Virus record (IMG/VR): IMGVR_UViG_3300022935_000069
Coordinates: 1-33,008 of that record
Strand: one strand, 5' to 3'
Length of the DNA stretch: 33,008 nucleotides
Origin: a virus
Each line of letters opens with the position of its first letter. Position 1 is the stretch's first letter. Made by a program: the position numbers and the translations under genes. Shown here piece after piece: positions 1-33,008 of the stretch. The notes under the pieces were generated by a model. That model did not search any database. It was given only the letters and a program-made list of their open reading frames with translations, and had not been told where the DNA came from.

Positions 1-29
1 TTGATTTCGCACAAATTTAAAAAAAAGGG

Positions 30-57
30 TTGACATCCCTCAAAAACCTGTCATACT
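30..57 (+). promoter_or_regulatory. Early leaderless-type promoter
   Basis: TTGACA (30-35), 16 nt, CATACT (52-57), then 7 nt to the ATG at 65. The expected transcription start falls on or next to the start codon. No Shine-Dalgarno is present. Confidence 0.75.
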
Positions 58-64
58 TATAACC

Positions 65-838
65 ATGAATATTGCAGAAAATACATTGAAATCCAAAACT
101 ACCCAAGAATTAATTGATTTGGTTGAGTCGATCAACCCTGTCAAAAATCTACTTCATTCAGCCAAGGCAGTAGCAAAGGTCGATAAATTCAAACAAGTCG
201 ATCAATTTTTTGCGAACCTCAAGCTTGGTGCAGTTCATGCAGAGCAAGCATATTGGAATGATCTTATTCCTCAAGACGATAGTGAAATTTTTGCTCGTTG
301 GGTGTTCGCCATTATGAGCGTTCACACGACTTGGGAGAGCAATGTGCGAGGTTATGAGGTTGCGATGAGTGATCTTTCTTGGACTATATCCAAAGACAAG
401 CTCAAGCAAATGATTGTCAAGGCTAAGGTTGGGTTGTATGAGCGTAGAGAGCGTGGATTGTGGGACTTGGCAACCAAGTTTCGTGAGAATCCCGATCAGT
501 TCAAAAAGCAAGATAACGAGACTTGGCAAGAATGTCGCAATCGTTTAATTGGAACAATTTATGGGTTAGGTAATGCAAAGACAACTTATGCTCTCGCATT
601 GAGTTACCCAACAGAGGCACGACTTTGTTGCTTGGATGTTCACTTGTTGCGTTTTATGGGTCACGATCTCAAGAAAGGTCACGCAAACACGCTCAAGGAC
701 TATGAACGCATGGAAAACGAATGGCTTGCTCGTTGCGACAAGTATGGAGTTTCTCCGAATGTAGCAAGAGAAATGTATTGGAACAAAGTTCAAGGCAGAA
801 GGAATTCTCGCTATTGGAGTTATTGCTTGGAAAGATAA
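65..838 (+). CDS. HhH-GPD superfamily DNA glycosylase-like protein
   Basis: 257 aa. Residues 160-197 carry the helix-hairpin-helix plus Asp signature of the HhH-GPD superfamily: GLG (167-169), a Lys at 172 in the following helix, and LDVHLLRF (190-197), where Asp191 matches the catalytic Asp of the endonuclease III type DTHIFRV motif. In that family these residues flip out and excise damaged bases, and the Lys adds AP-lyase activity. The hairpin is one residue longer than usual, and the iron-sulfur cysteines of endonuclease III are absent. The N-terminal 150 residues are not recognised. The start is fixed by the promoter that ends 7 nt upstream. A second HhH-GPD protein lies at 9142-9720. The fold call is reasonable; substrate and activity are unknown. 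Confidence 0.55.
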   Translation: MNIAENTLKSKTTQELIDLVESINPVKNLLHSAKAVAKVDKFKQVDQFFANLKLGAVHAEQAYWNDLIPQDDSEIFARWVFAIMSVHTTWESNVRGYEVAMSDLSWTISKDKLKQMIVKAKVGLYERRERGLWDLATKFRENPDQFKKQDNETWQECRNRLIGTIYGLGNAKTTYALALSYPTEARLCCLDVHLLRFMGHDLKKGHANTLKDYERMENEWLARCDKYGVSPNVAREMYWNKVQGRRNSRYWSYCLER

Positions 839-841
839 TTT

Positions 842-1024
842 ATGAAAGTCACAAAGTACGAAGTAAACGCATTAGAAAAAGTTTTAGATTGTATGCACCA
901 TTATATGCTTATTGGTCACATAGAAGAAGAACATTCAAAAGCAGAATGGATTGAAATTAGACGAGCAGTTCGCAGAATGGAAGTTTTACATGAAAAAATG
1001 AAAGAAAGTTATTTAAATGAATAA
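842..1024 (+). CDS. Hypothetical small protein
   Basis: 60 aa, charged and largely helical by composition, unrecognised. It starts 3 nt after the preceding stop, so it is probably cotranscribed with the glycosylase-like gene, and its end overlaps the next ATG by 8 nt. Confidence 0.6.
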   Translation: MKVTKYEVNALEKVLDCMHHYMLIGHIEEEHSKAEWIEIRRAVRRMEVLHEKMKESYLNE

Positions 1025-1223
1025 AGAATTTAATATAGATTTGATTTTAGGAGAAGAAGATATCCAAAGTTTATTGAATGGAGAAATTTGTGGTTTTAAT
1101 TTTGTACCAACAAATGATACCGAATACGATGAAAGGATCAGCATTAACATCAAGCATTCAAAGGGTGATTTGACATTATCTGAATCTATGAATTTAAGTA
1201 TTGACAACCTCTCAAAAGTTTAA
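1017..1223 (+). CDS. Hypothetical small acidic protein
   Basis: 68 aa, acidic, unrecognised. The ATG lies inside the last codons of the upstream gene, which suggests translational coupling. Its 3' end overlaps the promoter of the next gene: the TTGACA at 1201-1206 encodes part of its C-terminus. Confidence 0.6.
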   Translation: MNKEFNIDLILGEEDIQSLLNGEICGFNFVPTNDTEYDERISINIKHSKGDLTLSESMNLSIDNLSKV

Positions 1224-1229
1224 TAGGAT
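1201..1229 (+). promoter_or_regulatory. Early leaderless-type promoter
   Basis: TTGACA (1201-1206), 17 nt, TAGGAT (1224-1229), 6 nt to the ATG at 1236. The promoter is embedded in the end of the preceding coding region. Confidence 0.6.
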
Positions 1230-1235
1230 ACTATC

Positions 1236-1526
1236 ATGCAAAACGAATTAACACAACAAGAGTACATTTTGGAGCAAGCATCAGAAATCAATCCCGATGC
1301 AATCGTTCTTGAGCCTCGCTCAACATTTAACGAAGCAATTATCGGAATTGATCCCGATGGAAGACTTGTCTATTCAGCTAATAAAATAGTTAATGCCTTT
1401 GTGTCTCATGATGACATGACAGAAGAAGAAGCTGTAGAATATTTTGAATACAATACGCTTGGTACTATTCAACCTATGGATGATGCGAATAAGCCAATGT
1501 TCGTATATGATGAGTTTATTTTTTAA
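1236..1526 (+). CDS. Conserved phage hypothetical protein
   Basis: 96 aa, acidic. The centre holds a block of the type YSANKIV..FV..DDMTEEEAVEYFEYNTLG, a pattern I associate with small phage proteins of unknown role. The promoter 6 nt upstream fixes the start. The stop overlaps the next start as TAATG. Confidence 0.7.
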   Translation: MQNELTQQEYILEQASEINPDAIVLEPRSTFNEAIIGIDPDGRLVYSANKIVNAFVSHDDMTEEEAVEYFEYNTLGTIQPMDDANKPMFVYDEFIF

Positions 1527-1726
1527 TGAATTTCGACATTCTAATGAAAGTACAAGAACAAAAAGAAAAACTCGCAGATACTTGGAAAGCGATTAAAGAT
1601 ATTGAAATGGAATTAGAGTTTCTATATTCAAGAGAACCCGATGAAGTTGTATATATTTCGTCATTGGAAAAGAAGCTCGATAAATTATACGAAGAAATAG
1701 ATCAAATTAGCGATGAGAACAACTAA
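1526..1726 (+). CDS. Hypothetical coiled-coil protein
   Basis: 66 aa, almost entirely charged heptad-like helix (a coiled coil is expected). The start shares one base with the upstream stop (TAATG). No function can be inferred. Confidence 0.6.
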   Translation: MNFDILMKVQEQKEKLADTWKAIKDIEMELEFLYSREPDEVVYISSLEKKLDKLYEEIDQISDENN

Positions 1727-1916
1727 TCAACAAATGCGAGACGAAGAACCAACCATTGACGATATGCGTTATGATCTTGCAGAACGAGAAGCAATGAATA
1801 TGGGCGTAAGCGAAGTTATTCAGCTTCTTTTAGATGGTTTTCAAGGCTTAGACGAAATGGATGACATTGAAATTAGAGACGAATGGGAACGCTATTTTAT
1901 TGTTGACAAAGATTAA
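1713..1916 (+). CDS. Hypothetical small acidic protein
   Basis: 67 aa, very acidic, unrecognised. It overlaps the preceding gene by 14 nt. Its last codons (VDKD, stop) contain the TTGACA of the next promoter. Confidence 0.6.
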   Translation: MRTTNQQMRDEEPTIDDMRYDLAEREAMNMGVSEVIQLLLDGFQGLDEMDDIEIRDEWERYFIVDKD

Positions 1917-1931
1917 CATCTAGTTCATACT
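1903..1931 (+). promoter_or_regulatory. Early leaderless-type promoter
   Basis: TTGACA (1903-1908), exactly 17 nt, CATACT (1926-1931), 6 nt to the ATG at 1938. The -35 box lies inside the end of the upstream gene. Confidence 0.75.
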
Positions 1932-1937
1932 TTAAAC

Positions 1938-2141
1938 ATGAGATTAACAAAATACCAAAAAGCTAGACTAATTGAACATGAATGGGATGTTGTCGAAACT
2001 GATGATGGACAAAATTGTGCATGGATTAGCGTTGAACCCGAAGATGGAGAAATTTTTCAAGCCTGTATTGATGTTTTTGGCTTGACAGGAAATGGAGACG
2101 ACATTAAACTATTGGTAGTAGCAACAAGCGAAGACGATTAA
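1938..2141 (+). CDS. Hypothetical small acidic protein
   Basis: 67 aa with an acidic C-terminus, unrecognised. The start is set by the promoter 6 nt upstream, and there is no Shine-Dalgarno. Confidence 0.65.
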   Translation: MRLTKYQKARLIEHEWDVVETDDGQNCAWISVEPEDGEIFQACIDVFGLTGNGDDIKLLVVATSEDD

Positions 2142-2164
2142 ACACAATCTAATTGAATAAAAAA

Positions 2165-2785
2165 ATGAATTATTTTAAAAAGAAAAGAATTGCGTGGAAC
2201 ACATGGAGTGTTGATGATATTGTATTCAAAAGCAATAACTTAATTAAAAAGGTTTTACCATCAAACCAAGTCATGTCTTGGACTAGCAAGGGTGATCGTG
2301 ACCAAAAAATGTGTCAACGCACAGGTTGCCAAAGCCACTCAGTCAAACATGGGCAAGGTCAATCGTATACATATTATTCGACAGACAATTACAAAGGAAT
2401 TATGGTTCAACTGAAAGAAATGAAATCAGATTTTCCATCAGCAAACATTGACTTTATTGATTGCACAAATAGAATCGATAGTGTTGGAAACCCCAAAGGT
2501 CAACTTGGAGTATTGGTCTATCTTAATTCTTTTCATCAACCTTGGGAGTGGAAAAGATGCCCACAAACAGGTGATTGGACTCGTCAGCCTGTGGGTCAAA
2601 TTGCACCACTACAAGAAGGTTATCGTATGTGCTATGGTGGGCAAGGAGATGGAAACCCTTTGGATTTTGACGAATTCCACGAAATGATTCAGATCACAGA
2701 AGCAATCAGAGATTTCCTTGTAGATATTGTAGTTCCATTTAAAAACGGAACTCTTCAGCAAACTGAAAGCTTGGTCAACACTTAA
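2165..2785 (+). CDS. Hypothetical protein with a Cys-rich N-terminal third
   Basis: 206 aa from the ATG at 2165; an in-frame TTG at 2153 belongs to a spacer (aattgaataaaaaa) that recurs before 2802, so I do not use it. Residues around 55-65 carry a CQRTGCQSHSVKHG cluster that could bind metal, and near 130-160 there is a W/P-rich stretch with CPQTGDWTRQP. No known family is recognised. It is long for this neighbourhood and has ordinary codon use, so it is very likely real. Confidence 0.7.
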   Translation: MNYFKKKRIAWNTWSVDDIVFKSNNLIKKVLPSNQVMSWTSKGDRDQKMCQRTGCQSHSVKHGQGQSYTYYSTDNYKGIMVQLKEMKSDFPSANIDFIDCTNRIDSVGNPKGQLGVLVYLNSFHQPWEWKRCPQTGDWTRQPVGQIAPLQEGYRMCYGGQGDGNPLDFDEFHEMIQITEAIRDFLVDIVVPFKNGTLQQTESLVNT

Positions 2786-2801
2786 TTGAATAAAAAATTT
2801 T

Positions 2802-3026
2802 ATGAAAACAACGGACATTACTTTTGAAATTCCATTGGAAGGTGGAGAAAATTATAGACGAGATCAATGTGCAGAACATATTGCACAACTTCTCGATCAG
2901 TCTTTTGGTACTGCAATCGAAGATTTGGGAAACATACACGATCTAATTGCAGAAGAAATCGCAGAATCCAACAGAAGGCAAGCGAGAGAGAATCTTGCTG
3001 ATGCAGTAAATGGAGGATCAAGGTAA
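2802..3026 (+). CDS. Hypothetical small protein
   Basis: 74 aa, acidic, helical, unrecognised. The leader contains the same aattgaataaaaaa spacer as the preceding gene and no clear Shine-Dalgarno. Confidence 0.6.
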   Translation: MKTTDITFEIPLEGGENYRRDQCAEHIAQLLDQSFGTAIEDLGNIHDLIAEEIAESNRRQARENLADAVNGGSR

Positions 3027-3033
3027 TTAAGGA

Positions 3034-3062
3034 TTGACATATTGAAACAATTTCAGTATAAT
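3034..3062 (+). promoter_or_regulatory. Perfect sigma-70 consensus promoter
   Basis: TTGACA (3034-3039), exactly 17 nt, TATAAT (3057-3062). The predicted start near 3069 has no ATG next to it, unlike most promoters in the window. It overlaps the first codons of the small gene called at 3042 and could instead drive 3234 and downstream genes. Confidence 0.7.
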
Positions 3063-3233
3063 ATATCTCATCAGACAGAAACAGAAGAGAAGATCATAGG
3101 CTTTCATTCAGAAGCAAACATGATTACCTACTTAAATAAAAACAAAAATTATTTAAATACATTAAATCATGTTTATTTGAATTTCAAACAAATTAAGATT
3201 TCATTAAAACAAAGTAATTGGAGAACAAAATAA
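3042..3233 (+). CDS. Hypothetical small protein, TTG start uncertain
   Basis: 63 aa if started at TTG 3042, basic and Asn/Lys-rich. The only internal ATG (3120) would leave 37 aa. The TTG lies inside a perfect promoter, so a transcript from that promoter could not use it; translation would need read-through from upstream or a later start. The open frame ends directly at the ATG of the next gene. Confidence 0.4.
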   Translation: MKQFQYNISHQTETEEKIIGFHSEANMITYLNKNKNYLNTLNHVYLNFKQIKISLKQSNWRTK

Positions 3234-3392
3234 ATGCAAGAAATTATAGATAAAATATACGAGCGTATGGAATTTTGTGCAAACGCACACACGAACGACC
3301 AAGCAGAAGAACAAGCTTTCATTGCAGAGTTGAGTTGCTTGAACGAAATTTTAGATCAAATTGAAACCTTTCCTTGGGATGGTATAGAATGA
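3234..3392 (+). CDS. Hypothetical small acidic protein
   Basis: 52 aa, starting immediately after the preceding stop and ending in an ATGA overlap with the next gene (3389-3392). Acidic and helical, unrecognised. The tight joints on both sides support it. Confidence 0.6.
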   Translation: MQEIIDKIYERMEFCANAHTNDQAEEQAFIAELSCLNEILDQIETFPWDGIE

Positions 3393-3781
3393 GTTTTTCT
3401 ACTATAGAAGGAATAATCAGACAAAATACAGGCAATAAATTGAATAAACAAGAAATGCAAATCATAGGAGACGATTACCCAACTTACGAGGATTCAGTCA
3501 ACATGACTCTTGCAGAACAAGAGCGAGAAGTATCTAATAGCAATTTAGCAAGATTGTTGCAAGAGAACGCAAATTTGAAGCATCGACTTGCTTGTATTGA
3601 GGATGATATTAAAATTATTGCTAGACATATCGAGAATAATTGCCCCGATCAATTTGAAAAACCAAGTCTCAATGAGGGTGGAAGTGTTTTTGCGGATTGT
3701 GCATGGCACAACATTAGTAACATAGAAATTGCTTGCGATTTAAATAGTGATGAATCGCTTGATTGGAAAAAACGAAGTTAA
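3389..3781 (+). CDS. Hypothetical protein with coiled coil
   Basis: 130 aa from the ATG in an ATGA overlap; an upstream TTG at 3374 lies inside the previous gene and is rejected. Residues around 45-85 look like a coiled coil (EREVSNSNLARLLQENANLK), and the C-terminus has Cys and Trp residues. No family is recognised. Confidence 0.65.
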   Translation: MSFSTIEGIIRQNTGNKLNKQEMQIIGDDYPTYEDSVNMTLAEQEREVSNSNLARLLQENANLKHRLACIEDDIKIIARHIENNCPDQFEKPSLNEGGSVFADCAWHNISNIEIACDLNSDESLDWKKRS

Positions 3782-3808
3782 ATACAAACAAAATAAGGAA
3801 TAATTAAT

Positions 3809-3982
3809 ATGGGAAAAAAAGCAACAAGTAAAGGCAACACGCCAAAAAGTCAAAGTGAAAAATTGCATATCGTTTCAAAAAAAGAATCTCATACAGGAGC
3901 AAAACCTCTTGTGCCACACATAAATAATCCAAATGCGATGGTTACTCAAAAGGTTCGCAATGCACAAGACCGCAGAAGGTAA
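3809..3982 (+). CDS. Hypothetical small basic protein
   Basis: 57 aa, strongly basic (starts MGKKATSKGN, ends NAQDRRR), possibly nucleic-acid binding by charge alone. An AAGGAA Shine-Dalgarno sits about 8 nt before the ATG. It overlaps the next gene by 23 nt. Confidence 0.6.
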   Translation: MGKKATSKGNTPKSQSEKLHIVSKKESHTGAKPLVPHINNPNAMVTQKVRNAQDRRR

Positions 3983-4163
3983 TTTAAAAGATTTATTTTT
4001 TAAACTAACTGATCTTTGGCAAGATGGACATTATGCACAAGTCGCAGATTTTATCTCACAGTCAGAAACATTCTCAAGTCGGGCTAATCTCATTGATTTT
4101 TGCGTGTTTTTATCTAAATATTTGGGATTCAAAGAATTGCAAGTTCTACAAAAACTAATTTAA
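3960..4163 (+). CDS. Hypothetical small protein
   Basis: 67 aa from ATG 3960, chosen over ATG 3933 to limit overlap with the basic gene before it. Helical and rich in aromatic residues, unrecognised. Confidence 0.55.
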   Translation: MHKTAEGNLKDLFFKLTDLWQDGHYAQVADFISQSETFSSRANLIDFCVFLSKYLGFKELQVLQKLI

Positions 4164-4167
4164 ATGC

Positions 4168-4196
4168 TTGACAGACTAGCCGAAATTTCATAAGAT
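4168..4196 (+). promoter_or_regulatory. Early leaderless-type promoter of the ligase gene
   Basis: TTGACA (4168-4173), 17 nt, TAAGAT (4191-4196), 6 nt to the ligase ATG at 4203. Confidence 0.7.
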
Positions 4197-4202
4197 ACCA
4201 TT

Positions 4203-5387
4203 ATGACGAAAAAATTGCAGACACTCTACAAAGTAGATACTAAAGGTAAATTGCGTGAATGGACAATGCACATTGATGGCAATTCATTTTATGCGGTCAA
4301 GGGTCTTGTCGAAGGCAAGAAGACTCAAGACAAGCCGACTGTTACGATTGCCAAGAATGTTGGTCGTTCAAACGAAACGACTGCAAAGCAACAAGCAGAG
4401 CTAGAGGCAAAAGCGAAGTTTCAAAAGAAACTAGATTCGGGTTATGCCTTGAACGAGATAGATGCACAAGAAAAAAAGTTCTATGAACCCATGCTTGCAC
4501 ACAATTATACTGATCGTAAGCATGAATGCAAGTATCCTGTTTTTTCGCAACCAAAGCTTGATGGCATTCGTTGCGTTGTTCGCAAAGAAGGCGATACGCT
4601 CGTAGGACGCACTCGCAATGGCAAGGAGATAGAATGTATACCTCACATTCTCAAAAGCCTAAATAGGTTCTTTCTTGCTCATCCAAACGCCATTCTCGAT
4701 GGAGAACTGTACAACCATGATTTGCGGGATAATTTCAACAAGATCACATCACTTGTTCGCAAGCAAAAACCTGTTCAATCATCAAAGATGACAGATAAAG
4801 CTTTCGCAAAAAAGCAAACCGAATTCCAAGAAAGACTTGTTGAGTCAGAAAATACTATTCAATATCATGTATATGATGCACCAAAAATTAATGAATCATT
4901 AACAGAGGCACAAACATTTGATATTAGAATCAATGAACTTAAATCAAAATTACCGCAAAACAAACATATTGTATTGGTTGAAACAAATGAAGCTTATGAT
5001 CAACAAAATTTAGACAACTTGTATGAACAATATCTTGATGCAGGATATGAGGGTCAAATGGTTCGCAAGTCTTCATCAACCTATGAAAATAAAAGAAGTA
5101 AATTTTTATTGAAAAGAAAAGAATTCATGGATGCGGAATATCGGGTAATTGATATTGAGATTGGAAATGGCAATCGTAGCGGAACTGCAAAGCATCTTGT
5201 GTGCTTCTGCGACAAGACCAAGCAAACCTTCAATAGCAACATCAAAGGTTCTTTTGAATACCTCAAAGAAGTCTATGATAATCGCAAAGAATATATCGGG
5301 CAATTAGCAACGATCAAGTTCTTTCAGCTTACTCCTGATGGTATTCCACGCTTTCCTTATGCTATTTCCTTTCGGAACTACGAGTAA
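4203..5387 (+). CDS. ATP-dependent DNA ligase with N-terminal WGR-like domain
   Basis: 394 aa. It seals nicks in DNA through an enzyme-AMP intermediate and would serve phage replication and repair. The nucleotidyltransferase motifs are all visible: motif I KLDG with Lys118 as the adenylated residue, motif III ILDGELY (Glu168), motif IV EGQMVRK (283-289), motif V FLLKRK (301-306), and an OB-fold with IKFFQLTPDGIPRFP near the C-terminus. Residues 1-85 resemble a WGR domain (W20, the GRSNETTAKQQAE run, then KK..GY), a fusion seen in several phage ligases. Length and motif spacing are complete. The start follows a leaderless-type promoter. The AT-rich spacer with phased GTGG motifs lies directly downstream. 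Confidence 0.93.
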   Translation: MTKKLQTLYKVDTKGKLREWTMHIDGNSFYAVKGLVEGKKTQDKPTVTIAKNVGRSNETTAKQQAELEAKAKFQKKLDSGYALNEIDAQEKKFYEPMLAHNYTDRKHECKYPVFSQPKLDGIRCVVRKEGDTLVGRTRNGKEIECIPHILKSLNRFFLAHPNAILDGELYNHDLRDNFNKITSLVRKQKPVQSSKMTDKAFAKKQTEFQERLVESENTIQYHVYDAPKINESLTEAQTFDIRINELKSKLPQNKHIVLVETNEAYDQQNLDNLYEQYLDAGYEGQMVRKSSSTYENKRSKFLLKRKEFMDAEYRVIDIEIGNGNRSGTAKHLVCFCDKTKQTFNSNIKGSFEYLKEVYDNRKEYIGQLATIKFFQLTPDGIPRFPYAISFRNYE

Positions 5388-5603
5388 ACTACATACTAAC
5401 TACATATTACATACAACATATCAAGTATACAATATATACAGTAAACTATATACAATATAACATACTCAATATATCACTAAATACATGATAAATAATAAAA
5501 TATAATGTGGTTTAATGTGGGAGAAAGTGGGTTGTAGTGGAGTGCGAGACTTAAATATATAAAATAAATCATTAAATAAAAAACCAAACACAAATAAAAA
5601 ATC
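5388..5603. other. AT-rich non-coding spacer with phased GTGG motifs
   Basis: 216 bp with no gene. From 5388 to about 5500 it is almost pure A/T with recurring ACATA/TATACA words. It is followed by GTGG at 5507, 5517, 5527 and 5537, exactly 10 bp apart. An easily melted tract beside helically phased repeats could be an origin or a protein-binding site. This is inference only. Confidence 0.4.
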
Positions 5604-6011
5604 ATGCAAATAACTATTGGAAATTATAGAATAAGAAGATATGACTCTTTAAACTTGTGTCTTGAAGAGAGAAAAATCAAGCAAAAAGCAAAAAACCCAT
5701 ACGGAAGAAACGGAAAGAAGGGAAACACGCTAATTGAACAAAATAATTCATCAAATAATATACAATACAAATGGCATTTAATTTGTTATTCTAGTACATT
5801 AGATTATTGTTTGAAGAAATTGGTTGAAGAATGCTTGACAAATGATGAAGAAATAAATACAATAAAAGACATTCAAAATAAAATAACTCAATTAAATGAA
5901 AAAATTAGTCAAATTAGCGAGGCAAATAACAGGTTCATTGAGGAGAGTATGCTCGCTCAAGAGGAAAAAAGAGTTGATCAGCTTGCCGAAGAAGCAATAT
6001 ATCGGGCGTAA
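5604..6011 (+). CDS. Conserved phage hypothetical protein
   Basis: 135 aa. The N-terminus (ITIGNYRIRRYDSLNLCLEE, then a basic stretch and W-HLICYSSTLDYCLKKLVE) resembles small phage proteins of the DUF5405 type, which pair a beta-strand start with a helical tail; the match is by eye. Residues 85-135 form a probable coiled coil. It follows the AT-rich spacer; no clear promoter or Shine-Dalgarno was seen. Confidence 0.6.
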   Translation: MQITIGNYRIRRYDSLNLCLEERKIKQKAKNPYGRNGKKGNTLIEQNNSSNNIQYKWHLICYSSTLDYCLKKLVEECLTNDEEINTIKDIQNKITQLNEKISQISEANNRFIEESMLAQEEKRVDQLAEEAIYRA

Positions 6012-6085
6012 TTCTCACGGCTTTCCGCAACTTTTCGAGAAATAATAACTTATTTCATTGATTTTCAACTATTTACATTTTTTTG

Positions 6086-6114
6086 TTGACATCTTTGAAT
6101 TTGTATTATAGTAT
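6086..6114 (+). promoter_or_regulatory. Early promoter
   Basis: TTGACA (6086-6091), 17 nt, TAGTAT (6109-6114), 9 nt to the ATG at 6124. The surrounding TATA-rich bases allow other -10 registers. Confidence 0.6.
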
Positions 6115-6123
6115 ATTGTATAT

Positions 6124-6333
6124 ATGACAGAAGAAAACGAATCAAATAGTATCCCAAGTCCACCCGATTTCATTCCAAGTCCACCCGAAAACATTGCAAG
6201 TCCATTAGATGGCTTGAATGACGAAGAGATTTTGGAGAAATATAGGTTAATGCACGAACTCGAACACGAAGAAAGTAGAAAACAAGCATTAAATACAATA
6301 ATAATCGATCTAGAAAAGAAAATAAACACTTAA
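6124..6333 (+). CDS. Hypothetical protein with SPP repeats
   Basis: 69 aa. The N-terminal half has a threefold repeat of the form IPSPPDF / IPSPPEN / IASPLDG, and the C-terminal half is a charged helix. The DNA repeats as ccaagtccacccga. No function is inferred. Confidence 0.6.
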   Translation: MTEENESNSIPSPPDFIPSPPENIASPLDGLNDEEILEKYRLMHELEHEESRKQALNTIIIDLEKKINT

Positions 6334-6345
6334 TTGCACAAAAAA

Positions 6346-6549
6346 ATGGATGAATTACAAAAAATAAGTAGCGAAATATGTAATATCTTTAATAGTAAGA
6401 TAGATAATCTAACAAAAGAAGAAGCGGAACAAATAAATATATACAATAATAGCATGAATTTTTATATGCAGTTGGGCGACAAGCAAAAATGTCTGTGGAA
6501 TGCTCGCCAAACCTTGAAATATCTAGAAAATATATCAGAAAATAAGTAA
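6346..6549 (+). CDS. Hypothetical helical protein, paralogue of 6551-6769
   Basis: 67 aa from ATG 6346; a TTG at 6334 lies in a recurring aattgcacaaaaaa spacer. Pattern I..IFNSKIDNLTKEE...YNNSMNFYMQLGD...LWNA...LKYL aligns throughout with the next gene, so the pair probably arose by tandem duplication. Confidence 0.6.
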   Translation: MDELQKISSEICNIFNSKIDNLTKEEAEQINIYNNSMNFYMQLGDKQKCLWNARQTLKYLENISENK

Positions 6550-6550
6550 T

Positions 6551-6769
6551 ATGGACGATGAAGACCCCGAAACTCAAGAAGCCCTCGAATTGAGTTACGA
6601 AATTTTGAACTTGATTGAATCAAATATAGATAGTTTTACTGAAGAAGAGAAAGAAACCCTATATACATCAAATGAAAGCATTCAATTCTTTCTTGATGTT
6701 GGAGATGAAGAAAGATCACTAATAGAAGCTAAACAATTAAAAGAATATTTGCTAAAAATAACAACCTAA
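6551..6769 (+). CDS. Hypothetical helical protein, paralogue of 6346-6549
   Basis: 72 aa starting one base after the previous stop. It shares IESNIDSFTEEE..YTSNESIQFFLDVGD...L.EAK.LKEYL with its neighbour but has diverged strongly. Unrecognised outside this pair. Confidence 0.6.
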   Translation: MDDEDPETQEALELSYEILNLIESNIDSFTEEEKETLYTSNESIQFFLDVGDEERSLIEAKQLKEYLLKITT

Positions 6770-6779
6770 ATATAACATC

Positions 6780-6965
6780 ATGCATATAAGAAGAGAAATT
6801 GATAATTTGCTAGACAAAATGAGCCAAATAATTGCAAAGAAAAAACTCTCAAATAAAGATAAGGCAGAAATAAAGAAAATAACCGCAGAAATAAACGCAA
6901 AAACCCTTAATGGCGAGCGAGCCAAGGGAATGTGGACTGATAGTCCTGAATTTCTTGGAAGATAA
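6780..6965 (+). CDS. Hypothetical small basic protein
   Basis: 61 aa, helical, Lys-rich, ending in a less charged tail with WTDSPEFLGR. Unrecognised. It lies 10 nt after the previous gene and is probably in the same operon. Confidence 0.55.
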   Translation: MHIRREIDNLLDKMSQIIAKKKLSNKDKAEIKKITAEINAKTLNGERAKGMWTDSPEFLGR

Positions 6966-6968
6966 AAT

Positions 6969-7082
6969 ATGTTATACGAAATAATACATTCAATTATACA
7001 TTGTATTGGATCAATTACTATATTAATGATACTTTGTCTTGTAGGAAATAAGTTATTCAGTTTAATTACAAAAAAAAATTAG
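6969..7082 (+). CDS. Small single-pass membrane protein
   Basis: 37 aa. Residues 9-30 form one hydrophobic segment, followed by a short Lys-rich tail. It begins 3 nt after the preceding stop. Tiny membrane proteins of this kind recur in the window (7554, 9720 and the minus island). Confidence 0.5.
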   Translation: MLYEIIHSIIHCIGSITILMILCLVGNKLFSLITKKN

Positions 7083-7090
7083 TTAAATAA

Positions 7091-7240
7091 ATGAAGCAAA
7101 TAAATGTAAATAAGTACCTAGTCGGCAAAAAGAAATTGGGCAAAGGCAAGGTTGGAAGTAAAGGTGGAGTGGGAGTTCCCACGGGAGCTTTCGGGGGAAA
7201 ATCCAAGTTTCTGAAAAAAAAGCTTGACTCTGAATCTTGA
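7091..7240 (+). CDS. Small Gly/Lys-rich basic protein
   Basis: 49 aa, very basic and Gly-rich (KKLGKGKVGSKGGVGV), probably disordered; nucleic-acid binding is possible by charge. Its end contains the TTGACT of the next promoter. Confidence 0.5.
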   Translation: MKQINVNKYLVGKKKLGKGKVGSKGGVGVPTGAFGGKSKFLKKKLDSES

Positions 7241-7251
7241 TCTGCTATACT
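7224..7251 (+). promoter_or_regulatory. Early leaderless-type promoter
   Basis: TTGACT (7224-7229), 16 nt, TATACT (7246-7251), 7 nt to the ATG at 7259. It starts inside the preceding gene. Confidence 0.75.
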
Positions 7252-7258
7252 AGAGGGT

Positions 7259-7510
7259 ATGAATTATTGCGAAGAACAACTTGAATACCTTGAGTGGCAA
7301 GCTCAAGCTAAAAAAGAAAAAGATATCAACCCATGCGATCTCGCAGAAGGAGTATATATGCTAGTAGATGATGCGAGTCCAAGCGAATCGCCTCTCTACT
7401 TTCGCTCACTTCAAAGTGCAGTCGATTGGGCAGAGAATGACAATCAATACATTTCCTACCAAGGAGTAGAACAATGGTCTGTCTATCGGGTAGGTGGAAA
7501 GGTCTTGTAA
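7259..7510 (+). CDS. Hypothetical protein related to 12054-12338
   Basis: 83 aa. The C-terminal half (YFRSLQSAVDWAENDNQYIS...WSVYRV) matches the pattern in the gene at 12054 (FLSIEDSVAWAEINLDHSAYNVYRV), so both carry the same small domain of unknown function. A promoter 7 nt upstream fixes the start. Confidence 0.65.
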   Translation: MNYCEEQLEYLEWQAQAKKEKDINPCDLAEGVYMLVDDASPSESPLYFRSLQSAVDWAENDNQYISYQGVEQWSVYRVGGKVL

Positions 7511-7518
7511 AAAAAGAC

Positions 7519-7546
7519 TTGACAAATAATTTTTATCTACTATAGT
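7519..7546 (+). promoter_or_regulatory. Early leaderless-type promoter
   Basis: TTGACA (7519-7524), 16 nt, TATAGT (7541-7546), 7 nt to the ATG at 7554. Confidence 0.65.
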
Positions 7547-7553
7547 TAAGTAC

Positions 7554-7655
7554 ATGACAAATTCAGAAATTGCGTTAAATATGATTGCTCTATGTGGAGT
7601 ATTGATTATTGACTTGATTGTATTAACCATGATAGTTTTACATAAAAAACGATAA
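7554..7655 (+). CDS. Small single-pass membrane protein
   Basis: 33 aa. Residues 6-29 are a continuous hydrophobic helix, and the tail is HKKR, which suggests a cytoplasmic C-terminus. It has its own leaderless-type promoter, which supports a peptide this short. Confidence 0.55.
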   Translation: MTNSEIALNMIALCGVLIIDLIVLTMIVLHKKR

Positions 7656-7671
7656 AATAAGGAGGAAAAAA

Positions 7672-7884
7672 ATGAGTATTGCGAAAAATGCACGAGCAAG
7701 CCAAGTAATGGCAGATATTAGTAACGGCAAATGGACTAGCGTAAACAAGCAGGGCAAGTTTGCAAATTATGGTTCTGTCCCCGAAGACAGTATCTATTAC
7801 CACACCATGTTGGCTCAAAAAGCCGATGCCGAGCGTCTTGCACGAATCGAGGCGAGCAAAATCCGTTTGAGAAAATTTGCTTGA
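7672..7884 (+). CDS. Hypothetical small protein with strong Shine-Dalgarno
   Basis: 70 aa, basic at the C-terminus, unrecognised. A full AAGGAGG precedes the ATG, one of the few strong ribosome sites in the window; the gene is promoter-distal behind 7554. Its TGA stop is part of the TTGACT of the next promoter. Confidence 0.7.
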   Translation: MSIAKNARASQVMADISNGKWTSVNKQGKFANYGSVPEDSIYYHTMLAQKADAERLARIEASKIRLRKFA

Positions 7885-7909
7885 CTTTTAACCCCGAAAC
7901 TGACATAGT
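7881..7909 (+). promoter_or_regulatory. Early leaderless-type promoter
   Basis: TTGACT (7881-7886), 17 nt, CATAGT (7904-7909), 6 nt to the ATG at 7916. The TGA stop of the preceding gene lies inside the -35 box. Confidence 0.7.
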
Positions 7910-7915
7910 AGTATT

Positions 7916-8212
7916 ATGCACGAAAAAGTTGAACAACCTGTCGGATCTTACACCGAGTTTGAAAAGCTCGCATGGGTAAGCACTAAAGCGATTCCTGAGA
8001 TTGGAAGCAAGCTGAATGTAAAAGTTAATGCAATTGGCGAATCAATCGTCCAAAAGTATTTCGTAGAGCATGGCTTTATTGGAATGCTTGTTCAGCCCAT
8101 TAATCCACCCGAATGGTATCGCAAGCAAAATGCATCCAAGACGGACTCCGCTCTTTACGATTGGGAGCCTTGTCATGTTTATCCTGCCGAAGTTGAGGAG
8201 CTAAGAGGATGA
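7916..8212 (+). CDS. Conserved phage hypothetical protein, probable SH3-like barrel
   Basis: 98 aa. The stretch IGSKLNVKVNAIGESIVQ followed by a YFVEHGFIGMLVQP run has the alternating strand pattern of a small beta-barrel, and WYRKQN...HVYPAEVEEL closes it. I have seen this arrangement in small phage proteins of unknown role. Its end overlaps the next gene as ATGA. Confidence 0.65.
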   Translation: MHEKVEQPVGSYTEFEKLAWVSTKAIPEIGSKLNVKVNAIGESIVQKYFVEHGFIGMLVQPINPPEWYRKQNASKTDSALYDWEPCHVYPAEVEELRG

Positions 8213-8454
8213 TCAAGTCTCTTGCCCCAAAACTTTCGATGTTCGCAACCGAACAAGAACTTCGTAACGAGTTAACCACAAAAGAATATGTTTATGTTAA
8301 ACTCGCTAAACTAGATGAACATATTACTGATCTTCTTCATATGACAGAAAAATGTAATGGAGAACTTAGCATGACTGCATCAAGTAAATACAATTACATC
8401 AAACAAATACAAGAAGACTTGTTGAGAGTAAATAGAAATAACCACACAAAATAA
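8209..8454 (+). CDS. Hypothetical helical protein
   Basis: 81 aa, helical with a probable coiled coil, unrecognised. It starts in an ATGA overlap with the previous gene and is probably translationally coupled. Confidence 0.6.
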   Translation: MIKSLAPKLSMFATEQELRNELTTKEYVYVKLAKLDEHITDLLHMTEKCNGELSMTASSKYNYIKQIQEDLLRVNRNNHTK

Positions 8455-8468
8455 ATTCAAAAAAACTC

Positions 8469-8497
8469 TTGACAAATAATCAAATATAGAGTATAAT
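8469..8497 (+). promoter_or_regulatory. Perfect sigma-70 consensus promoter of the ncRNA
   Basis: TTGACA (8469-8474), exactly 17 nt, TATAAT (8492-8497). It is a full consensus match; no protein gene follows for 370 nt. The expected start is near 8504. Confidence 0.85.
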
Positions 8498-8503
8498 AGA
8501 TAC

Positions 8504-8832
8504 ATAAATTTGAGAACAAAACTCAATCAAATAAAATAAATCGATCTTTAACATTTTAAACACTTTGGAAGCCTCGACGGAGTCTTCCTGTGGGTGACCC
8601 GAACAAGCCTGTCGTGAGCGGGCTAAGGTATGCAGATTCCCTGTGGCGGGGCGATAGAGTCCAATCGGATGAGTCGATGACAAATGCCAAGTCTAATTTG
8701 TAGTTCGAAGTAGGTAACATAGCAACTGATGTTCACGCCGAAAAGTTGGAGGTATACAGTAGTCCTTCCCCACACCATTTTCTTTCTTAATCATAGCTTA
8801 CCCATCCAAGCAAATGCTTGGGTGGGTTTTTT
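8504..8832 (+). ncRNA. Orphan structured non-coding RNA of about 330 nt
   Basis: This 414-nt gap between protein genes has a perfect consensus promoter on the left and a strong intrinsic terminator on the right, and it is visibly richer in G/C than its surroundings. No sizeable reading frame fits. Stems I can see include GGAAG-c-CTC / GAG-t-CTTCC closed by GACG (about 8568-8588), AGCC/GGCT (about 8607-8624), ATCG/CGAT with a 7-nt loop (near 8664-8678), CAAAT/ATTTG (near 8681-8700), ACTG/CAGT (near 8726-8760), and a possible long-range pairing of GTGGCGGGG with CCCCACAC. A boxA-like word (GATCTTTAACA) is at 8543-8553. I checked for tmRNA, RNase P and group I intron hallmarks and found no convincing match. 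Its identity is unknown. The 5' end is inferred from promoter geometry. Confidence 0.75.
8801..8832 (+). terminator. Rho-independent terminator of the ncRNA
   Basis: An 11-bp stem CCCATCCAAGC / GCTTGGGTGGG (one T-G pair) with loop AAAT is followed by six T. The next promoter begins at 8834, two bases later. Confidence 0.9.
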
Positions 8833-8833
8833 A

Positions 8834-8861
8834 TTGACTTCCTTCGAAAACCTGTCATACT
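8834..8861 (+). promoter_or_regulatory. Early leaderless-type promoter
   Basis: TTGACT (8834-8839), 16 nt, CATACT (8856-8861), 7 nt to the ATG at 8869. It sits directly behind the ncRNA terminator. Confidence 0.75.
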
Positions 8862-8868
8862 AGATATC

Positions 8869-9123
8869 ATGAAAACGCTAAAAGACATTCTTGCCAACTA
8901 CGGATACATTAACCAAGCTCAACTAGCTGAGATCAACGAACACTTTCCGCACATGAAAGTAGTAATCAAATGGGGTGGAATGCCTCGTGAACGAGTGCAT
9001 GCATGGAAAGCAATCGAACGCATCGAAAAGGTCGAGGCGGAGAACACCGACTATTGTCGAGAAGTATTTCTTTGTGCCCAAGATTGTCAAAATCTTCGCA
9101 CAGCACTCCACATTGCACAATAA
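8869..9123 (+). CDS. Hypothetical small protein
   Basis: 84 aa from ATG 8869, 7 nt after the promoter; an upstream in-frame TTG lies in the ncRNA terminator and is rejected. It contains a W-rich helical centre (WGGMPRERVHAWKAIERIEK) and two Cys near the end. Unrecognised. Confidence 0.65.
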   Translation: MKTLKDILANYGYINQAQLAEINEHFPHMKVVIKWGGMPRERVHAWKAIERIEKVEAENTDYCREVFLCAQDCQNLRTALHIAQ

Positions 9124-9141
9124 CCTAAAACAAAAAACATT

Positions 9142-9720
9142 ATGATTAATCCTGCAGAAGTAACAAATTACAATCGAACACAATACGAACTAGAAGAATT
9201 TATTCTTTTTTGCATTAATGTAGCAGGAAAGAAAAGTTCAATCGAAGCACCCAAACTAGAAGTATTTATTCAAAGAGCAAAAGACATAACAAAAGAAGCA
9301 ACACCATTTAATTGCATTAGGAAATTGATTAAATTGGGCAGGCTTAATGAAATCATGCATTGGGCAAAGTTGAGTCCGTATGCTCAGCGATACAATTCAT
9401 ATTTTGATGTTGTTAAGATCAAGGATCTACGAGCAGTAACCCTGAACAGATTATTGAAGGTACCAGGCATAGGTCTCAAGACTGCAAGATTCTTCCTTTC
9501 GCATAGTCGCGAAGACTTCGACGAACCTATGCTTGACACGCACATCCTTAGGTTTCTTCGAGACCAAGGTTATGTTGATGCTCCCAAGAGTACTCCTTCT
9601 AACGAGAACACCTATCTTTATTTCGCGAACATCTTCAAAAACATTGCTCGTCAATTGGGCAAATCAGTTACAGATCTTGATCTTGAAATTTGGAAGGAAT
9701 ATTCGGGCACCACTGCATAA
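9142..9720 (+). CDS. HhH-GPD superfamily DNA glycosylase / AP lyase-like protein
   Basis: 192 aa. The motif VPGIGLKTARFFL (107-119) followed by LDTHILRF (131-138) is the canonical helix-hairpin-helix plus catalytic Asp of the endonuclease III and MutY superfamily. Lys113 aligns with the Schiff-base Lys of endonuclease III and Asp132 with its catalytic Asp, so a bifunctional glycosylase/lyase is plausible. The C-terminal iron-sulfur cysteines are missing. It is shorter than endonuclease III (about 210 aa) and is the second such protein in the window. The stop overlaps the next ATG (TAATG). The damaged base is not predictable. Confidence 0.7.
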   Translation: MINPAEVTNYNRTQYELEEFILFCINVAGKKSSIEAPKLEVFIQRAKDITKEATPFNCIRKLIKLGRLNEIMHWAKLSPYAQRYNSYFDVVKIKDLRAVTLNRLLKVPGIGLKTARFFLSHSREDFDEPMLDTHILRFLRDQGYVDAPKSTPSNENTYLYFANIFKNIARQLGKSVTDLDLEIWKEYSGTTA

Positions 9721-9794
9721 TGGAACTATCAATACTTCTTGCTGTGGCATTTATTATTGGCATCATTAAAGCATATTGCGAGCGCGACGATTGA
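9720..9794 (+). CDS. Micro single-pass membrane peptide (MELSILLAVAF family)
   Basis: 24 aa, one hydrophobic helix from residue 3 to 17, then a charged tail (KAYCERDD). The ATG overlaps the upstream stop as TAATG. It matches two peptides in the minus island (16420-16488 and 19109-19177), also placed directly behind a larger gene; this recurrence is the main evidence that it is translated. Confidence 0.6.
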   Translation: MELSILLAVAFIIGIIKAYCERDD

Positions 9795-9935
9795 TCCAAA
9801 TACAAAACACAAATAGCCAAATACTAAATAAAGAAATTTTTAATACTAAATAAGGCAAATATGGAGAGCAATACAGAATTATTGATTCAACTAGAATAAA
9901 AGAAAAGGTAATTGAAAAAATTATTTTGTGCAATC

Positions 9936-10012
9936 GGGGCCCCCCCTTAATTGAATAGGTCAACAAATTAGGTGGATATTAGCCTTGACTTTGGGCAGAA
10001 AATCTTCATAAT
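9936..10012 (+). promoter_or_regulatory. Palindrome-promoter module, copy 1
   Basis: G4C7 run at 9936-9946, then a spacer ending in atattagc, TTGACT (9985-9990), 16 nt, CATAAT (10007-10012), 6 nt to the ATG at 10019. The spacer end matches the copy at 13565. Confidence 0.7.
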
Positions 10013-10018
10013 GGAGTC

Positions 10019-10414
10019 ATGATTAAGACAAAGCCTGACGAAAAAAGGTACGAGATTAATTTCAACAAGCCCGTTTTTGTTTACAAGAATCTCCACAAAG
10101 ACTGTTGGAGCGTCAAACAAGATGGATTAGTCAAAGCTCACACCACAAGCCTTGCGATGCACAGTTGCACTTTTAAGGTAAGCGAAGCAGGAAGAAAGCG
10201 TGTGTTAAACGAGCAAAGAAAAAATGTTCACGCAGGAATCCAAGGTTACATTGAGGAGCAAGTTGGTAATTGGATTGATTCGCATCCTACTGCTCGACCT
10301 GTAACTTACAATCCGTACAAGTATGAGAATTTTGTTGACAAGGACACGGAACAAATGGTAGACTATGCTATTGCCGTGAGACTAGAACCTAAACAAGTAT
10401 TAGCAGTATTATGA
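10019..10414 (+). CDS. Conserved phage protein with VTYNPYKYENFV motif
   Basis: 131 aa. The blocks VYKNLHKDCWSVKQDG, AHTTSLAMHSCTFKVSEAG, RKNVHAGIQG and TYNPYKYENFV are a combination I know from small phage proteins of unknown function. The N-terminus is Met-Ile-Lys, as in many genes behind these modules. The end overlaps the next gene as ATGA. Confidence 0.75.
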   Translation: MIKTKPDEKRYEINFNKPVFVYKNLHKDCWSVKQDGLVKAHTTSLAMHSCTFKVSEAGRKRVLNEQRKNVHAGIQGYIEEQVGNWIDSHPTARPVTYNPYKYENFVDKDTEQMVDYAIAVRLEPKQVLAVL

Positions 10415-10608
10415 ATCAAAGAACAATAGACATCACCCCTACATGGTCAGCAATCATTCGTCCTATGATTGAGGTGCTGAAGAACCCAAAGGCAGATCCC
10501 TTCGGAAAGAAAGAGGTCGAAAAAGAATTGCTTAGACTTGCGAAGATCGTAGACGATCAAAACGAGAAAGCAAGAATGGTAGAACTTGACAAAAAGGCTA
10601 GATCATGA
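10411..10608 (+). CDS. Hypothetical small protein
   Basis: 65 aa, starting with MNQRTIDITPTWSAI and then a charged helix. It has ATGA overlaps at both ends, so it is the middle of a coupled three-gene operon. Confidence 0.65.
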   Translation: MNQRTIDITPTWSAIIRPMIEVLKNPKADPFGKKEVEKELLRLAKIVDDQNEKARMVELDKKARS

Positions 10609-10838
10609 CACAAGCACAAATTAGAGAAGAAATTCTGGGCATAGTTAAAAGAGAACTTGCATGGGCAGATCCAATGTCTAGGATATGTCTTGATCAGCAC
10701 AAAAGGCATCCCGAAAAGTTTCCGATTGGTTCAACTTTTGAATCAGCCGAAGAAGTTTTGGATGACATCATTTGTAGCTTGACATTGTTCCAAAAGGAGC
10801 TTAGAATTAAGTCATCTTTTCAATCAACTAACCTCTAA
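10605..10838 (+). CDS. Hypothetical small protein
   Basis: 77 aa, helical, unrecognised. It is coupled to the preceding gene by an ATGA overlap. Confidence 0.65.
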   Translation: MTQAQIREEILGIVKRELAWADPMSRICLDQHKRHPEKFPIGSTFESAEEVLDDIICSLTLFQKELRIKSSFQSTNL

Positions 10839-10851
10839 ACAAAGGAAAATT

Positions 10852-11271
10852 ATGGGACTCGACCAAAATGCTTATTCAGTCGTCCAAGGTGGGCGAAACG
10901 ATGGAGAAGAAGAACATCTTAGCGAATGGAGAAAACACAATCGCCTTCAAGGATGGATGCAACAGCTTTGGGAAGACAAGGGAAGACCGAATGCTCCTGA
11001 GTCATCAAGCCCAATGGGAGACTTTAATTGCATTCCGTTGGAACTCGATGAAGAAGACATTATTCGCCTAGAGCAAGACATTCTAGATTGCAATTTACCC
11101 GAAACACATGGCTTCTTCTTTGGAAGCGATTCTTACTCTTGGACAGATGAAAGCGAAGAACCCTTTCCCGAAGGCGACTATTGGTACAAGGAAACCGATT
11201 TGCAATTTGTCGAAGATGCCAAAAAGTGCCTCAAACAAGGTAAGAAAGTTTTTTACTCTTGTTGGTATTGA
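10852..11271 (+). CDS. Conserved MGLDQ-type phage protein
   Basis: 139 aa. The start MGLDQNAY, WRKHNRLQGWMQQLW, FNCIPLELDEEDI, LPETHGFFFG and the acidic end with YSCWY form a pattern that I associate with a phage/marine bacterial family of unknown function. An AAAGGA ribosome site precedes the ATG. It is promoter-distal in the 10019 operon. Confidence 0.75.
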   Translation: MGLDQNAYSVVQGGRNDGEEEHLSEWRKHNRLQGWMQQLWEDKGRPNAPESSSPMGDFNCIPLELDEEDIIRLEQDILDCNLPETHGFFFGSDSYSWTDESEEPFPEGDYWYKETDLQFVEDAKKCLKQGKKVFYSCWY

Positions 11272-11274
11272 GCC

Positions 11275-11302
11275 TTGACATTCAAACAGAACCTGCCATA
11301 CT
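11275..11302 (+). promoter_or_regulatory. Early leaderless-type promoter
   Basis: TTGACA (11275-11280), 16 nt, CATACT (11297-11302), 7 nt to the ATG at 11310. Confidence 0.75.
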
Positions 11303-11309
11303 TAACTAC

Positions 11310-11477
11310 ATGAAAGAATTAATGGAAGAAATCAAAACCCTTCAATCACGATTAAGAAATTGCGGTGGAGGAAAAATCGTAATCACTAGCGGAAAATTTG
11401 ACATCTCGCTTGGCAAAGAGCATGAGGAAGATGAGAGTGAGGATGTCGAAATGCTTCGTGCAATATTCAATGCTTAA
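11310..11477 (+). CDS. Hypothetical small protein
   Basis: 55 aa from ATG 11310; an in-frame TTG at 11259 lies before the promoter and is rejected. It has a charged helix, a GGG turn and an acidic tail. Unrecognised. Confidence 0.6.
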   Translation: MKELMEEIKTLQSRLRNCGGGKIVITSGKFDISLGKEHEEDESEDVEMLRAIFNA

Positions 11478-11478
11478 A

Positions 11479-11685
11479 ATGGAAAATCAAACATACATCG
11501 ATGCGGTTTGCGAAGGCAAGCCATTAGACAAACCTTCGTTCAATGCGGATCTTGAAGCATGGGAATTGTACTTTGAGGAGTCGGCGACTCCTTGGCATCC
11601 CTATGACGAAAGAGACTTGTTGAGCGTCTTTTTCAACTCTGAACAAGAGGCACTAGATGCCTACAACCACTACAATGCAAACTAA
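11479..11685 (+). CDS. Hypothetical small acidic protein
   Basis: 68 aa from ATG 11479 (ATG 11470 is an alternative). The motif VFFNSEQEALDAYNHYNA near the end resembles the SLQSAVDWAE segment of 7259 in style. It lies directly behind the preceding gene. Confidence 0.6.
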   Translation: MENQTYIDAVCEGKPLDKPSFNADLEAWELYFEESATPWHPYDERDLLSVFFNSEQEALDAYNHYNAN

Positions 11686-11687
11686 CA

Positions 11688-11849
11688 ATGAATACTAAGG
11701 TAGACAAACTCAATAAAAAAATTCGTAAAATTGGATTCGAGCTTGCAAGGGCGCAAGCCATGAACATCAAGGCAGAAGATTACTTGTCGAAAAAGATTGC
11801 TCACGATTTGCTCTTGAGCGAACTGTATTCGATAGAGAAAAAAGTTTAA
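11688..11849 (+). CDS. Hypothetical small basic helical protein
   Basis: 53 aa, helical, Lys-rich, ending SIEKKV. It starts 2 nt after the previous stop and ends 7 nt before the tRNA gene. Unrecognised. Confidence 0.55.
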   Translation: MNTKVDKLNKKIRKIGFELARAQAMNIKAEDYLSKKIAHDLLLSELYSIEKKV

Positions 11850-11856
11850 TTACATC

Positions 11857-11932
11857 GGACCCGTAGCTCAGCGGTTAGAGCAGGGCACTCATAATGCCTT
11901 GGTCCTCGGTTCGAATCCGAGCGGGTCCACCA
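11857..11932 (+). tRNA. tRNA-Ile2 (CAU), lysidine type
   Basis: A complete 76-nt cloverleaf: acceptor GGACCCG/CGGGTCC, D arm GCTC/GAGC, anticodon stem GGGCA/TGCCT with loop CTCATAA, T arm CTCGG/CCGAG, and encoded CCA. The anticodon is CAT. The D loop length and the TGCCTTGGTC variable region resemble tRNA-Ile2 of E. coli (minor isoleucine tRNA reading AUA after lysidine modification by host TilS) more than elongator tRNA-Met. This fits the frequent ATA codons here. Elongator Met remains the alternative. Confidence 0.9.
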
Positions 11933-11954
11933 AAAAAGTTGCACGATTCGCTCA

Positions 11955-12047
11955 GGGGGGCCCCCCCGCTGCACTATCATACCGGGAAATTGCATAATTT
12001 AACAAAATGAAAAAAGGGGTTGACTTTACCTTATTTTCTGTCATACT
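11955..12047 (+). promoter_or_regulatory. Palindrome-promoter module, copy 2
   Basis: G6C7 palindrome at 11955-11967 in the context gcacgattcgctca / gctgcactatcat, then TTGACT (12020-12025), 16 nt, CATACT (12042-12047), 6 nt to the ATG at 12054. It lies right behind the tRNA. Confidence 0.75.
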
Positions 12048-12053
12048 ATAGGT

Positions 12054-12338
12054 ATGATTAACAATGAAGAAGCAAGAGCGTCCTCACTTCAAGAGGACAT
12101 GGAAAGAAACCCCGAAATGTACAAGGAGTATGTTGAAGAAGACGATTTGGTCGAGCCTGAAAGAGTTGACCTAGTCAATCAAAGGTACATCATCGTGGAC
12201 AACAAAAACTGTTGGAAGGGTCACGAAGGTCAGCAGATCATTGGAAGCTTTCTTTCTATCGAGGATTCAGTTGCGTGGGCAGAGATCAACCTCGATCATA
12301 GCGCCTACAATGTCTATCGAGTACAGGTAGTTCATTAA
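12054..12338 (+). CDS. Hypothetical protein related to 7259-7510
   Basis: 94 aa, acidic first half. The C-terminal RYIIVDNKNCW...IGSFLSIEDSVAWAE...NVYRV matches the domain of the gene at 7259. Function unknown. Confidence 0.65.
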   Translation: MINNEEARASSLQEDMERNPEMYKEYVEEDDLVEPERVDLVNQRYIIVDNKNCWKGHEGQQIIGSFLSIEDSVAWAEINLDHSAYNVYRVQVVH

Positions 12339-12364
12339 AAAAAAACTTAATTGCAAAAAAAAGC

Positions 12365-12393
12365 TTGACGGATCGCAAAAAATTTAGTAAAAT
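12365..12393 (+). promoter_or_regulatory. Promoter with a normal leader
   Basis: TTGACG (12365-12370), 17 nt, TAAAAT (12388-12393). The expected start near 12400 leaves a leader of about 30 nt before the ATG at 12431, unlike most early genes here. Confidence 0.7.
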
Positions 12394-12430
12394 TAATCCA
12401 TCAAAGAAAAACTCTAACCTCTAAAAAATC

Positions 12431-13183
12431 ATGAATAACAGAATCAATCTCAAAGTTTGCTCAACCAAAGAATCTTCTTTCGACGAAGTTAAAGCCGTTG
12501 CTACTCCTCAAGCGACAGAGTCTTGGCAACCGATTAGCCATGCTTTCCTTGTTGATCGTGTGCAAAATCAAATGCAGGACAACGGATGGGAAATCGTTGA
12601 CACCTACCACTCCCTACACCGCTTTGGACAACGCTACTTTGGCTTGTTCCATGTCAAGAACACGGGCGTTGACAACGATGAGCGAGGCACGATTGTGGGC
12701 TTGCGAAACTCTCACGACAAATGCTTTCCTGCAGGTTTGTGCATGGGTAATGCACCTTTTGTCTGCTCGAATCTCATTTTCACCAATGAAGTTGTTCTTG
12801 CAAGGCGACACACCAAAAACATTCTTTCCGATTTGTCGCAAGTTATTGCTCGCACTCTTGGCAAGATGACTGAAACATGGGCTAGTGACGAGCAACGCAT
12901 TCAAGCTTACAAAGAATACGAGCTTGGCAACGAACAAGCTCATGACCTCGTCATCCGTGCCTACCAAAACGGAGCAATCAGCAAGGCAAAGATTGCAGAT
13001 GTTGTGGAGCAATGGCATAAGCCCGAACATGACGATTTTTCGCCAAGAACCATGCACTCCTTGTACAACGGATTCACGCATATTCTCAAAGGTGGAATCA
13101 CCGCATTGCCTAATCGCTCTCTCGCACTTCACGGAGTTCTTGATTCCGAAGTTGGACTAAGTTCTAAACTTGAAGTCGCTTAA
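12431..13183 (+). CDS. DUF932 family protein
   Basis: 250 aa. The central region WEIVDTYHSLHRFGQRYFGL, VGLRNSHDKCFPAGLCMGN, PFVCSNLIF and RRHTKNI is the signature of the DUF932 family found in phages and plasmids (often encoded near ligases and other replication functions). Its molecular role is not established. The sequence has a higher G/C share than its neighbours and a distinct leader. It heads an operon with 13228-13458 that ends at a strong terminator. Confidence 0.8.
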   Translation: MNNRINLKVCSTKESSFDEVKAVATPQATESWQPISHAFLVDRVQNQMQDNGWEIVDTYHSLHRFGQRYFGLFHVKNTGVDNDERGTIVGLRNSHDKCFPAGLCMGNAPFVCSNLIFTNEVVLARRHTKNILSDLSQVIARTLGKMTETWASDEQRIQAYKEYELGNEQAHDLVIRAYQNGAISKAKIADVVEQWHKPEHDDFSPRTMHSLYNGFTHILKGGITALPNRSLALHGVLDSEVGLSSKLEVA

Positions 13184-13227
13184 CCTAACCTAAAAACACA
13201 CTAACCAAAATCAAAACACATCTAACT

Positions 13228-13458
13228 ATGAAAAAGCAAAAGTACCTTCAAAATGTAGTCGATAGCCTCAAGGGACGATTCGTTTCCCTTCTTGTCAAAA
13301 ACGGAGAGCAACGCAAGGTGTTCTCGGCAAAGGTCACTAGCGTGACTCCTCGCCATGTAATGTTCACCGATACTAACGGAGGAAATCGTCGAGTAAATCG
13401 TCGTCATGTCCTTCGGGCAACTTGCGCCAACAAGACTTTTAAGAGGTCGGTGAGTTAA
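13228..13458 (+). CDS. Small basic beta-rich protein
   Basis: 76 aa, strongly basic. Alternating strands (GRFVSLLV, KVFSAKVTSV, HVMFTDT) suggest an SH3/OB-like barrel, and RRVNRRHV is a possible nucleic-acid contact. Cotranscribed with the DUF932 gene. Function unknown. Confidence 0.65.
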   Translation: MKKQKYLQNVVDSLKGRFVSLLVKNGEQRKVFSAKVTSVTPRHVMFTDTNGGNRRVNRRHVLRATCANKTFKRSVS

Positions 13459-13490
13459 ATCAAATAGCTCCAAATAGGGAGCCAAATACA

Positions 13491-13517
13491 AAGCCTCTCT
13501 TCGGAGAGGCTTTTTTT
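13491..13517 (+). terminator. Rho-independent terminator
   Basis: A 9-bp perfect stem AAGCCTCTC / GAGAGGCTT with a TTCG tetraloop is followed by seven T. It ends the DUF932 operon. Confidence 0.95.
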
Positions 13518-13564
13518 GCGAAAGGCTATTGACTTATCCTGCATTTTTTGTGACCGATCCGGGC

Positions 13565-13641
13565 GGGGGCCCCCCGCAGTACCATCGTATAAAAAATTAG
13601 TTGAATATTAGCCTTGACTTTAGTTCTTGATCTGCCATACT
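13565..13641 (+). promoter_or_regulatory. Palindrome-promoter module, copy 3
   Basis: G5C6 palindrome (13565-13575) between gaccgatccgggc and gcagtaccatcgt, an A-rich stretch with agttgaa, TTGACT (13614-13619), 16 nt, CATACT (13636-13641), 6 nt to the ATG at 13648. This is the closest plus-strand match to the minus-strand copies. Confidence 0.8.
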
Positions 13642-13647
13642 TAGACT

Positions 13648-13791
13648 ATGAATGCAAAAGAAAGAATGAAAGAATGGAAAAAGCTTCCGCCGAACACAAT
13701 TTCATGGGAGACTTTTAAAAGGTTGCTTGGACAATTCGGGCCGGAAAAAGGTATTGAAAAAGCAAAAAAGATGCTTGACAAAAAGGGCTAA
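13648..13791 (+). CDS. Hypothetical small basic protein
   Basis: 47 aa, Lys-rich, helical (LPPNTISWETFKRLLGQFG). Its last codons (MLDKKG) contain the -35 box of the next promoter. Unrecognised. Confidence 0.6.
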   Translation: MNAKERMKEWKKLPPNTISWETFKRLLGQFGPEKGIEKAKKMLDKKG

Positions 13792-13802
13792 TTCAACATA
13801 AT
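13775..13802 (+). promoter_or_regulatory. Early leaderless-type promoter
   Basis: TTGACA (13775-13780) inside the preceding gene, 16 nt, CATAAT (13797-13802), 7 nt to the ATG at 13810. Confidence 0.75.
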
Positions 13803-13809
13803 TAAAGAC

Positions 13810-14526
13810 ATGATTAAGACAACGCTACTCACTCAAGGAAACGCAAAGATAGTCAAAGGCGAAAAGCTTGGCTATACAACCAAAGGAATTCATCTCGCTC
13901 CAGCTCAACTTTCGGGCTATGAGGTTTGCCAATGGCGAAGCAAAGGTTGCACTGCTTCTTGCCTCAATACTGCGGGTCGTGGTCAAATGGACTCAATCCA
14001 AAAGTCTCGGATTGCAAAGACAAAATTGTTTTTTACTCAGCGAATGGATTTCCTTGTGAAGCTATCGAAAGAAATTTCTAGTTCAATTAAGACATCAGCA
14101 AAGAAGGGTATGAAGTCAGTCTTCAGGCTTAACCTTACAAGTGACATTGCTTGGGAAAACATCATCAATGAAGATGGCGTGACTATCTTTGAGAAGCATG
14201 GCAAAACTCAATTTTACGATTACACAAAATCATTTGAACGCATGAAGCAATTCATTCATGGAGAGTTGCCAAGTAATTACCATTTGACTTTTAGTCGCTC
14301 CGAACACAATGACAAGTTGTGTAAGTTGGTTCTTGCTATGGGTGGCAATGTGGCGGTAGTCTTTCGCAATCAGTTGCCCGAAACTTGGCAAGGTTATGAA
14401 GTCATCAATGGCGATGAAAATGATTTGCGTTTTCTTGACAGGCAAGGTGTTGTCGTCGGTCTTATTGAAAAAGGGATGGCAAAGAAAGACTCAACGGGAT
14501 TTGTCCAAGAAGGAATTAACTCTTGA
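13810..14526 (+). CDS. Conserved phage protein with GC..CL motif
   Basis: 238 aa. The blocks GIHLAPAQLSGYEVCQW, SKGCTASCLNTAGRGQ, RLNLTSDIAWE, FYDYTKSFER, NYHLTFSRSE, NVAVVFRNQ and VINGDENDLRFLDRQGVVVGL belong to a family common in phages of actinobacterial and aquatic hosts; I do not know a proven function. Cys40, Cys47 and Cys51 could bind a metal or an iron-sulfur cluster, but this is inference. The TGA stop lies inside the TTGACA of the next promoter. Confidence 0.8.
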   Translation: MIKTTLLTQGNAKIVKGEKLGYTTKGIHLAPAQLSGYEVCQWRSKGCTASCLNTAGRGQMDSIQKSRIAKTKLFFTQRMDFLVKLSKEISSSIKTSAKKGMKSVFRLNLTSDIAWENIINEDGVTIFEKHGKTQFYDYTKSFERMKQFIHGELPSNYHLTFSRSEHNDKLCKLVLAMGGNVAVVFRNQLPETWQGYEVINGDENDLRFLDRQGVVVGLIEKGMAKKDSTGFVQEGINS

Positions 14527-14551
14527 CAAAACAGAAAACTTAACCTAGTAT
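14523..14551 (+). promoter_or_regulatory. Early leaderless-type promoter
   Basis: TTGACA (14523-14528), 17 nt, TAGTAT (14546-14551), 6 nt to the ATG at 14558. The -35 box contains the stop codon of the upstream gene. Confidence 0.7.
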
Positions 14552-14557
14552 TAAAGC

Positions 14558-14725
14558 ATGACAGATACCTATTACGATTCCGCAGAAGATGTAACGATCA
14601 CGCAAGAAAGAGCGTTTGAAGAACTCGCAAAACATGGTTGCCAAGATTATGAGCAATTCATTTTGGACATGGGCGACAAAGAAGAGTATGATGCACAAAA
14701 AGTGTTGCAATGGCTAGGCTACTAA
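14558..14725 (+). CDS. Small conserved phage protein ending in VLQWLGY
   Basis: 55 aa. The pattern VTITQERAFEELAKHG...EEYDAQKVLQWLGY is a widespread short phage family, and its role is unknown. The start is fixed by the promoter. Confidence 0.7.
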   Translation: MTDTYYDSAEDVTITQERAFEELAKHGCQDYEQFILDMGDKEEYDAQKVLQWLGY

Positions 14726-14745
14726 AAAGTTGACCGATTCCCCAA

Positions 14746-14822
14746 GGGGGGGCCCCGCAGTTGAATGGTGCAAAAAATTTGTTGAATTGTTTGCTTGACC
14801 TTGGGCCGGTTTCTGTCATACT
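14746..14822 (+). promoter_or_regulatory. Palindrome-promoter module, copy 4
   Basis: G7C4 run (14746-14756) after gttgaccgattccccaa and before gcagttgaatggtgcaa, TTGACC (14795-14800), 16 nt, CATACT (14817-14822), 7 nt to the ATG at 14830. Confidence 0.8.
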
Positions 14823-14829
14823 TAATTAC

Positions 14830-15030
14830 ATGAAAGAAACAGTAAAAATCCTAATGTCCCGCGATGGCTTGACTAAAGCTGAGGCGGTCAAACAAGTAAA
14901 AGATTTTTTTCTTGGAATGCAAGCCGACATCTCTGAAGGTGGTGATCCTTGGGAATGGGAAAACGAGTTTGTTCAAGAGTTTGGCTTGGAGCCTGACTAC
15001 TTTGAGGATTTTCTTTTCAGCCTTTGCTGA
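14830..15030 (+). CDS. Hypothetical small acidic protein
   Basis: 66 aa from ATG 14830 (an in-frame TTG at 14761 lies in the module and is rejected). A helix of the type LTKAEAVKQVKDFF is followed by a very acidic tail ending FLFSLC. Unrecognised. Confidence 0.65.
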   Translation: MKETVKILMSRDGLTKAEAVKQVKDFFLGMQADISEGGDPWEWENEFVQEFGLEPDYFEDFLFSLC

Positions 15031-15039
15031 TTAATTTCC

Positions 15040-15068
15040 TTGACAAAACACAAAAAAATTCATAGAAT
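15040..15068 (+). promoter_or_regulatory. Early leaderless-type promoter
   Basis: TTGACA (15040-15045), 17 nt, TAGAAT (15063-15068), 6 nt to the ATG at 15075. Confidence 0.75.
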
Positions 15069-15074
15069 TACAGC

Positions 15075-15470
15075 ATGATTAAAGACGAGACTAAACTAAA
15101 AGGCTTCGATGATTTGAACTTCAAGCAACATCCTTGCTTCGCCGAAGGCACGGCAGTTCAAGCAAAATTAACTTTCGGGCATCGTGACAAAGACAATCAA
15201 GATCAATTTACGATCTCGGTTGTTCAAAACAAAGGAGATGGTTCGGGCTTGTATGGTCATGAAGATGACGGCACTTACGAAGTTGCAATGTGGTTTCAAG
15301 ATCGAGACTCCATGCTTCCTTTGTCTGTATCTGACGATGTTCTTGGTTCGCAAACTCCTGCTGACATCACCCGTCTTATGCACACCGCACAGCTCAATGA
15401 TTTCGCTTGGGTCACTCTTCTTCAGAATGCAAGAGATGATTTCAGAAAAGATTTAGGGCTTGACAGTTAA
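15075..15470 (+). CDS. Hypothetical protein
   Basis: 131 aa starting Met-Ile-Lys. The mixed strand/helix sequence has FKQHPCFAEGTAVQAKLTFG and VAMWFQDRDSMLPLS segments. No family is recognised. Its end (LGLDS) contains the -35 box of the next promoter. Confidence 0.7.
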   Translation: MIKDETKLKGFDDLNFKQHPCFAEGTAVQAKLTFGHRDKDNQDQFTISVVQNKGDGSGLYGHEDDGTYEVAMWFQDRDSMLPLSVSDDVLGSQTPADITRLMHTAQLNDFAWVTLLQNARDDFRKDLGLDS

Positions 15471-15488
15471 CGAAAAATTTCATACAAT
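15460..15488 (+). promoter_or_regulatory. Early leaderless-type promoter
   Basis: TTGACA (15460-15465) inside the previous gene, 17 nt, TACAAT (15483-15488), 6 nt to the ATG at 15495. Confidence 0.7.
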
Positions 15489-15494
15489 TATGGC

Positions 15495-15599
15495 ATGATT
15501 AAGATCAGGAAAACCATTCTCTTCACCAAGTCAAGACCTCACAAGGTCAAAGCAAAGGTGATTCACAGAAAGCTCAAACACAAGGAGAAATTGCAGTAA
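15495..15599 (+). CDS. Tiny basic protein
   Basis: 34 aa, extremely basic (Lys, Arg and His dominate), starting Met-Ile-Lys. Its own leaderless-type promoter and the TAATG overlap with the next gene support translation. Nucleic-acid binding is possible by charge only. Confidence 0.6.
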   Translation: MIKIRKTILFTKSRPHKVKAKVIHRKLKHKEKLQ

Positions 15600-15847
15600 T
15601 GTACATCAAAGACAATCAAGAAAATTCAGAAGAAACGCCTTTAAATGCTGAAGAGGCTACGAAAATTTGCATGGGAATGATTTACGAGATACTGATTTCT
15701 CCTGCAATGGAAAAGAATTTAATTAATTCCGAGGATTACGAAGCACTTCAACAAGTCGGGGAAACCCTTCGCTTTGTCGCAAAAAAAGCCTTGATTTTCG
15801 AGAAGATGAAAGAGCAAGACAATGGCATAACTTTTGGTCGCAACTAA
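15599..15847 (+). CDS. Hypothetical helical protein
   Basis: 82 aa, helical, acidic. TAATG overlaps at both ends place it in a four-gene coupled operon (15495-16180). Unrecognised. Confidence 0.65.
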   Translation: MYIKDNQENSEETPLNAEEATKICMGMIYEILISPAMEKNLINSEDYEALQQVGETLRFVAKKALIFEKMKEQDNGITFGRN

Positions 15848-16038
15848 TGAAACCATTGCTAACGAAATCCAAAGACGGATGTTTCGTAATCGTTTTTGCC
15901 GAAAAGAAAACTCATGTCAACGATCTGTTCATCTCTCAAGCGACATTACAGAAAAACATCAAAGAAAAAACATTCATCAAGCATGACAAACTCACTTACA
16001 ATGAACGACCTCTCTACATTTACCATGAAGACTGTTAA
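15847..16038 (+). CDS. Hypothetical small protein
   Basis: 63 aa, mixed strand/helix, basic, ending LYIYHEDC. Coupled to the preceding gene by TAATG. Confidence 0.6.
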   Translation: MKPLLTKSKDGCFVIVFAEKKTHVNDLFISQATLQKNIKEKTFIKHDKLTYNERPLYIYHEDC

Positions 16039-16180
16039 TGGCTACAAAGTTTTAAAGAACGGAAAACCCTGTGGAATTACCGGCTCTCTCGAATATGTCG
16101 TGGATGAAATTCGCAAACTCGAATCAAATCTTGATCGATCAAGAGAGCATTCGCCTTTCACGATTGTCCTTCGCAAATAG
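16025..16180 (+). CDS. Hypothetical small protein
   Basis: 51 aa from ATG 16025, overlapping the previous gene by 14 nt; upstream in-frame ATGs would overlap it more and are rejected. It resembles a small alpha/beta fold (YKVLKNGKPCGITGSLEYVV). It is the last plus-strand gene before the strand switch. Confidence 0.6.
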   Translation: MKTVNGYKVLKNGKPCGITGSLEYVVDEIRKLESNLDRSREHSPFTIVLRK

Positions 16181-16310
16181 AAAGCTAATCCAAAAAAATA
16201 ATTTTTAAAATAGGATCGAGCAAATAGAAATAGATGCACAAATAAATACATCAAATATTTTGTAGAATTGGTCATTGACTTATTGTACAATTTTATTGCA
16301 CAATCCTACT

Positions 16311-16324
16311 GGGGGGGCCCCCCC
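16311..16324. repeat. G7C7 palindrome, promoter-less module remnant
   Basis: A perfect 14-bp G7C7 palindrome between the converging gene sets. Read on the minus strand it keeps the flanks cggtcaac-side and agtaggat-gtgcaataaaatt, but the TTGACTTTTCGGGG promoter half is missing after about 20 bases. It has no downstream minus-strand gene. Confidence 0.8.
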
Positions 16325-16325
16325 G

Positions 16326-16424
16326 GCCCGCATCGGTCAACTTTTAAGTTGAAAAGTTTAGCCTAGGATCATGCAGTAGAATACTGCAAGCCAAGGCAAG
16401 AATAGGAGAATGTCCCAAGTCATG
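16326..16424. repeat. 99-bp exact repeat, copy 1
   Basis: Identical base for base to 20746-20844. It contains a micro-gene on the minus strand, a 7-bp inverted repeat AACTTTT/AAAAGTT, and the palindrome-proximal flank cccgcatcggtcaac. Confidence 0.95.
16358..16423 (-). CDS. Micro membrane peptide (MTWDILLFLPW), copy 1
   Basis: 21 aa, almost wholly hydrophobic with three aromatic/Pro positions (LFLPWLAVFYC). The ATG is in an ATGA overlap with the preceding micro-gene. The same peptide, identical in DNA, is encoded at 20778-20843 behind a different gene with the same ATGA overlap. Recurrence with coupling argues that it is translated. Confidence 0.55.
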   Translation of the reverse strand: MTWDILLFLPWLAVFYCMILG

Positions 16425-16488
16425 CTTCTAGGTATCCTTTAATTATTCCAATGAAGAAAGCCACGGCAAGAAGGATTGCAAACTCCAT
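16420..16488 (-). CDS. Micro single-pass membrane peptide (MEFAILLAVAF)
   Basis: 22 aa, one hydrophobic helix and a short charged end (KGYLEA). The ATG directly follows the stop of the 98-aa gene. Clear relatives are 9720-9794 and 19109-19177. Confidence 0.6.
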   Translation of the reverse strand: MEFAILLAVAFFIGIIKGYLEA

Positions 16489-16785
16489 TTATTCGCCAAA
16501 GATTTCACGCATCAATGGGCTTACTGCCTTCATGTCACGCAAGTTTTCGTCAGAGTCAAAATCCTCTTCCTCATCTGCACGATTGTCTTGACTTTCAAGT
16601 TGAGAGATTTCGTCCTCGACATCCGACTTTTGGGCATCGAGCAATCCGTGTTGAACGATTAGTTCTTCAGCAAGGATTTCAGCTTTCAAGTCTTCAATGA
16701 AGGAAGACATTGCAGGGGAAACCTGCATGGCGTTTGAACTGTTCGCCATTTGGCGAATTATTTCGATTCTTTCTGATTGAGTCAT
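16489..16785 (-). CDS. Hypothetical acidic protein ending MREIFGE, copy A
   Basis: 98 aa, acidic, helical. Shared with the 97-aa product of 19179-19472: SERI.II at the start, VSP..S..I..LK.E, .GLL.A...DVEDE in the middle, and an identical MREIFGE end. Both are followed by a micro membrane gene, so gene pair and promoter were duplicated together. Function unknown. Confidence 0.75.
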   Translation of the reverse strand: MTQSERIEIIRQMANSSNAMQVSPAMSSFIEDLKAEILAEELIVQHGLLDAQKSDVEDEISQLESQDNRADEEEDFDSDENLRDMKAVSPLMREIFGE

Positions 16786-16792
16786 AGCTTTA

Positions 16793-16820
16793 ATTATGGT
16801 TATTTTTCGCTGATTGTCAA
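16793..16820 (-). promoter_or_regulatory. Early leaderless-type promoter
   Basis: Minus strand: TTGACA (16820-16815), 16 nt, CATAAT (16798-16793), 7 nt to the ATG at 16785. Confidence 0.75.
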
Positions 16821-16973
16821 GTTTAATTCAGTTTGATTTTTTTCAGCCCGATCAAGATCCTCAAGCTCGATGCTTGCGTTGATCACGACTTGCCTTGCTC
16901 TAATGTGCCCAAGGTCTGCGATGGGTTGCATGATTCGGATGAGTTCGGTTAGGATTTTTTTTCTTTCATTCAT
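16800..16973 (-). CDS. Hypothetical small helical protein
   Basis: 57 aa from the ATG at 16973 (fifth codon of a longer frame from 16985). This start matches the geometry of a -10 box TATGAT and TAAAGCC spacer, nearly the same spacer as the neighbouring gene. Helical, mixed charge, unrecognised. Confidence 0.6.
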   Translation of the reverse strand: MNERKKILTELIRIMQPIADLGHIRARQVVINASIELEDLDRAEKNQTELNLTISEK

Positions 16974-16980
16974 GGCTTTA

Positions 16981-17008
16981 ATCATAATGATTTCAATGGC
17001 AATTGCAA
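16981..17008 (-). promoter_or_regulatory. Early leaderless-type promoter, TTGCAA variant
   Basis: Minus strand: TTGCAA (17008-17003), 16 nt, TATGAT (16986-16981), 7 nt to the ATG at 16973. Confidence 0.6.
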
Positions 17009-17016
17009 GCTTTTTT

Positions 17017-17559
17017 TTAAGAAAGGAAGTGATTCAAGGCACTTTCCAATTTTCCTTTGTTTAGGTTATCCTTGCGATCTCTTGGGACAAAGTTCGACCA
17101 ATGATTTGAGCCTCCGCTTTGTTTTTCTCGAATGTGATCCATGTTCCAAGCATTTTTGACATCTCGATTTGTCCAATTGTCCCAACTCATTCCATCCTCG
17201 AATTGAGCTTCGCACAAAATTCTGTATTGATCAATCGAGCAACCGAGGGTAGATTTTCTGATTCCCAAGCATCCGCACGCAATCATGAAGGCTTTTCTCT
17301 TTTCTCCGCTGACCATGTCAAAGTATGGATCATGAGCAATTTGGTTTCTGATTTTTTTGTATTTAGATTGAATGTTTTGCTTTTCTTGTTTCTTGTGTTC
17401 GATCAGTTCTTCGAGCCTTTTGATAGTGCTATCAAGTTGGTCGATTTGATTTTTTTCTACTACTTTCAGCATGTCTCCAAGATCAAGATCTGTGCGAGAG
17501 TCTTTAACATTCTTTTTGGTGAAAATTTTATTCCAAGCTTTCGAGAGTTTATATTTCAT
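17017..17559 (-). CDS. HNH-like endonuclease
   Basis: 180 aa from ATG 17559, which has a GAAGGA ribosome site; a TTG seven codons upstream is rejected. Residues 1-75 are basic and coiled-coil-like. The C-terminus has DHIREKQSGGSNHWSNF followed by VPRDRKDNLNKGK, the His-x(n)-Asn-x(n)-Asn layout of HNH nucleases in which Asp-His starts the beta-beta-alpha metal site. Cys residues in the middle (ACGCLG, LGC, ILC) may bind structural zinc. It could be a homing endonuclease that helped spread cassettes in this island, but no intron or target is visible. Confidence 0.6.
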   Translation of the reverse strand: MKYKLSKAWNKIFTKKNVKDSRTDLDLGDMLKVVEKNQIDQLDSTIKRLEELIEHKKQEKQNIQSKYKKIRNQIAHDPYFDMVSGEKRKAFMIACGCLGIRKSTLGCSIDQYRILCEAQFEDGMSWDNWTNRDVKNAWNMDHIREKQSGGSNHWSNFVPRDRKDNLNKGKLESALNHFLS

Positions 17560-17629
17560 TTTTTTCCTTCGTTTTAGCAATTTATAATTAACAAGAATAT
17601 ATTATACAAAGAGAATTGCAAGCTTTTTT

Positions 17630-17797
17630 TTAAGAAAAAAACGGATGCTTGCGAACCGAAGAAAGAGGAACAGCAACACGCTTTTGCGAGCGATAGATGC
17701 GAGCGAGAACGAAAGTCTCTGCTCCGTCTTTGTGAAAGCCTTCGACCTGAAGGATTCTTTTTTTGTAATCAATGAGAACATCTTTAATCTTAATCAT
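17630..17797 (-). CDS. Small SH3-like protein behind a palindrome module
   Basis: 55 aa from ATG 17797 (upstream in-frame codons lie in the promoter). It starts MIKIKDVLI and ends SSVRKHPFFS, a layout shared loosely with 18817, 21874 and 22733 (...LHPL). Strand-rich, basic. Function unknown. Confidence 0.6.
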   Translation of the reverse strand: MIKIKDVLIDYKKRILQVEGFHKDGAETFVLARIYRSQKRVAVPLSSVRKHPFFS

Positions 17798-17804
17798 ACC
17801 TACA

Positions 17805-17884
17805 AGGTAACACAGAAACCCCGAAAAGTCAAGAAAAACTTTCAACTATTTTTTTGCACGATCCTATTGCGGGGGGGCCCCCCC
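17805..17884 (-). promoter_or_regulatory. Palindrome-promoter module, copy 5
   Basis: Minus strand: G7C7 palindrome (17884-17871), gcaataggatcgtgcaa, agttgaaagttttt, TTGACT (17832-17827), 16 nt, TTACCT (17810-17805), TGTAGGT, ATG at 17797. Confidence 0.85.
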
Positions 17885-17920
17885 GAGGGCCGGTTGTCAA
17901 GCTTTATTTTTCATTATTTT

Positions 17921-18634
17921 TCATTGCAACTTTGCTTTTTCCTCGCGAAGGCGGTGGATTCTATTGTGAATCGATTTTATTTTTAGGTATTGGTTAAGTG
18001 CTCGTTTAGGGTGTCTTTCTATCCTGCGATGGGCTTGAGGCATCTTGCGATTAAAATGCTTTAGATTTAGTTGATCGAGTAATTCCTTGTTTTCTTTCAA
18101 GGCTTTGCGTTCAATTCGCAATGCTTTTTGAATTGAGGGTCTAATTGGATCTTCTGAATCAAGAGATTTCAAACGATCCTCGTACCTTTTTTTGCGAATT
18201 TCCCTGTTCCAAACTTTTTCAGCACAAGCAATGCGGTCAATCGTTTGTTGTTCTAGCATGTCATACAATTCTTGATCTATTCCTGTTTCTGATGGGTATG
18301 GAGTTCCGCGTAGATCATCTTCTTTGGCATGATGCAATGCAATGTCGATTTTCCAATTATTTTTTAATGCTTCTTTATTGTTCTTTTTGAAAGCCCTTAA
18401 TGTATTGATGTACCTTTGTTCCTGTCTGTGGAAGTTAGTGAATTCCTTTACCTTGATCAAATTACTTGCGCAAAGAAAACCTGAAATGTATACTGCACCA
18501 TCAGAATTTGATCCCCAATGATAGGAATTTTCATAGTTTTGTAGCCTAGCAATTGGATTAATTGAAGAACCAGCTTTCAAGTGCAAAGTTCTGAGGTTAG
18601 TGTCGAGGTTCATTGCAACATATACTTTTTTCAT
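17921..18634 (-). CDS. Possible GIY-YIG / T5orf172-like protein
   Basis: 237 aa, very basic. The N-terminus KKVYVAMNL followed by HLKAGSSINPIARLQNYEN resembles the GIY-YIG-type T5orf172 domain (strand, then K-x-G-x-S/T-x-NP-x-x-R-L), found in phage and Bro-like proteins. The later catalytic residues are not clear to me. Residues 130-237 are Lys/Arg-rich helices, probably DNA-binding. It has a leader of about 50 nt and an AAAGG ribosome site. A homing-type nuclease is possible; confidence in the domain is modest. Confidence 0.5.
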   Translation of the reverse strand: MKKVYVAMNLDTNLRTLHLKAGSSINPIARLQNYENSYHWGSNSDGAVYISGFLCASNLIKVKEFTNFHRQEQRYINTLRAFKKNNKEALKNNWKIDIALHHAKEDDLRGTPYPSETGIDQELYDMLEQQTIDRIACAEKVWNREIRKKRYEDRLKSLDSEDPIRPSIQKALRIERKALKENKELLDQLNLKHFNRKMPQAHRRIERHPKRALNQYLKIKSIHNRIHRLREEKAKLQ

Positions 18635-18689
18635 TCTATACCTTTGTTAGTGAGTTAAAAGGACTTTTTCCTTATCTTTGATAATACAT

Positions 18690-18786
18690 AGTATGACAAA
18701 TTTTTTCGTAAAGTCAACTGTTTTTTTAAAAAAAATGAAAAAAACTTTCGCCTATTTTATTGCACGATCCTGCCGCGGGGGCCCCC
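18690..18786 (-). promoter_or_regulatory. Palindrome-promoter module, copy 6 (diverged promoter)
   Basis: Minus strand: G5C5 palindrome (18786-18777), gcggcaggatcgtgcaat, aaaataggcgaaag, TTGACT (18717-18712), 16 nt, CATACT (18695-18690). Here the ATG (18634) is about 55 nt away, so this copy gives a normal leader. Confidence 0.75.
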
Positions 18787-18787
18787 T

Positions 18788-19073
18788 AAGCCTGCAAGCC
18801 ATTGACCGTCAAAGGCTTACCAAACGAAGCCTCCTACAGCGCCCGTCCTGCCAACGGCAAGAGGGTGAAGCTCCAAGTCGGTGACGGGCACCGACCAGAT
18901 GCGCGAGGAGTAACCCCGTGCACGGACGACTGCGACGCCGTCGGTTAAGGACTCAACCACGCAGGAGAATCCGTTGAAGAGAACGATATCATTAATCTTA
19001 ATCATACCTACAAGGTACCACAGAAACCCCGAAAAGTCAAGAAAAACTTTCAACTATTTTATTGCACGATCCT
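18788..19073. repeat. 286-bp near-identical repeat, copy 1
   Basis: Matches 21845-22130 over the same length with only scattered differences. It spans a whole small gene plus its promoter module. The coding part is markedly G/C-rich compared with the rest of the window. Confidence 0.95.
18817..19005 (-). CDS. Small SH3-like protein, duplicated, copy A
   Basis: 62 aa from ATG 19005. It starts MIKINDIVLFNGFSCVVESL, then GVAVVRARGYSSRIWSVPVTDLELHPL: short alternating strands as in SH3/KOW-like barrels. The twin at 21874-22062 differs at about two residues. The G/C-rich codon use, unlike all neighbours, suggests recent acquisition. Function unknown. Confidence 0.65.
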   Translation of the reverse strand: MIKINDIVLFNGFSCVVESLTDGVAVVRARGYSSRIWSVPVTDLELHPLAVGRTGAVGGFVW

Positions 19074-19089
19074 TTTGCGGGGGGGCCCC
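19013..19089 (-). promoter_or_regulatory. Palindrome-promoter module, copy 7
   Basis: Minus strand: C/G palindrome G4C7 read from 19089 to 19079, aaaggatcgtgcaat, agttgaaagttttt, TTGACT (19040-19035), 16 nt, GTACCT (19018-19013), TGTAGGT, ATG at 19005. Confidence 0.85.
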
Positions 19090-19108
19090 GAGGGCCGGCT
19101 GTCAAGCT

Positions 19109-19177
19109 TTATTCTTCAAAATTTGCTTTAACCATTCCAATGAAGAAGGCCACGACAAGAAGGATTGCAAGCTCCAT
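19109..19177 (-). CDS. Micro single-pass membrane peptide (MELAILLVVAF)
   Basis: 22 aa, one hydrophobic helix then KANFEE. It starts one base after the stop of the MREIFGE gene. It is a relative of 9720-9794 and 16420-16488; here it is the last gene before the next palindrome, whereas copy A is followed by a second micro-gene. Confidence 0.6.
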   Translation of the reverse strand: MELAILLVVAFFIGMVKANFEE

Positions 19178-19178
19178 T

Positions 19179-19472
19179 TTATTCGCCAAAGATTTCACGC
19201 ATCCGAGAACTCAACAAGTCCATTGATTTGAGCTCTTCGTCCTCGTCAAAGTTTTCTTTTTGACTTGCCCTGTCTTCGAGGCAATCAAGATTTTGAAACT
19301 CATCTTCGACATCTTGCTTGTTCGCTTGAAGCAAGCCGTACTCTGCCACAAGGTCTTGAGAAAGCTTTTCTTCCTTGAGTTCTTGAATGAGTAAAGACAA
19401 AGAAGGGCTAACTTTTTCGGTTGGATTTTTCGAGGCTTCTTCGATTATTTTGATTCTTTCTGATTTTAACAT
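19179..19472 (-). CDS. Hypothetical acidic protein ending MREIFGE, copy B
   Basis: 97 aa from ATG 19472, set by the promoter; longer in-frame starts lie upstream of the promoter. It is a paralogue of 16489-16785 throughout. Function unknown. Confidence 0.75.
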   Translation of the reverse strand: MLKSERIKIIEEASKNPTEKVSPSLSLLIQELKEEKLSQDLVAEYGLLQANKQDVEDEFQNLDCLEDRASQKENFDEDEELKSMDLLSSRMREIFGE

Positions 19473-19478
19473 GATTTG

Positions 19479-19507
19479 ATTATGGTTGAATTTTTTTGAT
19501 TTGTCAA
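19479..19507 (-). promoter_or_regulatory. Early leaderless-type promoter
   Basis: Minus strand: TTGACA (19507-19502), 17 nt, CATAAT (19484-19479), 6 nt to the ATG at 19472. Confidence 0.8.
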
Positions 19508-19511
19508 GCAA

Positions 19512-20135
19512 TTAAACAATGGATTCGAGTTTTCTGAGGTTAACGCAAAGGGTGATTTGCCTTTTTTCTTTTTCCATTCTGCACTTGCTTGCACTCCATC
19601 GGTCAGGCAAGGAATTATTAGCCAACCGAAAGGCAGATCCTGCATTGAGTTTATTTACCGACTTGACTTGCTCTTTTGTTTCTTCAAGTGTGTTTGAATA
19701 GTCTTTGACAAAGCTAGCGGTTTCAAGCCAAATTTTTTCCATTTTTTCAATTTGAACATTCATGCTCAATTTGTAGAATTTTACATCAACAAGCTTGTCA
19801 GGCGTTCCATCATAAAAGCCGACTACAAGGATGAGGTCTTTTTTGATTGCAAGCAATTTTCTTTCGACATCGCCAAGAATGATGTCTTTTCTCTTGATCT
19901 CGTAGTATTTTACTTCCCAATCACCAATTAGACTTTCGGGAACATTGCCTTGCTCAACGATTTCTTTGCGGAAGTCAACCGCATCTTTGTGTTGATCATG
20001 TACAGGGAATTTAAAGTAATCTTCGAGATATTTCTCAAAGGGCTTTCCATGCTTTCCCATTTGTTTATTGTGGGCGTTAACATTACGAAGGTGTTTTTCG
20101 ATTTGTGAGTAGGATTTTTCTTCAATTATTTTCAT
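19512..20135 (-). CDS. Hypothetical protein, possible PD-(D/E)XK nuclease-like
   Basis: 207 aa. The N-terminal part HGKPFEKYLEDYF, then AVDFRKEI and GDWEVKYYEIKRKDI, could form the strand-helix core with a D...ExK-type site (EIK) of the PD-(D/E)XK nuclease fold, and the following helical part has VKSVNKLN. This is pattern recognition only. The promoter is probably TTGACT near 20183 with a leader of about 20-25 nt. It could equally be an unrelated phage protein. Confidence 0.5.
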   Translation of the reverse strand: MKIIEEKSYSQIEKHLRNVNAHNKQMGKHGKPFEKYLEDYFKFPVHDQHKDAVDFRKEIVEQGNVPESLIGDWEVKYYEIKRKDIILGDVERKLLAIKKDLILVVGFYDGTPDKLVDVKFYKLSMNVQIEKMEKIWLETASFVKDYSNTLEETKEQVKSVNKLNAGSAFRLANNSLPDRWSASKCRMEKEKRQITLCVNLRKLESIV

Positions 20136-20190
20136 AGCAATTTTGTTTTTATTATTTTAGATTAATTTATACGAGCCTGAAAGTCAAGCT

Positions 20191-20418
20191 TTATTCTTCT
20201 TTGTTGAGTTGAAGGGCAAGGGCTTTGTCCACTTGCTCAACCATTTCTTCCATCCATATCAAGATGTTTCCTGCATGAACTTGTGCAAACTCGCCGTCTT
20301 CTGCAAGGCGATCTTTTGCAAGGTTTGCGATAGCTTCGGCTTTTGAGCCAATGTCGAAAGTCGCCTCAAGAGTTTTGAAGTTTTTGGCGAGCATGATGTC
20401 TTTGAATTTTGTTTTCAT
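20191..20418 (-). CDS. Hypothetical helical protein
   Basis: 75 aa from ATG 20418, fixed by the promoter. Helical, rich in Ala/Lys/Glu, acidic end (QLNKEE). Unrecognised. Confidence 0.65.
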   Translation of the reverse strand: MKTKFKDIMLAKNFKTLEATFDIGSKAEAIANLAKDRLAEDGEFAQVHAGNILIWMEEMVEQVDKALALQLNKEE

Positions 20419-20425
20419 AAGTATA

Positions 20426-20453
20426 AGGTAAACTAGTTTCGGGTTAATTGCAA
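20426..20453 (-). promoter_or_regulatory. Early leaderless-type promoter, TTGCAA variant
   Basis: Minus strand: TTGCAA (20453-20448), 16 nt, TTACCT (20431-20426), 7 nt to the ATG at 20418. The -10 box equals that of the palindrome modules, but no palindrome precedes it. Confidence 0.65.
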
Positions 20454-20469
20454 GCAAAAAATGATTTAT

Positions 20470-20661
20470 TTACGCAATCCATTCGACAAGCTCAAACTTG
20501 CGAGGAAGGTTAAACTTAGCAAGATCACGATTGAGATTCTCAATTGAATCGTGGTGTTCGCATTTGAGAAGTTGATTCTCTGCGATGATGTCGCCCGTCT
20601 TGCGGTCAACGATATTAACTTTGGCGATGAAGCCGTTTACTTGTTTATCATTCTTAATCAT
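20470..20661 (-). CDS. Hypothetical small protein behind a palindrome module
   Basis: 63 aa starting MIKNDKQVNGFIAKVNIVD. Strand-rich first half (KVNIVDRKTGDIIAEN), helical second half. Unrecognised. Confidence 0.65.
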   Translation of the reverse strand: MIKNDKQVNGFIAKVNIVDRKTGDIIAENQLLKCEHHDSIENLNRDLAKFNLPRKFELVEWIA

Positions 20662-20668
20662 ACCTACA

Positions 20669-25458: not shown

Positions 25459-27135
25459 ATGTCGAATTATAGTCTTAAAGGTATCGCGGAGTCAATTGAT
25501 AACCTAACAATTAACCCTCAAAGTTCTTCATCAACAAGTGTCACGACACTTGTTGCAATGAATGATGCCCAAGGAAACTCGCAAAGTCTATATGACCTCT
25601 ATGTAGGAATTTGCTTTGTACGATTTGGTGACGAAGGAATAGATAGTGATGATGGACCAAATGATCGCGCCGTAATTGCTAACTCAACTAACGTCCTTAC
25701 TGCCGACAACAGCATTCAGGTCACCAATCATGGATTTGACATTGGTGATGTAGTTCGATTTACCACATCTAGCGGAAGTAATTCGACAGGTACTTTACCA
25801 AGCGGATTATCTACAGATACTGACTACTATGTAGTATATAATGCCCATCCAAATTTTATTAGAGTATCAACTACTTCTGGTGGCTCCGCTGTCAACATTA
25901 CAGATGTAGGTAGTGGAACTTTTTATGTTACTCGAAATGCATTTATCGCACTTGATGCACAAGATTGGCTAAGCACGGGTAGTAGCGCTATAAATGTATT
26001 GGCTGTTAATTTTAAATTTAGATATGGCGTTCAAGCTTACAAATGGCTTTCCAGATATACCACTGTTCGCAAAATGGCATTTTTAGTCGGATTGCCTGAA
26101 GATCGAGCTGGGTCGACTGCTAATGGCGCGCGTTACGCCGAATGGAATTCGCTCAGCAGTTCAAGCACAAGTTATGATCCAAGACCATCTATAATGGGAG
26201 GACGTGAGTGGGAAAATTTTGACGATGTATATTTTTATGGCCTGCTGCTTCCACAAGAAGATGCGCTAACCAACTATCTTGGCAAAAGGACAGGAGCAAT
26301 TAGTTTTTCTTTTGGCGGAAATAGTTATCCTGCGGAAGGAACTGGTTTTTCTTCAGATACATCTAGTTATGGTTTGGGAACAACTGGAACTGTTAATGGA
26401 CATTCCCGTGACGCAAACTTGTGGAGAAATGCCGCTTATGCAGCTTTTGAACGATGTCGTATAGTCGCGTATGTTACAACAAATGTTGGTCATCTTTTTT
26501 GGTTTCGATATACCAATAAATTATATATGCAGAATATCCACTGGGTTATACAAACCTATTCGGGAGGCGAGCTCTCTACTGCATTCATGATAGGTGCAAA
26601 AGTAACAACTTTCGTCAACCTTAGACTCGCAGTCTGGACTGCAGCAACGACGGGAAGTAGTTGGCGTGGCTTTATGCATGGTAATTCTGCGCCGATTGAA
26701 ATAGGCGAAGGAGCCGGAACAGTTTACATAATGGGTAGCGTTTTTCAGATTTCGACAGGATCCGACCTGACCGATCCGGACATGTTAAAATGCGGCGGCA
26801 AAGGGACACTAACTATAGATCCGAACAATCAGTTTATGTACGTGAATTATTATTCTGGTATTGGCTATCCATACAAGGAACGTGCAAAAATAGTTCAAGG
26901 AATGTACTGTACCAACGCCAGTCACATAGCCAGAGGTTTTAGGCTATCACAGGAAAACTGGACACTAGCGAACGGGACAGCTTTGGACGTAGGTCTGCAG
27001 GCCGGAACTGTGACCTGGTTCTATAAAGATATGAATGGAAACAGTCGGGTGTACGGTTCCCAACCTGGAACTTATTATTATTGGAATGGGTCGGCATGGG
27101 TCGGCATGAGTTCTCATAGATTCTATATATCATAA
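25459..27135 (+). CDS. Fibre-like structural protein
   Basis: 558 aa, Ser/Thr/Gly/Tyr-rich, strand-rich, with few charged residues, as in phage tail fibres, baseplate decoration or receptor-binding proteins. Residues about 75-155 hold a known phage structural module: TNHGFDIGDVVRFTT, LPSGLSTDTDYYVVY, NFIRVSTTSGGS, DVGSGTFYV. The C-terminal half (WRNAAYAAFERCRIVAYVTT, several W/Y/G turns) is not recognised and could bind the receptor. The end has a short repeat (WNGSAWVGMSS). It has its own candidate late promoter. The exact virion position is unknown. Confidence 0.65.
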   Translation: MSNYSLKGIAESIDNLTINPQSSSSTSVTTLVAMNDAQGNSQSLYDLYVGICFVRFGDEGIDSDDGPNDRAVIANSTNVLTADNSIQVTNHGFDIGDVVRFTTSSGSNSTGTLPSGLSTDTDYYVVYNAHPNFIRVSTTSGGSAVNITDVGSGTFYVTRNAFIALDAQDWLSTGSSAINVLAVNFKFRYGVQAYKWLSRYTTVRKMAFLVGLPEDRAGSTANGARYAEWNSLSSSSTSYDPRPSIMGGREWENFDDVYFYGLLLPQEDALTNYLGKRTGAISFSFGGNSYPAEGTGFSSDTSSYGLGTTGTVNGHSRDANLWRNAAYAAFERCRIVAYVTTNVGHLFWFRYTNKLYMQNIHWVIQTYSGGELSTAFMIGAKVTTFVNLRLAVWTAATTGSSWRGFMHGNSAPIEIGEGAGTVYIMGSVFQISTGSDLTDPDMLKCGGKGTLTIDPNNQFMYVNYYSGIGYPYKERAKIVQGMYCTNASHIARGFRLSQENWTLANGTALDVGLQAGTVTWFYKDMNGNSRVYGSQPGTYYYWNGSAWVGMSSHRFYIS

Positions 27136-27174
27136 TCAAAATGGAATACTCGATACCTCGAAAGGACAAATAGA

Positions 27175-27465
27175 ATGAATGTAATATATAAAATATATAA
27201 CTCTCATGGTGAATTTGATCATTATTGGCACCCAGCGAAATCTGGAACATTACTTCCGGATCAATATTGCGAATGCGAACATGATTCCATCATAGAACTT
27301 CATCAAGATCCTAATTTCATTACGGCTTGTAATTGCGATAATAACCAAGGCACACCTGTAGAAACTGGGCAACTTTTAGCCGAAGATTTAATTTTACAAA
27401 GTGGTTTGATAGTTGAGGGAGGTCCTCCACCTTGCGACCTTCCTCGTCCAGAGCCAGAGGAATAA
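27175..27465 (+). CDS. Hypothetical Cys-rich acidic protein
   Basis: 96 aa with CECEHD, CNC and a PPPC stretch; Cys and His spacing could bind metal. The end is Pro/Glu-rich. An AAAGGA ribosome site precedes the ATG. It lies directly behind the fibre-like gene and may be a virion accessory. Confidence 0.65.
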   Translation: MNVIYKIYNSHGEFDHYWHPAKSGTLLPDQYCECEHDSIIELHQDPNFITACNCDNNQGTPVETGQLLAEDLILQSGLIVEGGPPPCDLPRPEPEE

Positions 27466-27487
27466 AAGACTTCTTGACAAAAGATTT

Positions 27488-27799
27488 GTGAAGTTAATTA
27501 TCGAATCTTGCTTGACTGAACCTCCGAGTGAAATTTCTTGCTTTCGTGATTTAACATTATTTGCAAAGACTTTTGTCTTTGAGGATGTTATACTTGAATG
27601 TGTTCCTGGCACACGAACACTTTATTGGAATTGGTTAAAGAGTCATGGTGCGCATGATTTCGTATCCGACTTGATACGAATAGGCGAGCGAGAAGAGGGG
27701 TATACAATAAAAACCAATCCGCCAGCCAATCTTGTGGTTGATCGAATTGGTTGTTATAATTTAAACTATATTATTTCTCAGTTAAACTTGTTGAGATAA
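27488..27799 (+). CDS. Hypothetical protein, non-ATG start
   Basis: 103 aa if started at GTG 27488. No ATG exists in this frame; TTG 27413 would overlap the previous gene by 53 nt. The sequence (FVKLIIESCLTEPPSEISCF...LYWNWLKSHGAHDFVSDL) looks like a folded protein. It overlaps the convergent gene by 18 nt at its end. The start is uncertain. Confidence 0.5.
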   Translation: MKLIIESCLTEPPSEISCFRDLTLFAKTFVFEDVILECVPGTRTLYWNWLKSHGAHDFVSDLIRIGEREEGYTIKTNPPANLVVDRIGCYNLNYIISQLNLLR

Positions 27800-28075
27800 G
27801 TTTTTTTCAAACTCTTGAGCTTCTTCCAAAAGCTTTTCGAGCTGTTCTTCTTGCATAGTTTGTACATCTCTAGTTGCCTGTTTAATAACTTGTTGTTGAA
27901 CGAGCTGTAGCAATTGATTAAGAGAAATTACTGATAATGCCTCTGATAATTGTACATTGTTTAAAAATTTATTTGCCAAGTAATTGACTACTCTTGATTG
28001 TTCGGCTGATAATTCAACTGGTTGATCAGTCGCGGCGTTTTCTGTTGTTTCTTGTTCTTGTGTTGCTGTTGTCAT
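27782..28075 (-). CDS. Conserved phage helical protein (Gln-rich)
   Basis: 97 aa. Disordered Thr/Glu/Gln N-terminus, then helices SRVVNYLANKFL...LSVISLNQLLQLVQQQVIKQA and a Glu-rich tail. The layout is like small proteins in cyanophage structural regions; function unknown. It is antisense to its neighbours. Confidence 0.65.
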   Translation of the reverse strand: MTTATQEQETTENAATDQPVELSAEQSRVVNYLANKFLNNVQLSEALSVISLNQLLQLVQQQVIKQATRDVQTMQEEQLEKLLEEAQEFEKNLSQQV

Positions 28076-28081
28076 GTTCTA

Positions 28082-28288
28082 TTATAATATGATTTTTTGA
28101 TTTTTAAAGTTGTATAATGGATAATTGTTTTCTTGTGATTGATCAATAAATTCGCGTATTAATTTTTCTCTTTCTAGTTGTAGAATTTTTTCTTTTTGCC
28201 ATTCAATTAGTTGATGTTGTTCCCATACTATCCACATTAGATATACGATCAACAGGATTCCGCTGATGATTGATAGGGACTTGTTCAT
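28082..28288 (-). CDS. Membrane protein with coiled coil, i-spanin-like candidate
   Basis: 68 aa. One N-terminal transmembrane segment (about 5-22, IISGILLIVYLMWIVW) is followed by a charged coiled coil (EWQKEKILQLEREKLIREF). This is the topology of Rz-type inner-membrane spanins, though it is short for one. The signal-bearing lipoprotein at 29743 could be considered as a partner, but they are not adjacent. An unrelated membrane protein is equally possible. Confidence 0.5.
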   Translation of the reverse strand: MNKSLSIISGILLIVYLMWIVWEQHQLIEWQKEKILQLEREKLIREFIDQSQENNYPLYNFKNQKIIL

Positions 28289-28338
28289 TACATATTGTAT
28301 ATAATATGCTATTGGTTTCTAGTATTATTTTGTTTTTT

Positions 28339-28346
28339 GTGTAATA
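28339..28346 (+). promoter_or_regulatory. Candidate late promoter box
   Basis: GTGTAATA, 7 nt before the ATG at 28354; no TTGAC box upstream. Confidence 0.5.
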
Positions 28347-28353
28347 TAAAAGT

Positions 28354-28887
28354 ATGGCTCAAATTACGATTAATAATTTAACAACTCAATCTTCTGGGTT
28401 TTCTGATTTTTGGATTCCAGTTTGTGATAACAATGGAAATACTTACAAAGTTAAAGTAAAAGATTTAATTGCCGGATCTGGCGCAAGTTCTGCATCTGTT
28501 GCTCCTATTGTAAAAACTACAACAGTTGTACCTAAGTTTAAAGGATGGGGATTTCCCGCTTATAGGGTCTTCGATGAGGCAGCTATTAACGAAACCAATA
28601 TGTTTGCTTCTAGCACTGTTGTTTCTGGAATGATCGGAGGTGTCTCAATAAGCAAGGCGGCTGGGAGTAGTACGGTTGTTTTCGGAAATGCAAACGCTAC
28701 AGTAAATGGGGCAAGGGTCTCTCTACAAAGTAGTTCATTCGGAACAGTAAGTGTTCCTAACCGTTTTGGCAAGGGCGGCGGTACAACTACTAGTGCAACC
28801 GTACATATTACTTGCACAACAAATTCTTTAAAAGTCGAATCGAATGCTCCAGTAAATGTCGTGCTAAATATATACAAAGCAGGCTAA
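28354..28887 (+). CDS. Small structural-type protein
   Basis: 177 aa. The N-terminus (MAQITINNLTTQSSGFSDFW, VCDNNGNTYKVKVKDLI) is typical of phage fibre/tail-end proteins. The rest is Val/Ser/Gly/Thr strand-rich with low charge, suggesting a beta-sandwich (decoration or fibre tip). The stop overlaps the next start as TAATG. Position in the virion unknown. Confidence 0.6.
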   Translation: MAQITINNLTTQSSGFSDFWIPVCDNNGNTYKVKVKDLIAGSGASSASVAPIVKTTTVVPKFKGWGFPAYRVFDEAAINETNMFASSTVVSGMIGGVSISKAAGSSTVVFGNANATVNGARVSLQSSSFGTVSVPNRFGKGGGTTTSATVHITCTTNSLKVESNAPVNVVLNIYKAG

Positions 28888-29042
28888 TGCCATTACCTAA
28901 ACCAAATAAAGACGAAAAAAACAGCGATTTCATGAATCGCTGTATGAGCGATCTCTCGACCAAAAAAGAATTCAAAAATGTCAAGCAGCGTGCAGCTGTA
29001 TGCTATACTCAATTAACTCGCAAGAATAAAAAGAAATCGTAA
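28887..29042 (+). CDS. Short conserved phage protein (MPLPKP...QRAAVCYTQ)
   Basis: 51 aa. PLPKPNKDEKNSDFMNRCM, KEFKNVKQRAAVCYTQL is a short motif I know from phages, either free-standing or attached to prohead proteases and other head proteins; role unknown. The coding region contains a perfect 9-bp hairpin at 28921-28943. Confidence 0.7.
   Translation: MPLPKPNKDEKNSDFMNRCMSDLSTKKEFKNVKQRAAVCYTQLTRKNKKKS
28921..28943. repeat. Perfect 9-bp inverted repeat inside a gene
   Basis: ACAGCGATT / AATCGCTGT around TCATG, inside 28887-29042. There is no T-run, so it is not an intrinsic terminator; it could affect mRNA folding or be chance. Confidence 0.6.
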
Positions 29043-29062
29043 AGTGTTTCGCGGCACTATAA

Positions 29063-29260
29063 TTAATCTTTTCTTTTTTTGCTTTTAATTCTTTGTATTT
29101 CTTCAGGCAGAATTTTAATTACTTTTTCTACCTTATTTTCCATCATCATTTCTGCGGGAGTAGATCCATTCAATCTTGCGTTCTCTGTTTTTAACCAGCT
29201 TGTGGATTGATATGAATTTAAATTTTTGCTTAAAAGCTCAAGTATAGACCTGTGTGACAT
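29063..29260 (-). CDS. DUF2384-like small protein
   Basis: 65 aa. TSWLKTENARLNGSTPAEMM, ENKVEKVIKIL resembles the C-terminal toxin-binding domain of Xre/MbcA/ParS antitoxins (W-L...N..L.G.TP.EM), here without a DNA-binding domain and with no toxin gene beside it. It has its own GTGTATTA box. The domain call is tentative. Confidence 0.5.
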   Translation of the reverse strand: MSHRSILELLSKNLNSYQSTSWLKTENARLNGSTPAEMMMENKVEKVIKILPEEIQRIKSKKRKD

Positions 29261-29266
29261 ATATTA

Positions 29267-29274
29267 TAATACAC
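29267..29274 (-). promoter_or_regulatory. Candidate late promoter box
   Basis: GTGTATTA on the minus strand (29274-29267), 6 nt before the ATG at 29260. Being exact and on the opposite strand, it is the best control for the motif. Confidence 0.5.
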
Positions 29275-29297
29275 TTAATCTACAAAATTTACAATTA

Positions 29298-29305
29298 GTG
29301 TATAT
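29298..29305 (+). promoter_or_regulatory. Candidate late promoter box
   Basis: GTGTATAT, 6 nt before the ATG at 29312, back to back with the minus-strand box at 29267-29274. Confidence 0.45.
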
Positions 29306-29311
29306 ATTAAC

Positions 29312-29746
29312 ATGGGTCCTATATTAAATACGATACTCGGAGCAGGCATAAAATTAGTCTGTAATTTAATCAACAGTTGGCTCGAACAAAAAAGACAAGA
29401 TCAATTAGCTTTAGCCGCAAGAGACGAAAAAATGCTTGAGGCGTTAATAGCAAATCAATCGTCCACTTCTCGAGATCCTTTTGTGAAGATTACTCGCAGA
29501 ATATTGTTTATGAGTATAACATTTACAATGTGTTTTTTAATGATTTATTATGCAATGAATCCTGATATAAAATATAATCTTATTGTGCCAAAAGGTGATA
29601 GCGCAAAGCTTGGTTTTGGTTCGTGGTTTTTTGGAGGTAATAGTTGGGAAATGGTTGAAATGACAGGTGGTTTAATGCTCGCTTCTTTCATGGATCTTTG
29701 TTTTATGGTGGTTGGATTTTACGCTATACCAAGTAAAAGAAGATGA
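29312..29746 (+). CDS. Two-helix membrane protein, holin-like candidate
   Basis: 144 aa. An amphipathic start (MGPILNTILGAGIKLVCNLI), a charged coiled segment, then two hydrophobic helices (about 65-84 and 116-136) and a basic end (PSKRR). The layout would suit a holin or another lysis-region membrane protein, which is inference. It overlaps the lipoprotein gene as ATGA, so it opens a three-gene membrane operon. Confidence 0.6.
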   Translation: MGPILNTILGAGIKLVCNLINSWLEQKRQDQLALAARDEKMLEALIANQSSTSRDPFVKITRRILFMSITFTMCFLMIYYAMNPDIKYNLIVPKGDSAKLGFGSWFFGGNSWEMVEMTGGLMLASFMDLCFMVVGFYAIPSKRR

Positions 29747-30021
29747 AGTTATTGAATTTGTTTTTTATTGTTTTTGTTTTGTGTTCGTGTTCTGTTGTTA
29801 CCCGCACAACATCCATCGAGAATCCAAAGCCTGTAGATTTTTCCGAATCAGGTTTTTCTAAATTAGATTTAAATAAAGATGGTCAAATATCCAAGAGTGA
29901 ATATATAGCCCCCGAAGAAACAACAAATTTATGGGGCCCAATCATTTCATTTTCTTGCATAGCTGCTGGAATATTATGTTCTTGTATTTTTTTGAATCGT
30001 GTATTAAATAATAATGAATGA
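29743..30021 (+). CDS. EF-hand lipoprotein with C-terminal membrane helix
   Basis: 92 aa. It has a signal peptide with a lipobox (LCSC, Cys16 as the lipidation site) and a textbook EF-hand calcium loop at 42-53: Asp42, Asn44, Asp46, Gly47, Ile49, Ser50, Glu53. A hydrophobic helix (about 66-84) and a short tail follow. Lipid anchor plus transmembrane helix would span or hold the envelope. It may act as an o-spanin-like or calcium-responsive lysis protein, but single EF-hand phage lipoproteins have no known role that I can name. Coupled at both ends (ATGA upstream, 8-nt overlap downstream). Confidence 0.7.
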   Translation: MKLLNLFFIVFVLCSCSVVTRTTSIENPKPVDFSESGFSKLDLNKDGQISKSEYIAPEETTNLWGPIISFSCIAAGILCSCIFLNRVLNNNE

Positions 30022-30607
30022 TTTTGCATTAGTTCTTGCGTCAATAATATCTGCCGTAGGCGGAATTATTGGAATGTGGGTAAAAAATAGATTAGACTAC
30101 AAGAAAAGTAATAGCGTCGAAAAGGTTGCTGCATCTGGGGTTAATATTTATGAGGCACTCGATTATGTACTCTCCGAAACAAAATGCTCGAGGGCGTATG
30201 TTTTTGAGTTCCATAATGGTGAACATTTCTTCTCTGGTAGGGGTCAGCAAAAGTTCAGTTGCACCTATGAATTTGTGAAGCCTGGCGTTAGCGCGGAAGC
30301 GCTAAATTCACAAAATCATAGAATATCCAACTATAATCATTATATACATGAATTAATTTCCGAAGAAAAATTCGAATATATAAATATCAATAAAATTCCT
30401 GATGAAGCATTTAAAATGTTATTAGAGTCAAGGGGAGTATGTGCAATTTATAATGTACCTATAAAGACATTAAATGGTAAAATTATAGGAATACTAGGAA
30501 TAGATTATACATTCGATATCGAAGAGTTTGATTTTGGGCAAGAACATCCTGATGTAGCGAAATTTATGCGTAGACAAGCAAGAATTATAAGTGGTTATTT
30601 GATATAA
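30014..30607 (+). CDS. Membrane-anchored GAF-like sensor protein
   Basis: 197 aa. One N-terminal transmembrane helix (about 4-22) and then a GAF-like fold: SRAYVFEFHNGEHFFSG, a variable loop, CAIYNVPIKT, then GKIIGILGIDY. GAF domains bind small molecules; no output domain is attached. It lies in the membrane operon with the holin-like and EF-hand genes, suggesting sensing tied to lysis timing, which is speculation. Confidence 0.65.
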   Translation: MNDFALVLASIISAVGGIIGMWVKNRLDYKKSNSVEKVAASGVNIYEALDYVLSETKCSRAYVFEFHNGEHFFSGRGQQKFSCTYEFVKPGVSAEALNSQNHRISNYNHYIHELISEEKFEYININKIPDEAFKMLLESRGVCAIYNVPIKTLNGKIIGILGIDYTFDIEEFDFGQEHPDVAKFMRRQARIISGYLI

Positions 30608-30634
30608 TCTTTTATACGATTATAATAAAGTACT

Positions 30635-30976
30635 ATGGCATTTTCCTATTGTCCGCACTGCGGCTTTAAAAATTTATATTCTATACGCGCACCAAAATTT
30701 TGCGGTGGATGCGGCGAGTCCATCCAAGGCTCTCGCGCATCAGCAATTAAAAAATTAAATCCATCAATCAAAAAAACCAAAACAGAATTTGAGGATGATC
30801 CCGATGGATCTGATATTTTTCATGTTCCAGAACTAACTTCTTTAGCTTATTCAATTGAGCATGACCAAAACAAGTTTGCCCTAAAAGATATGGTGCCCCT
30901 TCCAGAGCCTAAAGATTCTGTAGATAAACCAAAAGTCAAAAAAGCAAGGCGACGTGGAAGACCAAAAAAAGCATAA
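30635..30976 (+). CDS. Zinc-ribbon and AT-hook protein
   Basis: 113 aa. Zinc ribbon Cys6-x2-Cys9 and Cys23-x2-Cys26, an acidic middle, then an AT-hook RRRGRPKKA (105-113) that binds the minor groove of A/T-rich DNA. It overlaps the sigma-like gene by 23 nt and may act with it in late transcription or in DNA packaging. The call of the motifs is firm; the role is not. Confidence 0.75.
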   Translation: MAFSYCPHCGFKNLYSIRAPKFCGGCGESIQGSRASAIKKLNPSIKKTKTEFEDDPDGSDIFHVPELTSLAYSIEHDQNKFALKDMVPLPEPKDSVDKPKVKKARRRGRPKKA

Positions 30977-31697
30977 TTTTCAATACGAAGATAAAGCGCA
31001 GGAAATTGATCAAGAAATAAAAAAGCGAAGGGGCAAATGGTTCTTGGACTCTCTGGCGTGGTTTGATTTTGAGGACGTAGAGCAGATAATAAAAGCACAT
31101 ATACATAAGAAATGGCATCAGTGGGATCAAAGCCGCTCCCTGAAGCCATGGATAAATAAGATCATTACTAATCAAATGAAAAATATATTGCGAAATAATT
31201 ATAGCAACTTTGTGAGGCCTTGCTTGAATTGCCCATTCAATCAATCTTGTTCAGCTAAAGATGGATCTTCAGGGTCTTTATGCGGATTTACGAAATCAGG
31301 ACTTCAAGACTCTTCTTGTCCGCTGTATGCAAAATGGGAAAAAACAAAAAAGTCTGCATACGATATTAAAATGGCTCTAGCATTAGAAAATCATTCTCAC
31401 GAAGTTGGGGGAATGGAAGATCATGGCTTTGACATAATGCAAGCGCAAGAAAAGCTAAATGAATTTATGAAAAAAGAATTGTCTCAAAAGCAATATATGG
31501 TATATGAATTACTTTATGTCAAGCACGAAGAAGAGGAGAAGGTTGCAAAGATAATGGGCTATAAAACTTCTGAAAAAGGAAGAAAGGCAGGTTACAAGCA
31601 AATAAAAAACCTAAAGAAAGTATTTAAGCAGAAAGCTCAATCTATACTTGAAAAAGAAGATATAATATCTGTTAAAGGAGGTCTTTCATGGAGCTAA
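30954..31697 (+). CDS. Divergent sigma-70-family factor, probable late sigma
   Basis: 247 aa. Residues 37-88 match region 2: FDFEDVEQIIKAHIHKKWHQ, then WDQSRSLKPWINKIITNQM, KNILR, which binds core polymerase and the -10 box. Residues 175-230 look like region 4 with a helix-turn-helix (YELLYVKHEEEEKVAKIMGY). Between them is an insertion with Cys90, Cys93, Cys99, Cys110 and Cys122 that may hold zinc. T4 gp55 is the known precedent for a small phage late sigma. It overlaps the AT-hook gene upstream. It is the likely reader of the GTGTATTA boxes. Confidence 0.7.
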   Translation: MEDQKKHNFQYEDKAQEIDQEIKKRRGKWFLDSLAWFDFEDVEQIIKAHIHKKWHQWDQSRSLKPWINKIITNQMKNILRNNYSNFVRPCLNCPFNQSCSAKDGSSGSLCGFTKSGLQDSSCPLYAKWEKTKKSAYDIKMALALENHSHEVGGMEDHGFDIMQAQEKLNEFMKKELSQKQYMVYELLYVKHEEEEKVAKIMGYKTSEKGRKAGYKQIKNLKKVFKQKAQSILEKEDIISVKGGLSWS

Positions 31698-32740
31698 CAG
31701 AAGAACAAAAACAAATTTTAATTGATAATTCCTCCAAGATATCTGATCTTGCAGCGCTGACAGAGCTTGTTTTTCCTGATAAAAAAGGTTTGGACGGAAG
31801 AACAAAGGAGGGTAGAGCTGTTAGGTCTTTTTTGCTGAGTTCGAAAATATCTTACGATACAAAACATTGTCACCCCAAAGAAGATATTATTCTTGACAAA
31901 GATCAAGAGGTTTTTGTAGAGCAATATTCCAAAGAGGGAATGAACGCTTTTCAAATAGCATCTTTATTGTTTCCTGATTCAACGATAACAGGCACGAGCA
32001 AGCAATATGTTGCCGTTTTAAACTTCATTGAAAGTAATGCTGGATTAACAGTTCATCCATCAGAGGATGCTGTTAATAAAAAATATATTCCTCCAAAAAC
32101 AGAGGCTAGAATACTCAAGAAGATAAATGATTGCTGTATCAAGGGTATTGATGAAAAAAAATTGAGCATATCCGATAGAAAAAGCATCGAGTCGCTTGGT
32201 TATTTTTTGGCATCTCCAAGATTTATACAAGTCATCAATAATTATGATTCCCAAGCAGATCGAGATCTTTTTGAAGCCGAGTTTGTTCGGGCAACTTGGG
32301 ACAAGCCGGATTTAACTAGTGACGAAATTAATCTTTATATCAATGTCTGCATGGATTACATTCATTTGAAAAACATTCAAGGGGCAATCAATAAGTTGAA
32401 TCGAATGTTTGATGATACTGAAGACCAGCAAGATTTGACCGTAAGGCTCGCAGAGCTGCTAAAGACAAAGAGCGAAGAATACAATCAATGTGAAAAAAGA
32501 ATGGAGTCACTTATTCAAAAGCTTCAAGGCGATCGCTCCAAAAGGATCTCAAACCAGCAAAGACAAAATTCTAGCATACTTGCACTGGTCCAACTTTTCC
32601 AAGAAGAGGAGGAAAGAAAAGTGATGGTCAAAATTGCAGAATTGCAAAAAAAGGCTGCCAAAAAAGAAGCAGACAACCTAGAGTCCATGCCAGACTGGAA
32701 GGCTCGAGTGCTAGGCATATCCAAAGAGGATATAATTTAA
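31688..32740 (+). CDS. Conserved phage protein with repeated small domains
   Basis: 350 aa. Two related helical units near the N-terminus (LTELVFPDKKGLDGRTKEGR and ASLLFPDSTITGTSKQYV) resemble small helix-turn-helix repeats seen in phage proteins beside late sigma or terminase genes. The C-terminal 100 residues are a long coiled coil. An AAAGGAGG ribosome site precedes the ATG. A terminase small subunit is possible but unproven. Confidence 0.6.
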   Translation: MELTEEQKQILIDNSSKISDLAALTELVFPDKKGLDGRTKEGRAVRSFLLSSKISYDTKHCHPKEDIILDKDQEVFVEQYSKEGMNAFQIASLLFPDSTITGTSKQYVAVLNFIESNAGLTVHPSEDAVNKKYIPPKTEARILKKINDCCIKGIDEKKLSISDRKSIESLGYFLASPRFIQVINNYDSQADRDLFEAEFVRATWDKPDLTSDEINLYINVCMDYIHLKNIQGAINKLNRMFDDTEDQQDLTVRLAELLKTKSEEYNQCEKRMESLIQKLQGDRSKRISNQQRQNSSILALVQLFQEEEERKVMVKIAELQKKAAKKEADNLESMPDWKARVLGISKEDII

Positions 32741-32750
32741 TGCTGCGAAA

Positions 32751-33008
32751 ATGAACTCCTGCAAAATATGTGACAAGAATTTTGATTCCGACAGAAGCTT
32801 GCATGGCCATCTCAAGAGTCATGGTTTAACTATGGCAGAATATTATACTCAATATTTTCCAAGAAAAAATTTACTTACTGGAGAACCTCTTCCATTTAAA
32901 AATAAAGATGATTATTTCTCGAGAGACTTTTCCAATAGAACTCAACTCATAAAATGGTGCAATACAGAAAAAGAAGATAAGGTTAAAGATTACATCTTAA
33001 AATTATTA
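32751..33008 (+). CDS. C2H2 zinc-finger phage protein (partial)
   Basis: 86 codons are visible before the window ends. A classical zinc finger lies at the N-terminus (Cys4-x2-Cys7-x12-His20-x3-His24), followed by LTMAEYYTQYFPRKNLLTGE and PFKNKDDYFSRDFSNRTQL. I associate this layout with proteins near terminase or nuclease genes in large phages. The rest of the gene is outside the window. Confidence 0.7.
   Translation, partial: MNSCKICDKNFDSDRSLHGHLKSHGLTMAEYYTQYFPRKNLLTGEPLPFKNKDDYFSRDFSNRTQLIKWCNTEKEDKVKDYILKLL

Follow-up and report, generated by a model that had tools for sequence, protein, structure and literature searches.

What is the long gap between two small genes of this phage, and does the RNA that it could encode belong to a neighboring mRNA or stand as a gene of its own? 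In the 33,008-base IMG/VR record IMGVR_UViG_3300022935_000069, the whole of which we refer to as the window, 414 bases separate an 81-aa ORF (8209-8454) from an 84-aa ORF (8869-9123). The initial annotation described an orphan structured RNA here, with a dedicated promoter and terminator, in the only gap of more than 300 nt.

That this is the only such gap was not reproduced. A greedy choice of ORFs of at least 60 aa left seven gaps longer than 300 nt, and lowering the limit to 40 aa left one, located elsewhere (16181-16488), because spurious ORFs then overlay the RNA region. Other parts of the description held. The RNA body is enriched in G/C (51%, vs 38% for the window) and contains no plus-strand ORF of at least 50 aa, with three ORFs of 51-67 aa on its minus strand. 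ARAGORN and Rfam gave no tRNA or tmRNA match at 8469-8832, as had been claimed.

Identity and fold of the RNA

We found that the plus strand at 8567-8778 matches the Rfam family RF01745, manA RNA, over the full model (1-192) with 64.4 bits (gathering score 55.2, E 2.2e-14), and on this sequence match we assign the segment to the manA class. An Rfam search had been proposed as the check on the orphan status, a hit to a known class being the outcome that would end it. Since RF01745 scored above its gathering threshold, the word "orphan" falls by that criterion; a model built from the relatives also finds cyanophage manA reciprocally. Weinberg et al. (2010; PMC2864571) presented manA RNA as a candidate cis-regulatory riboswitch and rated it as a certain RNA, as cis-regulatory "Y" (certain) and as a switch "y" (probable). 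The Rfam copy searched also types RF01745 as cis-regulatory, and PMC7779021 and PMC7657543 deal with manA RNA structure. Among open-licence PMC papers, we found no report of a manA ligand, no description of manA as a free-standing RNA and no boxA ahead of a phage RNA gene.

We collected relatives with the pattern GGTATACAGTARTCC, which gave 81 viral contig stretches (L002-L082), and ran RF01745 on 80 of the corresponding records, all but that of L082. The family exceeded its cut-off in 50 of the 80 records, with a single match each, and the scores fell into two groups: 22 loci at 157.6-186.7 bits, which we call cyanophage type, and 28 divergent loci at 70.0-89.4 bits. By its sequence, the window RNA belongs with the low-scoring divergent group. 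A second pattern, together with one scan that covered genomes of bacteria and archaea, added L083-L097, so that the divergent set comprised 44 loci (28, the window and 15), or 45 when L051, a truncated relative of the window, is counted. A more stringent 5' pattern gave no match. The divergent clade was absent from 50,697 isolate phage records in a body-only blastn search, which returned only matches of 20-32 bases (E up to 10), and the body of the relative L059 likewise matched over only 23-31 bases. The cyanophage type was present in 37 of these records. A kinship with Streptococcus and Enterococcus phages, suggested by blastn, was dropped since the A+T-rich promoter region alone had matched.

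To connect the two groups, we used R1, a covariance model built solely from the divergent clade (alignment A1). R1 gave 231 bits on the window, which is among its own source sequences. It recovered manA in all eight cyanophage-type loci tested, out of 22 in the group (L005, L010, L013, L018, L019, L033, L041 and L080), with E 1.6e-8 or better, and at nine of 10 isolate loci, missing that of S-CREM1. A single R1 copy per record was found in 28 of the 30 records searched, among them records of 180-206 kb.

The initial annotation had also pointed to several visible stems. Folding energy was ordinary both for the transcript (z -1.14, its stability matched by 12 of 100 shuffles) and for the RNA body (z 0.12, matched by 105 of 200); therefore, stems seen by eye are not evidence in themselves. 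The structure is demonstrated by covariation, not by stability, and it is on this ground that the fold stands. Alignment A1 holds 34 distinct divergent bodies (the 44 loci minus six duplicates and four cut copies) with a mean column identity of 85%. Standard pairs fill 98.3% of its 1422 cells, and both-sided changes occur in 18 of the 42 pairs (126 cells); none of 500 shuffles reached any of these values, although the relatedness of the aligned sequences inflates the counts. Slid versions of the structure pair at 41-51%, a comparison that favors the drawn structure because it was built from covarying columns of the same alignment.

All helices lie on the plus strand. Hairpin P1 (8567-8588) carries a GACG loop and shows both-sided changes in five of its seven pairs among the 34 relatives. 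The closing helix P0 joins UGUGGG (8589-8594) to CCCACA (8769-8774); its 6 bp are invariant in 34 of 34 and, for that reason, add no covariation. Hairpin P2 (AGCCUG/CGGGCU, 8606-8624) has both-sided changes in two of six pairs, and its loop CGUGA (8613-8617) forms a pseudoknot with UCACG (8733-8737) that is paired in 99.4% of cells and covaries at two pairs (CG 24/GC 9/UA 1 and GC 24/AU 10). This pseudoknot is missing from the Rfam structure line of RF01745; PMC2864571 places a questioned "pseudoknot?" in manA, which may be the same or a different one. The 3' hairpin (8748-8768) presents the conserved loop of the GGUAUACAGUARUCC block, with both-sided changes in two of five pairs and every cell paired. 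A tRNA-like 3' end, with CCA past the closing helix, was considered and dropped, as the ends of the relatives vary and CCA is not conserved.

The RNA resembles manA in its full-model sequence and fold, the GGUAUACAGUARUCC block, GUGAC, UAAGGU and the closing helix. It differs from RF01745 manA in forming a separate low-scoring clade, in the covarying P2-loop pseudoknot, and in having a boxA leader, its own terminator and a position outside an mRNA 5' UTR.

Transcription signals around the RNA

The promoter matches the full consensus (12/12), as initially stated: -35 TTGACA (8469-8474), a 17-nt spacer and -10 TATAAT (8492-8497), all on the plus strand, from which transcription is expected to start near 8504. 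When the leader was simulated 20000 times with a Markov model, such a 12/12 site arose in 8 cases, and the window has two of them, at 8469 and 3034; the second (3034-3062) is followed by an A+T-rich stretch of doubtful coding capacity. Complete leaders are available for 39 of the 45 loci, those of L022, L036, L051, L084, L086 and L089 being truncated. Of the 39 complete ones, 38 have a promoter of at least 10/12, with a spacer of 17 nt (16 in L088), and the promoter of L094 is weak (8/12).

Downstream of the promoter lies a leader hairpin, TTGAG-AACAAAA-CTCAA (8510-8526, plus strand), found as TTGAG/CTCAA or a variant in 34 of the 39 leaders and changed on both sides of the stem in L023 and L081. 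Among 25 distinct leaders, 12 (that of the window is not one of them) allow a pseudoknot between the loop of this hairpin and the segment ahead of boxA; the summed pairing score was 84, whereas 200 shuffles averaged 36 and never exceeded 62.

The leader then carries GATCTTTAACA (8543-8553, with the 15-mer reaching 8557, plus strand), which resembles boxA, the rRNA-type antitermination signal. A boxA-like motif lies between promoter and RNA in all 39 complete leaders, with 11 to 15 of 15 matches. Against the gamma-proteobacterial consensus GYTCTTTAANA (PMC5725501), the window motif differs at one position (10/11). Eleven of the 39 leaders contain it perfectly. The extended boxA matched at 15/15 in the window and in none of 20000 simulated leaders. 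In 18 of 39, boxA and the RNA are set apart by additional sequence that often looks like a hairpin by eye (boxA at least 90 nt before the closing helix), and a hairpin-like cassette upstream of the RNA is common to L087, L088, L093 and L119.

We also scanned with the leader only, using a pattern of hairpin plus A-rich stretch that includes neither boxA nor the RNA. Of the 31 viral stretches that it retrieved, 19 were known members of the set and 12 were new. All 12 new leaders had a promoter of at least 11/12 and a boxA of at least 13/15, and nine of these stretches had RF01745 over the cut-off. L119 and L124 are cut yet start with a manA-type RNA (R1: 149 bits for L124, no match in the L119 record). 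In L122 (leader match 9787-9818, minus strand), the same promoter, a pseudoknot-type leader and boxA precede a different stretch, about 400 nt long, GC-rich and structured in appearance, for which neither Rfam (over threshold) nor R1 gave a match; by eye, the gene after this RNA slot resembles the same downstream family.

At the other end, the claim of a strong intrinsic terminator was borne out: a 12-bp stem (8800-8827) with seven G-C pairs is followed by a T run (8800-8833 in all, plus strand). The stem is clear of the manA fold, and its sequence is not conserved among relatives. A permissive script, run without a shuffle control, flagged 40 of 45 loci as having a terminator; the calls look weak in L007, L045 and L097, and none was made in L034, L035, L050, L089 and L094. 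Two further elements were seen after the RNA: a second common sequence (GCAAATATGCGGAGG...) between RNA and terminator in L022, L084 and L096, perhaps a further RNA cassette, and a tRNA-like sequence with a CCA-like end directly after the RNA in L036, for which ARAGORN makes no call.

The next gene (84 aa, 8869-9123, plus strand), without a Pfam or PHROG match, has its own promoter, TTGACT-16-CATACT (8834-8861, plus strand), whose -10 ends 7 nt before the ATG. This gene occurs within 1.5 kb downstream in 31 of the 45 loci, and in 28 of these 31 (L038 being doubtful) a promoter with its -10 ending 6-7 nt before the ATG was found, vs 2.1 expected from shuffles. Its mRNA is therefore probably leaderless, the gene seems to be a separate, nearly leaderless transcription unit, and the RNA need not serve as its 5' UTR. 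Elsewhere in the window, at 13492-13809, a hairpin and T run (near 13495-13518) precede a site resembling a promoter and, at about 13649, a short ORF.

Taken together, promoters in 38 and boxA-like motifs in 39 of 39 complete leaders, with the covarying fold, uphold the initial view of a dedicated, independently transcribed, structured phage RNA.

Cyanophage relatives and boxA-led RNAs

In 15 of the 22 cyanophage-type loci, a promoter of at least 11/12 ends 20-32 nt before GGGAGTGAC. No boxA was found in this group, the best score being 10/15 (20 scored, two cut). A run of at least four T within 20 nt after the motif is present in 22 of 22 cyanophage-type and 32 of 44 divergent loci. Among eight cyanophage-type loci examined, five place the RNA 62-74 nt (from the conserved 3' block) before a gene for an ssDNA-binding-protein-like product and one places it 46 nt before transaldolase; such positions, just ahead of gp32-like or transaldolase genes, would be expected of a 5'-UTR element just as well.

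We read 10 isolate regions, nine chosen from the 37 records plus S-CREM1. The feature after manA was gp32, purL, transaldolase, carbamoyltransferase or a small ORF; in P-TIM68, the gene that follows is encoded on the other strand. In S-CREM1, manA lies inside a tRNA array, starting one base after tRNA-Leu and meeting tRNA-Asn at its 3' boundary; this array (9500-11800, L133) also holds the wcaG and abiF RNAs. The S-CREM1 authors list manA as cis-regulatory (PMC9964418). The wcaG RNA, which bears the same label, may also be a free RNA. Stable phage RNAs of unassigned role are known near tRNAs in the T4 tRNA cluster, and these resemble S-CREM1 manA in tRNA proximity. The tRNA array and the varied neighbors together suggest that the free-RNA reading may reach the whole family. 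Small hypothetical proteins are annotated over the manA RNA in P-HM2 (L134 956-1060), P-SSM4 (L136 967-1140) and S-SSM5 (L138 947-1153) and are probably false genes. Upstream in cyanophage P-RSM6 (L140:428-480), a glutamine-II riboswitch aptamer scored barely over its threshold (33.1 vs 33).

A boxA-like motif also precedes another stable RNA. A tmRNA gene was spotted in L035 because boxA directly precedes it, and a tmRNA pattern then gave three phage genes, L035:10941-11374 (minus), L131:4476-4886 (minus) and L132:593-1035 (plus), all confirmed by ARAGORN and RF00023 and with tag peptides predicted by ARAGORN. The motif ends 3-4 nt upstream of the tmRNA in all three. Two of the three records, L035 and L131, were covered by the R1 search, and both also hold a manA-type RNA. 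These genes thus resemble our locus in having boxA upstream of a stable RNA; unlike tmRNA, with its known tagging function and tRNA-like end, the window RNA has no tRNA or tmRNA match. The window also encodes a tRNA-Met (CAT anticodon, 11857-11932), directly after a small gene, and no boxA of at least 12/15 was found upstream of it.

In cellular genomes, the exact window boxA pattern occurred in 4 of 289, one of them the phage contig itself, with a 16S start in none of the four loci read, and an exact boxA followed by 16S occurred in 0 of 100. The 16S leaders of some sampled genomes carry GATCTTTGAAA, GTTCTTTGAAA or GCTCTTTGACA, and the window 15-mer preceded no rRNA operon sampled. The DNA ligase of the phage is closest to those of alphaproteobacteria phages (Caulobacter phage Cr30, 39.6%) and its PhoH to cyanophages (36.8%); the source is a large marine tailed phage.

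Proposed role and alternatives

We consider it likely that 8469-8833 forms a complete small-RNA gene, whose product would be a free-standing, trans-acting, stable manA RNA made under rRNA-like expression signals rather than a 5'-UTR switch. Host sigma-70 polymerase would initiate at the consensus promoter and produce a transcript of about 330 nt carrying the manA-class fold. The boxA of the nascent leader may recruit host NusB-S10, which could support efficient synthesis of this untranslated RNA and shield it from Rho, in the way known for rRNA and CRISPR arrays. The RNA would adopt its closed, pseudoknotted domain, transcription would stop at the gene's own terminator, and the stable product would act in trans, probably through a protein, ribosome or metabolite that contacts its near-invariant loops. 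Trans action appears most likely from the gene's own promoter and terminator and the separate promoter of the next gene, and the near-invariant loops across 210 nt favor binding of a protein, ribosome or small molecule over base-pairing.

Precedents exist for parts of this scheme. As in an rRNA operon leader, a strong promoter is followed by a boxA-like element and then by an untranslated structured RNA; here a 210-nt phage RNA is driven instead of rRNA, the motif is off at one position and Nus binding is putative. CRISPR arrays led by boxA offer a precedent among non-rRNA noncoding transcripts (PMC7862264, citing Stringer 2020). Our locus shares with them a boxA ahead of a non-coding transcript and differs in being a phage RNA gene with one short structured domain and no array. 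In rRNA, boxA acts chiefly on Rho-dependent termination, and an RNA of 330 nt is short to need it, which counts against a boxA role. The motif is read from sequence, and the absence of the window 15-mer ahead of the sampled rRNA operons weighs on the same side.

Among other explanations, a cis-acting riboswitch or attenuator, in which a ligand-bound fold would set formation of the terminator (8800-8827) and hence expression of the gene at 8869, fares best and is still unlikely. The order promoter-aptamer-terminator-gene, the near-invariant loops, the published rating (cis-regulatory "Y", switch "y", PMC2864571) and the cyanophage-type copies directly before gp32-like and transaldolase genes would all suit such a switch. 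The same 84-aa gene, kept downstream in 31 of 45 loci, could also be a cis link, and L007, with an ORF 28 nt past the RNA and an unconvincing terminator, counts against the free-RNA reading. However, the terminator stem lies outside the fold and is unconserved in sequence. In 28 of 31 loci, the downstream gene is served by a separate promoter that leaves it hardly any leader. Neighbors vary widely, one being on the opposite strand, and one copy sits in a tRNA array. When we asked whether the RNA lies in the 5' UTR of a gene that it controls, we thus found its own terminator, a separate downstream promoter and the S-CREM1 tRNA-array copy instead.

Less likely again is a processive antitermination element, in which boxA and the RNA would modify the polymerase so that it passes the terminator into downstream genes, as HK022 put and the EAR/epsC RNA do in their own systems. 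The boxA in every complete leader, the adjoining hairpin or pseudoknot, and a terminator followed mostly by co-directional genes could be read in this way, but the next gene has its own promoter and the RNA also occurs in a tRNA array. Further, each long operon would be expected to have such an element, whereas even records of 180-206 kb hold one copy.

The initial annotation took the strong promoter as a sign of high early expression of a regulatory or decoy RNA, which is a prediction. We give little credence to a host-factor decoy, by which an abundant RNA would use its boxA to titrate NusB-S10, or would titrate a different RNA-binding protein of the host, and slow rRNA synthesis. The universal boxA of the divergent clade's complete leaders, which resembles the printed consensus, is what a decoy would need; however, each transcript has a single boxA, the conserved 210-nt fold would be superfluous, and cyanophage-type members are without boxA (best 10/15). 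A base-pairing antisense small RNA is hardly plausible: the size and promoter-terminator anatomy fit, but fold and loops are conserved over the full length (mean column identity 85%), and perfect antisense complementarity to the window extends over at most 12 nt (E 0.52).

Returning to the free-standing RNA gene, the manA family itself is known, and the new result is the gene anatomy of promoter, boxA-like leader and terminator. More tentatively, and with somewhat less than even confidence, we suggest that the whole RF01745 family is mislabelled and represents a widespread phage stable RNA, in cyanophages and in large phages of other marine bacteria, that would be made like rRNA or tmRNA and act in trans as an RNP or ribozyme on the host expression machinery. 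The production signals would then be its own promoter, boxA or tRNA-array processing, and its own end. If manA is a free RNA gene, a search for a ligand and a regulated neighbor is the wrong test, and RNA levels, binding partners and trans complementation are the right ones. The boxA before phage manA-type RNA and tmRNA would show that large phages borrow the host rRNA antitermination signal for their stable RNAs.
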